This document shows positions 1-54,608 of a DNA stretch of 54,608 nucleotides, one piece after another (the stretch's first letter is position 1; the number at the start of each line of letters is the position of its first letter). The stretch comes from Planctomycetaceae bacterium (GTDB lineage: Bacteria; Planctomycetota; Planctomycetia; Pirellulales; Pirellulaceae): the NCBI GenBank assembly GCA_021298315.1, contig JAJTFC010000041.1, forward strand, positions 1 to 54,608, written 5' to 3'. The notes below the pieces were generated by a model. That model did no database searches. It was not told where the DNA came from and was given only the letters and a program-made list of their open reading frames with translations. The translations under genes and the position numbers were made by a program.

Positions 1-1562
1 TCCAGTCGGAACACAAGAAGAGCGGGGACCGTGAATTTGAAATCCTTTCCCCGGAAAAGATGCTCGAAATTCCAATTTTTTCCGGGATACCCTACAAGTT
101 TCTTCAGTTCAATGGTGGTGCTTGCGTACGAAGAATTCTACAGCCCGGCGATGTGCTTTGTCGTGAAGGCGAGTACGGTGCAACCGCGTTTCTGATCCAA
201 CGGGGTAAGTTCGAGATCCAAATCAATAAACGCGGAAACAAGGTTGCCAAGCCGACTTTAGCGAAGAAAGGTTTCTTGAATAGGATTTTCTCTGGTTCGG
301 GATCGTTTGTTCCCACTTTAGCCACTGGATCGGACACCGCGAATTCTTCGAATGCAACGAAAATCTACCGAGGAGCCGAAGACGTCATCCTCGGAGAGAT
401 GGCTTGCTTGAATCGCTATCCGCGTACGGCTACGGTCGTTGCTGTCGAGGAATCCGAGGTCATCGAGATCGGTAGTAATGTTCTGTACATGCTCCAACGA
501 AACGGAGCGAGCCGCAAAGTGCTCAATGAAGCCTACAGGCGGCACGCCCTGAACACCGACTTGAGCCGAATTCCCATTTGCCGAACCTTGAGCCCAGAGG
601 AAGTCAGAAATCTTGCTCAAAGAGTTGATCTTATGAGCGTTGAGCCTGGGCAACCTATCTTCAAGGAGGGGGATCCAGGGAACGATGTCTTCATGGTTCG
701 TCTGGGATATGTCAAGGTATCGAGGATGCAAGGCATGAGAGATCAAGTGGTCAATTACATAGGCCCTGGAAATCTCGATGGCAACATCGGTGTGTTTGGC
801 GAAGTTGCCGTACTGTCGAAGCTATACCAGAACCAGCTTGGGGATGAATTCGCCGCCTTAAACTACCCAATCGGATTGAGAACCTCTAGTTGTACTGCGT
901 TGGATCACGTTGAATTGGTTCGCATCCCTGGTGAATTGATTAAAGAGATCGCAGAGTCGAACGAAGAGTTTAGGAAAGTTTTAGTCGAACGTGCCGAGAC
1001 GCTTCTCCGACGAGACATCAATCGAGATGTCTCCGACAATTCGATGAAAGCAAATTTCGTCGCACAAGGTCTCTACAATGCTCAAAGCCTTTTGGTCCTG
1101 GATCTTGAATCATGCACTCGATGCGATGAGTGTTCGAAAGCCTGCGCCGATGCTCATGATGGAGAGACGCGATTGGTTCGAGACGGACTTCGCTTCGAGA
1201 ATTTTTTAGTTGCAACCTCTTGTCGCTCTTGTACCGACCCGTACTGTCTGGTCGGATGTCCTGTCAACGCGATCTTTCGAGAAGGCGATAAGGAGATCGT
1301 CATCGAAGACCACTGCATCGGATGCGGTCAATGTGCAACGAATTGTCCCTATGGTAACATCACGATGTACGGGCATGAGGACGGCTATCGTCAAGAAGGA
1401 GAGCGTAAGATTCCGGTGATAAGGCAACGTGCCACGACTTGCGATCAGTGCAAGAGCATCGGTGGCACACCTCGCTGTGTTTACGCTTGTCCTCACGAAG
1501 CTGCATTCCGAATGTCTGGTGAGCAACTTACAACTCTCGTCGCAGAAAGAACGGCCAAATAA
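1..1562 (+). CDS. Cyclic-nucleotide-binding / 4Fe-4S ferredoxin fusion protein (5' partial)
   Basis: The frame is open to the left edge (first full codon at base 3), so the gene begins outside the window; the ATG at base 60 is probably internal. Counting from that ATG, a CNB-type beta-barrel covers about residues 25-145 (GDVLCREGEYG early, an ILGEMA motif later) and a second about residues 170-310 (FKEGDPGNDVF). The last 150 residues hold four four-cysteine sets, starting CTRCDECSKAC, CRSCTDPYC, CIGCGQCATNC and CDQC, as in DmsB/PsrB/HybA electron-transfer subunits, so four [4Fe-4S] clusters are expected. No signal peptide is visible, but the true N-terminus is missing. The family suggests ligand-gated electron transfer; ligand and redox partner are unknown. 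It ends 3 bases before an amidohydrolase, so they may be cotranscribed. Confidence 0.85.
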   Translation, partial: QSEHKKSGDREFEILSPEKMLEIPIFSGIPYKFLQFNGGACVRRILQPGDVLCREGEYGATAFLIQRGKFEIQINKRGNKVAKPTLAKKGFLNRIFSGSGSFVPTLATGSDTANSSNATKIYRGAEDVILGEMACLNRYPRTATVVAVEESEVIEIGSNVLYMLQRNGASRKVLNEAYRRHALNTDLSRIPICRTLSPEEVRNLAQRVDLMSVEPGQPIFKEGDPGNDVFMVRLGYVKVSRMQGMRDQVVNYIGPGNLDGNIGVFGEVAVLSKLYQNQLGDEFAALNYPIGLRTSSCTALDHVELVRIPGELIKEIAESNEEFRKVLVERAETLLRRDINRDVSDNSMKANFVAQGLYNAQSLLVLDLESCTRCDECSKACADAHDGETRLVRDGLRFENFLVATSCRSCTDPYCLVGCPVNAIFREGDKEIVIEDHCIGCGQCATNCPYGNITMYGHEDGYRQEGERKIPVIRQRATTCDQCKSIGGTPRCVYACPHEAAFRMSGEQLTTLVAERTAK

Positions 1563-1565
1563 ATC

Positions 1566-2942
1566 TTGATAACCTGGAATCGTCGAAAATGGATCGGGGC
1601 TGCTGCAAGCGTTCCGTGCATCGCCGCTAACCTCCTGTCCAGAAAACACACGCTTGGGTTCGAATCAGAAAACGCCGAACCCATCGCGTGGATCCATGCA
1701 AAAATTCTCACCGCTGCCGGATCGTTGATCAACGACGGTACGATAGTTATCCACAAGGGCTCGATTTTGGCAGTGGGTACCAGTGATGCCACTGCGATAC
1801 CTCCAGGTGCAAAGATTATCGATGCGGCCGGCAAATGGATCATGCCAGGTTTGGTATGCACGCACAGTCATATTGGAGGTGTAGGAGCCGCTGACGCAAG
1901 CGCCCCTATTCAGCCTGGAGTTCGTATTCTCGATTCGATCAATGTGAAAGAATCAGGGTTTAAAAGAGCTTTGGCCGGCGGGCTTACTACCCTGAATATT
2001 ATGCCTGGTTCAGGCCATTTGATCAGCGGTCAAACCGTTTACTGCAAGCTCCGATATGCGGGCAAAGGTCCATCGACGATCGAAGATATTCTCATTCGCG
2101 ATAACGAGGGTAAAGCGATCGGGGGTTTGAAAATGGCCAACGGCACGAACTCTCAGGGAGAAGCTCCCTTTCCAGGCACTCGTGGAAAGTCTGCATTCCT
2201 GGTTCGCGAGCAATACATCAAAGCTAGGGAGTATCACGCAAAACGTTTGGCGGCCAACGGCGATCCAGAAAAGCAGCCCCCTCGAGATCTCCATCTTGAG
2301 TCGCTCGTTGAAGCGATGCAAGGAACGAGGATCGTCCACCACCATACCCATCGGCACGACGACATTATCACCGTCTTGCGCCTGTCTCAAGAGTTCGGAT
2401 TTCGGGTTGTTCTTCACCATGTGAGTGAGGGTTGGAAAGTTGCCAAGGAGATTGCAGCGGCCAAGGCACCTTGTTCGGTGATCGTAATCGATTCGCCTGG
2501 AGGGAAGTTAGAGGCCCGGGATATGACCTTTAAAAATGGTCGCATCCTCGATGAAGCAGGTGTCAGGGTCGCATTCCACACCGATGATTGGATTACCGAT
2601 TCGCGAGTTTTTAATCGGTCGGCTGCTTTGGCCGTAAGGGCAGGTATGAATCGCGATCGGGCCATTGAAGCATTGACGATCGCAGGTGCTGAGATGCTTG
2701 GGTTAGAGAGCCGTATCGGATCTCTAGTACCTGGCAAAGACGCTGATTTTTGTATCCTCAGCGGAGATCCACTGAGTGTTTACACCCGAGTGCTTGAAAC
2801 TTGGGTCGAAGGGCAAAAAGCATTTGATCTAGCGAACCCCGATGATGCTTTGTATGCCGAAGGTGGACAGGGGGCGGGCTTTGAGCTCAACCCCTATCTG
2901 TGCTGTTTCGGACAATCATGGCAGCAATCAGGAGCCAAATAA
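1566..2942 (+). CDS. Amidohydrolase (imidazolonepropionase-like), probable Tat substrate
   Basis: This 458-residue amidohydrolase-superfamily enzyme should hydrolyse a C-N bond using metal; the substrate is unknown. The start is a TTG three bases after the previous stop; no in-frame ATG precedes the conserved region. The N-terminus reads NRRKWIGAAAS, a twin-arginine-like motif before a short hydrophobic stretch, suggesting Tat export. Visible metal-site motifs are THSH at the end of strand 1 (about residue 99), HHHTH (about 258), LHH (about 283) and HTDD (about 339). The C-terminal motif GSLVPGKDADFCIL is typical of the family's composite beta-sandwich. Its stop overlaps the ATG of the next, paralogous gene (TAATG). 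Confidence 0.85.
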   Translation: MITWNRRKWIGAAASVPCIAANLLSRKHTLGFESENAEPIAWIHAKILTAAGSLINDGTIVIHKGSILAVGTSDATAIPPGAKIIDAAGKWIMPGLVCTHSHIGGVGAADASAPIQPGVRILDSINVKESGFKRALAGGLTTLNIMPGSGHLISGQTVYCKLRYAGKGPSTIEDILIRDNEGKAIGGLKMANGTNSQGEAPFPGTRGKSAFLVREQYIKAREYHAKRLAANGDPEKQPPRDLHLESLVEAMQGTRIVHHHTHRHDDIITVLRLSQEFGFRVVLHHVSEGWKVAKEIAAAKAPCSVIVIDSPGGKLEARDMTFKNGRILDEAGVRVAFHTDDWITDSRVFNRSAALAVRAGMNRDRAIEALTIAGAEMLGLESRIGSLVPGKDADFCILSGDPLSVYTRVLETWVEGQKAFDLANPDDALYAEGGQGAGFELNPYLCCFGQSWQQSGAK

Positions 2943-4177
2943 TGTTGAGAGCTTTTCAATCACTCGTTTTGTGTTGCCTGGTGTCTAGCCCAGTTTGGGG
3001 CCAAACCCTCGTTGTCAAAGCCAAGCAGATTCATACTGTTTCTGGAAAAACAATCACCAATGGTGCGGTCGTTTGCGTCGATGGAAAAATCGCATCGATC
3101 GGAGAGATCGCTTCGGTAGCGATTCCAGAGGGAGCCAAAGTCATTCAGGCCGAGGTGGTCACACCCGGACTGATCGATGTTCGTAGCAGTGTTGGGCTCT
3201 CGGGAATACTCAATGTTGATCATGATTCGGATCATTTGGAGTCGTCTGTACCTCTGCAGCCAGAACTTCGGGCTATCGATGCCTACAATCCCCGCGAAGA
3301 GCTTATCGAATATGTTCGCGGATTTGGCGTCACGACTGTGCATACAGGGCATGCTCCAGGCGAGCTAATCTCGGGTCAGACCATGATTGCCAAGACACGA
3401 GGTGGAACGGTGCAAGACGCCTTGATCATCGATGGAAAAGCCGTCTGCGCTACACTGGCAGAGTCTTCTAAAAAATCAGGAAAGCAAAGCCCAGGAACGC
3501 GAGGAAAGCAAATGGCGATGCTCCGGGCACTTCTAATCGAAGCTTCTGAGTACCGCGTGAAGTTGAGCAAGCCGTCTAAGGAATCTGAGTTGAAGGATGA
3601 GGACTCGAAGGTTGCAAGGAATCTGAAGCTTGAAGCCATGGTGGATGTGCTCGAGGGAAAAAAAGCCTTGCTCATCACGGCAGATCGTGCTCAAGACATC
3701 GCCAGTGCTTTGCGTCTTGGAGAAGAGTTCGGTATTCGTGTATGGCTCGATAGTGCGGCGGAAGCTTACCAATTGATACCGCAGATTAAGAAAGCGGGCG
3801 TACCTGTTTTGCTCCACCCTTCGATGGCTCGCGCCAGTGGTGATCGGGAGAATATGACCTTTCGCTCTGCATCGATGCTCAAGGAAAACGGGATACCATT
3901 TGCGATCGAGAGCGGTTTTGAAGCTTATGTGCCCAAAGTACGAATCGTGCTCTTTGAAGCGGCATTGGCTACGGCTCATGGTTTATCCAAGGAGGCGGCT
4001 TTGGAGTCAATCACCCTGTCGGCTGCCAAAATACTGGGAATCCATGATCGGGTCGGATCGATCGATGTCGGCAAGGATGCGGACTTGGCCCTCTACGATG
4101 GGGATCCTTTGGAGTATACGACTCACTGCATCGGCGTGGTCATTGATGGGGTCAGTTACCCTGGGGAAAGTCGCTAA
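2942..4177 (+). CDS. Secreted amidohydrolase paralogue lacking metal ligands
   Basis: I place the start at ATG 2942, overlapping the upstream stop by one base, with GGAG at 2931-2934. This gives a Sec signal peptide (MLRAFQSLVLCC... cleaved near VWG-Q) and 411 residues; a start at 2900 would put extra residues before the signal. The protein aligns along its length with its upstream neighbour (shared SGQT, PGTRGK, EFG, GKDADL), but the metal-binding positions are gone: THSH is replaced by DVRS, HHHTH by LITAD, LHH by LDS and HTDD by IESG. It is therefore probably a pseudoenzyme, perhaps a partner subunit of the active paralogue. Intact frame, normal length and coupled translation argue against a decaying gene. 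Confidence 0.85.
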   Translation: MLRAFQSLVLCCLVSSPVWGQTLVVKAKQIHTVSGKTITNGAVVCVDGKIASIGEIASVAIPEGAKVIQAEVVTPGLIDVRSSVGLSGILNVDHDSDHLESSVPLQPELRAIDAYNPREELIEYVRGFGVTTVHTGHAPGELISGQTMIAKTRGGTVQDALIIDGKAVCATLAESSKKSGKQSPGTRGKQMAMLRALLIEASEYRVKLSKPSKESELKDEDSKVARNLKLEAMVDVLEGKKALLITADRAQDIASALRLGEEFGIRVWLDSAAEAYQLIPQIKKAGVPVLLHPSMARASGDRENMTFRSASMLKENGIPFAIESGFEAYVPKVRIVLFEAALATAHGLSKEAALESITLSAAKILGIHDRVGSIDVGKDADLALYDGDPLEYTTHCIGVVIDGVSYPGESR

Positions 4178-4192
4178 AGGCAGACCTGCAAG

Positions 4193-5497
4193 CTATTTCG
4201 TGCTTTGATGCCGAAGGTATTCTCGCAAGGAGTCCTCATTGTAAAGAGGAACGACCGGAAGACGGGCCGCGATCAGTCTGGCGGCTCGTTCGATGTATTC
4301 GTCTTGATGGCAGTTGAGTATCACCGTCAGTGCATACCCTCGTCGGCGCATCAGCTCCAAAGCCAGTACTCCAGCTTCATCCACCCTCTGAACAATAACG
4401 ATCACCGAGAGCAACTTGGGTAGTCGGTTTTCGGTTTCTATGAGTAGTTGATCGAGTTTTAGGCCGTCGGTTCGTTCCAGGCGGGCCAACATCCGATGGA
4501 GTTCAGCAAAATGCTCAGGGGTGCGATTGGCACCTAGAATTACTGGGCTTAATTGCTCGCTACTGGACTTCATTTCGATATCTGCGGTGGCCGATGTGCG
4601 ATTGCTGTAGAGTCCACGTTTGTTCAGTTCCCGAATCCGCTGGGCTGCATCACGCCCATTGCTAACAAGCCCAAAGGGCTCTGCATTTTGATAGAGCCAA
4701 TGGGCAATCGAAGCGGCTGCCGAGACAGCAAGATCCGTTCGAACAGGTTCGTGATTTTTCGGGTTGGTCGATTCATGCATATCCAGTAGCAACATGGCCC
4801 CTTGAACGCATGTCGGTTGAAACACTCGAGTATGCAGTGTTCCGGTTCTCGCTGTGGCTTTCCAATGCACTCGATTCATCGGATCTCCTGCTCTGTATTC
4901 GCGCAGGCCTGTCATCAGAGTCGGATCTTCGAGCACTCTATCCTCGACTTTCATCTCCCCCATCGGTCTTCGACTCGATACCTCTATTCCTTCGAGCACC
5001 GTGAGTCTGGGAAGTACGGTCAGATAACTCGGTTGATTTGCTATACGAAAGCTGCGGTGAAGCCCCAGTAGATCGCCCGTTTCGAGCAAGGTCGGACCAA
5101 GCTGATAGTATCCTCTTCGTTGTGTTTGCAGGGCATAACGATAAAGAGTGGTTTTTCTCGGCGACAGGGAAAATAGCTGAACCGTCGCTACCAAAAGGTT
5201 AAGGGCAACGGGCGGTAGTTTTGTGTACCGCTTGGCAACCTTGTCGTCGATAAGCATCCATGGGATCCAATACCCAGACTTGTTGATGATCTTCATTCCT
5301 ACGCCGACGGTTTCGCCGACGGTGACTTCCTGTGCCTCGACAAATCGCTCAACGTCGACCGCCTCAATCCATCGCATGGAGAAGTGTTTAGCCAGTTGGA
5401 TCACGATCAGAAACGTGCTTGCGCCCAACGCAAAAAAATTCGCACCCGTGAGGATTCCGAAGAGTAAAAGGATCGCGATCAGAGGAAGAATCGCCAT
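4193..5497 (-). CDS. DUF58 domain membrane-associated protein
   Basis: This 434-residue protein starts with a hydrophobic hairpin (about residues 1-40, two short membrane segments). It carries the DUF58 signature REYRAGDPMNRVHWKATAR near residues 200-220, followed by a VWA-like fold (LLLDMHEST). DUF58 proteins are nearly always encoded beside MoxR AAA+ ATPases and are thought to act with them in maturing or assembling membrane or secreted complexes; the exact role here is unknown. The moxR gene ends 3 bases upstream on the same strand, so they form an operon. The remaining usual members (transglutaminase-like, BatA-type VWA proteins) are absent because the strand switches at 4177/4193. Confidence 0.88.
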   Translation of the reverse strand: MAILPLIAILLLFGILTGANFFALGASTFLIVIQLAKHFSMRWIEAVDVERFVEAQEVTVGETVGVGMKIINKSGYWIPWMLIDDKVAKRYTKLPPVALNLLVATVQLFSLSPRKTTLYRYALQTQRRGYYQLGPTLLETGDLLGLHRSFRIANQPSYLTVLPRLTVLEGIEVSSRRPMGEMKVEDRVLEDPTLMTGLREYRAGDPMNRVHWKATARTGTLHTRVFQPTCVQGAMLLLDMHESTNPKNHEPVRTDLAVSAAASIAHWLYQNAEPFGLVSNGRDAAQRIRELNKRGLYSNRTSATADIEMKSSSEQLSPVILGANRTPEHFAELHRMLARLERTDGLKLDQLLIETENRLPKLLSVIVIVQRVDEAGVLALELMRRRGYALTVILNCHQDEYIERAARLIAARLPVVPLYNEDSLREYLRHQSTK

Positions 5498-5500
5498 GGG

Positions 5501-6457
5501 CTAGCGGCCGTTCTCTTCGAGCGTCGGCACGGCGATCTCGGCGACGATCTCTTCGAGAACTCGATCGGCCGTGACTTTTCGCAAACGGGCTTCAGGACGC
5601 AGAATTAATCGATGGCTCATGACTGGTTGCAAGATGCGTTTGACATCATCTGGCTGGACAAATTCGCGACCGCGAATGGCCGCCATGGCTTGAGAGGCTC
5701 GAAATAGGGCGATCGTCGAGCGTGGCCCCGCCCCGAGTGCTAAATCCGTATGAGCTCTGGTTTCGTGAACAATCTGTAGAATGTACTGACGCACTTTTGT
5801 ATCGACGTAAACTTTCTTTACCAATTGCTGTGCTTCGAGCAGTTCATCGATGCTCACCACAGCTTTAAGGCCTTGGATGGGGTGCTCGGTTTCGAGCAGT
5901 TGCAGCATCCGCAATTCCTCCTCCATCGAAGGATATCCGAGGGTGAATTTCATGAAAAAGCGGTCGAGTTGTGCTTCGGGCAAGGGAAATGTTCCCTCGT
6001 GATCGACGGGGTTTTGGGTTGCGATGACAAGGAACGGTGGTGGGAGTTTGTGGGTTTGACCATCTACGGTCACGCAGGATTCAGCCATCGCCTCCAGAAG
6101 CGCCGACTGTGCACGAGGTGTCGTGCGGTTGATTTCGTCTGCCAAGAGGATATTGGTAAAGATAGGCCCGGGTCGGAATTCGAAGTCGGAGGTCTTCTGG
6201 TTGAATATCGAGGAACCGGTGATATCGCCAGGGAGCAGATCAGGCGTGCACTGCACCCGCTTGAATTTTCCGCCGACACTTGCTGCAAGGGCTCTTGCAA
6301 GCATCGTCTTAGCCACGCCTGGCACATCCTCGAGCAGAACATGTCCCCCGGAAAACCAGGAGACCAGGGAGAAGACCAACTGTTTGCGTTTGCCGACGAT
6401 GCATTTCTCAACATTAGTGATGATCTTGCGAGAGGTTTCGTAGACGGCATTCGACAT
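5501..6457 (-). CDS. MoxR-family AAA+ ATPase
   Basis: A 318-residue MoxR-type ATPase. It has a Walker A variant, DVPGVAKT (about residues 43-50), as is usual for MoxR rather than GKT. Walker B is LLADEINR (about 107-114), sensor 1 is ATQNP, and the C-terminal lid contains GPRS. MoxR proteins act as chaperone-like ATPases with VWA or DUF58 partners in assembling membrane or periplasmic complexes. The DUF58 partner follows after 3 bases. A GGAAATAGAAC stretch precedes the ATG at 6457 and provides a plausible ribosome binding site. The dehydratase gene upstream ends 37 bases away, so a shared transcript is possible but not required. Confidence 0.92.
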   Translation of the reverse strand: MSNAVYETSRKIITNVEKCIVGKRKQLVFSLVSWFSGGHVLLEDVPGVAKTMLARALAASVGGKFKRVQCTPDLLPGDITGSSIFNQKTSDFEFRPGPIFTNILLADEINRTTPRAQSALLEAMAESCVTVDGQTHKLPPPFLVIATQNPVDHEGTFPLPEAQLDRFFMKFTLGYPSMEEELRMLQLLETEHPIQGLKAVVSIDELLEAQQLVKKVYVDTKVRQYILQIVHETRAHTDLALGAGPRSTIALFRASQAMAAIRGREFVQPDDVKRILQPVMSHRLILRPEARLRKVTADRVLEEIVAEIAVPTLEENGR

Positions 6458-6494
6458 GTTCTATTTCCAGTTAGAAGGACGAGACTGGCTGAAA

Positions 6495-8093
6495 TTATAA
6501 TGTCGGACCGATCGACCAAGGGGTAAATTCGTCTTCACCGTAGCCGAGCAACTCGCTCTTTGTCTTTTTGCCGCTGGCGGTTTCCAAAATTTCCTCAAAG
6601 AGTCGATGACCGGCTTGCTCGATCGTCTCGCCGTTGAGGATCGTTCCCATGTCCAAATCCATATCGTCGTTCATTCTCTCAAAGAGAGGTGTGTTGGTGG
6701 CAACCTTGATGCTAGGAACCGGCTTGCAACCAAAGCAACTTCCACGACCGGTTGTAAAAACAACCACATTGGCACCGCCAGACACCATCCCTGTGACACA
6801 AACAGGGTCGAATCCAGGAGCATCCATGATTACTAAGCCCCGCTTGTTGGTTTGCTCGGCATATTCGATAACATCCTGCAACGCCGTTTGGCCACCTTTG
6901 ACTGCCGCACCAAGCGATTTTTCGACGATGGTTGTAAGCCCACCGGCTTTGTTGCCCAGCGACGGATTGTTGTCGATGTCTTCTCCGTAGTGGGCCGTGT
7001 ATTGCCGCCACCAGACAAGTTTATCGAGCAGTTTCTTGGCCACCTCGACGCTCGCGGCACGTTTGGTAAAGAGCTGCTCCGCCCCATAGAGTTCGGTGGT
7101 TTCCGAGAGGATCGATGTTCCTCCATGGGCGACGAGCAAATCGGAAACAACCCCTAAGGCGGGATTGGCAGTAATGCCTGAGTATCCGTCGGATCCGCCG
7201 CACTTGGTTGCCAGAACGATCTCGCTAGCTGGTACGCTCGTTCGCTGCATCGCGTTGACTTGGGGCAGCAGGGACTTGACCAATTCGACTGCTTTACGGA
7301 TCGTTGCTCGGGTCCCTCCGGAATCTTGGATCGATAGCACCGGTACGTCTTGCGATTCGTTTTGTCCTGAATTGGATTTCCAACGAACTCCCTGCAACGT
7401 GACGAGCTTTTGAGATTTCTGGAGATGGCCCAGAGTATTCTGTTCGCATCCGAGTCCGATTAGAACATACGCAGCGATATTTGGATGTTTCGCGATACCT
7501 CCAAGAACGCGACCGAGGGTTCTGTGCTTTATGCCATCGAGAGCCATTCCGCATCCGCTGTCGTGGGTAAATGCGATCACTCCATCGACGTTTGGAAACT
7601 CTTTCAAGATCTCCGAGTCAAAGTGCCTTGCGACTGCTTTTGAAACACCTGCAGAGCAATTGACTGTCGAGATCACCGCAATGTAGTTTCGGGTACCGAC
7701 CCGTCCGCTCGGTCGTACATAGCCGAGAAAACTCTTACCGGATAGACGGCTTGGCGGAGCTGGTGTTTCCGTCGCAAGCCCCTGATAGTCGAGTTCGTGA
7801 TGGCACTTGAGGTTATGGTCATGCAAATGTTCGCCAGATGGAATGTCGCAGGTAGCAACACCGATTGGCCAACCATATTTGACGACTGGGTCGCCAGCAG
7901 CCCTCGAGACGACTGCAATTTTATGCCCAGGTGGAATATCTTTCTTCAAAACCACCAGTTTGCCATCGGCTAGTTGTATCGATTCACCTTTGCCGAGCCT
8001 TCTTAGGGCCACGACGCAATGATCTTGGGGATGCAGATGGATCCAAGCTTTCGAGTCAGCGTTGTTAGTCAAGATTGTTCCTGAATAAGACAT
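6495..8093 (-). CDS. Altronate dehydratase-family (UxaA) protein
   Basis: This 532-residue protein has the full UxaA layout: an N-terminal SAF domain (about residues 10-100) and a C-terminal catalytic part with GYVRPSGRVGTRNYIAV, the cysteine motif HDSGCGMA, GLGCEQ, KCGGSDGYSGITANPA and GRGSCFGCKP. The family dehydrates altronate to 2-keto-3-deoxygluconate or galactarate to a keto-deoxy sugar acid, using iron; which substrate applies cannot be read here. The ATG at 8093 overlaps the upstream stop (TAATG), so it is translationally coupled to the SelA-like gene. A UxaE-like epimerase and an IlvD/Edd dehydratase elsewhere in the window support a sugar-acid role. Confidence 0.88.
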   Translation of the reverse strand: MSYSGTILTNNADSKAWIHLHPQDHCVVALRRLGKGESIQLADGKLVVLKKDIPPGHKIAVVSRAAGDPVVKYGWPIGVATCDIPSGEHLHDHNLKCHHELDYQGLATETPAPPSRLSGKSFLGYVRPSGRVGTRNYIAVISTVNCSAGVSKAVARHFDSEILKEFPNVDGVIAFTHDSGCGMALDGIKHRTLGRVLGGIAKHPNIAAYVLIGLGCEQNTLGHLQKSQKLVTLQGVRWKSNSGQNESQDVPVLSIQDSGGTRATIRKAVELVKSLLPQVNAMQRTSVPASEIVLATKCGGSDGYSGITANPALGVVSDLLVAHGGTSILSETTELYGAEQLFTKRAASVEVAKKLLDKLVWWRQYTAHYGEDIDNNPSLGNKAGGLTTIVEKSLGAAVKGGQTALQDVIEYAEQTNKRGLVIMDAPGFDPVCVTGMVSGGANVVVFTTGRGSCFGCKPVPSIKVATNTPLFERMNDDMDLDMGTILNGETIEQAGHRLFEEILETASGKKTKSELLGYGEDEFTPWSIGPTL

Positions 8094-9466
8094 TAGAGTT
8101 GGGGGTCAAAAGACGAGAGTGCTTGAACGATTCGAGCGTCGTCGGCTGGCTCGACCGTCCTAAGAACGATGGCCAGATGATCGGAGAAAACTTGTGTCCA
8201 GATCGATGGGCGATGCTCGGCAAGCGATTCACTGAGTTTGGCGACCGACATCGAACTGGGGTAAATCTTAAGAACCGACGAAGGGAGTTTGAGGTTTTGC
8301 CATGGGCCAGTTCCTATTCGAAGGGTCTGCTGGGTGACTTCTGTTTTTGCGATAGCTTGGAGCCCTTGCAACTGGATAGCAATCCGTTGAGCGCGGTTTT
8401 CGAGGTTCTCGATGCTCGTCGAGAGTATCAGTCCGATAGGCGATTTCTCCCAACCGTCTTTTTGTAGGGACTCGCTCAGAGTGCAGTGCAAGAGAGCTTG
8501 AGTGATTCGATCGGCGTAGGAACCAAGTTGCTCGGCTTGTATTCGAACACGTTCGATAGCATCTTTCTTGCCGAGGATCACTGCTGCTTGGGGCCCGCCA
8601 AGTAGATAATCGGTGGGTGCAATGATCAGATCTGGGCCACCATCCCAAAGGCGGGTCATGCTCAATGTCTTGGAATCAGACCACTGCAGATCCACGAGGC
8701 TTGCATCGAGGGCCAGAGTGCAAACCGTTCCTTGGGAACTCTTGGCATGCTCTACTGCGGCAAAGGCATCGTTTTCCGCAGCGATCGGTGTGGCTTGAAA
8801 AATCAGCGAATGACTATGCAAGGCGGTAGCTTTGGCATAGTCATCGTGCAGGCAGTCGGTGTTGCTTCCGATTTCGATGGTGTGTGCACCGGTCGCATCG
8901 ATCAGTGGTCTGAATTGCACACCGCTTGGGCTTCCCGAAATCGGAATTCTCAAACAGGCGATTCTCGGAAGAATGACTTGAGGGTTTGCTTGAGGATGGT
9001 TGTGCAACCAGGCTTTCACGACCAATTGGATGGCTGTCGGGATGTTCGTGATCACCAGTGCATCGGCCGCTCCGCTTGCAGAGATCAATGCCTTATGGAG
9101 CTCTTGAGCTACTTGCGTATCTTGGGAGTATCCGGCATGGAGGTAAGCTGCTAGAGCGCAAGCATTAGGGCTTAAGGGTTGAGCGGTCCAACGGGGGTTG
9201 AACAATTCACCTGTGGCGTTGATTCCATTCTCCAGCGGGCGCTGGGTTGCTGGGGCTTCGTCGGAGAAGTAGGGGTTGGCAGCTTTTTCGAGCCATTTAC
9301 CAGCTTGTCGAAGAATCTCCTGAACGCTGGCTGTCGATGGGACTTCGTTGATGCCAAGTTTTTGCGCCGCTTCTTTGATGGCCTGATTGAGCGTGGGATT
9401 GCCGAGCCATTGAGAAACTTGTTTGAATGCTTCGGAGGGACCGAAACCGAAGGGTGGGATTTGCAT
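8093..9466 (-). CDS. SelA-like fold protein lacking the PLP lysine
   Basis: The 457-residue protein has the architecture of L-seryl-tRNA(Sec) selenium transferase and related PLP enzymes: a helical N-terminus, the INATGELFN motif (about residues 82-90; SelA has INATGVVLH) and a DYLLGGPQA segment (about 286-294). In SelA that segment is DKLLGGPQA, with Lys forming the PLP Schiff base. Here codon 287 is TAT, giving Tyr, so classical PLP catalysis is unlikely. No selB, selC or selD is in the window. Coupling to the UxaA-like gene (TAATG) suggests a role in the same sugar-acid pathway, perhaps derived from the ammonia-lyase/aldolase-like SelA relatives. Family membership is fairly sure; function is unknown. 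Confidence 0.7.
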   Translation of the reverse strand: MQIPPFGFGPSEAFKQVSQWLGNPTLNQAIKEAAQKLGINEVPSTASVQEILRQAGKWLEKAANPYFSDEAPATQRPLENGINATGELFNPRWTAQPLSPNACALAAYLHAGYSQDTQVAQELHKALISASGAADALVITNIPTAIQLVVKAWLHNHPQANPQVILPRIACLRIPISGSPSGVQFRPLIDATGAHTIEIGSNTDCLHDDYAKATALHSHSLIFQATPIAAENDAFAAVEHAKSSQGTVCTLALDASLVDLQWSDSKTLSMTRLWDGGPDLIIAPTDYLLGGPQAAVILGKKDAIERVRIQAEQLGSYADRITQALLHCTLSESLQKDGWEKSPIGLILSTSIENLENRAQRIAIQLQGLQAIAKTEVTQQTLRIGTGPWQNLKLPSSVLKIYPSSMSVAKLSESLAEHRPSIWTQVFSDHLAIVLRTVEPADDARIVQALSSFDPQL

Positions 9467-9496
9467 AGATCTGCGCGCTGGGGATTTGGATTTGAA

Positions 9497-11134
9497 CTAG
9501 CCTCGTCCGGTAAGCCGCCATCGACTGCGCAGCAGAACCGAAGTGAGCAAAAAGAGGATTAGCGTGGAAAAAACCGTCATGGCTAGGTAGAAAATCACCA
9601 TCAGAATATCGCCACCCTTGGCCTTTGCGATTTCGGTTCCGGATACGACGCTCGATAAGGGAACGTTGTCGGCGGCCATCAGTGGGCTCGTTATGCCGAT
9701 GTATTTGGCCACAGCGACCTCAGCTTCGTTTTGAGAACTGCTAGCGATTAGGTAGAAGACAGCAACTGGCAGCAGGTACAACACGATAAGCGTGATGTAG
9801 GAGAGCATCAAAGCGGTGCTTGTTTTACGTACGATTGTCGAGAAGAAAAGCGACAGGACCGAGTTGAAAACCGAAGCCACGAAGATGATTAAAAGATAAA
9901 CTAGCATCGAAGGTGCGTTTTTCAACACATCGGGGTTCGTGCAAGCCAGAAGCATGGGGAAGATCAAAAAAGATGTCAACACAGCCGAGACTCGATAACC
10001 GGATAGCAATTTGCCCCAGAGGATTTGACCGGTCGAAACGGTTGTTGTCAGAAGCAGGTCAAGCGTCTGTCTTTCCCGCTCGCTAGTGATCGTGCCAGCG
10101 GTAAAAACCGGTGCGCATAGGATATTAAAAACAAGGACATAACCGACATACATGTAAGCCAAGTCTGGTTTCCAAAAAAGCAGGATCACCATTAAGGGGA
10201 TAGCAAGGATCATGCTTAACTGAATCACCAATCGCAGCATCAATGTGCCTTGGCTAAAGAGTTCTGCGTGCATCTCTTTGTCGTAAACTGGGTTGGTATC
10301 ATCCTTCATCAACGTCCGTCGCCTTGGTGGGGCAAACAAGTTATCTGGGAATTGATCTCTTTGGATGACCAGTCCGACCGCCTTTTTTTGTTCGTTCTCG
10401 ACGTCAACAACTTCTTCACCTTGGCTCCCGATATCTGGAGGGTAGAGGAGTCGTTGGGCGGCGACGGACAAAAGCAGAAAGCTAAAAAAGACAGAGATGA
10501 ATGGAACGAACGTTGTGATACCGATGATTCGAATGTCGGCTCTTGATGCCAGTGCGACCCAAGCTATCACACCGAGTATCAACATCGGTAGGATGACGAC
10601 GTAACTAACGACAAGCGACGAGGAGGTTCTCTTGAAATAGGACGAGCAAAAGACGCTGATTGAGCCAAAGAGTAAGATTGCAAAGAGGAGTCCAACGTAT
10701 CCGGCTAGGAGTTCGTAGATCGATACGCCTCCGAGTGGCAAGCAGAGCATAACGATCGGCAAAGAGCCGAACATCAAAACCACCAGGTGAGTTAACGCCG
10801 CGATGAGTTTACCCAAGACGATGCGCCAAGGTTTGAGCGGGCTAGCCAAGAGCATCTCATAGGTTTTGCGTTCCTTCTCGCCGGTGATGGCACCTGCGGC
10901 AAAGCTTGGAGCCATCAACGAAGCGATTGCAAATTGACCGATGAAAAAGAAATCGACCAACTTTTGTGCTGCAGCCGATTCGCTCGTCAAATCGATGCGA
11001 ACTTCGCGCGGGTAGGCGATCACGATCACTGCCGCGAGAGCCAACTGGTAGACCAAGAGCAAGACAAACGCCCGAGGAGCCCTAAGGTTCGAAAGGAGCT
11101 CGCGTTGTAGGACTGGGTTATCGACCAGAAACAT
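9497..11134 (-). CDS. ABC-2 type transporter permease with internal duplication
   Basis: A 545-residue integral membrane protein with about twelve hydrophobic segments. It consists of two tandem ABC-2 permease units. The signature loop AGAITGEKERKTYEMLLAS (about residue 81 on) recurs as AGTITSERERQTLDLLLTT (about 346 on), each followed by a GKL segment and several membrane spans. A hydrophilic linker (about 235-275) with charged residues joins the halves. ABC-2 permeases move substrates out of the cell with a separate ATPase; none is encoded nearby, so the partner must lie elsewhere. It sits between a ferredoxin gene and the SelA-like gene on the same strand. Cargo is unknown. Confidence 0.85.
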   Translation of the reverse strand: MFLVDNPVLQRELLSNLRAPRAFVLLLVYQLALAAVIVIAYPREVRIDLTSESAAAQKLVDFFFIGQFAIASLMAPSFAAGAITGEKERKTYEMLLASPLKPWRIVLGKLIAALTHLVVLMFGSLPIVMLCLPLGGVSIYELLAGYVGLLFAILLFGSISVFCSSYFKRTSSSLVVSYVVILPMLILGVIAWVALASRADIRIIGITTFVPFISVFFSFLLLSVAAQRLLYPPDIGSQGEEVVDVENEQKKAVGLVIQRDQFPDNLFAPPRRRTLMKDDTNPVYDKEMHAELFSQGTLMLRLVIQLSMILAIPLMVILLFWKPDLAYMYVGYVLVFNILCAPVFTAGTITSERERQTLDLLLTTTVSTGQILWGKLLSGYRVSAVLTSFLIFPMLLACTNPDVLKNAPSMLVYLLIIFVASVFNSVLSLFFSTIVRKTSTALMLSYITLIVLYLLPVAVFYLIASSSQNEAEVAVAKYIGITSPLMAADNVPLSSVVSGTEIAKAKGGDILMVIFYLAMTVFSTLILFLLTSVLLRSRWRLTGRG

Positions 11135-11146
11135 GGCGAGTGCTAC

Positions 11147-11509
11147 TTAGGTTTTTGTTGTCCACTCAACGGGCGTTGGTGCGATTTCGGCTGTGCAAGC
11201 TGATCCGCAGTCTTTTCGACCACTTCCTTCGAGCCTGCTGATGATTCGTACGGTCATGTCCTCTTGGCACAATATCTGGCAGCTTAGTCGCACTCCAGTT
11301 ACCCCTCGGGCTTCGAGGATCTGTTTTTCGGCAACGGTCATTTTCGAAGGTTCGCCCGAAAGGATCTCGATACGGCAAGTTGTACAACGGGCATTGCCTC
11401 CGCAGGCATGGAGTTGGTCGCTAGCGACTTCTTCGCGGAGTGCATTGACAAGCCGTTTGCCTTCTGGAATTTGGAATTCACCGATTCCCTCGACGGTAAG
11501 CTTTGGCAT
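11147..11509 (-). CDS. 2Fe-2S ferredoxin (plant/adrenodoxin type)
   Basis: A 120-residue ferredoxin with a beta-grasp N-terminus (PKLTVEGIGEFQIPEGKRL) and the ligand pattern C36-x5-C42-x2-C45 (ACGGNARCTTC), with the fourth ligand probably C77 in LSCQILC. It should bind one [2Fe-2S] cluster and carry single electrons in the cytoplasm. A partner oxidoreductase is not adjacent. It lies 60 bases downstream of bioB on the same strand; since BioB needs both an electron source and iron-sulfur supply, a functional link is conceivable but unproven. The permease gene follows after 12 bases. Confidence 0.9.
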   Translation of the reverse strand: MPKLTVEGIGEFQIPEGKRLVNALREEVASDQLHACGGNARCTTCRIEILSGEPSKMTVAEKQILEARGVTGVRLSCQILCQEDMTVRIISRLEGSGRKDCGSACTAEIAPTPVEWTTKT

Positions 11510-11569
11510 GAGAAACCTCTCTTTGGTTATTCTAATTTTGGTTGTTCAAAATGGAGGATGGATTTTCGA

Positions 11570-12661
11570 TCAGCCGCAGCAGGAGCTTTGGGTGTTTTGC
11601 ATCGACGCTTGGCACGCACTTGGATGATCGCAATCCTTGACATCGCTGGGCAAGGTTGCTTGACCGGTGATTTCGAATCCAAGATCTTCGATCATTCGGT
11701 AGTCCTCCGTGGGAGCTTGGCCTTGGGTTGTAAGATAATCACCCACGAAGATGCTGTTAGCGATCATTAATCCCATGGGTTGCAAGGATCGCAGGTGTCG
11801 TTCTCTGCCTCCGGCAATTCTCAGTTCACTAGAAGGATTCACGAAGCGGAACATGGCCAGTGCCCTGAGGCAATCCCTGGGGGAGAGATATTCTTGTTGT
11901 TGCATGGGAGTCCCATCGATCGCATGTAGAAAATTGAGCGGGATCGACTCGACGGATAGTTCCTTGAGTGAGAATGCCATATCGACGATATCTTGTCGGC
12001 TTTCACCCATTCCGATGATCCCGCCGCTACAGAGTTGCAGACCGGCCTTGCGCACGTTTTTAAGGGTTTCGACGCGGTCTTCGAAAGTATGGGTGGTACA
12101 GATTTCTTTGTAGTACTCTTGGCTGGTGTTTAGATTGTGGTTGACTTTGTCGACGCCGGCAGCGGCCAGTCGTTGGGCTTGGGACTCGTTGAGAAGTCCC
12201 AAGCAGGCGCAGATATTCAATCCGTATTTCTGTTTGATTTCCGGAACAATCTTTTCGACCGCTTGCATCTCCCGTTCGTTGGGTGCTCTTCCGCTGATGA
12301 CTATGCAATAAGTTTTGCTTTGTCTTTCGGCAGCTAGCTTGGCACCTTCTAGAAGCTTGTCTCGGCTGAGGATGTTGTATTTTGGGATCGGTGCATCGGA
12401 GATTTTCGACTGGCTGCAGTAGTGGCAATCCTCGGGGCAAAGTCCACTTTTCGCATTCATCAAAAAGTAGAGTTGAACGGTCTTCCCGAAGTGTCTTTTG
12501 CGGATTTCAAAAGCTGCATCGACCAATCCCAAGAGCTCTTCGTCTGGGGATTCTAGAATCGCCAAAGCTTGCGCCTTGGTAACTGCCGAGCCTTCGAGAA
12601 CTTTCGAAGCCAATTCTCGCCAGCTTGTGGAGATGCTAACTGGGTAGGTCGATGAGGGCAT
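11570..12661 (-). CDS. bioB: Biotin synthase
   Basis: A radical-SAM enzyme that inserts sulfur into dethiobiotin to give biotin. The start chosen is ATG 12661, preceded by AAGGAAC; a longer frame exists upstream but lacks family sequence. The protein is 363 residues. The SAM-cluster motif CPEDCHYC has C75, C79 and C82. Family motifs follow: YCIVISGRAP, CACLGLL, VDKVNHNLNTS, GIIGMGES, PLNFLHAIDGTP and AGGRE, the last including the Arg ligand of the auxiliary cluster. No other biotin gene (bioA, bioD, bioF) is in the window. The gene is divergent from the sigma factor gene, with 239 bases between them. Confidence 0.96.
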   Translation of the reverse strand: MPSSTYPVSISTSWRELASKVLEGSAVTKAQALAILESPDEELLGLVDAAFEIRKRHFGKTVQLYFLMNAKSGLCPEDCHYCSQSKISDAPIPKYNILSRDKLLEGAKLAAERQSKTYCIVISGRAPNEREMQAVEKIVPEIKQKYGLNICACLGLLNESQAQRLAAAGVDKVNHNLNTSQEYYKEICTTHTFEDRVETLKNVRKAGLQLCSGGIIGMGESRQDIVDMAFSLKELSVESIPLNFLHAIDGTPMQQQEYLSPRDCLRALAMFRFVNPSSELRIAGGRERHLRSLQPMGLMIANSIFVGDYLTTQGQAPTEDYRMIEDLGFEITGQATLPSDVKDCDHPSACQASMQNTQSSCCG

Positions 12662-12900
12662 TTTGTTCCTTGTGATTTGAGAGATTCTATGGGGCTGTCG
12701 CCATACTCGGAATATTCGGCAAGCTCCGTAAGTATCCGCAATTGTAGCATTTTGCCGCCGCTTCACGTACACCGCAAATCCGTTACACGTGGGTTCCCTT
12801 GGGATTTCTTAGCAATTATTTGTCCCATCCGCCGATTCAACCCACATCGGCGGTGTTGCTTGGAAATTCAACGAGGCTTTCTCTACGTTTAGGATCACTC

Positions 12901-13824
12901 ATGGTTTACCCACGCCCGTTCCAAGACAGCTCGGAGGAGACAGTCGACGAAGAGGTCCAAGTGCTCAACAAACGTCGCACGAAGACCGAGGGAGATCACC
13001 TGCAGTCACCTCTAGAAACCTATCTGCGGGAGATCAATGAAACCCGTTTGTTGACGGCTGAGGAAGAGCAATCGCTCGCTAGACGCGTTGGCAAGGGGGA
13101 CGCTGAGGCTCGGGATCGGATGGTGCGAGCCAATTTAAGGTTGGTCGTCAATATCGCCCGCAGTTATGCCGGTAAAGGTTTAGGGCTACAAGATTTGATC
13201 GAGGAAGGAAACCTAGGGCTTTTGAGGGCCGTCGAGGGTTTCGATCCGGAAATGGGTACTCGTTTTAGTACCTACGCAAGCTATTGGATCAAGCAGTCGA
13301 TCAAGCGTGCTTTGATCAACTCCTCGAAAACCATACGAATCCCAGCTTATATGGTCGAGTTGCTGAGCAAATGGCGCAGGGCCACGAACCGCCTTTCCGA
13401 AGCGCTAGGCCGGGTGCCAACGCAAGAAGAGACCGCTCGGCTCTTGGGATTGCCGAAGAAAAAGCTACCGATCATCAAGAAGGCGATCCAAATCCATAAC
13501 GCCACACCTCAGGGGGATCAGTCGGAACAAGGGTGGTCCTTGGGCGAAATGGTGATGGACGAACGGCTAAAAAGCCCAGACGAAGAGCTTTTGGATCATG
13601 ACGTCCTGAAAACAGCCCTTGAGCTTATCGGTACGCTCGACCCACGCGAGGCAACGATTTTGCGGATGCGGTTCGGATTGGATAATACGACTCCGCATAC
13701 CCTCAAAGAGATAGGGCAAGAGCTTGGGCTGACCCGGGAACGGGTTCGTCAGATTGAGACCGAAGCTCTGCAGCGGCTCCATCAAGCCTTGAAGGATCCG
13801 AAGGAACGCTACGGCCTGGCGTAA
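12901..13824 (+). CDS. RNA polymerase sigma-70 factor, RpoD/SigA-like
   Basis: A 307-residue sigma factor. I prefer ATG 12901, with AGGA at about 12891, over an earlier in-frame start whose extension is unconserved. Region 1.2 is visible as PLETYLREINETRLLTAEE. Region 2 follows (NLRLVVNIARSY, then DLIEEGNLGLLRAVEGFDP, then FSTYASYWIKQSIKRALI), then regions 3 and 4, with the helix-turn-helix LKEIGQELGLTRERVRQIE. Region 1.1 and the long non-conserved insert of E. coli RpoD are missing, so it could be the principal sigma of a planctomycete or a group 2 paralogue. It should direct core polymerase to -10/-35 promoters. Confidence 0.92.
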   Translation: MVYPRPFQDSSEETVDEEVQVLNKRRTKTEGDHLQSPLETYLREINETRLLTAEEEQSLARRVGKGDAEARDRMVRANLRLVVNIARSYAGKGLGLQDLIEEGNLGLLRAVEGFDPEMGTRFSTYASYWIKQSIKRALINSSKTIRIPAYMVELLSKWRRATNRLSEALGRVPTQEETARLLGLPKKKLPIIKKAIQIHNATPQGDQSEQGWSLGEMVMDERLKSPDEELLDHDVLKTALELIGTLDPREATILRMRFGLDNTTPHTLKEIGQELGLTRERVRQIETEALQRLHQALKDPKERYGLA

Positions 13825-14078
13825 AGATTCGCTTGGGCTTGAGTCAATTTTGAAAATTTCGCTGGCAAAGCCTGGACTTTTCTCTCCCCTCCGGCATAAC
13901 ATTCCCGCGTGGATGTCTTCGGTATTCACCCTAGTTAAGGAGTCTTCGGGCCAGTGAAGGTCAGTTCATTGAATCGATCGTCGATCGAATCTCTCAGTTA
14001 TGCATAATCGCTAAAGATTCTGTAGAATGAGTTCGAGGATCACAAGTCCCTAGCAGTCATTCTTCTAGTCTTGAGCAG

Positions 14079-14393
14079 ATGATGAATAGCTCTTCCCTCA
14101 ACTGGTTTGGTGTCCCTGAGTTTTTGCAAGATCCGGTGGTGCAGATCATCGTTGGGCTGGTGTTGTTGTTGGCTGTGAGCTTGATCGCGTTGTACGGATT
14201 GTCGCGTCTGCGTAGTATTAATGCTCACAATCTGCAAATCGATGACATGGTCCGCAAGAATTTCGAGGAAATGAGAACCGAAGGTGACTTGAACGAACAG
14301 GAATTCCGAAAGATTGAGGCGTTGCTTGCGAAAAACACATCGAGCGATCAGCGTCCTGAATCGACGAACCGACATTCGTCTGATACTGAATGA
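14079..14393 (+). CDS. Small membrane protein with SHOCT-like tail
   Basis: A 104-residue protein with one strong membrane segment (about residues 20-43, VVQIIVGLVLLLAVSLIAL). A charged cytoplasmic-looking tail follows, in which EGDLNEQEFRKIEALLAK resembles the short SHOCT oligomerisation helix pair. I do not recognise a specific family. It starts with two ATG codons (14079, 14082). It stands alone, 254 bases after the sigma factor gene and 337 before clpX. Function unknown; the reading frame looks real because of its membrane segment and SHOCT-like pattern. Confidence 0.65.
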   Translation: MMNSSSLNWFGVPEFLQDPVVQIIVGLVLLLAVSLIALYGLSRLRSINAHNLQIDDMVRKNFEEMRTEGDLNEQEFRKIEALLAKNTSSDQRPESTNRHSSDTE

Positions 14394-14730
14394 ATCGATC
14401 GATCGAGCGATGGAATCGAATCCGAATTGAACTTCGGACCGAAAACAACGCTGAGCGTCGAGTTCATGTGGTAAGATGAGTTGTCTTCAGGAAGCTTCGT
14501 CATTTCCACCAAGCAACAAAGATCGGTCTGGGAGGCCGCAACTGCAAGCCCCAAAGCTTTCAGCAAACCAATACCCACAGCTCGAAAACCAAGGCACGGA
14601 TTGCCGGTTTGAGACTTGTCATGAAAGAACTTTCAAGACAACTTAAACCATCGAGCAACCAACCCGTGTCCCGGTCGCCTAATGCGATGCACCGTAAGCA
14701 TCCCAGGAAGCGATAGATTTGGAGTCGAGT
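14394..14730 (+). other. Non-coding interval upstream of clpX
   Basis: About 337 bases without a convincing gene. A short inverted repeat, TCCGAA/TTCGGA (14421-14426 and 14433-14438), could end the preceding small gene, but no T-run follows. An ATG at 14621 opens a 31-codon frame (to 14716, very basic, ending PRKR) just ahead of clpX. It has no clear ribosome binding site and may be chance or a leader peptide. The clpX promoter should lie here, but I cannot identify it with confidence. Confidence 0.4.
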
Positions 14731-16017
14731 ATGTCAACAGGTAAGGATGTAATGGCCAGCAGGAGAACCTCTGGCAGTGGTAACACGAAGAAGAATTGTT
14801 CTTTTTGCAGGAAGAGTTATCGAGACGTCGGACCCTTGGTCGAAGGACCAGGCGAAGTCTACATCTGCGGGGAGTGCATCGAGCTGTGTTCTTCGATGCT
14901 TGAACAAGAGCAACGCCGTCGAGGCCCGACCAAGAAGCTTTTCGGTGAGATTCCCACCCCACGGTCGATCGTTGAACACTTGGATCAGTATGTCATTGGC
15001 CAAACACAGACCAAGCGTACGTTAGCGGTTGCCGTCCACAATCATTACAAACGGCTCAGCGCCGATTGGGATGGCGCAAACGTCGAAATCGAAAAATCAA
15101 ACATCCTTCTTGTTGGACCCACCGGAAGTGGCAAGACGCTCATGGCCAGGACGCTGGCCAAGATGCTCAATGTTCCGTTTGCCATCGGAGATGCAACGAC
15201 TCTGACGGAGGCTGGATATGTTGGAGAGGATGTCGAAAACCTACTGTTGAAGCTTCTCCACGCAGCGGACTTCGATATCGATGCCGCACAGCGTGGCATC
15301 CTCTACATCGACGAGATCGATAAGATTGGCAAAACCAGCCAGAATGTTTCGATCACCCGAGATGTATCCGGAGAAGGTGTCCAGCAAGCTCTGCTCAAAA
15401 TGCTCGAAGGAACCGTCGCCAATGTACCACCCCAAGGCGGAAGAAAGCATCCCGAGCAGCAGTACATTCAAATGGATACGACCAACATCTTGTTTATCTG
15501 CGGCGGTACGTTTGTCGGGATCGACGAAATCATCTCGAAACGCCTTGGCAAAAAATCGCTCGGTTTTGGACCCGGGGCCACTGTCAAGGAAGAAAAGGAT
15601 GTCGCAACACTGCTTGGACAAGTCCATTCGGATGATATCCTCGAATTCGGTATGATCCCTGAGCTCATCGGACGGCTCCCTGTCGTAACCGCTTTGGCAC
15701 CTTTGGACGTCTCGGGGTTGATCAAGGTTTTAACCGAGCCCAAAAACGCCTTGGTCAAGCAATACCAAGCTTTGTTCGGGATGGAAAATTGTCAGTTGCA
15801 GTTCTCCGAGAATGCCCTGATAGCGATCGCCAAGAAAGCGCATACCAAGAGCGTTGGAGCTCGGGGGCTTCGGAGTATCGTCGAAGAAATCATGATGGAC
15901 ATCATGTTCGACCTGCCCGAGCAAGAAGCAGGTACCCTCTACACAGTCGACCTGGATGAGCAAACCGGTAAAATCACCCCTGCGAAATCTCTTCCGCAAC
16001 GGAAAGAAAGCGCCTGA
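14731..16017 (+). CDS. clpX: ATP-dependent Clp protease ATP-binding subunit ClpX
   Basis: ClpX is the AAA+ unfoldase that recognises tagged or damaged proteins and feeds them to ClpP. ATG 14731 has GGAG at 14721-14724; an in-frame TTG at 14719 is less likely. The protein is 428 residues, normal for the family. The N-terminal zinc-binding domain has C23, C26, C46 and C49. Walker A is GPTGSGKT (129-136), Walker B is ILYIDEID (190-197), and the family motifs [12 protein letters not shown] and [14 protein letters not shown] are present. The IGF-type ClpP-binding loop reads LGFGPGA here (about 273-279), a slight variant. clpP is not in the window. A strong hairpin follows the gene. Confidence 0.97.
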
Positions 16018-16066
16018 TTGCTTCGAGCAAATCGAACTAATCATCCAGATTCCAACCGAAATTTTG

Positions 16067-16097
16067 GTCCCGGCTGATGTCAGCTCACAGCCGGGAC
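16067..16097 (+). terminator. Probable terminator after clpX
   Basis: A perfect 10-base-pair GC-rich stem, GTCCCGGCTG (16067-16076) with CAGCCGGGAC (16088-16097), has an 11-base loop and is followed by a short TTT. The T-tract is weak, so termination may be partial. It separates clpX from the Pup-like/ligase pair. Confidence 0.6.
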
Positions 16098-16169
16098 TTT
16101 AGAATAGATGCTTGTCCCTGGGAGTAGTTCCGCTGGTCATGTCTTCTGCTGACTCGATGTGGTAAACCG

Positions 16170-16397
16170 ATGAGCATAAAAATGACAACCGGAAAATTGT
16201 TCGATCCTGACTCGATCGAAAATGATCCGATACCACCGAAGGCTACATGGTTAGATACCAACGGCACGGCTTCCAGTTTTCCGAACAACGCGATCGAGTG
16301 TCGCTTGCAAGCCTGGGTGAAGTCCGTTGAAAAAGATACTGAGGAGAAAGTCCAAGAGTATTTGGAGCAGAGCGACGCAGGCCAAAGCGGCGAATGA
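16170..16397 (+). CDS. Candidate Pup/UBact-like protein modifier
   Basis: A 75-residue, acidic, cysteine-poor protein. The N-terminal half is rich in Pro, Asn, Asp and Ser and looks disordered. The C-terminal half is a probable amphipathic helix (RLQAWVKSVEKDTEEKVQEY), ending in GQSGE. Prokaryotic ubiquitin-like Pup and the related UBact proteins are small, largely disordered and end in Gly-Glu or Gly-Gln; the terminal Glu side chain is joined to substrate lysines. This one already ends in Glu, so deamidation would not be needed. The strongest support is context: it overlaps or abuts a PafA/Dop-family ligase gene. ATG 16170 (or in-frame ATG 16182) lacks a strong ribosome binding site. Sequence similarity alone is weak, so the function is inferred. 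Confidence 0.6.
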   Translation: MSIKMTTGKLFDPDSIENDPIPPKATWLDTNGTASSFPNNAIECRLQAWVKSVEKDTEEKVQEYLEQSDAGQSGE

Positions 16398-18072
16398 GCC
16401 GCAGCTACTCGATCGCTATCTTGGACTCGAATCTGAAATGTTCTGCCGGCATCCCAAGGATGCACAAAGGAACTCTCTGGCTGAGTACTCAGAGATCTTG
16501 CGCTCTGTGCAGACCCGACTCCCCATCGCACCTAGTTCTAATGCACTTCGCTGGTTCCTCTCCAATGGATCGAGCGTATCGCTCGAGATGGGAGGCTCAG
16601 CGGATCTTTCGAGGGCATTGATCGAGGTGGCTACCCCAGAGACACGCAGCCCGCGTCAAGTTGTTTGCTATCAGCTTGCCAATGAAAGGATCTTGCAAGA
16701 TGCATTGGCATCAAAACGGCCTGTGGATCAGTGGTCGTTGATTAAATCCAACAGCGATGCGTATGGTCACACCCTCGGGCAGCATGAATCGTACGATATG
16801 CGGATAGCCCAAGGCCCTTTGCTGGTAGCTTGGTGGATCGGGTTGCTGTTGCTGTTGATCCCGCTTTTGATTTACAGAGCCGTTGCTAGTGTGTGGCTAG
16901 GCGCAATGCTCTTGCTGTCGATTTGCATTCGAACCATCCGAGGTGTCCGGAGGGATTCCGAAAATTCAACTCCCCAACTCGCTGACTTACAAAGCCCTGA
17001 TTGCCTTCTAGGGTTTCCGATGGCTCCTTGGCAGTGGCTCTTGGCTGCCGCTGGGTTGCGTCGATTGCATTTCCCGATCGTTTGGCTTTTTGGTTTGTTG
17101 CTAACGGCCGTTGCACTTCGTCCGCATCGCAAGAAGGCCTCGGCGTTTTTGGCATCGCGATGTCTGCTCGATGGGGCTGGGCATTTGGATAGCGATTCGC
17201 GGTTCTGGGTTTCCGCTCGGGCTGCCGTTGTTGATCGGCAAATCGGATTTGGAAGCTACAACCAACACCGCCCTATATTCCGCTGCGATCCTCTCTTGAG
17301 AAAATTGCTCGCGGGCCCTTATTGGAACTTGAGCCAGTTCGCTTCTTTGTTCCATCCCGTTCAGCGAATCGAGATCGCAATCGGTGACTCAGGGCTTTGC
17401 CAGCAATCGCAGTGGTTACGTATCGGAGCAACCGCATTGGTTTTGGACTGGGTTGAACAGACTCACGAACCGAATGTGATCGAGCTCAAGTCGGTTGCAG
17501 AAGCGACTTGTGAATTCGCCAGGGACTGGATGCTCGTACGCTCGGTTCCTGATCGTTTTGGTCAGGACTTCCGAGCAAGGGAGATATCGAGGGTCTATTT
17601 GAGGTCATTAAAAAGTTGGCTTGAAAGAAAAGCGGATGTTCCAAGGGAGGCCTGGGAGATTATCGAGCTTTGGCAAATGACCCTCAATCAAATCGACATG
17701 ATCCCGAAGAGCCAAGGCCAACCTCCCATCTTGCTTGTCGGAAGACTCGATTGGATCAGTAAGCTTTGGTTGATACAGCAGATGGACAAGAGTACCGACT
17801 GGAGTATCAAGAAGAAGATCGACATACGCTACCATGAGTTGTCGGATCAAGGATACTACCAACAATTGGTAGATCAGCTTCAACTGCCACCGCTTATCAG
17901 TGACCGCGAGGTCCAGAGAGCCATGCGAGTACCTCCATCCGACTCGCCAGCATGGCGACGTGGAAATCTAATTCGTGAGCTTGGCGATTCTCAATGCAAC
18001 TTGGTTGTAGGCTGGGAATCGGCTCAATATGATTTGGAAGGCCAGCACTACATCGTCCAGTTTCCGAGATGA
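16327..18072 (+). CDS. PafA/Dop-family (Pup-ligase-like) protein with membrane insertion
   Basis: The family joins the C-terminal Glu of Pup to lysines (PafA) or removes it (Dop), using ATP. Numbering from TTG 16327, motifs include LGLESE (32-37; PafA has GIETE), NGSSVSLE (80-87), ATPETRSPRQ (102-111), SNSDAYGHTLGQHESY (141-156), LLDGAGHLD (280-288), NQHRPIF (312-318) and IGDSG through RIGATALVLD (352-374). PafA's catalytic Asp, seven residues after the NG, is Glu87 here. Residues about 163-275 are an insertion with hydrophobic segments near 165-183, 186-202 and 236-264, absent from soluble PafA. The start is uncertain: TTG 16327 overlaps the Pup-like gene by 71 bases, and no in-frame ATG lies before the LGLESE motif. 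Confidence 0.75.
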   Translation: MKKILRRKSKSIWSRATQAKAANEPQLLDRYLGLESEMFCRHPKDAQRNSLAEYSEILRSVQTRLPIAPSSNALRWFLSNGSSVSLEMGGSADLSRALIEVATPETRSPRQVVCYQLANERILQDALASKRPVDQWSLIKSNSDAYGHTLGQHESYDMRIAQGPLLVAWWIGLLLLLIPLLIYRAVASVWLGAMLLLSICIRTIRGVRRDSENSTPQLADLQSPDCLLGFPMAPWQWLLAAAGLRRLHFPIVWLFGLLLTAVALRPHRKKASAFLASRCLLDGAGHLDSDSRFWVSARAAVVDRQIGFGSYNQHRPIFRCDPLLRKLLAGPYWNLSQFASLFHPVQRIEIAIGDSGLCQQSQWLRIGATALVLDWVEQTHEPNVIELKSVAEATCEFARDWMLVRSVPDRFGQDFRAREISRVYLRSLKSWLERKADVPREAWEIIELWQMTLNQIDMIPKSQGQPPILLVGRLDWISKLWLIQQMDKSTDWSIKKKIDIRYHELSDQGYYQQLVDQLQLPPLISDREVQRAMRVPPSDSPAWRRGNLIRELGDSQCNLVVGWESAQYDLEGQHYIVQFPR

Positions 18073-18163
18073 TTGTGAGTTTGCTTACGCAGTTGTCGCG
18101 TTCGCAACATCTTGATTTCCACCTTCGATCAGTTATGCTGTTTGTTGAATCGCATCCAAGAGT

Positions 18164-18236
18164 GCGGGTGTAACTCAGCGGCTAGAGTGCTAGCTTCCCA
18201 AGCTGGAAGTCGTGGGTTCGAATCCCATCACCCGCT
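18164..18236 (+). tRNA. tRNA-Gly (anticodon CCC)
   Basis: A 73-base cloverleaf. The acceptor stem pairs GCGGGTG (18164-18170) with CACCCGC (18229-18235), with discriminator T. The anticodon stem CTAGC/GCTGG encloses loop TTCCCAA, giving anticodon CCC, which reads GGG. The T arm contains GTGGGTTCGAATCCCAT. The 3' CCA is not encoded. It is 91 bases downstream of the PafA-like gene on the same strand. Confidence 0.93.
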
Positions 18237-18260
18237 TTCGAATCTTGAGGCTGATCTGGA

Positions 18261-18572
18261 TCAGACCGCTGCAGCTTTCTTTCGGCTCTTAGGTTCACGG
18301 ACCGGAGCGGCCTCGATCACTTTAAGCTCCATGGGCATGAGAATTTCGTGTGCCGGAATCAATTCGATATGGCTGCATCGTTCAAGCTCAAATCGACGTG
18401 GGTTCTCACGGCATAAACAGAGTGCTAAGAGTGAGCGTGAATCCTCCATCTTGATCGGACTGATAACCCGCTCGGTCAACTCCCCGTCTTTGGCTCGATA
18501 TCTCAGTCGCACTGCGTAATCGTCTGGAGAGTACATCGCTTGCCTAAGAATCGCGACTTCGCTGTTTCCCAT
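18261..18572 (-). CDS. Small WYL-like domain protein
   Basis: A 103-residue protein from ATG 18572, with GGAG nine bases upstream; a longer frame from GTG 18626 is less likely. Its body (LRYRAKDGELTERVISPIK, then LLALCLCRENPRRFELER, then CSHIELI) follows the pattern of WYL domains: a short beta core with a basic R-F-x-L-x-R strand. No DNA-binding domain is attached. WYL proteins often sense nucleic acid or nucleotides and regulate transcription; PafB/PafC beside actinobacterial pafA are WYL proteins. Here it faces the ligase gene from the opposite strand, beyond the tRNA. WYL assignment is by pattern only. Confidence 0.55.
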   Translation of the reverse strand: MGNSEVAILRQAMYSPDDYAVRLRYRAKDGELTERVISPIKMEDSRSLLALCLCRENPRRFELERCSHIELIPAHEILMPMELKVIEAAPVREPKSRKKAAAV

Positions 18573-18764
18573 GGATCCGATCTCCGATGCACTATGTTTC
18601 GCGTTGTTTTTTCCTGAATTACGCACTTCTAACTAGCAATATCGCTTGGGGCTGTGACACCTCTGGTCACTGAGCATCTCGAAAAACCCTCAAACTGGAA
18701 AAAAACATCAAAAAAGGTTACGATCTTGGGGCCCCGATTACTCCAGTTATCAAAAAGGCTTCTG

Positions 18765-20015
18765 ATGCTCAGACTCTCCCGTTTCTCGTTCGGTGTTGGT
18801 GATCGCTTTGCCCATCAAGCAACCGCACAGCTGAAAGCATTCCAGCAAGTGCTCTCCGAGGGTGTGCAAATTATTCCGGTGTGGAACAAATCCAACCGCG
18901 AACACACTTTCATCGGCTCGCAACCCGCAAGTGTTCGAACTGCTGCCGATCTGGCGATCAAGCAAGCTGGTTGGACTTTACCCTGGCATACCGATGCGGA
19001 TCACATTCGGCTCGAGACGGTCGACCGTTTCCTGGATAGTTCGGATTTTTTTACGATCGATGTCGCCGATTCGATTGGACAACAACCTTCGCAAGAGGCA
19101 ATCAGTCGCTTTTTAAAGAACCATCCAGAGCTCTTTGGTAATCTGCATATTGCAGGGATCGAGGAGAGCATATTTCTTTCTGGAGATGCTCTTGCCCAGA
19201 TCGTTACCAAATACCTTGTGGCTGCTCAAGAAGCCGGACGGATATACCGCTACATCGCAAACAAGCTCGGTGAAGGGAACTTCATTGCGGAGGTTTCGAT
19301 GGATGAAACCGACTTTCCACAAACACCACAAGAACTGCTTGTGATCCTTGCTGCACTGGCCGATGAGCGCATCGCACTACAAACGATCGCTCCGAAATTT
19401 ACTGGTCGGTTCAATAAGGGAGTCGATTATGTGGGTGACCTGGATCGATTCGCCAAGGAGTTCCAAGACGACTTGTGCGTTCTTGCCCATGCAGTGAAAC
19501 GCTACGGGCTTCCCGACAACCTTAAACTCAGTGTTCACAGCGGGAGCGACAAGTACTCGATTTACCCAATCATCCGACAAGCCGTCGCGAAGGCTCAAGC
19601 GGGCCTTCACATCAAGACCGCTGGGACAACTTGGTTAGAGGAACTCATCGGACTATCTGAATCGGGTGACGAGGGAACTCGATTGGTGCGAGACATCTAT
19701 GCCACCGCTCTCGAACAGATCGGTTCTCTGACGGAACCTTATGCAAGTGTCATCGACATTCGAATGTCGGAACTCCCCGACCTGAACACGGTGGAAAAAT
19801 GGGATGGACATCGCTGGGCAAACACCTTGCGCCATATCCCCACCCATCCGCAATACAATTCCAACGTGAGGCAGTTGCTACACGTCTCGTTCAAACTGGC
19901 CGCGAAGAAAGGGACAAGATACACCGATTTGCTTAAGGAACATAGCGAGATCATCGGTCGCAACGTCTATGAGAACCTCTACGAACGTCACATGAGGCCG
20001 TTGTTCCTGGGATGA
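18765..20015 (+). CDS. UxaE-like tagaturonate/fructuronate epimerase family protein
   Basis: The family interconverts D-tagaturonate and D-fructuronate in galacturonate breakdown. I choose ATG 18765 (AAAAGG upstream at a good distance), giving 416 residues and starting right before the conserved FSFGVGDRF; a GTG at 18654 would add an unconserved stretch. Other family-like motifs are PVWNKSNREHTFIG, HTDADHI, SSDFFTIDVAD, DETDFPQTP, KFTGRFNKGVDY and LSVHSGSDKYSIYP, which contain His and Asp/Glu residues suited to metal binding. The stop overlaps the next ATG (ATGA), so it is the first gene of a coupled operon. Exact substrate is inferred from the family. Confidence 0.75.
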   Translation: MLRLSRFSFGVGDRFAHQATAQLKAFQQVLSEGVQIIPVWNKSNREHTFIGSQPASVRTAADLAIKQAGWTLPWHTDADHIRLETVDRFLDSSDFFTIDVADSIGQQPSQEAISRFLKNHPELFGNLHIAGIEESIFLSGDALAQIVTKYLVAAQEAGRIYRYIANKLGEGNFIAEVSMDETDFPQTPQELLVILAALADERIALQTIAPKFTGRFNKGVDYVGDLDRFAKEFQDDLCVLAHAVKRYGLPDNLKLSVHSGSDKYSIYPIIRQAVAKAQAGLHIKTAGTTWLEELIGLSESGDEGTRLVRDIYATALEQIGSLTEPYASVIDIRMSELPDLNTVEKWDGHRWANTLRHIPTHPQYNSNVRQLLHVSFKLAAKKGTRYTDLLKEHSEIIGRNVYENLYERHMRPLFLG

Positions 20016-22024
20016 TTACCTTGAGCAAACCCAATTGGTTACCCTGGGTCGCACTATTGGGCATGGTTCTGCAGGCGACCCATGCGAGTGCTCAAGATCC
20101 GATTTTAAAACCGTCCGCTTCGGGACTTGTACCTTTGGCTTACAACAACCCAGGATTGGTTGTCGATCTTGGTGTCGGGCTTTGGGCTTGGCCCATCCCC
20201 TGCGATGCCGATGGCGATGGAGATTTCGACTTGATCGTCTCTTGTCCAGACAAACCGTCCAACGGCGTATGGTTCTTTGAAAATCGACAAGGCGATACAT
20301 CTCGTGATCCAATGCCTGTTTTTGAACCTGCCGTGAAACTTAGCAGCACCGTTCACTACGTCATGCCCAGCTATACATCCGATGGGATGCGTGTGCTGAG
20401 TCCTGGCAAGGAATACAGGAATTTCACCAAGACCGGAACGACCGACTCGATGCCGTTGAGCGTTGCAGCGAATTTCTATAAGCCACAGGGGACGCAGACC
20501 AAAGGCCCAAAAGTTCGCCACAATCAATGGCGATACGCCGATTACGACCAGGACGGTACTCTTGATTTGATCGTCGGAATCGAGGATTGGAGTTTCTATG
20601 GATGGGATGACGCTTGGGATTCCCAAGGCCGTTGGCAGACCGGATCCTTGAGAGGATTTGTCTACGTCCTCCGAGGTTTGCAGGATGGAAAGTTCGCAGA
20701 ACCGATCGCATTGAGGAGTGCCAGTGGTGCCTTGCTAGAGACCTTTGGCTGCCCATCTCCAAACCTCAACGACTGGGATAGCGATGGCGATCTGGATTTG
20801 CTATGCGGTGAATTCCTCGATGGTTTTACTTACTTTCAGAACGTTGGCACCAAAGCGCGCCCAATGTACAGTGAAGGAGTCCGGGTTGCGGATATCCATG
20901 GAAATCCACTGACCATGGATCTGCAGATGATCGTCCCAGTCGCATTTGACTGGGATCGTGACGGAAATACCGACTTGATTGTAGGTGATGAGGACGGCCG
21001 AGTCGCTTGCGTCAGAAACAGCGGGAAGTTCTCTTCTAACCAAACGCCTCTCTTTGAAACTCCGAAGTACTTCCAGCAGAGAGCAGACACCCTCAAATGC
21101 GGGGCGTTGGCGACCCCTGTCGGAGTCGATTGGGATGACGATGGAGATGAAGATATCGTATCGGGAAACACCTCAGGGTATATCGAGTTTTTTGAAAACC
21201 TCAGCGGCCCGGGTGTTGCAAACCCCCGTTGGAATCCCCCGAAAAAACTCACCGTCGACGACACGGTGTTTCGAGTTATGGCGGGACCAAACGGGAGCAT
21301 CCAAGGACCTGCGGAAGCAAAATGGGGCTACACAACCTTGAGTGTCGCGGATTGGGATCACGATGGCCTTAAAGACATCGTTTTCAATAGTATTCTTGGA
21401 CGCGTGATGTGGCTCAAGAATATCGGTAAACCCGGACTGCCGATTCTCGACAAACCCAGGCCAATTGATGTTCGATGGGAAAGTGAGCCACCCGAATTAA
21501 AGTGGGGTTGGCTCAAACCGATCGGAACCGAACTTTTGACACAGTGGCGCACCACTCCGGTCGTCTATGACTTCAACAGTGATGGCCTCCAAGATCTCGC
21601 GTTGCTCGATACCGAAGGCTATTTAGCCTATTTCGAGCGAGAGGATCGAAACGGCATGATGGTTCTGAGATCACCTCGAAGGGCGTTTGTAGATTCGGCT
21701 GGCCAACCGATGAGGCTCAATCCAAAAACGGCCGGTGGATCAGGACGTCGCAAACTAGCGGTCTGCGACTGGAATTCGGATGGCAGATTCGATTGGCTTT
21801 TAAACTCGAAGAATGCGGATTTGATGTTGCAAAACTCCCTGTCCAGTAACGATCAACCAACAGTGTGGCAGTTTGAAAACACTGGATCGATTGCTGATAG
21901 AAACATCGAAGGCCACGATGTCAGCCCTACGACCATCGACCTTGACGGAGATGGATTCAGAGAGTTTCTCGGAGGAGCCGAAGACGGGCGATTGTATTAT
22001 CTAAATCGAAGGAATAGACCATGA
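20012..22024 (+). CDS. Secreted FG-GAP/VCBS-repeat protein
   Basis: A 670-residue exported protein with a Sec signal peptide (cleavage near THASA-QD, residue 28). It carries about nine Asp-rich calcium-loop motifs of the form D-x-D-x-D-G, among them DADGDGDFDLI, DYDQDGTLDLIVG, DWDSDGDLDLLCG, DWDRDGNTDLIVG, DWDDDGDEDIVSG and DLDGDGFREFLGG. These repeats build a seven-bladed beta-propeller in integrin-like FG-GAP proteins. No catalytic domain is evident, so it probably binds a surface, glycan or partner. It is coupled by four-base overlaps to genes on both sides, which links it to uronate-type metabolism and the YtcJ-like amidohydrolase. Confidence 0.85.
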   Translation: MITLSKPNWLPWVALLGMVLQATHASAQDPILKPSASGLVPLAYNNPGLVVDLGVGLWAWPIPCDADGDGDFDLIVSCPDKPSNGVWFFENRQGDTSRDPMPVFEPAVKLSSTVHYVMPSYTSDGMRVLSPGKEYRNFTKTGTTDSMPLSVAANFYKPQGTQTKGPKVRHNQWRYADYDQDGTLDLIVGIEDWSFYGWDDAWDSQGRWQTGSLRGFVYVLRGLQDGKFAEPIALRSASGALLETFGCPSPNLNDWDSDGDLDLLCGEFLDGFTYFQNVGTKARPMYSEGVRVADIHGNPLTMDLQMIVPVAFDWDRDGNTDLIVGDEDGRVACVRNSGKFSSNQTPLFETPKYFQQRADTLKCGALATPVGVDWDDDGDEDIVSGNTSGYIEFFENLSGPGVANPRWNPPKKLTVDDTVFRVMAGPNGSIQGPAEAKWGYTTLSVADWDHDGLKDIVFNSILGRVMWLKNIGKPGLPILDKPRPIDVRWESEPPELKWGWLKPIGTELLTQWRTTPVVYDFNSDGLQDLALLDTEGYLAYFEREDRNGMMVLRSPRRAFVDSAGQPMRLNPKTAGGSGRRKLAVCDWNSDGRFDWLLNSKNADLMLQNSLSSNDQPTVWQFENTGSIADRNIEGHDVSPTTIDLDGDGFREFLGGAEDGRLYYLNRRNRP

Positions 22025-23778
22025 TAGAGCCCAGGTCCCGGGTCTTGGTATCGCTTGTCTGTCTACTACTCATCTCAACTGGATTTTTGCATGTCAGAGC
22101 CCAGGATGTGCAGAGGGTCGATGCGATCTACTACAACGGCAAGATTGTAACGGTCGATGACCAATCGCAAGTGCTGCAGGCGTTTGCTGTCTTTGAAGAG
22201 AAAATTGTGGCTGTCGGTGATAATTCTATGGTGCGAAAATTCGCTCAAAAAGACACCGTCCTTAAGGATCTGGATGGCCGTATGGTATTACCCGGCCTGA
22301 TAGACTCGCATGTTCATGCCCCCGACGCGTCGATGTTCGAATGGGATCATCCGATTCCCGAGATGGAGACGATCCAAGACGTTTTAAGTTATATTCGTTC
22401 CCGCGCAGAGGTACTTGAACCGGGAAAATGGATCCATGTCAGCCAAGTATTCGTGACTAGGCTAGCCGATCAGCGATTTCCAACCCGTTTCGAATTGGAT
22501 CAAGTGGCTCCGAAACATCCCGTTTTTTTTCGCACCGGTCCCGATGGTGCCTTGAACTCATTGGCGTTGGAACGTTCCGGAATTGACAAAGATTTCCAAA
22601 TCAGCGACGGAGAACCGGGCTACATCGAGAAGGATCCTCAAACCCAAGAGCCCAACGGAATACTTCGGAGTTGCACAAGATTGGTCAAATGGGAGGACCC
22701 TAGGGTTAAGCCTACCGATCAGGAGCGGATCTCCAGACTGGCAATGCTGCTCAAAGACTACAACAGTGTGGGTCTGACAAGTATTTGTGATCGGCTGGCT
22801 ACCGATGATGGAATTCGTCTCTACGAAACTTTGCTTGAACGCGATGCCCTGAGTTGTCGCGTCTTCCTGTCCTATTCCGTCAACGCCCAGGCTTCGATGG
22901 AAGAGATCGAGAAGTCGATCAAGAGGGCCGCGACCCATCCAAGGCATCACTACGATAATCGGTTATGGCTGCGTGGAATTAAAGTCTTCCTCGATGGAGG
23001 GATGCTCACGGGAAGTGCCTATATGCGTGAACCTTGGGGGCTGAGCACCATCTATTCGATCACGGATCCAAAATACCGAGGATTGCTCTATATCGAACCG
23101 AGCAAGCTCTATCAGATGTCGAAACTTGCCTTGCAGAGCGATTTGCAGTTCACCGCCCACTCGGTTGGTGACGGAGCCGTGCACGCTCTGATCGACGCTT
23201 ATGAGAGAATCTCAACACAGGATTTTCCAGTCCGAGACAAAAGGCCATGCATCACCCATTGCAATTTTATGAGTGCCGAAGCGATCGAGCGGATGTCCAA
23301 GGTTGGGATCGTAGCCGATCTACAGCCAGCTTGGCTATTCCTCGATGGCAAAACCTTGCTCAAACAGTTTGGCCAAGAGCGGACCGCTTTTTTCCAGCCT
23401 TACCGGAACCTAGCAGATGCAAAGGTGATCGTCGGAGGAGGTTCGGATCATATGCAGAGGATTGGATCCATCAGGAGCGTGAACCCATATAATCCATTTC
23501 TTGGTATGAGCGTTGCGATCGAGCGGATTCCAAGGGGTATGGATCAGCCGCTGCATCGCGAGCAATGTATTTCCAGACAGGAGGCAATCCGACTTTACAC
23601 TCGAAACAATGCTTATTTGACCTTCGAGGAGAACCACAAAGGTTCGATCGAGCCTGGTAAGCTTGCGGATTTCATCATCCTCGACAGAGACATTCTCGAA
23701 TGTCCCTCGGATCAAATAGCATCGACCAAGGTGCTGGAGACTTATGTCGGTGGCAGACTGGTCTATCGTGCCGATTAA
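22021..23778 (+). CDS. YtcJ-like amidohydrolase, exported
   Basis: A 585-residue amidohydrolase with a signal peptide or N-terminal anchor (VLVSLVCLLLISTGFLHVRA). It starts at ATG 22021 inside the preceding stop (ATGA). Metal-site motifs are HVHAPD (about residue 98), HSVGDGAVH (about 380), HCNF (about 417) and GGGSDHM (about 477). The catalytic carboxylated Lys is probably in RGIKVFLDGG (about 318-327). The C-terminus has GSIEPGKLADFIIL. YtcJ-family enzymes hydrolyse amide or formyl bonds of small molecules; the substrate is unknown. The mandelate-racemase-type gene follows 26 bases later. Confidence 0.87.
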   Translation: MIEPRSRVLVSLVCLLLISTGFLHVRAQDVQRVDAIYYNGKIVTVDDQSQVLQAFAVFEEKIVAVGDNSMVRKFAQKDTVLKDLDGRMVLPGLIDSHVHAPDASMFEWDHPIPEMETIQDVLSYIRSRAEVLEPGKWIHVSQVFVTRLADQRFPTRFELDQVAPKHPVFFRTGPDGALNSLALERSGIDKDFQISDGEPGYIEKDPQTQEPNGILRSCTRLVKWEDPRVKPTDQERISRLAMLLKDYNSVGLTSICDRLATDDGIRLYETLLERDALSCRVFLSYSVNAQASMEEIEKSIKRAATHPRHHYDNRLWLRGIKVFLDGGMLTGSAYMREPWGLSTIYSITDPKYRGLLYIEPSKLYQMSKLALQSDLQFTAHSVGDGAVHALIDAYERISTQDFPVRDKRPCITHCNFMSAEAIERMSKVGIVADLQPAWLFLDGKTLLKQFGQERTAFFQPYRNLADAKVIVGGGSDHMQRIGSIRSVNPYNPFLGMSVAIERIPRGMDQPLHREQCISRQEAIRLYTRNNAYLTFEENHKGSIEPGKLADFIILDRDILECPSDQIASTKVLETYVGGRLVYRAD

Positions 23779-23804
23779 ATAGAACAAACATTTGGAAGTG
23801 AATC

Positions 23805-25121
23805 ATGAGTACGTTTGAAACGTGGAGCTCTCAGAAGGTAGAACAAGCGTCGAGCATCACCCAGCAGCACGCTTATCGGCGTGGTCCGAGGATTATAGCG
23901 ATCGAGACGCTAGTACCGCACGACATCATGCCAGGTTTATTGGTCTTGCGATTGCATGCTCAGGATGCCAATGGCAAGGTATGGCTGGGGCATGGCGAAA
24001 CGTACTATGTACCGACATCGGTCGCTGCAGTGATCCATGACTTTTTTTCTGCCCGCTTGCTCGGGTCAGACGCATTGGCGATCGAAAGCCATTGGCGATT
24101 TTTGTACGAGAGGATGATCGCCTTCGGGGGCACCGGGGCCGAGTTGCGAGCACTTTCGGCGGTTGATTTGGCATTATGGGATTTAGCAGGTCAGATCCAT
24201 CAAGAGCCTATCTGGAGGTTGCTTGGGGGGCCCGTGCGGGATTCGATTCCCGTTTACAATAGCAGTGGTGGGCCCAGTTACGGACGGAGCAACAATCAGA
24301 TTCCTGGAGCATCGGGTTGGCCGGGACATGGGGATCCAGGCAAGGCGGGACCACTTGAGGACAATTGGGCAAGCATGAACCGACCTGTGGAGTTGGCCAA
24401 GGAGCTCATAGGCCTTGGGTATCGCGGTATGAAACTCTGGTCGTTCGATAACGTGTATCGCAGGCAAGGGGGCCAGTTGTTGAGAGCCAGAGACATCGAC
24501 GAAGGACTATCGCCTTTTAGGCAGATTCGCGAGGCGCTCGGAGACCAGATCGATTTGATGCTCGATGGCCACGGGTTCTTTTCTCTGGGAGCAGCCAGGC
24601 AGATTGCACAAGCGATGCAAGAGGTGCGCCCCCTATGGCTGGAGGATATCCTCAGGCCTGATTGCATCCAAACGATGGTTGAGTTTCGCAAGAGCATCAA
24701 CATGCCAGTTGCCGTCAGCGAGATGCTTGTAACTATCGATGCTTATCGTCGAGTTTTGGAGGCAGGGGCCGCAGATATGATCATGATCGATCCGACTTGG
24801 GTGGGCGGTATCTCGGGAACTCGTCGGATCGCCGAACTTGCTCAAGCCTACAACGTACCGACATTGATGCACGATTGCACCGGACCGATGACTTTGTTGG
24901 CAGGTTTGCACATCGCTGGCTCTAACACCGGGGTTGCGTACCAAGAGACGGTTCGAGCTCATTTGGCAACCTTGTATCCACACCTGATCGATACGGAATT
25001 ACGGGTACAAGAGGGTCAATTGGAATTACCTTCACGCCCAGGGATAGGTGCACGGTGGCACGATGGGTTATTTGCTTCGGGGCATCCTGGTTACCGTCGC
25101 AGCGACTCTGGCACTGGGTGA
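23805..25121 (+). CDS. Mandelate racemase/enolase-superfamily enzyme (sugar-acid dehydratase type)
   Basis: A 438-residue enolase-superfamily protein with capping domain (1-150) and barrel. Candidate catalytic and metal residues are K210-x-W212 (MKLW), D254-x-H256 (LDGHGFF), E280 (WLED), E306 (VSEM) and H356 (LMHDCTG). D-x-H at the second strand and E/E ligands resemble the mannonate or gluconate dehydratase group, which dehydrates acid sugars to 2-keto-3-deoxy acids. It is last in the UxaE-like operon, where fructuronate-derived mannonate would be a sensible substrate, but that is inference. No export signal is visible. A small hairpin and then a convergent gene follow. Confidence 0.85.
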   Translation: MSTFETWSSQKVEQASSITQQHAYRRGPRIIAIETLVPHDIMPGLLVLRLHAQDANGKVWLGHGETYYVPTSVAAVIHDFFSARLLGSDALAIESHWRFLYERMIAFGGTGAELRALSAVDLALWDLAGQIHQEPIWRLLGGPVRDSIPVYNSSGGPSYGRSNNQIPGASGWPGHGDPGKAGPLEDNWASMNRPVELAKELIGLGYRGMKLWSFDNVYRRQGGQLLRARDIDEGLSPFRQIREALGDQIDLMLDGHGFFSLGAARQIAQAMQEVRPLWLEDILRPDCIQTMVEFRKSINMPVAVSEMLVTIDAYRRVLEAGAADMIMIDPTWVGGISGTRRIAELAQAYNVPTLMHDCTGPMTLLAGLHIAGSNTGVAYQETVRAHLATLYPHLIDTELRVQEGQLELPSRPGIGARWHDGLFASGHPGYRRSDSGTG

Positions 25122-25128
25122 CAGGTTC

Positions 25129-25152
25129 ATGCATTGGGTTCATGCAATGCGT
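25129..25152 (+). terminator. Hairpin between convergent genes
   Basis: GCATTG (25131-25136) pairs with CAATGC (25145-25150), extendable by two weaker pairs, between the convergent enolase-type and sensor-kinase genes. The ten bases GGTTCATGCA also occur twice in tandem here (from 25124 and 25137). There is no long T-run; bidirectional termination is only suggested. Confidence 0.3.
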
Positions 25153-25167
25153 AGTTTTCCGGACACT

Positions 25168-26904
25168 TTAGGACTGTGTATTTAAGCCAAAGGTCATCGG
25201 TAAAACGACTCGAAACGTGCTGCCGTGTCCGATTTGACTTGTCAGACCGATATCGCCGCCTAGCAATCGACACAATTCTCGAACGATGGACAAACCCAGC
25301 CCAGTTCCTGAGTGTTCACGTGTCAGGGAATCCTTTCCGATATCACCTGAGGCTTGTCTGAACTTTTCAAAGATCACTTCATGCTCGTGAGGTGCGATTC
25401 CAACCCCGGTATCAGCCACCGATAAGAAAAAGGTTCCATCTCCATTCTGTTCGGCGACGATCGTAACTAGTCCTCCCTCGGGTGTGAATTTGATCGCATT
25501 GGAGATCAGATTCGTCAAGATCTGCGAGATTTTCCCCTGGTCTTGCTCAATTCGTAGTTCTTGGACACTTGAATCGACCTGGAGATTGATGTTTTTGTCT
25601 TCGGCCATTTTCCGAAACAGTTCGATCTGAGCATAAATCAGGGCAATGAGGTCAAAGGATGTCGGACGCACCTCGGTCTTGCCCGCTTCAATTTTCGCAA
25701 GATCCAAAATATCGTTGATCATCTCCAAAAGTACTCTTCCTGAATTCTGGATGTTTCCGACCCATCTTCGTTGCTTGTCGGTAAGATTCTCGATACCGGA
25801 GAGAACATCGCTAAATCCTAAAATACTATTCAGGGGAGTGCGAAGCTCATGGCTCATGTTCGCTAGAAACTCGCCTTTGAGCCGGTTGGCTTCGTAAAGC
25901 TGAAGATTGACGCTTGCCAGCTCATCGATCCGTGAATCGAGCTCGTTGTTGACAGCCTGAATCTCTTTCTGCGTAGAGGTGATGTGCCTAAGCATCCGAT
26001 TGAATGAATCTGACAATTCGGCAAATTCGTCATCGGTATCGACACGAAATTCTAAGTCCGTCTTACCGCTTGTGATTTCATCCGAAACATACTTCAGCTC
26101 CGCAAGGGGAATGATCACAAGCCGTTTCAAAATCCAATGAATGAAAAAGAGGGATAACGCCAAGGTTGCGATGCCTATGGAAGACAGCAGCGAATAACTC
26201 CAAATCCTCCAATAGCTGGTATCTTTGACCGGTATTCGAACTTTGATCGCACGGAAGGGATCGACAGAGGCGGCAGTCTGCATAGGAACCGACTGTTGGT
26301 TGTTACGAGAATGACACTCCTTGCATGAATCCCCGAAGAAAACCGGATGGTAAAACACATGGTAGCCATCGACCTGCCCCGCGTCCTCGAACACAGATTG
26401 GAAGGTATTCAAGGTGGGTTCAAGGCTCACCGTTGGATCGCTTGGCACCGAGATCGTTTTGCTGTTTTTGGCGTCTGCCAGTCGCTGAGCTGTCGCTTTA
26501 GCCTCAAGCTCTGAGAGTTTCGAGTGGAGTTTGGTCAGGAACGTGAGATCCTCTTGGTCGGCGAATACTCCGCCTAGGTCCTTATGCTCGAGCCCATCTT
26601 TCATTCTCAAACAAGTCGAATCGTACTGAAGCCCCCGCTTGTTCTGATCAAACATCGCCAAGGGATCTTCTCGGGTGCTTCCTGCTTCGGCATTGTTATT
26701 CCCGGTGACAAGTGAGCTGTGCATGCGCCTAATCACTTTGTCGGCATAATCTTCGGAGGACTGCCGAATCGCTTCTTTAACAAGACGTTCGGCGACCAAC
26801 TGCACTGCGACTGCACCGAGAACCAACGAAAACAAGAGTGCCAGCCCGAGAAAGAAAAGACACTTCTTTTCTAGCGACCAATCTGTGAATAAGCTCTTGA
26901 ACAA
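25168..26904 (-). CDS. Sensor histidine kinase with periplasmic CXXCH haem-binding domain
   Basis: I start this 578-residue kinase at TTG 26904, which has AGGAG at 26912-26916 seven bases upstream; an earlier in-frame TTG at 26949 has no such site. Order: membrane segment (about 14-35), periplasmic sensor domain (about 36-230) of Tll0287/DUF3365 type with SCKECHS (C194, C197, H198) for covalent c-type haem, membrane segment (about 235-258), HAMP (about 260-315), coiled coil, then HisKA with MSHELRTPLN (H352) and HATPase_c (N465/N469, DTGVGI, GTGLGLSI). The haem should let it sense redox state or a gas. No response regulator is adjacent. argF lies 78 bases upstream on the same strand. Confidence 0.92.
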   Translation of the reverse strand: MFKSLFTDWSLEKKCLFFLGLALLFSLVLGAVAVQLVAERLVKEAIRQSSEDYADKVIRRMHSSLVTGNNNAEAGSTREDPLAMFDQNKRGLQYDSTCLRMKDGLEHKDLGGVFADQEDLTFLTKLHSKLSELEAKATAQRLADAKNSKTISVPSDPTVSLEPTLNTFQSVFEDAGQVDGYHVFYHPVFFGDSCKECHSRNNQQSVPMQTAASVDPFRAIKVRIPVKDTSYWRIWSYSLLSSIGIATLALSLFFIHWILKRLVIIPLAELKYVSDEITSGKTDLEFRVDTDDEFAELSDSFNRMLRHITSTQKEIQAVNNELDSRIDELASVNLQLYEANRLKGEFLANMSHELRTPLNSILGFSDVLSGIENLTDKQRRWVGNIQNSGRVLLEMINDILDLAKIEAGKTEVRPTSFDLIALIYAQIELFRKMAEDKNINLQVDSSVQELRIEQDQGKISQILTNLISNAIKFTPEGGLVTIVAEQNGDGTFFLSVADTGVGIAPHEHEVIFEKFRQASGDIGKDSLTREHSGTGLGLSIVRELCRLLGGDIGLTSQIGHGSTFRVVLPMTFGLNTQS

Positions 26905-26982
26905 AACTGGGCTCCTATTGGATCCGTCCAACGGATCTATCCATCGCAAGCGGAACCCTATTGTACTAGATTGCTCGGAGCC

Positions 26983-27933
26983 TTACAGCAACCGATCGAT
27001 TTGATCGTGCGTGGTATATCCGTTTTCCAATGCTAGCCAAATCAGTAGACCTTTTTGGGCATGCAGACGATTACCGGCTTGGGCAAAGACCAAACTCTGA
27101 TCCGAGTCGATCACTGCATCGGTGATTTCCAAACCCCTTCTTGCTGGCAGGCAATGCAAAACCTTACAGGTTCTCGGAGTCAAGCTCATCAATTGGCTGT
27201 TGACTTGATAGGGACCGAAAGCGTTTTTGCGAGACTCGTTTTCCGCTTCCTGGCCCATGCTCGTCCAAACATCGGTATAGATAAAGTCCGCATCGTGAAC
27301 CATCTTGCGAATGTCATCACTTTGGTCGAAATCGAGAGGACCAAGAGCCCGTGCTTGATGCAAAAAGCTTTCAGGAATCTGATACTCTTTGGGGCAAGCT
27401 AGACGAAACCGAACTCCGGTCATCGCAGCGCCCTGGATTAGCGAACGGACGACGTTGTTCCCATCTCCGACAAAAGTCAATTGCTTACCTCGCAACTTAC
27501 CTCCGGCCGATTCATCGATCGTCAAGAAGTCAGCTAGTGCTTGGCAAGGATGAGAGTCATCGGTCAGCCCATTGATTGTTGGAACTGAATCGAACCGTAC
27601 TAATTCTTCAATCGTCGATTGCGAAAAAGCACGACAAACCAGAAAGTCGCAGTACTCACCAAGTACTCGAACGAAGTCACCGATCGACTCTCGCTGACGC
27701 CAACCTGCGTCTCCGGTAAGGTACAGAGCGGTTCCTCCGAGCTGGGCCATGGCAGTTTCGAAACTAACCCGCGTCCGCAAACTCGCCTTCTCAAACACCA
27801 GAGCGCAAGTCCGATTTTTCAGCAAATCCGGACGCTTGCCCTGCTTGAGCAACCTTTTGAGTTTGTGCGACCAATCCATGATCGTGTTGAAATCGTCGAT
27901 TCGTAAATCGACAAGCGATCTTAAGTGCTTCAT
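26983..27933 (-). CDS. argF: Ornithine carbamoyltransferase
   Basis: This enzyme makes citrulline from ornithine and carbamoyl phosphate in arginine synthesis. The protein is 316 residues. The carbamoyl-phosphate-binding motif is FEKASLRTRVSFE (S51-L-R-T-R55), followed by GDAGWRQRESIGD, HPCQALADFLT, FVGDGNNVVRS and the ornithine-loop motif HCLPARRG. The Ser-Leu-Arg-Thr-Arg form is common in bacterial enzymes. It starts 12 bases after argB ends on the same strand, forming an argB-argF operon. Confidence 0.94.
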   Translation of the reverse strand: MKHLRSLVDLRIDDFNTIMDWSHKLKRLLKQGKRPDLLKNRTCALVFEKASLRTRVSFETAMAQLGGTALYLTGDAGWRQRESIGDFVRVLGEYCDFLVCRAFSQSTIEELVRFDSVPTINGLTDDSHPCQALADFLTIDESAGGKLRGKQLTFVGDGNNVVRSLIQGAAMTGVRFRLACPKEYQIPESFLHQARALGPLDFDQSDDIRKMVHDADFIYTDVWTSMGQEAENESRKNAFGPYQVNSQLMSLTPRTCKVLHCLPARRGLEITDAVIDSDQSLVFAQAGNRLHAQKGLLIWLALENGYTTHDQIDRLL

Positions 27934-27945
27934 CGTGAAAAAATC

Positions 27946-28857
27946 TTATATACGCGAGGCGGAGGTGTTGCGCTGCTGGACAATCTCCGTACCAACCCCC
28001 GCAGTGGTGTAAATCTCAAGCAATAAAGAGTGCCGCAATTGGCCGTCGATAATGTGAACCTTGCCTACACCCCTATTGAGTGTTCCAAGACAAGCCTCAA
28101 CCTTGGGAATCATCCCTCCACTGATCACGCCCTGCTCGATAAGCGATCGAGCTTCATCAGCAGTCATCGAATGAATCACACTGCTTGGATCGTCTTTGTC
28201 TCGACGAACCCCATTGACATCGCTGATGAAGATCAATTTCTCGGCTCCCAATGCCTCCGCAACTGCCATCGCTGCGGTGTCCGCATTGACGTTGTATTTC
28301 TGGCCTTGCTGGTCGATGCACATCGATGGAATGAATGGAATTTGTCCGGTATAAGTCAAGCTTTCGATAGTTTGCCGGTCCACTCGGGTAACTTGTCCGA
28401 CAAAGCCTAAGTCGATCGGCTCACTGCCTGGCTCTTGTAATAGCAATTTTTCGCCAAACAAAACATTCGTGGTTTGGAAATTGAGATTCATGGCCCTGCC
28501 TCCCAAACGCTCTACCTCCTCAGTCAAGAAGGTATTGAGTTCATATCCAAGCGTCTGTTCGACGATTTCCAATGTTTTCGCATCGGTAACCCTGCGACCT
28601 TTGATCCAAACCGGCTCGATTGCTGCAGCCTCCATCGCCTTGTTGATCGATGGACCTCCCCCATGCACAACAACCGGACGCATGCCCACGGTCTCCATGA
28701 AGATAATGTCCATGAGCGTGTGCCGCATCGCATCCGGGTTTGCCATCAAGGATCCCCCAAGTTTGATCACGGTCGTTTTGCCCCTGAACCGACGTATCCA
28801 TCCCATCGCCTCGATCAAGGTGTCGGCTTTTTGCACCGCTTTTGATTGGTCGTCCAC
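27946..28857 (-). CDS. argB: Acetylglutamate kinase
   Basis: Phosphorylates N-acetylglutamate, the second step of arginine synthesis. I place the start at GTG 28857, with AGGA six bases upstream, giving 303 residues; a GTG at 28908 would add a cysteine- and arginine-rich stretch unlike the family. Motifs: [75 protein letters not shown] and a C-terminal [11 protein letters not shown]. The amino-acid kinase fold is complete. Other arg genes are not in the window. Confidence 0.94.
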
Positions 28858-29057
28858 GTCTATTCCTGTCGCTCGAATACAAAAACAACAACGCCGACAC
28901 GCTTGCACGAGCCGGCGATTCCGAAATCAAGGGAAAAATCCAAACAGCAATTTTGGACATCAGACCAAAGAGCACCCATCAAGTAGGGCAGGCCTAAGCC
29001 AAACCATGATTGTAGCCCGAAGCTAAGACGACTTCAACAGATTCCAAAATCTTGCTT

Positions 29058-29375
29058 CTAAGGAGTCGGCATCATTTTTCTTAATTCCGCTGTCGCTTTC
29101 GTTACAACCGGCTCAGCCCAAACTTCCTGACCGTAGAGTTCGATGAGGCCTTTGAGGGCCCGCTGGCGATCGACCGGCAACTCTGTCGCTAAAATTCGGT
29201 TATAAAGATTTTCAAGTTGCGAGGTTTTCACTTTTTCGAATTCCGGATCCCGCTTTGCCTCAAATTCGCTCTGCAATCTTCTTGCGAATCGCGTCCAAGA
29301 CTTCTCCTCACTCGAGAGTAGATCCTCCGGATATGCATCTAGGAAAGCTGAGAGTCTGGCTTTCGAATGAGCCAA
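29058..29375 (-). CDS. Small protein or displaced C-terminal part of the Ser/Thr kinase
   Basis: A 105-residue helical, charged frame beginning with TTG 29375, four bases after the kinase stop and in a different frame. It has no clear ribosome binding site. Its frame stays open upstream into the kinase tail, and its content (ARRLQSEFEAK, then RQRALKGLIELYGQ) resembles the helical C-terminal extension I associate with planctomycete membrane kinases. Two readings are possible: a separate small protein, or a single-base frameshift (natural or a sequence error) that cut the tail from the kinase. I cannot decide. Confidence 0.5.
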   Translation of the reverse strand: MAHSKARLSAFLDAYPEDLLSSEEKSWTRFARRLQSEFEAKRDPEFEKVKTSQLENLYNRILATELPVDRQRALKGLIELYGQEVWAEPVVTKATAELRKMMPTP

Positions 29376-29379
29376 ATCG

Positions 29380-30915
29380 CTATCTTTGTCTCTGTGAGCG
29401 TTGCAAATAACGCAGTCGCTTCAGGTAGTCGACCTCTTGGGCAGCCGTTTCGATCTCCCCTATTCGAGAGTCCTCGGGATATTTTTGCTTGAAAGCGTTT
29501 ATCTGATCCTCAAGATCCAGCAATCGATTCTCATCGCCCGTTGCCATCGCATTGTGAATCGGTTCATAGAGTTGGCCAGGATCTACGGGTCTTGAAAAGT
29601 AGTAGAAAGCCCCTAAACAAGCGAGCAAAGCAGCGATGATTAACCCGATCTCTGCCCATCGCTCCCTTTCTTTTGTTACCGGATCCACCGTTTCGAAAAT
29701 AGTCGCACGCGCTCGATCCCGATCGGTCACTTCACTAAAGGTCGACCCTCTCGAAGTGGAGATACCTTCTGCTGTTGGATGCTTGACCAACGAATTGCCA
29801 GTAACATGCTCTTGGGTGGCCTCGTCGGGCGAGCTAGGGATTCTCTCTGAACGCCCATCGGTCACCATAGGGATATCAGGAGTCGTGTTCGAGTCGAGCT
29901 TACGATGTTCCCGTCCACCTTTGGGTGGATCGATGCGGGTGGCATCGTGGTAGGGGGAATCAGACAAGTCGGCAGCAGATTGCAAAGAGCTTACGTCGAC
30001 ACTCGTCGATTCCGGACTCTTCTTAATTTTCTCGTCTGATACAACATCGCCATCAGCTCTGGTGACCGATTTTTCAGCTTCGATTCGTCGCAGACCGGCG
30101 CGCAGGGACTGGAGTCGATTCATGGTCAAATAAGCCGTTGCGGGTCGTTTGTTCGGCTCGCGACTGAGCAACTCATCGACCAGTTTGCAGAAATCCTCTG
30201 GCGCCGATTTCGCTAGCTGGCTCAATGGGGTGTAGATTCCATACCGAACGTTAAAGAGGATTTCCGGCATGCTATTGCCGGTAAAGGGAGGGCGCCCTGA
30301 CAAACACGAATAGCAAATCGCGCCTAACGCATAAAGGTCGCTACGAGGGGTTGCCACTAGACCTTCGGCTTGCTCGGGAGGCATAAAATCCGCCGTGCCA
30401 ACGGTGGACCCTGGGATTGTTGCATTCATACTCCCGAACAATCGGGAAATACCAAAATCCAGCAGTTTGATATTGTTTTCGGGTGTAATCATCAGGTTCG
30501 CAGGTTTAAGATCGCGATGGATGATCCCGAAATCATGCGCCTGTTTGAGTGCACTGGCGATATCGATTGCCCAGTCGAGTACTAACTGCCAGTCGAGCTT
30601 CCCTGCGAGTTTAAGTTTTTGGTGAAGGTTGATGCCATCGATGTATTCCATCGAATAGTAGGGTATGGAATGGTGGTCTCCGATTCCGATCAACCGAACG
30701 ATATTCGGATGTTTTAGCCTGATGAGCGTCTGAATCTCAGCTTCAAATCGGCGCTGGAATCGTGGCTCACTTGCAAGCTCTTCCGAAATGATCTTCACAG
30801 CCACACGATCCTTATTCGTTTCATGGATCGCTTCGTATACTGTCCCCATGCCGCCACGGCCGAGTAGACGTATTACGCGATAGGGGCCTAGATAATCGGG
30901 ACTAGGGTGTACCAT
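29380..30915 (-). CDS. Transmembrane serine/threonine protein kinase
   Basis: A 511-residue Hanks-type kinase (PknB-like). The kinase domain covers about residues 12-270: glycine loop LGRGGMGTVYEA, VAVKII (Lys), HRDLKPANLM, LDFGISR, and PPEQAEG in the activation segment. A long Ser/Thr/Asp-rich linker (about 280-420) leads to one membrane segment (IGLIIAALLACLGAFYYF, about 430-448) and a short helical extracytoplasmic tail. ATG 30915 lies 3 bases after the stop of the giant ceramidase/dehydrogenase gene, so they are probably cotranscribed. The tail may be truncated by a frameshift (see the next downstream frame). Substrates unknown. Confidence 0.92.
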   Translation of the reverse strand: MVHPSPDYLGPYRVIRLLGRGGMGTVYEAIHETNKDRVAVKIISEELASEPRFQRRFEAEIQTLIRLKHPNIVRLIGIGDHHSIPYYSMEYIDGINLHQKLKLAGKLDWQLVLDWAIDIASALKQAHDFGIIHRDLKPANLMITPENNIKLLDFGISRLFGSMNATIPGSTVGTADFMPPEQAEGLVATPRSDLYALGAICYSCLSGRPPFTGNSMPEILFNVRYGIYTPLSQLAKSAPEDFCKLVDELLSREPNKRPATAYLTMNRLQSLRAGLRRIEAEKSVTRADGDVVSDEKIKKSPESTSVDVSSLQSAADLSDSPYHDATRIDPPKGGREHRKLDSNTTPDIPMVTDGRSERIPSSPDEATQEHVTGNSLVKHPTAEGISTSRGSTFSEVTDRDRARATIFETVDPVTKERERWAEIGLIIAALLACLGAFYYFSRPVDPGQLYEPIHNAMATGDENRLLDLEDQINAFKQKYPEDSRIGEIETAAQEVDYLKRLRYLQRSQRQR

Positions 30916-30918
30916 CCT

Positions 30919-33900
30919 CTATTGCCCTTTGGCTGGACCATTGGAACGCAAGTAACTGATAATACCTGCGATTTCTTCGATCGTGAGCAGTTGTTCGAAT
31001 CCCTCAGGCATCAACGAACGCTCCGAGGTCTTGATCTGCTCAATCTGCGACTTGTCTAAGCTCTCGATTCGACCGTTGCTGCTTACCCATTCGATACTCG
31101 TTTCGTCCTCTCGCAGTTTTAAACCTGTAAGCGATTCACCGTCAAGAGTCCTAGCTTGGAAAACCCAATACTTCTCCTCGACGGATCGATTCGGATCGAG
31201 GATCCCGTTGATCCATGCCTCATTGGTCCAATGGTTCAGACCTCGTAGGTTCGGAGCCAAACTCTCTTCGTACTGCTCGTCACGCTTTCTCCCTTCATGG
31301 CACACTGCACAATGCTTCTGATAAGCGACTTGGCCGACGCTCGCGTCAGGTTTGCTGGGCCAACGCAACAATGCTTCTTTGACGATCGCAGGGCGATCGG
31401 CTCCGGGTGCCGGACCAAAGATATCACTCGCTATAGTCGACACATTTTCGGCAGAACTACCTCGGAGGGCTTGAATTGTCACTGCATCGATATCAGCAAT
31501 CGGTATCCGGCCTTGCTTTACTTGTCCTAAAATCTCCGAAGCACCTTCGGCGCTTTGCACAAGTTTATTGAGGACCACTGATCTGCTGACCAACGAAAGG
31601 TCTTTCCATCGCTCGAGCATCTTGGTTGCAGAAACTCCGCCTAGTCCGACAAACGCAAGCGCAAGCTCGCTATCGATCGATGATTGTTCGCCCCTGGTTA
31701 GTGCATCGAGCAGTAAATTGTGATCCTCTGTCCAAGCCGATCCCATTCGAGAAGTCATAAGGTTCAATCCTGCGATTAAATTCGATGGCTCGACCCTTGT
31801 TGAGTCCTTCGAAAAACTTCTCCAAGAACCCCTTGCTGAGTCTATAATTCGCTCGATTAAATCTTCGTCCAGTCCGGAAGCGTCCCCGGCAGCGAAATGC
31901 TTGGCTAACAAGTAATGCCACGCTGGCCTCGGCCCCTGATGGCTTGATACCGATCGGAGAAGCTCTCCTCGAAATTCCTTGGATACTTTGGGAACCAGCT
32001 TTTCTGCAACCTTCTGCAGATTCTTAATATCCTGCTTGCTAGCAAGCACATCACGAAGGACTTCATCGATGCATGCGGGATTCAAAAAATTGGATGCCTC
32101 GAGCATCCATGGATCCTGCGCATGTTCGACCAACACCTTGGATATCAACGTCACCGGCAGACGGGAGTCCTGACTCGATTCGACGGCTACCGACATCGCC
32201 AAAGCTGCAGAATTACTGATCAGTTCTGGATCGATCACCAACCATAATCGACTTCTGATCTCTTCGTTTAATCCGAGCCTATCGATATTCTCCACTAGAA
32301 AGCGAAGCGTCTGAGCATCGCTTGACCGAACGATTGCATCGAGTTTATCGATCGGAAAACCACGCAGATTGATCAAGATGCTTGCGACCCGTACCCGAAC
32401 GGCAGCCTGGTGGCTTTCTATAAGCAATCGCTGCAGTTCCTGCACGATACTGCCATGGCTTGGATTATCGGTTTTCAGCAAACGGCCTAATAGAACTTGC
32501 TGCGCAAGATCGGCTCTGGCTGAATTCATTCCGCCTATTTCAGCGATCAACTCGGAATCGGTTTTCTTTTCAAGATCGCCAATAGGGATCGGGTTAAAAT
32601 CCGTGCGTCGGATTCGGTAAATCCGACCTCGGTCCTCTCCGGCTCGAAGGTTGATGCGTCGTTGCCACTCTTCGGGAATCCACTCTGGATGCTCGATGAC
32701 ATAGCGATACATGTCGACGAGCCACATGGTTCCATCGGGAGCATTCTCGATGCGCACCGGGCGGAACCATGGATCTGTGCTTCGAATAAATTCGCTCTTG
32801 CTGTCAGCAGCGATGCGATTGGCTGCCCAAGTTGCCCCGGACGGCTTGAGCTCATAACGAACCACCAAGTTGTGAACAGGCTCACACACCATTGCAAAGC
32901 CGCGCATGTCCTGGCCTAAACCCTCGCCTCGGTTGATTACAGTGCTACAAGCTGAGGTGAATCGATTAATGGCATACAGGTCATTGAATCGATCGGCTTG
33001 TTGACTGATCGGGAAAACCGGGGGAATACTCGGTGGGTTGGTGATCAACTGGTAACGGCGTTTGGGACGATACCCACTTCTGTCAATCCAACTTTGTGGA
33101 AACACATAGTGAAACATCGGCAAACTATTTTCATTCCCAAACCAGTTGCCGTACTCGTCGGTAGTCCTTATGAACTGAGTGACTCCAGTTTCCAATCGCA
33201 AGTCACCAGCGATAGGATCCAAGCTTAGATCCGAACCGGAGATCCGCATCTGTTTAGCATCACCATTTTTGTTGGTCACAGTGACGCTGTTGGCGCCTCC
33301 TCCGGGGCCAAAATAGAGTCGATGGTCCATCCCGTAAGTAAAACCATGAACTCGATGCTGAGGGTTCCCCTCAGGAAAACCCGTAACGTAAATCTGTTTG
33401 TGATCGCATTTGCCATCTCCATCGGTGTCCTCTGCATAGAAGATATCAGGTGCGCAAGCGATGATGACCCCTGGCCCCCAAGCGTAGATTCCAGCCGGAT
33501 AATTCAGTCCATCTAGGAACACCGTGCTCTTGTCCATGACGCCATCCCCATCGGTATCTGAAAGGGTTTTGACGCAACCGGTTTTGCCACCACCTAGGGG
33601 ATAATCTCCCATCTCGACGACCCAGACCGTGCCGTCGGTTCCCCAGGCGATTCCTACTGGGTCGGTCACCAGTGGTTCGCTCGCGACGAGTTCGATCGTG
33701 TATCCATCGGGAACCTCGATGCTAGCGAGCGATTCTTGCGGACTGCGTGGCTCGTCGGCAAGTCGTTGCTGTTTGGTCATTTGCAAGACACGATCAACAA
33801 TTTTGTTTTCGGTACCAGACTCCCATCTCCCTGGTTGCCCGTAGTAAAGCATCGATCCGTCAACCTCGTAGCCGCCTTCGCCTCGAACCCGTTCGCTAGC

Positions 33901-35193
33901 GACATAAGCGAACACATCGTCGACATAGCCTGCGACCCAGACGTTTTCGAACTGGCTGAGCTCCTTTTCAAGTCGGATTTGATAGTCGACGACGACCTCA
34001 CCCCCCATGAATACCCAGGCAAGATCCTTACCAAAACTCCAAAGATGCACTGGGGCCGGATAAGTCTCTGGGATACGGTCCTTACGAGACAAGAGCTCTA
34101 ACCAGTTGTTCGCAAAATTGCGTTCATGGGCGGAATTGCTCTTTTGCATCGACTCGAGTTTTTGCTTATTGGGCCGCTCGCTCGCAAGTGCCACGAGCAT
34201 AAACGCGGCGTTGGTCGGTTGAGGAAGCGGCTTGAGTTCATGACCCAATACCGTTTGCACCGACTCGGCCATCTCAGCTCCGTGCTTACGTGATAGCTCG
34301 ATCGTTCCTCGTGGATTTGGGTTTGCATCTGCACCGCAACCGATAATCGGCAGGGCGATGCATCCAGGATTCTTCGATTCGATGATCCCCGCCGAGATCC
34401 CCCCCCAGTCTCCACTGATCTTATTCTCATTCGGCGAGATCGAAGTGCTATGGCATGCGTACTGGTAAGACACAGCCACGAGCTTGCCCGCATCGTCGCG
34501 AACTCGCAAAACACGAACATTACGATCCACTGGACCTTCGTCGACTGTTCCGATGCCAACCCACTGCTTATCCTTGAGCATCCGCCGATTGATCGCGAAT
34601 TCCGCTCGGCCCAGACCGTATTCGACGTTGCCTGGTTTAAGCTTGGCTTTGGCTTCGAGAATCACTTGGGCCACACGCTCGATATTCATTTCGGTCGTGC
34701 GTACCATCGCTTGCTGCTCTGCGTCGGGCATCGGAACACCGAATAGATTTGGAATCAACCCGTCCAAATGTGGCGCTGTATGCGAATGGGTCGTGCAAAA
34801 TACAATCCTCGAGCGGGGGATTTTCAAAGTCGGGAGCACTTTGTCGAGTATCCGCTCGGTCATCACGGCTGAGATGCCGATCGCATCGATCGAAACGATC
34901 ACGAGCGAATCGGGCTGGAGTCCCTCGGTAGGCTCTTTGGATTCGGGGCTTTGCGGAGACATGATCAAGGCTCGGGCCCAGAGCCGATCCTCGATTCCAT
35001 CCGAAGGGGCCAGTCGGCTAGCATATCCGCTGAGTCGGACGGGCTCTTCGGGAGTGATGTCTATTTTTGACGCACCCACAAGCCAATTGCTGGAGATACC
35101 ATCGACTGAAGCTTCAGCTTCAGATGCGTGTGCCAAATGGAGTGCCAAGGGACATCCGAAGAGCAGGACAAGACAAGCGACAAGCGGTCTCAT
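30919..35193 (-). CDS. Secreted fusion: ceramidase-like domain, PVC-type dehydrogenase, HEAT-like region and cytochrome c
   Basis: I start at ATG 35193, directly preceded by GAGGTGATC, a near-perfect anti-16S match; a GTG two codons earlier is less likely. The 1424-residue protein has a signal peptide (cleaved near LAHA). A neutral/alkaline ceramidase-like domain follows (about 40-480), with ASKIDITPEEPVRLSGYA, THSHTAPH and YACHSTSISPNENK. Next is a PVC-type dehydrogenase propeller (about 505-890), with DGYTIELVASEP and calcium-like loops DTDGDGVMD and DTDGDGKCD. A helical repeat region (about 900-1270) precedes a cytochrome c domain with CAVCHE. It probably oxidises or hydrolyses an external substrate; which one is unknown. 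The kinase gene follows after 3 bases. Confidence 0.88.
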   Translation of the reverse strand: MRPLVACLVLLFGCPLALHLAHASEAEASVDGISSNWLVGASKIDITPEEPVRLSGYASRLAPSDGIEDRLWARALIMSPQSPESKEPTEGLQPDSLVIVSIDAIGISAVMTERILDKVLPTLKIPRSRIVFCTTHSHTAPHLDGLIPNLFGVPMPDAEQQAMVRTTEMNIERVAQVILEAKAKLKPGNVEYGLGRAEFAINRRMLKDKQWVGIGTVDEGPVDRNVRVLRVRDDAGKLVAVSYQYACHSTSISPNENKISGDWGGISAGIIESKNPGCIALPIIGCGADANPNPRGTIELSRKHGAEMAESVQTVLGHELKPLPQPTNAAFMLVALASERPNKQKLESMQKSNSAHERNFANNWLELLSRKDRIPETYPAPVHLWSFGKDLAWVFMGGEVVVDYQIRLEKELSQFENVWVAGYVDDVFAYVASERVRGEGGYEVDGSMLYYGQPGRWESGTENKIVDRVLQMTKQQRLADEPRSPQESLASIEVPDGYTIELVASEPLVTDPVGIAWGTDGTVWVVEMGDYPLGGGKTGCVKTLSDTDGDGVMDKSTVFLDGLNYPAGIYAWGPGVIIACAPDIFYAEDTDGDGKCDHKQIYVTGFPEGNPQHRVHGFTYGMDHRLYFGPGGGANSVTVTNKNGDAKQMRISGSDLSLDPIAGDLRLETGVTQFIRTTDEYGNWFGNENSLPMFHYVFPQSWIDRSGYRPKRRYQLITNPPSIPPVFPISQQADRFNDLYAINRFTSACSTVINRGEGLGQDMRGFAMVCEPVHNLVVRYELKPSGATWAANRIAADSKSEFIRSTDPWFRPVRIENAPDGTMWLVDMYRYVIEHPEWIPEEWQRRINLRAGEDRGRIYRIRRTDFNPIPIGDLEKKTDSELIAEIGGMNSARADLAQQVLLGRLLKTDNPSHGSIVQELQRLLIESHQAAVRVRVASILINLRGFPIDKLDAIVRSSDAQTLRFLVENIDRLGLNEEIRSRLWLVIDPELISNSAALAMSVAVESSQDSRLPVTLISKVLVEHAQDPWMLEASNFLNPACIDEVLRDVLASKQDIKNLQKVAEKLVPKVSKEFRGELLRSVSSHQGPRPAWHYLLAKHFAAGDASGLDEDLIERIIDSARGSWRSFSKDSTRVEPSNLIAGLNLMTSRMGSAWTEDHNLLLDALTRGEQSSIDSELALAFVGLGGVSATKMLERWKDLSLVSRSVVLNKLVQSAEGASEILGQVKQGRIPIADIDAVTIQALRGSSAENVSTIASDIFGPAPGADRPAIVKEALLRWPSKPDASVGQVAYQKHCAVCHEGRKRDEQYEESLAPNLRGLNHWTNEAWINGILDPNRSVEEKYWVFQARTLDGESLTGLKLREDETSIEWVSSNGRIESLDKSQIEQIKTSERSLMPEGFEQLLTIEEIAGIISYLRSNGPAKGQ

Positions 35194-35355
35194 GATCACC
35201 TCGTAAGAGCGTAGGGTTTATCCGAAGGGATTATAACCAAACAAAACTGCCAAATGCGACCGAAAGATCACCGCTTGCTTGCGTAAATTGCCAAACCTAG
35301 CGAGCTTTCTGGAACTTGGCCCCGATCTGCAATCGATTGACTAAGGTTCGCGGAT

Positions 35356-36453
35356 TTAAAGTGTGCATCCTGCCGATTGGAAAACCGCATCGAGCACCTG
35401 CTGGGTTTGAAGTGTCATTCTCCCCCAGGATTCTTCAGGGCTGGAGCCTCTGAGGAGGTTATGGAAGTTGTCGAACATGTTGATCTCCTGGCTTGGAGAA
35501 TGACCTGAATCGTATTCAGCAATCGAAAACCTCTTGGTTCGGCGGTGCATGTGGAAATCGCAAACATCGGTCACAAATTCCGGTTGATTCAGATCGAATC
35601 CGACATTCGATCCGTACAGGGGAAGAACGAAATCATCGATCCAGATGCTCCCCTTTTCGCCGCTGATGTGGCACCATTGCTGATGCTCGGTCGCAAAAGA
35701 GCAATAGAAATTTGCTGAGACTCCGTTGTCGAACTGCATCTCTGCGCTGAACTCCATGGGTACGGGTTTTGGGCTCGAATCTCCTTGCAAGGTCGAGATG
35801 CAGCGTGAGGTGATCGAAGTTGGCATCCTCCAACCATTGATCCAAAGAATCATGCGGATGGTATACCATCCTAAATCGCCTAACGATCCATGAGGCTCAT
35901 AGCTCGAATTCGAACGGATATTTTTGGTTCTAAACTCCGTGTCACCATTGAAAGAAAATTGGGTGGCAATTCTTTTGATGGCACCGATTGCCGATGGGTC
36001 TTGTAGCGTCTGGCGAAGTTGCTCCAAACGTCGGCTGTGCATGAACATCACTCCATCCATGAATTGGACTTTATTTCTTTTGCACTCATCGAGGATCTCC
36101 TGAACATCCGCGGCGGTCAAAGCGGCAGGCTTCTCTGCGAGAATATGCTTCCCATGCTTGGCTGCTGCCAGAATCCATTCTTTGCGCAATCCCGTTGGGA
36201 GGGGAATGTAGACAGCATCGACATCTTTGCTTTCCAGCAAGGATTGGTAATTGCCGAAAGCTTTGGGGCTAGCTTCAAAGGGACAATTCGCTTGACATTC
36301 GTCGATGAATCGCTGGGCCGATCCCGTGTCGCGGCTAGCGACGGCTACAACTTGACCATGCTTGCTCCGGGAGATCGCCCGCCAGTTCTTCTTAGCGATT
36401 CCAGCCGTCGATAAAATTCCCCAGCGACAGGTTTCCGATTTCAAAGGCATCAT
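35356..36453 (-). CDS. Gfo/Idh/MocA-family oxidoreductase
   Basis: A 365-residue NAD(P)-dependent oxidoreductase from the double ATG at 36453/36450; the frame extends to a TTG at 36498, but that part lacks family sequence and a ribosome site. The Rossmann start is WGILSTAGIAKKN, with the dinucleotide loop VASRD. Conserved EKPAALT (Lys of the active site) and a GDLGWY motif are visible. Family members oxidise sugars, inositols or sugar acids; the substrate is unknown. It is divergent from the sulfatase gene (126 bases), and a shared regulatory region is possible. Confidence 0.9.
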   Translation of the reverse strand: MMPLKSETCRWGILSTAGIAKKNWRAISRSKHGQVVAVASRDTGSAQRFIDECQANCPFEASPKAFGNYQSLLESKDVDAVYIPLPTGLRKEWILAAAKHGKHILAEKPAALTAADVQEILDECKRNKVQFMDGVMFMHSRRLEQLRQTLQDPSAIGAIKRIATQFSFNGDTEFRTKNIRSNSSYEPHGSLGDLGWYTIRMILWINGWRMPTSITSRCISTLQGDSSPKPVPMEFSAEMQFDNGVSANFYCSFATEHQQWCHISGEKGSIWIDDFVLPLYGSNVGFDLNQPEFVTDVCDFHMHRRTKRFSIAEYDSGHSPSQEINMFDNFHNLLRGSSPEESWGRMTLQTQQVLDAVFQSAGCTL

Positions 36454-36578
36454 GTTCCGTTCGAACTCTCTTTTCAAGGTAAAGCCAAGTGCATCCAAAT
36501 AGGTTTTCCAGTTATACTAAAATCTCGTTCGATTGTGAGCCCCGATGAAACCCTTGCGAAAAGCTTCAGGCGGTCAAA

Positions 36579-38021
36579 ATGATGGAAAGCCAGATCATTG
36601 CCAAGTCCCGCTTGGCATTCGTGCTCTTGATCTTATTGGAAGTCCTATTGCAAGTGTCTCGCCCGCTGTTTGCAGAAACCTCTCATGCGACCGCAAGGCC
36701 CCCCAACATCGTCTTGATTCTGGCCGATGATCTTGGATATGGGGATTGTGGATGCTACGGCCAAACGCGACTGCGCACCCCCAACATCGATCGACTCGGT
36801 AAAGACGGTATGCGTTGGACGCAATTCTATGCTGGGTCGACCGTCTGTGCACCGAGCCGCTGCGTGTTGATGACAGGCAAGCACACCGGTCGATGTTTGA
36901 TTCGCGGCAATTCGAAGGAATCTCTTCCTCCCTCAGAGATTATCTTTCCTGAAATTCTTCGAGAGGCTGGCTACCATTGCGGTCTGTTTGGCAAGTGGGG
37001 GCTGGGCCAAGCCGGTTCAACAGGAACACCGCTAAAAAAGGGATTCGACGATTTTTTGGGTTACCTTGACCAATCCCACGCCCACAATTTCTTTCCGACA
37101 TTTCTGGATTTCAAGGAAGGCCGGAAGCTGTTGAGGAACATCGTTCCAAACGAGTCGGAAATGGGGGCCGGCATCGCGAGTGAAAAAATCGATGACGCTT
37201 CTGAGATCATTTTAGAGCAGGCACTGGATTTCTTACAAAACCACAAAAGCGAACCTTTCTTTCTATTCCTCTCGATCAATTTGCCCCATGCTAACAACGA
37301 AGCTGGAAACCGAGGGACGCAAGAATTCGGATTTGGAAGGTACGCCCAGGAGGACTGGCCTGCTGCCGAGAAGGGATTTGCCAACATGGTTGAAAAGATG
37401 GACCTGCAGGTTGGAAGACTAATCGATCGAATCGATGCCCTTGAGCTTGGCGAATCGACATTGATCTTATTTACCTCTGACAATGGCCCCCACCACGAAG
37501 GTGGACACAAGGACACGTTTTTTTTATCGAGCGGTACTCTTAGGGGGTCAAAGCGCTCGTTGACCGATGGAGGAATTCGCGTTCCAACGCTCGCTCGTTG
37601 GACGGGCAAGATCAAACCGTCGAGCGTTTCCGACCAGATCGGGTGTTTTGATGATCTCTTCCCCACCTTTACGGAATTAGCAGCAGCATCGCAATCATTG
37701 CCCACTGATCTCACCGGCGTCAGCTTGGTTCCAACACTACTTGGGAATCCGGAACAACAAAAGCAGAGGGAATATCTCTATTGGTCTTTCTATGAAGGTG
37801 GGTTAGGGCAAGCCGTTCGAAGCGGACCTTGGAAATTCGTTGAACAACCTCTTGGAAGCGTTCCAAAGCTTTATCGAATCGATCAGGATCCTAAAGAGGA
37901 AAAGGATCTTGCATCGAGCGAACCTTACATTCTAACGAAAATGAAAAAGCACATCGCTGACGCCTATGTTCCAGGGAACTCCCCTTGGATACTAGCCCCC
38001 TCGAAAAAGAGTAAAGAATGA
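36579..38021 (+). CDS. Secreted arylsulfatase
   Basis: A 480-residue type I sulfatase. The signal peptide (LAFVLLILLEVLLQVSRPLFA) is followed by the metal motif NIVLILADDLGYGD and the sulfatase signature C90-A-P-S-R, in which Cys is converted to formylglycine by FGE or anSME (not in the window). A second signature is GKWGLG, and the C-terminal metal motif is FTSDNGPH. It removes sulfate esters, probably from algal or animal polysaccharides, as is frequent in marine planctomycetes. Two ATGs (36579, 36582) follow AGGCGG. Its stop overlaps the next start (ATGA), so it is coupled to the cysteine hydrolase/ThuA fusion. Confidence 0.94.
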   Translation: MMESQIIAKSRLAFVLLILLEVLLQVSRPLFAETSHATARPPNIVLILADDLGYGDCGCYGQTRLRTPNIDRLGKDGMRWTQFYAGSTVCAPSRCVLMTGKHTGRCLIRGNSKESLPPSEIIFPEILREAGYHCGLFGKWGLGQAGSTGTPLKKGFDDFLGYLDQSHAHNFFPTFLDFKEGRKLLRNIVPNESEMGAGIASEKIDDASEIILEQALDFLQNHKSEPFFLFLSINLPHANNEAGNRGTQEFGFGRYAQEDWPAAEKGFANMVEKMDLQVGRLIDRIDALELGESTLILFTSDNGPHHEGGHKDTFFLSSGTLRGSKRSLTDGGIRVPTLARWTGKIKPSSVSDQIGCFDDLFPTFTELAAASQSLPTDLTGVSLVPTLLGNPEQQKQREYLYWSFYEGGLGQAVRSGPWKFVEQPLGSVPKLYRIDQDPKEEKDLASSEPYILTKMKKHIADAYVPGNSPWILAPSKKSKE

Positions 38022-39691
38022 AACTCAAGCACATCATTTTTGCGGGCGTTGTTTCGACGGTTATGATCGCGTTTTCAAACGCTCAAACCCCAAACGAAAT
38101 CTCGAATTTTGCTCTAGAGATTCGCCAGCAGACTCTCATCGAAGCAGGTTCGAGCAACTACCATCGAGTCACAAAACGGGTCGATTGGGAGGCAAAAAAA
38201 ACCGCGATGGTGATTTGCGACGTATGGGATTCCCATCACTGCTTAAACGCAGTTCGACGGGTCGAACAAGTTGCCTCTCGGATCGATCAATTAGCTGCGA
38301 AGCTAAGAAGCCAAGGCGCAATAGTGATTCATGCTCCGAGTGATTGCATGGATTTTTACAAGGATCATCCGGCTCGCAAACGCGCGATGGACATCCCTAT
38401 ACGCAGCGATACACCCGAAGAGATTGAAAAGTGGTGCGATCAAATCGAAGGGGAATCGGCGGATCCCTATCCCGTCGATCAGTCCGACGGAGGTGAGGAT
38501 GATGATCTCGCCGAGCATGCGCAGTGGCAGGCGCGTCTCTCGAGCCTTGGCAGGGACCCCAAACGCCCATGGATTCGACAAACCGGAGACATTCAGATCG
38601 ATAAGAATTTGGACTATGTGAGTGACTCGGGAAAAGAGATCTGGAATATCCTCAAGTCTCATGGGATCGAGCGTGTGGTTGTTTGTGGTGTTCACACCAA
38701 TATGTGTGTGCTAGGAAGACCATTCGGGCTGCGACAACTCAAGCGGCATGGATTTGATCCGGTCCTGGTTCGAGATCTTACCGACACGATGTACAATCCA
38801 TTGCGATGGCCTTACGTGAACCATTTTAGCGGAACCGACCGTGTCATTGATCACATCGAGAGGGTGGTTTGTCCAACAGTCAGCAGCGAGCAATGGCTCG
38901 GTGGCAAGGCGTTCAAGTTTCAAGGGGATAATCGTAAACACTGGGTCCTCTTGATTGCAGAAGACGAGTACAAGACCGACCAGACGCTGGTTCGTTGGGC
39001 CAAAGAACAATTGGAGAAGGAGTTCCGAGTTTCCATTGTCTTCAGCAAATCGGATAATCCAAACATCCTTGTTGGACTTAACGTTCTGGCAGATGCCGAT
39101 GCACTTTTGGTCAGTGTCCGGCGAAGGCCGCTACCGGCTGATCAGTTGAAGCAAATACGAGAATTTGTTGCTTCTGGAAAACCCGTGCTAGGGATACGGA
39201 CTGCTAGCCATGCGTTTAGTCTGCGTGGAAAATCCCCTTCGGAAGGCTTAGCGGATTGGCCCGAGTTTGATGCGGAAGTTTTTGGAGGAAACTATTCCAA
39301 TCATCATGGCAATGACCTAATCACCACGGTGGATGTTGCCAAATACTCCGACCACCCCTTGATCAACACAAGAGACCTTGGTGCCGAGGTTTTCCAAAGC
39401 CGAGGGTCTTTGTACAAGGTTTCGCCACTGAGGCCCGGAACGAATGTTTTGTGGGAAGGTCGCATAGCTAATCAGCCTACCGAGCCCGTCGCTTGGACGT
39501 TTGTACGCGCCGATGCAGGACGATCCTTCTACACATCGCTAGGACACGAGAGCGATTTTCAAAACGATGCGTTTTCCGCTCTATTGCTCAATGCGGCACA
39601 CTGGTTGGTCGACAGCAATAAACGCTATTTACCTGCGGAGATCGAACATCAGCAGCACATGGTCGAGCGTGGAGAGGGAAAGCAACGTTAA
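38018..39691 (+). CDS. Secreted isochorismatase-like cysteine hydrolase fused to a ThuA-like domain
   Basis: A 557-residue exported protein with a signal peptide (cleavage near SNA-QT, residue 22). Residues about 60-290 are an isochorismatase-fold hydrolase: D68 in MVICDVWDSHHC and nucleophile C230 in VVVCGVHTNMCVLG, with cis-peptide geometry typical of the family. Residues about 308-545 form a ThuA-like glutamine-amidotransferase-fold domain (HWVLLIAEDEY, GKPVLGIRTASHAF, FGGNYSNHHGND, GHESDFQND). Both halves are common in planctomycete secreted proteins, but the fusion is worth noting. It overlaps both neighbours (ATGA; TAATG). Substrate unknown, probably an amide released near a sulfated compound. 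Confidence 0.85.
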   Translation: MKLKHIIFAGVVSTVMIAFSNAQTPNEISNFALEIRQQTLIEAGSSNYHRVTKRVDWEAKKTAMVICDVWDSHHCLNAVRRVEQVASRIDQLAAKLRSQGAIVIHAPSDCMDFYKDHPARKRAMDIPIRSDTPEEIEKWCDQIEGESADPYPVDQSDGGEDDDLAEHAQWQARLSSLGRDPKRPWIRQTGDIQIDKNLDYVSDSGKEIWNILKSHGIERVVVCGVHTNMCVLGRPFGLRQLKRHGFDPVLVRDLTDTMYNPLRWPYVNHFSGTDRVIDHIERVVCPTVSSEQWLGGKAFKFQGDNRKHWVLLIAEDEYKTDQTLVRWAKEQLEKEFRVSIVFSKSDNPNILVGLNVLADADALLVSVRRRPLPADQLKQIREFVASGKPVLGIRTASHAFSLRGKSPSEGLADWPEFDAEVFGGNYSNHHGNDLITTVDVAKYSDHPLINTRDLGAEVFQSRGSLYKVSPLRPGTNVLWEGRIANQPTEPVAWTFVRADAGRSFYTSLGHESDFQNDAFSALLLNAAHWLVDSNKRYLPAEIEHQQHMVERGEGKQR

Positions 39692-41289
39692 TGGACCGGC
39701 AAAAATACCAGGAGTTGATGGGAACGTTTTTTGAATGGAACCAACCTGAACTCGTCAAGATATTTTCAGAGTTATTGGCATCGGCGGCAGCCGAAGAAGC
39801 TCTCACGCCCGCGCAGATCATGAGCCAGAACTACGAGACTGCTCGGGCAAATCCTGAGATCCATAGCATTCCGGGCAATCTCAAGGATGCTCGCGACGCG
39901 ATTTTCCCTTACTTCTGGGGTACCGATAGCTGGAACAATCCACTGCACCTGGAGAACGTCAGGGGACCGGCCAACCAAGCCTCCTTGATCGGAGCGATCG
40001 CTTGTTTGCTAAAGAACCCAAACCTCTGTACGGATCGATACAGTCAACGCTCCAATGAGCTTGAAGTCAAAGCCATTACCGCACTGGCGAATCTGATCTA
40101 TTACCATACGATCGATCCCTGGGGCGTCTTTACAATCGGTGGAACAATCTCCAATCTCTACGGGGCAAAAATCGGAATAGAACGAGTACTGCCCGGTGCC
40201 ATGCAGGTGGGGATCAATGGTCGTCGAGTAGCTGGTATATGCTCTCAAGCGGGCCATTATTCGAATCAAACGGTCGCCGGATGGCTAGGGATTGGTACCT
40301 CGAACCTGATCGAAATCCCAACCGATGCAAATTTGAGCATGAGAATCGATCTGCTCGAGGAGACATTGCACCGACTCTACAGAGAGAAAACAAAGGTCGC
40401 TTATATCTGTGCGACTTTTGGTACCACCGATGGTTTCGGCATCGATGATGTGCGAGCGATCCGCGAATGTGCGGAACGCATTTCGCAAGAGTACGGCGAA
40501 ACGATGCCCCAGATCCATTGCGATGCAGCCGTAGGTTGGACAATGTCGGTACTGACCGACTACGACCGAAAGTCCAATCCATTGAAATTCGAACCGAAGT
40601 TGCTTGGGATGATCGAGAAAGCTCAAGCTCTCAATGTCGGTTTGCGTTACGCCGATAGCGTGACGATCGATTTTCATAAATTCGGACGGGGGCATTATCC
40701 ATCGAGCGCGTTTATCGTGAATCGAAGGGAAGACCTCAAGTACCTGGCAAGAACCGTCAGCGATACCCCTTATTTTTCTGACGCCGATGCCAGCAGAGAC
40801 CCCGCCTTATTAACATTGGAATGCTCGAGGCCTGCGATTGGGCCTTACTCGGTCATCGCCTCGCTCAATGGCATCGGGCTTGCCGGCTGGCAGATGCTCG
40901 TCGCACGCAGTTTGGAATTGGCTCAGCGACTCAAAGAGAGACTCGCCAAGATCGAATACTGTAAAGTTCTTAACTCGGAAATCATCAGTCCGTCGGTCAA
41001 TTGGTGGGTGTTGCCCAAGGGTCGAAATGCCCAAGAGATCTTCGATCGATTGGTTCGCAACGAGTTGAGCAGCGAGCAGATTCAGCGATACAGCAAAGAG
41101 ATTCGCCACCTGTTCGACAAGCGGCTCAAGACCATGGATGCAGCCGTCGACGCAAGGTTAGGGTTCACGACGAGTTTTGGTTACTGCCCCAATGGTGTCG
41201 ATATCCCCGCTTGGAAGGCCGTATTCTTTAACCCTAGGACGACCGACGAAATCGTCGATCGTATGATCACTAGTATCGAAGAACTCTAA
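39691..41289 (+). CDS. Group II PLP-dependent decarboxylase
   Basis: A 532-residue enzyme of the glutamate/aromatic-amino-acid decarboxylase type. The PLP Lys is K330 in IDFHKFGRG, with D278 in HCDAAVGW and H189 in SQAGHYS stacking on the cofactor. The GGTISNLYGAKIG segment binds phosphate. The family decarboxylates Glu, Asp, Tyr, Trp or diaminobutyrate; which substrate cannot be told from the sequence. No signal peptide is seen, so it acts in the cytoplasm although its two coupled neighbours are secreted. Its ATG overlaps the upstream stop (TAATG). Confidence 0.88.
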   Translation: MDRQKYQELMGTFFEWNQPELVKIFSELLASAAAEEALTPAQIMSQNYETARANPEIHSIPGNLKDARDAIFPYFWGTDSWNNPLHLENVRGPANQASLIGAIACLLKNPNLCTDRYSQRSNELEVKAITALANLIYYHTIDPWGVFTIGGTISNLYGAKIGIERVLPGAMQVGINGRRVAGICSQAGHYSNQTVAGWLGIGTSNLIEIPTDANLSMRIDLLEETLHRLYREKTKVAYICATFGTTDGFGIDDVRAIRECAERISQEYGETMPQIHCDAAVGWTMSVLTDYDRKSNPLKFEPKLLGMIEKAQALNVGLRYADSVTIDFHKFGRGHYPSSAFIVNRREDLKYLARTVSDTPYFSDADASRDPALLTLECSRPAIGPYSVIASLNGIGLAGWQMLVARSLELAQRLKERLAKIEYCKVLNSEIISPSVNWWVLPKGRNAQEIFDRLVRNELSSEQIQRYSKEIRHLFDKRLKTMDAAVDARLGFTTSFGYCPNGVDIPAWKAVFFNPRTTDEIVDRMITSIEEL

Positions 41290-41398
41290 AAACGATCCGA
41301 GTACCGTTTCACTGAGTACGAGCACGAGTACGAATAGAGCAGGTGGCATAAATTTTCAGCCACGATAATTCCCGATGTACTCTATTTTTTGTGGACTT

Positions 41399-42706
41399 TT
41401 AGGGTTTGGCCGAAATACGGATGCGACGGTATTCCATCTGGCCATGATCCCCCTCTAAACCGATCGGGCCGGTGGCTGGAAGCTTGAGGGCTTCCTCGAT
41501 CACCTCGCCATTGCAAGTGCAATGAGCGACATTGTCTTTGACCGTGACGATCAATTCGTTCCAATCTCCAGGTCGATAGTTCTTAAGGTTCTTGTAAGGG
41601 CCCGCAAGAGGATAATCGCGGCATTGGAGTTGGGGTTGGCGGATAAAGACTCCGCTATCGGCATTGGGTGTCGCACGAAACTCAAGCTTCAGAACGAAAT
41701 CGCCTGGGAATTCTTTTTTGGTGTAGAGTTGTTGAATCCTGCGTCCTTCTGCCGGGGTTGTAACAACAATTCGATTCTGGATCGCCACATAACGTCCGTC
41801 ACTTGTAGAACTCTTGCCTTCGAGATCCTCTTGGGCCGGTGATGATTTGGATTCGGCAAGCCGCCATCCGGAGAGATCCTTACCGTTGGTAAGCGAAACG
41901 AAGCCAGGTTCAAGCGTAAAGGTATCCGGCTCGGTTTCGATGAGTCCTTGGGTTGCCAAGATGGGTCGGATGGCAGAGGCCCATTTTGCATAGCCTGCTT
42001 GGTTGGGATGAAGAAGATCTGGAAACTCCGCCTCTTTGGCATCTCCTTGTTCGTTAGCAAAAAGGGTCCACGTATCGAGCATGGTGACCTGCGGATAGTT
42101 TTTCGCGACATTAGCGATCGCTTCGTTGATGTCTTTGATCTGCTGGGCAGGACGTTTCTTGGTGGCCGATGCAGGGAAGACTCTGCATAGCGTCACGGGT
42201 ATCTTCGAATTGAATTTCTGGATCTCCGAAAGCATCAAATCGATATTCTTGGAGACCACGGTTGCATCGGCACCTTCTTCTAAGTCGTTGGTACCCATAA
42301 GCATGACGATCCCTTTTGGATTGAGGTCTAGCACATCTTTTCGAAGACGTAGTAGCATTCCTCGGGTCGTATCGCCACTGATCCCTCGATTCGCAACCTT
42401 AAGCCCCGGGAAGGATTTGCCCATGTCTTCGCCCCACCCTTGCGTGATGGAATCCCCGAGAAAGACCACGGAATTCTGATCCGCTTGGGTGCGAGTTGCC
42501 CAAGCTTTTCTTTTCTCGTTCCAAAGATTCTTGAACCAATCGTAGCGTCGGATCGGGCCCAGACCCGCAAGACCTTCGTCCGTATCTGGCAAGGTGATGC
42601 TGTCTGCCGACCGCTGAGCGTAGACGGATTTGCAGTCGCTGATTGGAATAAGCAGCAGTACAGCAATAAAGAGCACGAGACGGTGAGTGAGGAAGTGGTT
42701 TTTCAT
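41399..42706 (-). CDS. Secreted SGNH/GDSL hydrolase fused to DUF1080
   Basis: A 435-residue exported protein from ATG 42706, giving a signal peptide (LVLFIAVLLLIPIS). Residues about 75-245 are an SGNH esterase: FLGDSITQGWG (Ser), GISGDTT, MGTNDLEEG and DLLHPNQAG (Asp-His). Residues about 255-435 are a DUF1080 (3-keto-disaccharide hydrolase-like, concanavalin-fold) domain: FVSLTNGKDLSGWRL, RATPNADSGVFI and EYRRIRI at the end. The pair could remove acyl groups from, and bind or cleave, a modified glycan. It converges on the decarboxylase gene, and the IlvD/Edd gene lies upstream on the same strand. Confidence 0.88.
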   Translation of the reverse strand: MKNHFLTHRLVLFIAVLLLIPISDCKSVYAQRSADSITLPDTDEGLAGLGPIRRYDWFKNLWNEKRKAWATRTQADQNSVVFLGDSITQGWGEDMGKSFPGLKVANRGISGDTTRGMLLRLRKDVLDLNPKGIVMLMGTNDLEEGADATVVSKNIDLMLSEIQKFNSKIPVTLCRVFPASATKKRPAQQIKDINEAIANVAKNYPQVTMLDTWTLFANEQGDAKEAEFPDLLHPNQAGYAKWASAIRPILATQGLIETEPDTFTLEPGFVSLTNGKDLSGWRLAESKSSPAQEDLEGKSSTSDGRYVAIQNRIVVTTPAEGRRIQQLYTKKEFPGDFVLKLEFRATPNADSGVFIRQPQLQCRDYPLAGPYKNLKNYRPGDWNELIVTVKDNVAHCTCNGEVIEEALKLPATGPIGLEGDHGQMEYRRIRISAKP

Positions 42707-42785
42707 GCGTACCAAATTTTCTTTGTAGGAGTAAGAAATCGCCAATCAGGGTTTGATCGTAGGAGTGCGGTTGCCTTTGAGAGAG

Positions 42786-44513
42786 CTAAAAAATGTCGGG
42801 CTCCTTGCCGTAGTCTCCACCTTCGAGGAAGTCGAAATCGCAACCGCGATCGGCTTGTGTTACATGCTTGGTGTATAGCCAAGTGTATCCGCGGGAGGCA
42901 TGCTCGCGTGGAGGAACCCAATCCTTCTTGCGAGCTTGTAATTCCTCGTCCGAGATCAACAGCGTGATTCGTCTTGCTGGAACATTGAGTTCGATCACAT
43001 CTCCGGTTTTGACCCAAGCCAGTGGGCCTCCGAGTCGGGACTCGGGTGAAACATGGAGCACACAAGTCCCATAGCTTGTGCCGCTCATCCTCGCATCGGA
43101 AATCCGCACCATGTCCCGCACACCTTGTTTGAGTAGTTTTTCTGGGATGGGCAACATGCCCCACTCGGGAAATCCAGGTGCTCCGCTGGGTCCAGCATCT
43201 TTGAGAACCAACACCGAATCGGGGGTCACATCAAGTTCGGGGTCATGGATTCGCTTTTTCAGATCGGGATAGTTTTCGAAAACGACCGCAGGTCCGCGAT
43301 GTTCGAGGAGTTGGCCATCGGTGGCTGATGATTTAATCACGCACCCGTTTGGTGAAAGATTCCCCTTGAGCACACAGGTTCCTGCATGTTCCACGATGGG
43401 GTTGCTCCGCAAACGGATTACATCTTGGTGGATAATCCTTGCCTGATCGAGCGAATCCCCGAGTGTTTTTCCGTTGATTTGACGTCCGGAGAGATCCAGC
43501 AGGTCGGTCAGTTGCGTCCAGAGACTTCGCAGTCCTCCTGCTCTGTGAAAATCCTCCATCAAGAACTTTCCACTTGGGCGAATATTTGCAAGGATCGGAA
43601 CTTTTCGCGACCAAGTATCGAAATCCTCGAGGGTGATCCGAATACCCGCTCGACCTGCCATAGCAATGATATGGACAATTGCATTGGTCGATCCACCGAT
43701 GGTCAGTTGGGTGATCATCGCGTTGATAAAGGAGCCTTGTGTCAGCAGGCTCGATGGTTTTCGGTTCGTCCAAGCCGATTCGACGGCCAAGCGACCCGAG
43801 GCGACTGCTAAGCGGGAATGTTCCGAGACGACAGCCGGGATAGAACTCGCGCCGGGCAGGGTAAAACCAAGGGCTTCGGCAATGCATGCCATGGTCGAGG
43901 CAGTGCCCATGGTCATGCAAGTTCCAGCCGAGCGCGCGATGCAATTTTCAATTTCTTGCCACTGCTCTTCGCATAGATTGCCTGCGCATCGTTCGGCCCA
44001 ATACTTCCAAGCGTCGGTGCCACTGCCCAGAGTGTTGTCGCGCCAGTAGGCGTTGAGCATAGGACCTGCGGGTAGAAATACGCTCGGTATATCTGCACTG
44101 ATGGCACCCATAAGCATTGCAGGAACCGTTTTGTCGCATCCACCCAAGAGTACAGCCGCGTCGATCGGATGGCAACGTAGCACCTCTTCGGTCTCCATCG
44201 CGAGCAGATTTCGATAGAGCATGGTTGTAGGTTTCATGAGCATTTCGCCCAGGCTCATGACGGGGATCTCCACTGGGAATCCACCTGCTTGAAGCACACC
44301 GCGTTTGACTTCTTTGACACGCTCTTGGAAATGAGAGTGGCAAGTATTCATTTCGCTCCAGGTGTTGAGCACTCCGATGATGGGTTTGTCTCGAAAGTCT
44401 TGGTCATCAAACCCCATGCCCTTAAGGCGGGAGCGATGCCCAAAGCTTCTGAGGTCATCAGGAGCAAACCAACGCTGGGAACGGAGTTTCGATGGATCTT
44501 TTGTGGGATTCAT
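42786..44513 (-). CDS. IlvD/Edd-family dehydratase (sugar-acid type)
   Basis: A 575-residue iron-sulfur dehydratase. Cluster and metal motifs are NTCHSHF, GGCDKTVPAM and GTCMTMGTASTMA; the catalytic C-terminal segment contains RISDARMSGTSYGTCVLHVSP. The motif order and N-terminal RSQRWFAPDDLRSFGHRSR resemble L-arabonate, D-xylonate or D-fuconate dehydratases more than dihydroxy-acid dehydratase, suggesting 2-keto-3-deoxy acid formation from a sugar acid. Annotating it as ilvD would probably be wrong. It sits between upp and the SGNH/DUF1080 gene, all on the minus strand. Confidence 0.9.
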   Translation of the reverse strand: MNPTKDPSKLRSQRWFAPDDLRSFGHRSRLKGMGFDDQDFRDKPIIGVLNTWSEMNTCHSHFQERVKEVKRGVLQAGGFPVEIPVMSLGEMLMKPTTMLYRNLLAMETEEVLRCHPIDAAVLLGGCDKTVPAMLMGAISADIPSVFLPAGPMLNAYWRDNTLGSGTDAWKYWAERCAGNLCEEQWQEIENCIARSAGTCMTMGTASTMACIAEALGFTLPGASSIPAVVSEHSRLAVASGRLAVESAWTNRKPSSLLTQGSFINAMITQLTIGGSTNAIVHIIAMAGRAGIRITLEDFDTWSRKVPILANIRPSGKFLMEDFHRAGGLRSLWTQLTDLLDLSGRQINGKTLGDSLDQARIIHQDVIRLRSNPIVEHAGTCVLKGNLSPNGCVIKSSATDGQLLEHRGPAVVFENYPDLKKRIHDPELDVTPDSVLVLKDAGPSGAPGFPEWGMLPIPEKLLKQGVRDMVRISDARMSGTSYGTCVLHVSPESRLGGPLAWVKTGDVIELNVPARRITLLISDEELQARKKDWVPPREHASRGYTWLYTKHVTQADRGCDFDFLEGGDYGKEPDIF

Positions 44514-44537
44514 GCGAGTAAAAGATTATCGTAAAGA

Positions 44538-45173
44538 TTATCGTTTGGTATTAAAGATCCTGTCACCTGCATCGCCCAATCCTGGAACAATGAACTTCTG
44601 ATCATTGAGCTCTTGATCGACCGCACCGACATAGATCGACACGTCGGGGTGTTCTTCGTGCAGAGCATGAATTCCCTCGGGAGCTGCGATGACGCTCAAT
44701 ACTCGAACATCGTGGACCCCCCAGCGTTTCAAGGCGGCCACTGCAACACGAATCGAACCACCGGTAGCGAGCATTGGATCCAAAACGAATCCAACTTGAG
44801 CAGGGTTGTCTTTTGGCAATTTGCAGTAGTATTCGATAGGCTTTGCTGTTTCTTCATCGCGATACATACCCAAGTGCCAAACCTCCGCACTGGGAATCAA
44901 TTCGAGGATGGGCTCAACGAGTCCGAGACCGGCACGAAGAATTGGAATGATGGCGATGCGTTGTGCGATTTTTTCCGCCCGCATTCGGGTCAATGGCGTT
45001 TGAATCTCAGTTGTAGCAAGGCTCAGATCCTCGGTCGCGCGGACTGCAAGCAGCATCGAAAGCAATCGAATTTGGTTTCGAAACAAGACCGATTCGGTCG
45101 TGTGATCCCTGAGGATCGCTAAGTGGTGTTTTGCTAGTGGATGATGAAGCTCAACGATCTTGGGCATCGCCAT
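44538..45173 (-). CDS. upp: Uracil phosphoribosyltransferase
   Basis: Makes UMP from uracil and PRPP in pyrimidine salvage. The protein is 211 residues, normal for the family, from ATG 45173 with AAAGGA five bases upstream. Motifs: VELHHPLAKHHLAILRD, the LRAGLG segment (PILRAGLGLVEPIL) and the PRPP loop LDPMLATGGS, then VDQELNDQKFIVPGLGDAG at the C-terminus, which binds uracil. It is followed after 24 bases by the IlvD/Edd gene. Confidence 0.95.
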   Translation of the reverse strand: MAMPKIVELHHPLAKHHLAILRDHTTESVLFRNQIRLLSMLLAVRATEDLSLATTEIQTPLTRMRAEKIAQRIAIIPILRAGLGLVEPILELIPSAEVWHLGMYRDEETAKPIEYYCKLPKDNPAQVGFVLDPMLATGGSIRVAVAALKRWGVHDVRVLSVIAAPEGIHALHEEHPDVSIYVGAVDQELNDQKFIVPGLGDAGDRIFNTKR

Positions 45174-45278
45174 TTTTTCCTTTTGGTGTAGTTACTTGTT
45201 CACACAATGTTTCCAGTATAGCGAGCCAGCGCATCGGTCCGCAACCACGGAGACCGATCACGATAGAATCTAAAGAAA

Positions 45279-46370
45279 CTATTGCTCCAATCCTGAGATA
45301 TCGATGTATCTGTAGGTACCACGATTGCGTTGTGCTAATTCGCGGATCCAAGCTCCGTCGTTGGGGGCTGGCCCACGATTGAATTGGATGGTGTGGATCG
45401 TTGTCAACGAGCGTTCCGCTCTAGATTGAATCTCAATCAATTGGGCTTCGGTCAACGATGGTTCGGCTGCGTCGGTTAGAAAGAACAGGACGTCAGGTGC
45501 AAACGATAGTGCCATTTTGAGACCAGGGATGTGTTCTGTGCCCCCTGATGGCTTGATCGCTTTGACAAATCGGGATGCTTTTTCTTTGTTGATTTCATTT
45601 GCGGCTAGCAGTCGGCCTGCTGAAGAACCGTTGCTCAGTGAGCCGGGTGAATCGTTATAGAAAACGATTTGGAACTGATTGCGATCGCTCAGAGAATCGA
45701 TGCTTTTGAGAAGCTCGGATTTCGCGAATCGCATCGGTGCACCTTGGAACTCTTCCATGGAAGCCGAGCGGTCCAGAACATAGACAAAATTCGAGCCCGT
45801 GCCTTTCAAGCCCATGAATGATGCCGTTGTCGAGCCACCGATTTGGTTGCCATTGTTTCCTTTACTACCGGTTCCCGAAATCCCTTCTCCAATTTTGCCG
45901 ATCGCTGCTCCGACGGTTCCCGATTCGGCCTTGTAGCCGATCAAATCCTTGGTCAGTTCTGCCAAGTCCAACGGTGCTGCGATGGCAGGAGCGTTGGAGG
46001 AACTATCGGATGTTTGATTTTGAGGCTGGCCAGCGTTTCTAGAGGCGTTTGCTTGTGCGTCGCCAGCATCGCTCAGTTCGTAGAGTTCCCCGTTTTTGGT
46101 TTCATGGAAGACCGCGATCCCGACGGGCCGGTCGATCAAATCACCGGTTCCTCTTCGGGAAGGTTGCCAGAACAGGGCAAGGACTATAAAGAAGGCCGTA
46201 TGCAAGGTGGAACTTACGAACCAAGCTCTGGCGTCTCGCCAAGGATTTGGTTTGTATTCGAAACCTTCGAGGTTTCTCCTTACCATGTAGTGCCCAGCAG
46301 GAGGGGCAGCGGTTTGGAGATCCCGACCGGGCTTGTTCGGATCCGGCTCGATCGAGGGGTTGTTTTGCAT
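45279..46370 (-). CDS. Membrane-anchored VWA-domain protein
   Basis: A 363-residue protein with a cytoplasmic proline-rich start, one membrane segment (about residues 50-68, WFVSSTLHTAFFIVLALFW), a low-complexity linker with Gly/Ser/Asn (about 100-185) and a C-terminal von Willebrand A-like domain (about 190-360). The MIDAS metal motif D200-R-S-A-S204 is present in VYVLDRSASM, and FFLTDAAEP supplies a further MIDAS position. Such domains bind partner proteins through a metal ion; the partner is unknown. It is divergent from the nuclease gene, with a short palindrome between them. Confidence 0.8.
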   Translation of the reverse strand: MQNNPSIEPDPNKPGRDLQTAAPPAGHYMVRRNLEGFEYKPNPWRDARAWFVSSTLHTAFFIVLALFWQPSRRGTGDLIDRPVGIAVFHETKNGELYELSDAGDAQANASRNAGQPQNQTSDSSSNAPAIAAPLDLAELTKDLIGYKAESGTVGAAIGKIGEGISGTGSKGNNGNQIGGSTTASFMGLKGTGSNFVYVLDRSASMEEFQGAPMRFAKSELLKSIDSLSDRNQFQIVFYNDSPGSLSNGSSAGRLLAANEINKEKASRFVKAIKPSGGTEHIPGLKMALSFAPDVLFFLTDAAEPSLTEAQLIEIQSRAERSLTTIHTIQFNRGPAPNDGAWIRELAQRNRGTYRYIDISGLEQ

Positions 46371-46432
46371 AAACTAGATGATCGTAATTTGAACGGAAAA
46401 TGGATATCCCTGCCGTCCGATACCCGGCGGAT

Positions 46433-46445
46433 GTTATATTATAAC
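46433..46445. promoter_or_regulatory. AT-rich palindrome between divergent genes
   Basis: GTTATA-T-TATAAC is a perfect 13-base inverted repeat centred on one base. It lies in the 143-base gap between the VWA gene (minus) and the nuclease gene (plus). It is far richer in A/T than its surroundings and could be an operator, or contain a TATAAC-like -10 element for the plus strand and its mirror for the minus strand. Confidence 0.35.
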
Positions 46446-46513
46446 GCCGTGGCCGTCAGGCTTGCGATCCGATCGATAAAAACCTTTTAACCCCTGGCCT
46501 CCAAGGTAGCCTT

Positions 46514-47122
46514 ATGACTCGAAAGTCAATTTATCTTAGCTTAATGCTGTCTGTCGTATCGATTTCCACCGATAGTTTGTGGGGACAGACGTCAGGCTCC
46601 AACAAATCCGCTTCCGAGAAACCAGCGTCTCAAGAGGGGCCATCGAGCCAATCGAACAATGGCAAAGATGGAAAAACCAAAGAGACTCAGGAAGAGATAA
46701 CGGCCAAGGTGACCAAGATCATTGACGGAGATTCGATCAAGGTCCGGGGAGCCGACGGTAAGGAGTACGAGGTTCAGATCGAGGGTACGGACGCTCCGGA
46801 GCTCAAGCAAGAGTACGGCAAAGAGTCCATGGAAGCGTTGAAAAAGATGCTTTTCGATTCGGATGTGCGGGTTAGTTGGAAAAAGAAAGACAACTTCGAA
46901 CGCCTTTTGGCTCAGGTTTACCGGGGCGATAAGCATATCAATGCCGAAATGATCGGCTCAGGGAACGCTTGGCATTTTAAGCGATACAACCAATCCCAGG
47001 CCTTGGCCGATCTGGAACTGGAAGCAAAGAAGGAAAAAAGAGGCTTGTGGAAGTCCGAAAACCCAACGGCTCCCTGGGATTATCGAAAAGAGAATCGCGC
47101 ACCGGACAAACCCGACCGATAA
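46514..47122 (+). CDS. Secreted thermonuclease-family (SNase) protein
   Basis: A 202-residue exported protein with a signal peptide (LSLMLSVVSISTDSLWG, cleaved before Q), a low-complexity linker rich in Ser, Lys and Gln (about 28-62) and a staphylococcal-nuclease-like OB fold (about 65-185). Motifs: KVTKIIDGDSIKVRG (calcium-binding Asp), EGTDAPELKQEYGKES, FERLLAQVY (catalytic Arg) and KKEKRGLW. It should cut external DNA or RNA for nutrients or biofilm turnover. AAGG lies upstream of the ATG. Confidence 0.87.
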   Translation: MTRKSIYLSLMLSVVSISTDSLWGQTSGSNKSASEKPASQEGPSSQSNNGKDGKTKETQEEITAKVTKIIDGDSIKVRGADGKEYEVQIEGTDAPELKQEYGKESMEALKKMLFDSDVRVSWKKKDNFERLLAQVYRGDKHINAEMIGSGNAWHFKRYNQSQALADLELEAKKEKRGLWKSENPTAPWDYRKENRAPDKPDR

Positions 47123-47313
47123 AGCAGACTAAGGGAGAAAATACCTGCCCAAAACAGGGTTTGCCGGATACACTTCTTTGGGATTTTGCCCATTTTCAAC
47201 AACGCCCATGATAAAACGATGCCTGTTTTAAATTTCATTTTCGCTCCATGTTCTCGGCCAAGGGATCCTTTCTGCCCGATCGCCGATCGGTTTGATAGCC
47301 CCTGGGGGGATGC

Positions 47314-48066
47314 ATGAGACAGGCACTCGTTAGTGACATCCACGGGAATCTCGAAGCACTCAACGCGGTTTTAGCCGATATCGCCAAAGAATCGGTCGAT
47401 GAAATCGTTTGCTTGGGGGACATCGTCGGTTATGGGCCCAATCCGGTCGAGTGCCTTGAACTGATCATGAAGAAGGCCAAATTGACGATCCTGGGGAATC
47501 ACGATCAGGCTACAGTTTTCGATCCCACAGGATTCAATCCGATCGCGATGCGAGCGATTTTGTGGACTCGTAATGAATTGGAAAAAGGCAATCGCAAAGC
47601 TGTCGATCGGCGTTGGGACTTCATCAACGAATTGCCCAAGCAGCATCAGGTCGACAAGATGCTATTCGTGCATGGATCACCCTGTGATAACACCAACGAA
47701 TACGTCTTCCCAGAGACTGCCTACGACAAAAACAAGATGGACAAGTTATTTGCTAAGGTTCCGCTGTTTTGCTTCCAAGGCCACACCCACATCGCGGGCG
47801 TCTTTACTCCAGATCCGAGTTTCATCGATGCTCACAAGTGCGACCATACGTTCACCTTGGGACGCGAAAAACTCATGATCAACATCGGGAGCGTGGGCCA
47901 ACCTCGTGACGAAGATCCAAGAGCCTGTTATACGATCTTGGATCACGCTGCGAAAAAGATCTTCTTTCGACGCGTCGAATACGACTTGGAAACAACGATC
48001 TCTAAAATCTATAAAATTCCGGAATTGGATAACCAACTCGGAGACCGTTTGCGTTCTGGCAAATGA
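47314..48066 (+). CDS. Calcineurin-like metallophosphoesterase (copy 1)
   Basis: A 250-residue YfcE/MJ0936-type phosphoesterase. Two-metal site: SDIHGNLEAL (Asp, His), LGDIVGYGPNP (Asp), LGNHDQ (Asn-His), VHGSP and GHTH. It starts at ATG 47314 behind GGGGGG. Possible substrates include phosphodiesters or phosphoprotein; the sequence does not say which. It is followed after 36 bases by a close paralogue, showing a tandem duplication. Confidence 0.88.
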   Translation: MRQALVSDIHGNLEALNAVLADIAKESVDEIVCLGDIVGYGPNPVECLELIMKKAKLTILGNHDQATVFDPTGFNPIAMRAILWTRNELEKGNRKAVDRRWDFINELPKQHQVDKMLFVHGSPCDNTNEYVFPETAYDKNKMDKLFAKVPLFCFQGHTHIAGVFTPDPSFIDAHKCDHTFTLGREKLMINIGSVGQPRDEDPRACYTILDHAAKKIFFRRVEYDLETTISKIYKIPELDNQLGDRLRSGK

Positions 48067-48102
48067 TCGGGCTACAGGGCTGAAGCATCAGAAGAGGGTA
48101 TC

Positions 48103-48849
48103 TTGCGAACTGCGATTATTAGCGACATTCACGGTAACCTCGAAGCACTCGAAGCGGTGCTCAAGGACATCGAGGCTCAGAATGTTCAAAGAATCTTCTG
48201 CTTGGGTGACGTCATTGGCTATGGTCCAAATCCCAGAGAGTGCCTGGATCTTGTCATGAAGATGGATGTTTGCGTGATTGGCAACCACGATTATGGAGCG
48301 GTCAATGACCCCGAGGGATTCAGCGCTTCGGCCGAGCGAGCGATCTTTTGGACCCGACAGCAAGTCGAAAAGAGCGATAATCCCGAGGATGCACGCCGAA
48401 GAATTCTCTACTTGATGAAACTCCCTCGCATCCACAGAGAAAACGAGGTTCTCTACGTTCATGGATCCATTCGCCAACCGATCAATGAATATGTTTTTCC
48501 CGACGATATCTACAATCGCCGTAAGATGGAAAAGCTATTCAACATGATCGAAACGTACTGTTTTCAAGGCCATACGCACACCCCCGGCATCTTCACCCCA
48601 GACTACACCTTCCTGACTCCCGATTCCTTCAGTTACAAGTATAAGTTGATTGAGCCCAAAGCGATGATCAATGTCGGAAGTGTCGGGCAACCTCGCGATG
48701 AGGACTGGCGCAGTTGCTATGTGATCTTTGAGCCGCCCTATCTCGAATTTCGACGCATCGAGTACGATGTCAACACGACTGCCAACAAAATCTTTGCCAT
48801 TCCTGAACTGGATAACTTCCTGGGTGAGAGACTCTTTCGCGGCAATTGA
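48103..48849 (+). CDS. Calcineurin-like metallophosphoesterase (copy 2)
   Basis: A 248-residue paralogue of the gene just upstream: SDIHGNLEALEAVL, LGDVIGYGPNPRECL, IGNHDY, VHGS and GHTHTPGIFTPD are all kept, as is the C-terminus (YDVNTTANKIFAIPELDNF). Both copies retain metal ligands, so both are probably active. The start is TTG 48103 with GAGGG upstream. Divergence between copies lies mostly in the cap region (about 75-130), where substrate choice may differ. Confidence 0.87.
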   Translation: MRTAIISDIHGNLEALEAVLKDIEAQNVQRIFCLGDVIGYGPNPRECLDLVMKMDVCVIGNHDYGAVNDPEGFSASAERAIFWTRQQVEKSDNPEDARRRILYLMKLPRIHRENEVLYVHGSIRQPINEYVFPDDIYNRRKMEKLFNMIETYCFQGHTHTPGIFTPDYTFLTPDSFSYKYKLIEPKAMINVGSVGQPRDEDWRSCYVIFEPPYLEFRRIEYDVNTTANKIFAIPELDNFLGERLFRGN

Positions 48850-48876
48850 TTCCCTCCCCAAACTGCGAACCCCGCA

Positions 48877-49452
48877 ATGATCCTCGAAGGGATAATTACG
48901 ACTGAAGATCCAGCCAACCGGATGCATGTGGCACCCATTGGTCCTCATGTCGATCGATCGCTCGAATCCTGGTCGCTCAAACCCTTTCAAACCTCTACCA
49001 CCTTTTCCAACCTGCACCGCACTTCTAGAGGTGTGTTTCACATCGTCGATGATGCTCTTCTTCTAGTCCAATCGATACTTGGAATCAGCAATCAAGTCGG
49101 TGCTGAACCTCAGGCAATTTACCACGAAGGCATCGGATGGGTTTTGAGCGGAGCCTGTAGGGCGTATCCTTTGCAGGTGACCGAGTGGGATGTTAGTCAA
49201 CCTCGTGCAGTAGCACGTTGCCTGGCAGGCAAGCCCTTAGAGATTCGTCCTTTTTGGGGTTGGAATCGAGCGACCCACAGTCTGCTAGAATTGGCGGTTC
49301 TATGGAGCCGACGAAACCTGCTCGATGCCGTGATCCTTAAAGAGGAATTCCAACGGCATAGGATCATTATCGAGAAGACCGCAGGCGATCGAGAACTTAC
49401 GGCGTTGTCTCTTCTCGATGAACAATTCAAGAACCGCTTCGAGCAGAATTAA
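48877..49452 (+). CDS. DUF447-family protein (flavin-reductase-like fold)
   Basis: A 191-residue protein beginning MILEGIITTEDPANRMHVAPIGP by position 23, the signature start of DUF447, with the SNLHRTSRGVFHIVDDALLL segment next. The family has a split-barrel flavin-binding-like fold and occurs in methanogens and in bacteria with tetrahydromethanopterin-linked C1 metabolism, including planctomycetes. The biochemical role is not firmly established. It is 27 bases after the phosphoesterase pair and converges on gltA with only 5 bases between stops. Confidence 0.8.
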   Translation: MILEGIITTEDPANRMHVAPIGPHVDRSLESWSLKPFQTSTTFSNLHRTSRGVFHIVDDALLLVQSILGISNQVGAEPQAIYHEGIGWVLSGACRAYPLQVTEWDVSQPRAVARCLAGKPLEIRPFWGWNRATHSLLELAVLWSRRNLLDAVILKEEFQRHRIIIEKTAGDRELTALSLLDEQFKNRFEQN

Positions 49453-49457
49453 AACTT

Positions 49458-50735
49458 TTAGCGGTTAACATCCCGCTTGAGCGGCCCGGTGTAGACTTGT
49501 CGAGGTCGTCCGATCCGAGTGTTGGGTGAGCGTTGCATTTCGACCCAGTGGGCGATCCAACCGGGCAAGCGTCCCATCGCGAATAGGACCGTGAACATTT
49601 GCACAGGGATCCCCATCGCCCTGTAAATCACACCCGAGTAAAAGTCGACGTTGGGATAGAGTTTTCGTTCGACGAAATAAGGATCCTTGAGGGCTACGGA
49701 TTCGAGTTCTTGTGCGACCTCGAAGAGTGGGTCGCTCAGGTTGAGTTTCTTTAAAAGCACATCGCAAGCCGCTTTGATGATCTTGGCCCGAGGGTCATAA
49801 TTCTTGTAGACGCGGTGCCCAAAACCCATCAGTCGGAAATTACCCGACTTGTCTTTGGCCATATCGACATACTTCTTTACGTTTCCACCATCGTCGGCGA
49901 TCTGTTTGAGCATGTTCACGCAAGCTTCGTTCGCCCCACCGTGGAGAGGCCCCCAAAGAGCGCAAATGCCCGCAGAGATGCTTGCGAATAGATTCGCGTC
50001 GGAAGAACCGACCATGCGTACCGTCGAGGTACTGCAGTTTTGTTCATGATCTGCGTGGACGATCAGCAGCAAGTTCAGGGCTTTGACGAAATCGGGATCG
50101 GCGACATATTTTTCGCTCGGAACCGAGAACATCATGTGCAAGAAATTCTCGCAGTAATTCAGGGAGTTATCCGGGTAGATAAATGGCTGACCGAATGCCT
50201 TCTTGTAACTGTAAGCTGCAATCGTCGGCAATTTGGCGATGAGCCGATGGATTGAAACTTCAACTTCCTCAGGATCATGGGGATCGAGTGAGTCCTGGTA
50301 AAACGTCGATAGTGCACTAACGACGCTCGATAGGATCGCCATGGGGTGAGCATCGCGAGGGAACCCATTGTAGAAAGATCGCATGTCCTCATGGAGCATC
50401 GTGTGATGGGAGATGGCCGACTTGAATGAGGCGAGTTGTTCGGGAGTTGGTAGTTCCCCGTAGATCAGAAGGTAACTGGTTTCGAGGAAATCGCATTTCT
50501 CTGCGAGCTGTTCGATCGGGTAGCCCCGGTATCGGAGAATCCCCCGATCACCGTCGAGATACGTGATCGCACTGGTTGTCGCACCGGTATTCGCATAGCC
50601 TTCATCCAACGTGATGTGGCCGGTCTCCTTGAGCAATTTCGAGATGTCGATCGCCCGATCGTTTTCGGTGCCGACATGCACGGGCATGGAGAGAGATTTA
50701 TCGCCGATTTTGAGGGTTGCAACTTCGTCGGACAC
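49458..50735 (-). CDS. gltA: Citrate synthase (type II)
   Basis: Condenses acetyl-CoA and oxaloacetate at the entry to the TCA cycle. The protein is 425 residues from GTG 50735; the N-terminal beta-domain (VATLKIGDKSLSMPVH) matches the NADH-sensitive hexameric type II group. Catalytic residues are H265 (GPLHGGANE), H307 (GFGHRVYKNYDPR) and D364 (VDFYSGVIY). All family blocks are intact. The gene is divergent from a thioredoxin-like ferredoxin gene, with 193 bases between them. Confidence 0.96.
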   Translation of the reverse strand: MSDEVATLKIGDKSLSMPVHVGTENDRAIDISKLLKETGHITLDEGYANTGATTSAITYLDGDRGILRYRGYPIEQLAEKCDFLETSYLLIYGELPTPEQLASFKSAISHHTMLHEDMRSFYNGFPRDAHPMAILSSVVSALSTFYQDSLDPHDPEEVEVSIHRLIAKLPTIAAYSYKKAFGQPFIYPDNSLNYCENFLHMMFSVPSEKYVADPDFVKALNLLLIVHADHEQNCSTSTVRMVGSSDANLFASISAGICALWGPLHGGANEACVNMLKQIADDGGNVKKYVDMAKDKSGNFRLMGFGHRVYKNYDPRAKIIKAACDVLLKKLNLSDPLFEVAQELESVALKDPYFVERKLYPNVDFYSGVIYRAMGIPVQMFTVLFAMGRLPGWIAHWVEMQRSPNTRIGRPRQVYTGPLKRDVNR

Positions 50736-50928
50736 GAGGATTCACTATTGTAAGGTGGGGATTAGGATAGGCTGGCTAGCGACTCGCCTTAGTCTGATAG
50801 CTTTCATCTGGTTTCTAAACCGCAACCAGTGTAGCTTGGTAGGAAGCTTGCGACAATCAGGGATGATGTATTCCTCGCATTCTCGCTGGGTTTTGCTGGA
50901 TTCTTTTCCCTTAACATTTTCCAAAGTG

Positions 50929-51300
50929 ATGAGCCAAGAACTGCGTGAAATCGCAATCCGTTTGAAAATAGGCGACTACCACCGGCACATTTTCCTGTGT
51001 GTAGGAACAACATGTTGTTCGGAAGACATCGGTGGTGCGGCTTGGAAGAAACTCAAAGACGAACTCAAAGCCAGAAATCTTTCGTTATCCGAAGGTCCAA
51101 GCGCATGCTACCGCACCAAAGTTCAGTGCCTGAGGGTTTGCTCAGGAGGGCCGATCCTAGTGGTCTACCCCGAAGGTTATTGGTACGGAGGGATGACCGA
51201 AGACAGGATCGACCGATTCATCGACGAACAAATCCTGGCTGGAAGGCCTATCGATGAATGGATCTTTGCTCGAAACCCCTTGAGCAATCAAGAGCACTAG
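50929..51300 (+). CDS. Thioredoxin-like [2Fe-2S] ferredoxin
   Basis: A 123-residue protein. Residues LCVGTTCCSEDIGGAAW and then VQCLRVCSGGPILVVYPEG give the C-x(5)-C ... C-x(3)-C ligand layout of thioredoxin-fold [2Fe-2S] ferredoxins, as in Aquifex Fd and NuoE-like domains, with YYGGMTEDR-like end here YGGMTEDRIDRFI. I place the start at ATG 50929 (a GTG precedes it); the frame runs upstream across the gltA start, but that part is not family-like. Electron partner unknown. Confidence 0.85.
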   Translation: MSQELREIAIRLKIGDYHRHIFLCVGTTCCSEDIGGAAWKKLKDELKARNLSLSEGPSACYRTKVQCLRVCSGGPILVVYPEGYWYGGMTEDRIDRFIDEQILAGRPIDEWIFARNPLSNQEH

Positions 51301-51491
51301 CCAACCGAGCAGCAGCCACCCCCGGACACGATTAGGTACTGTCAATACCCCAGAAGAACCATTTTTCGCAGGAAACCCAACATCTCCTGGGGTGCTTGTG
51401 GTACTCTGATAACGTTGGCGGAACGAACGCCTCAGAGCGTTCTTCCCCTTATGTACCTTTTTTGTACCTCTTTCCTTGGAGAACATTGGTC

Positions 51492-51980
51492 ATGGTTAAA
51501 TGGATCCTGTCTTGTTTATTGATTGGTTTGCTGGGTGCTAATTCATTTGCCCAAGATACCGCAAAGAAGGGTGCAAAAGTTGATCAGGAAACCGCGATGG
51601 TTAACCAGTTTGTCAAACAACTCGAACCGGCTGGACTCAGTTCAGAGATAACCAACAAGATCAAAGAACTCTTCGGTAAGACAGCCAAAGAGGTCGTCGC
51701 CAAGCGCAAAGATGCCAAAATAACTCCCCAGATGCTGAAGGATCGAACCGATGCTGCCAAGAAAGCCCGCGACGAGGGGAAGAAGGCCACGGAAGCACGC
51801 GAACTGGGCCTTAGTGCCATGAATGCAACGGAAGATCAAAAAAAGATACTTCTGGAGACTGAAGAGATGCTCTCGAAAACCAAAGTCGAGATCGGCAAGC
51901 TCCTGACCGAGGAACAAAAGGACAAGCTGCCCAAGCCACTGCAAGCCAACCTCAAAGAACCCGCTTCGAAGAAAAAATAA
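51492..51980 (+). CDS. Small secreted helical protein
   Basis: A 162-residue exported protein from ATG 51492, with a signal peptide (ILSCLLIGLLGANSFA, then QD). The mature part is Lys/Glu/Ala-rich and predicted to be helical, with possible coiled coil (about 85-135, then TEEQKDKLPKPLQ near the end). I do not recognise a specific family; similar Lys/Glu-rich periplasmic proteins with an EEQ-K-L motif occur in planctomycetes. It converges on the DEAD-box gene. Function unknown. Confidence 0.7.
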   Translation: MVKWILSCLLIGLLGANSFAQDTAKKGAKVDQETAMVNQFVKQLEPAGLSSEITNKIKELFGKTAKEVVAKRKDAKITPQMLKDRTDAAKKARDEGKKATEARELGLSAMNATEDQKKILLETEEMLSKTKVEIGKLLTEEQKDKLPKPLQANLKEPASKKK

Positions 51981-52036
51981 TCACCGAGTTGTCCACTGTT
52001 GATGGCAAAGAAGGTGTTTGACTATTAGGTCTTTGC

Positions 52037-53371
52037 CTAACGTCGCTTGGATTTCGGACTCGACCGCTTGCCGAAGGATTTCGTTGGATTGCGATTGGGC
52101 TTGGGTTTGACCTTCCGAACCTTGCCACTGATCGATCGGCGGCGTTTGGTTGGCTCGGCAGAAGCACTCTTGGCATTGGGCGATTTCTTGGATCGATGAT
52201 GATCAACTATCTCGGTTATCTCTCCATCTTGAGCATCGACCGAGTGGAACGGATGCTCGCGATCGATCGGTATTCGCATGCCGATCGTTTTTTCAATCTG
52301 CTTGAGATATTTGTACTCGTCTGCGGAGCAAAACGTGATGCTTTCCCCGCTTGCACCTGCCCTGGCAGTCCTTCCGATGCGGTGTACATAAGCTTCGGCT
52401 TCGAGGGGCACATCAAAGTTAACCACATGACTGATCTCGTCGATATCGATCCCTCGGGCGGCGATATCCGTTGCGATCAGCACGCGGATTTTGCCTGACT
52501 TGAAATCGTTCAAGACTCGTTGTCGAGCGTTTTGAGAACGTCCACCATGGATGCCTTCTGCGGCAACCCCATCGTCGATCAGTGATTTGTAGAGCCGATC
52601 AGCACCGTGTTTGGTTCTCACGAAAACCAAAACCCGAGTTCTCTGGGGATCCGCAAGGACACGATCGAGCAATTTGCGTTTGTTGCCTCGGTCGACAAAC
52701 ATCACGCTCTGTTTGACCCGATCGGCAGTCCTCGATGGCGGAGTTACCATCACCGTTACATGCTGATGGAGAAGTGTTGACGCAAGCTTTTGAATCGGAG
52801 GTGGCATCGTTGCAGACAAGAACACCGATTGACGCTGCTTGGGCAGTAGCCGAACGATTTTTTGCACGTCGGGCATGAACCCCATATCGAGCATGCGATC
52901 GGCCTCGTCTAGAACGAAGTATTGAAGCTTAGAAAGCGAACAGTAGCCTTGATCGATCAGATCGAGCAATCGACCTGGGGTGGCGACCACCAAATGCACT
53001 CCCTTGGTCAGTGCGGCGACTTGAGGGCGTTGTCCTACACCCCCAAAGACAGTGGTGTGTCGGACTTTTGTGTGCCGCCCGATGTCCCGTAGATTCTCAG
53101 AAATCTGCACGACCAGCTCGCGCGTTGGAGCGATGATCAATCCGATAGGTTGGCACTTAAGAGCGAATTGTCCGCTCTGATGGATTTTTTGCAGGATAGG
53201 AATCGCGAAGGCTGCCGTTTTGCCGGTGCCGGTCTGGGCGCAACCGAGGAGATCTTTTCCCTCGATCAGCGGCGGAATCGCACCCGCTTGGATCGGTGTG
53301 GGGGTTTGGTATTCGAGCGATTTTAGGGCGGACTGGATTTCCGGAATGATCGGAAGGTCAGAAAAAACCAT
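52037..53371 (-). CDS. DEAD-box RNA helicase, RhlE-like
   Basis: A 444-residue helicase from ATG 53371; the frame runs further upstream, but the Q-motif region FSDLPIIPEIQSALKSLEY fits this start. Motifs: TPTPIQ (Q motif), AQTGTGKT (Walker A), PTRELVVQI, TPGRLLDL, DEAD in VLDEADRMLDMGF, SATMP, and in domain 2 ARGIDIDEISHVVNFD and HRIGRTARAG. The C-terminal 80 residues are Lys/Arg-rich (RSISGKVRKVKPKPN), an RNA-binding tail as in RhlE/CsdA-like proteins. It probably unwinds RNA in ribosome assembly or decay. Confidence 0.94.
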   Translation of the reverse strand: MVFSDLPIIPEIQSALKSLEYQTPTPIQAGAIPPLIEGKDLLGCAQTGTGKTAAFAIPILQKIHQSGQFALKCQPIGLIIAPTRELVVQISENLRDIGRHTKVRHTTVFGGVGQRPQVAALTKGVHLVVATPGRLLDLIDQGYCSLSKLQYFVLDEADRMLDMGFMPDVQKIVRLLPKQRQSVFLSATMPPPIQKLASTLLHQHVTVMVTPPSRTADRVKQSVMFVDRGNKRKLLDRVLADPQRTRVLVFVRTKHGADRLYKSLIDDGVAAEGIHGGRSQNARQRVLNDFKSGKIRVLIATDIAARGIDIDEISHVVNFDVPLEAEAYVHRIGRTARAGASGESITFCSADEYKYLKQIEKTIGMRIPIDREHPFHSVDAQDGEITEIVDHHRSKKSPNAKSASAEPTKRRRSISGKVRKVKPKPNRNPTKSFGKRSSPKSKRR

Positions 53372-53889
53372 GGAAACGAATACCTTGATGAACCTCCAAC
53401 AGCGCAGAGGGTGTACAGCCTTGAAAATCCCACAAAAGGTCAGTTTAAGGGAGCTTAGCCCAAAGCATAAGTCCAATTTCCAAGCGGGCTTGCAGATATT
53501 GGAAGGTTTGATGACTGCAATGACCCCAGACCGTTGTAATGCTCAAATTGCCAGATCAATCCGACCGGCCAGTAAACGACGCCTGAGGTAAAGAGAATCC
53601 TCGACGGTAGCAATTCAGCCTAGTCAAGCTTGCGATTGTTGCAAAATGCAACGGTACCTAGAGACTTATCCCTGACTTAGCTTCCAAAAACCCTAAGCAA
53701 TAGAATCTACGATGCAAGATTCTCTTGGTTGCATCTATTCCAAGAACACTTTTGCAGATCTCCCGCACTCCAGATGGCACACCTTTTGCATCTACTTGAC
53801 CAACTCTGCGATCCTTCTCCAAGCAATTGATCGCAGTGCATGAACACATAAGTTGATCGATCTCAAGCTGAATTCGAAAGGATATATCA
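53372..53889. other. Intergenic interval between helicase and STN-like gene
   Basis: About 518 bases between divergent genes. A 63-codon minus-strand frame (53658-53849) has no ribosome site or recognisable sequence and is probably chance. The promoters of both neighbours should lie here, but I see no clear -35/-10 pair. No tRNA, repeat or hairpin stands out. Confidence 0.4.
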
Positions 53890-54608
53890 TGGTTGCCTCA
53901 TCGCAGTCTTTGTACATCACCAAACAAGTTTTCAATGCTTTTGCCACGATTGCGTTTCTGGTTTGTTGCATCGGGAGCGCTCAAGATCAAGCACCCTCGG
54001 TTACGATCGCGGAGGAACCGAAGTACATCGACCCGATTGCTTGGGTTCCAGAAGCACTGCGAACGAAAGCAACGCACAGTTTTCAAGAAGTACCGTTGGG
54101 CGAAGTCGCCGAATGGATCCAATCCCAGACTGGTTTGAGTGTGGTTCTTGATGAACGGGCTTTGGAGGAAAAAGAAATATCGCCAAGCGAATTGCTGACG
54201 GAATCTTTGAAAGAGGTTCCGATCTATCAGTTCCTAGACCGATTAGAAAGAATCGGTGTGGATTGGACTTCGGATGGCAGAATGATCACATTGCTGCCGC
54301 TAAATTCAAGCATTCGTAACGTTCAGTACAACATAGGCGATTTACTCGATATGGAGTACAAGCCGGGGAATCTGATCTCTGTCTTGACATCGACAATCGA
54401 CGAAGGCTCCTGGTTGGATTACGGCGGTACATCGACGGCTGTGTTGCTTGGCGATGTTCTTTTCATCCGTCAAACATCTCGAACCCATCGCAAAATTGCA
54501 GCGTTGTTAGAAGGACTCCGACATCCGGCGCGTAAAACTTGGGTAGATGAGTCGAAAGAGCATGAATCGATCCGCGCGACACTCGATGCCAAAACCTCGG
54601 TTCAGTTA
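53890..54608 (+). CDS. Secreted STN/secretin-like protein (3' partial)
   Basis: The frame opens at ATG 53890, with AAGGA just upstream at a good distance, and stays open through the last base, so the gene continues past the window (at least 239 residues). A membrane or signal segment (about residues 13-31, VFNAFATIAFLVCCIGS, cleaved before Q) precedes a region (about 60-135) with the pattern of an STN-type or secretin N-domain: SFQEVPLGEVAEWIQSQTG, then LTESLKEVPIYQFLDRLE. A second related unit (about 145-215) begins SIRNVQYNIGDLLDME and ends HRKIAALLEGLRH. Planctomycetes encode many such proteins for envelope functions; whether a secretin pore follows cannot be seen. Confidence 0.72.

Follow-up and report, generated by a model that had tools for sequence, protein, structure and literature searches.

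The window, that is, the whole stretch of 54,608 nucleotides analyzed here, carries two genes on the forward strand, a small pup-like tag gene and a gene for a PafA/Dop-like ligase, which overlap by 71 nt if the ligase starts at the TTG at 16327. The gene clpX lies upstream of pup, and a tRNA-Gly gene follows the ligase. The features at the locus are listed below by position and strand.

16061–16105, + strand: hairpin between clpX and pup (−23.9 kcal/mol, z −4.7, 0 of 200 shuffles as stable)
16170–16397, + strand: pup-like tag gene, 75 amino acids, C-terminus ...EYLEQSDAGQSGE, with a conserved C-terminal motif
16327–16397, + strand: 71-nt overlap of tag and ligase genes, where a putative TTG start of the ligase falls within the tag gene but in a different frame
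16327–18072, + strand: membrane-type Pup ligase (PafA/Dop-like), 581 amino acids from TTG, PF03136
16420–16437, + strand: GhExE nucleotide/Mg motif LGLESE (E35 and E37), invariant in the 34 sequences of alignment A1
16585–16587, + strand: codon of E87, in the place of the PafA/Dop catalytic-loop Asp; Glu in 87 of 88 membrane-type ligases
16816–17121, + strand: hydrophobic, putatively membrane-spanning insert, approximately residues 164–265, from hydropathy and modelled helices
18164–18236: tRNA-Gly, downstream of the ligase

A small WYL-domain protein is encoded just past the tRNA-Gly gene, on the minus strand (18261–18626).

The 581-codon frame is a protein of the Pup-ligase fold, which is glutamine-synthetase-like, and is closest to PafA and Dop. 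It matches the Pfam profile PF03136 with 210.4 bits (E = 6.2e-62; curated cut-off, 25). The scores with the equivalog models for PafA (TIGR03686, 119.4 bits) and Dop (TIGR03688, 120.6 bits) are far under the respective cut-offs of 551.3 and 492.3. Compared with solved structures, the profile of 34 ligase sequences matches Dop (4b0r, E = 7e-60) and PafA (4b0t, E = 2e-46). Structure prediction and a fold search had been proposed in an earlier note on this DNA as a check of the PafA/Dop relationship. The AlphaFold model (mean pLDDT 86, pTM 0.87) matches both enzymes in Foldseek, the closest being Dop (4b0r, E = 2.7e-24, TM-score 0.81 by target), with the PafA-Pup complex 4bjr giving E = 1e-22 and a TM-score of 0.73. 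The ordered motifs that the note had read in the frame were all located, namely LGLESE at residues 32–37, N80-G81, ATPETRSPRQ, SNSDAYGHTLGQHESY at residues 141–156, GAG at residues 283–285, NQHRPIF, and RIGATALVLD. Among named relatives, the six closest to the ligase come from Pirellula sp. or Planctomycetota bacterium metagenome-assembled genomes, with identities of 69–75%.

The position of E87 should be noted. In the profile alignment, this residue is matched with the catalytic-loop Asp of C. glutamicum PafA. The 4bjr chain has Asn at the same position, which we take to be an engineered inactive mutation. In PafA and Dop, the Asp in the loop between the two cradle strands is the proposed catalytic base, as described in PMC3511204. 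Glu is found at this position in all 28 sequences of the window's genus and in 59 of the 60 other membrane-type sequences, the lone Asp being that of locus L126. Among 13 soluble homologues, nine have the loop Asp in the alignment, another three have it on visual inspection, and the remaining one does not contain the region. The stretch from the E87 position to E100 is 11–13 residues long in all 88 membrane-type ligases versus 3–5 in the soluble ones, a fragment excepted, so that about 6–9 extra residues follow the loop Glu in the membrane type. The genus departs from the family motifs at two further places. The [HQ]x[NH] motif on strand 4 reads HES in the window, and its third place is Ser in 27 of the 28 genus sequences and Asn in 58 of the 60 other membrane-type sequences. 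The Q/H position on strand 6 is Glu in 27 of the 28 genus sequences. Together with the loop Glu, these departures suggest that the activity of the ligase could be altered. The significance of HxS as such a sign is weakened, however, since 6 of the 12 soluble homologues that were aligned have this Ser as well.

The ligase contains a hydrophobic insert of about 100 residues, which is absent from the earlier note. In the model, two helices (residues 164–205 and 234–261) directly follow core strand 4 (residues 152–159), which bears the [HQ]x[NHS] motif (GQHESY). The hydropathy of the window insert peaks at 2.56, 1.95, and 1.77. The spacing between Y156 and G283 is 126 residues in the window and 114–188 across 34 sequences, compared with about 26 residues at the matching place in PafA, judging from the alignment, and 32 in five soluble homologues. 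"Membrane type" is a class that we assigned from the hydropathy listing, and by that measure a hydropathy of at least 1.6 is reached by all 83 located membrane-type inserts (five were not located) versus none of six located soluble ones. In a tree made by a quick method from 38 membrane-type and 15 soluble rows, with the insert and the base columns removed, all 38 membrane-type rows fall on one side of a branch with an SH-aLRT support of 98. These predictions make it very likely that the ligase is anchored in the membrane. If the number of spans is even, either two or four, both catalytic halves would face the cytoplasm.

The small open reading frame at 16170–16397 on the forward strand bears out the earlier description of an acidic 75-residue protein ending in GQSGE; it contains 14 Asp/Glu against 7 Lys/Arg residues. 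Its homologues share the C-terminal motif [VI]xxD[STCA]...Y[LIV]...GE in the alignment, with few single-position exceptions, and all 34 aligned tags end in GE, in keeping with the Gly-Glu/Gly-Gln end of Pup. The search for adjacent tags demanded a G[EQ] end, and every frame found ends in GE. The predicted structure of the window tag has a mean pLDDT of 47–49 for residues 1–30 and a helix at residues 39–68, which suggests that the N-terminus is probably disordered and that the C-terminal half is helical. A profile search against Pup families, which the note had also proposed, gave no support, as tag profiles of 34 or 42 members matched no Pup family and none of the Pup chains in the PDB. No match to UBact was found either, though the libraries contain no UBact model that we know of.

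The way in which the two genes overlap is conserved in the genus. A TTG codon in the ligase frame, 71 nt before the end of pup, is present at all 28 genus loci, which represent 22 distinct 24-mers, and at the matching place in 6 of 43 loci outside the genus. This TTG needs T as the third base of a Val or Ile codon; of the 687 Val/Ile codons that precede a G in these ligase genes, 176 end in T. We therefore infer a selected internal start. In the window's genus, the ligase thus appears from the sequences to start at the conserved TTG within the tag gene, and the translation of tag and ligase may be coupled. The hairpin at 16061–16105 probably marks the end of the clpX transcript, although it is not among the terminators listed by the terminator scan. 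The earlier note had hinted at a link with ClpX. This hint was not supported, as clpX adjoins the pup-ligase pair at 8 of 36 loci, all from close relatives that share several other genes as well. The adjacency is thus plain synteny, and we rejected ClpX as a general functional partner. No neighboring gene is conserved across all loci, whose flanks vary in length and in some cases stop at contig ends.

Pairing was examined at 36 representative loci from 34 genomes and at 52 further membrane-type loci. A small GE-ending frame adjoins the ligase at 34 of the 36. The other two, L068 and L076, run off their contigs without a full tag frame (a partial tag is visible in L076); they are included in alignment A1 and left out of A2. 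Left out of A1 are L058, which is cut by a contig end, and L056 (4796–6470), in which the ligase frame is split near the N-terminus by an assembly error or a mutation. A GE-ending frame also adjoins the ligase at 39 of the 52 further loci. Ten of the 13 loci without an adjacent tag are from genera g65, g70, g71, g75, and g81, and these ten genomes have a tag match elsewhere (E = 8.5e-9 to 0.008, some of the matches weak). The other three, L107–L109, have no tag within the locus stretch examined.

The same picture was obtained in a survey of 222 genomes of the family with a completeness of at least 80%, using the tag profile A3 with E values up to 0.01. PF03136 is found in 111 genomes and the tag profile in 105: 104 have both, seven have the ligase alone, one (G200) has the tag alone, and 110 have neither. 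One of the seven, G078, has a soluble-type ligase. The tag lies within 4 kb of the ligase in 73 of the 104 genomes and is not adjacent in 31. In seven of these 31 (G127, G164, G185, G186, G216, G219, and G226), both genes are on one contig at a distance of 0.6–7.4 Mb; in the remainder they are on different contigs, the case of G029 looking like a contig break. Seven unlinked tags were inspected, and all end in GE. Co-occurrence is partly by construction, because the 42-row tag profile was built from ligase-adjacent tags, mostly of these genomes. The independent evidence consists of the unlinked tags and of the single tag match among 111 ligase-free genomes; as the genomes are related, we claim no p-value. 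The pairing of the ligase with a Gly-Glu-ending partner, on which the earlier note had let its reading depend, thus recurs in relatives at 34 of 36 loci and in 104 of 111 ligase genomes. In genus g7, each of the three genomes (G032, G183, and G184; loci L061 and L062) contains two tag-ligase pairs, which are possibly two parallel tagging systems.

Among relatives of the window's genome, PF03136 is found in all 26 of the genus, in 7 of 10 of the family, and in none of 23 others of the order. In a sample from the phylum, 37 of 392 genomes have it, the window's own included. Of 20 loci from this sample, 15 are of the membrane type and five are soluble, so the membrane type reaches beyond the family. 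A second kind of cluster occurs within the family at L065 (G035, contig C75, 5907–13180, minus strand). Its two Pup_ligase proteins are encoded in tandem, and the tail of one of them is weakly TPR-like; the cluster also includes a protein that matches Prok-JAB below the cut-off and an AAA ATPase whose Mpa/ARC-like match is weak. Ligase pairs similar to those of L065 are present in G113 and G117 (L150 and L151). In other planctomycete families, L095–L099 have adjacent soluble Pup-ligase pairs with the catalytic Asp, and in L095, L097, and L098 a tag ending in GGQ or GGE lies upstream.

The OB domain of Mpa/ARC (PF17758) is found in none of the 222 family genomes; among 14 control genomes, C. 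glutamicum and four archaea were positive. We used this domain since TIGR03689 was uninformative as a yes/no test: other AAA proteins match it in 60 of 60 genomes, none over the cut-off. The 20S β subunit was searched for with TIGR03690, in 60 relatives and then in the 222 genomes. None of the 222 is over the cut-off, and neither is any control genome. Weak matches occur in 43 of the 222 genomes (maximum 30.3 bits) and presumably represent HslV. PF00227, which covers both 20S and HslV, is over the cut-off in 0 of 23 genus genomes, with one weak match (G015), versus 12 of 13 genomes from elsewhere in the order. The genus thus seems to be without HslV too. These results support the suggestion of the earlier note that tagged proteins have a destination other than the proteasome. 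No separate Dop-like gene was found, as the window's assembly, which is 89.6% complete, contains one PF03136 gene and no second.

A conserved protein of about 265 residues, hydrophobic at its N-terminus and probably forming a coiled coil, is encoded next to pup in two arrangements, seen in at least 12 genomes. It is encoded at 6394–7194 in L162 and 6137–6940 in L164, and lies upstream of pup in L053, L060, L070, and L071. It looked like a candidate receptor, since Mpa binds Pup by coiled coils (PMC3511204). We regard it as a weak lead, because it is found in 212 of the 222 family genomes, with or without the ligase.

The proposal of a pupylation-type pair is supported by the fold, the PF03136 profile, the GE-ending partner, and a co-occurrence that persists even where the genes are unlinked. 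The conserved membrane pupylation pair is real, and, judging from sequences and models, it is probably active. We consider that the two genes probably form a one-enzyme pupylation system at the cytoplasmic membrane, and there is a good likelihood that the enzyme conjugates the tag to proteins. By analogy with PafA chemistry, the ligase would phosphorylate the γ-carboxylate of the terminal Glu of the tag with ATP, E87 would take the role of the loop Asp, and the activated tag would be passed to a lysine on a protein in or near the membrane. In the window's genus, translation of the ligase would start inside the tag gene. No deamidase would be needed, since the tag natively ends in Glu, and the single PF03136 gene in the assembly fits this scheme. 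It is highly probable that the tag is read outside any proteasome. As Mpa/ARC, the 20S proteasome, and HslV were not found, the least certain step has several options: the tag could be non-degradative, or it could be read by FtsH, ClpXP, Lon, or some other receptor.

The active-site departures from PafA and Dop also suit a different activity, in which the protein would be a γ-glutamyl ligase, a hydrolase, or a modifier of the tag rather than an enzyme joining the tag to proteins; examples would be a Dop-like amidase or an enzyme adding an amine or amino acid to the Glu of the tag. Dop outranks PafA among the closest solved structures. The residues of ATPE after the base are mixed in this respect: compared with Table 1 of PMC7947786, Pro is the Dop residue, but Ala and Thr are the PafA residues. 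The stretch between GhExE and NG argues against a Dop-like enzyme, because its 42 residues in the window (41–60 in the 34 sequences) are too few to hold both a stretch of PafA length and the 37-residue Dop-loop. Moreover, the tags end in Glu and leave nothing for an amidase to deamidate, and the assembly yielded a single PF03136 gene, so that a ligase distinct from this enzyme was not found. We therefore regard a non-conjugating enzyme as unlikely. Similarly improbable is delivery of tagged proteins to ClpXP in particular, mirroring the order clpX-pup-pafA. The directly upstream clpX gene and the failure to find a proteasome, Mpa/ARC, or HslV are in its favor, but that neighbor is confined to 8 of 36 loci of close relatives (some other loci being cut by contig ends), and a strong hairpin parts clpX from pup in the window.

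The missing proteasome, Mpa/ARC, and Dop genes, together with the half of the family genomes that show no PF03136 match, might alternatively indicate that the pair is what is left of an ancient Pup-proteasome system, in decay and now without function. This is very improbable, as dozens of species conserve the tag end and the core of the ligase, unlinked tags are retained, both genes are absent together in 110 genomes, and three genomes (those of genus g7) keep two pairs. Conjugation by the single membrane enzyme is thus the reading that we prefer. Only tentatively do we extend it to a branch of its own, membrane-embedded and one-enzyme, with Glu as the base and without a proteasome, Mpa/ARC, or HslV, whose tagging would be mainly non-degradative or of an FtsH type and which would be distinct from the pupylation studied in laboratories.

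Most of what is known of pupylation concerns the delivery of proteins to the proteasome. The actinobacterial Pup-proteasome system resembles the pair described here in the fold and core motifs of the ligase and in a small tag with a terminal Glu that is probably disordered over much of its length. In contrast to that system, the pair has one enzyme with a membrane insert and a loop Glu, its tag is outside the Pup profile, and no Mpa/ARC or 20S was found. UBact, from the Lehmann and Ciechanover laboratories, likewise combines a non-actinobacterial Pup-like tag with an adjacent PafA-type ligase, but its loci reportedly carry proteasome genes, which were not found here. Corynebacteria perform pupylation without a 20S proteasome and keep the proteasomal ATPase (PMC3511204). 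The order of pup directly before pafA and the lack of 20S are as in our family, whereas the OB domain of the ATPase is found in 0 of 222 family genomes here.

The closest precedent is a prediction. Iyer, Burroughs and Aravind (2008; PMC2588565) described membrane-anchored Pup ligases in Rhodopirellula and Plesiocystis, with four transmembrane segments, a linked membrane-protein gene, and no linkage to a proteasome; they described pup as invariably adjacent to a PafA gene and proposed that membrane proteins are modified. As far as can be compared with the available part of that text, the two descriptions agree in a predicted transmembrane insert that follows core strand 4 of a PafA homologue, in predicted anchoring, in a small G[EQ]-ending partner, and in the absence of a link to proteasome genes. 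They differ in the two long modelled helices here versus four transmembrane segments there, in the absence here of a neighbor recurring over all loci, and in the 31 of 104 genomes in which pup lies apart from its ligase. The Asp-to-Glu change is not mentioned in the same part of PMC2588565. Hecht et al. (2020; PMC7947786) used a single-copy PafA/Dop homologue of some Planctomycetes as an outgroup, with 29–31% identity to PafA and Dop and partial alignment with the Dop-loop. It is probably the same type of enzyme as the window ligase, although the window protein has no room for a full Dop-loop; the insert and the tag are not discussed in the available portion of PMC7947786. In the open-access literature, no experimental work on a membrane-type Pup ligase is among the matches listed.

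The membrane-anchored Pup ligase is thus a kind known from the 2008 prediction, and the pair in the window is a further member. In the available text of the earlier accounts, we saw no mention of a Glu in place of the loop Asp, of a putative ligase start inside pup, of unlinked tags, or of a missing reader. About half of the genomes of this planctomycete family co-inherit a tag and a ligase that looks membrane-bound, while neither the proteasome nor its ATPase was found in the family and, in one genus, HslV was not found either. The modification of membrane proteins forecast in 2008 can now be tested with a minimal set of two genes, and the Asp-to-Glu change provides a natural variant for studying the mechanism.
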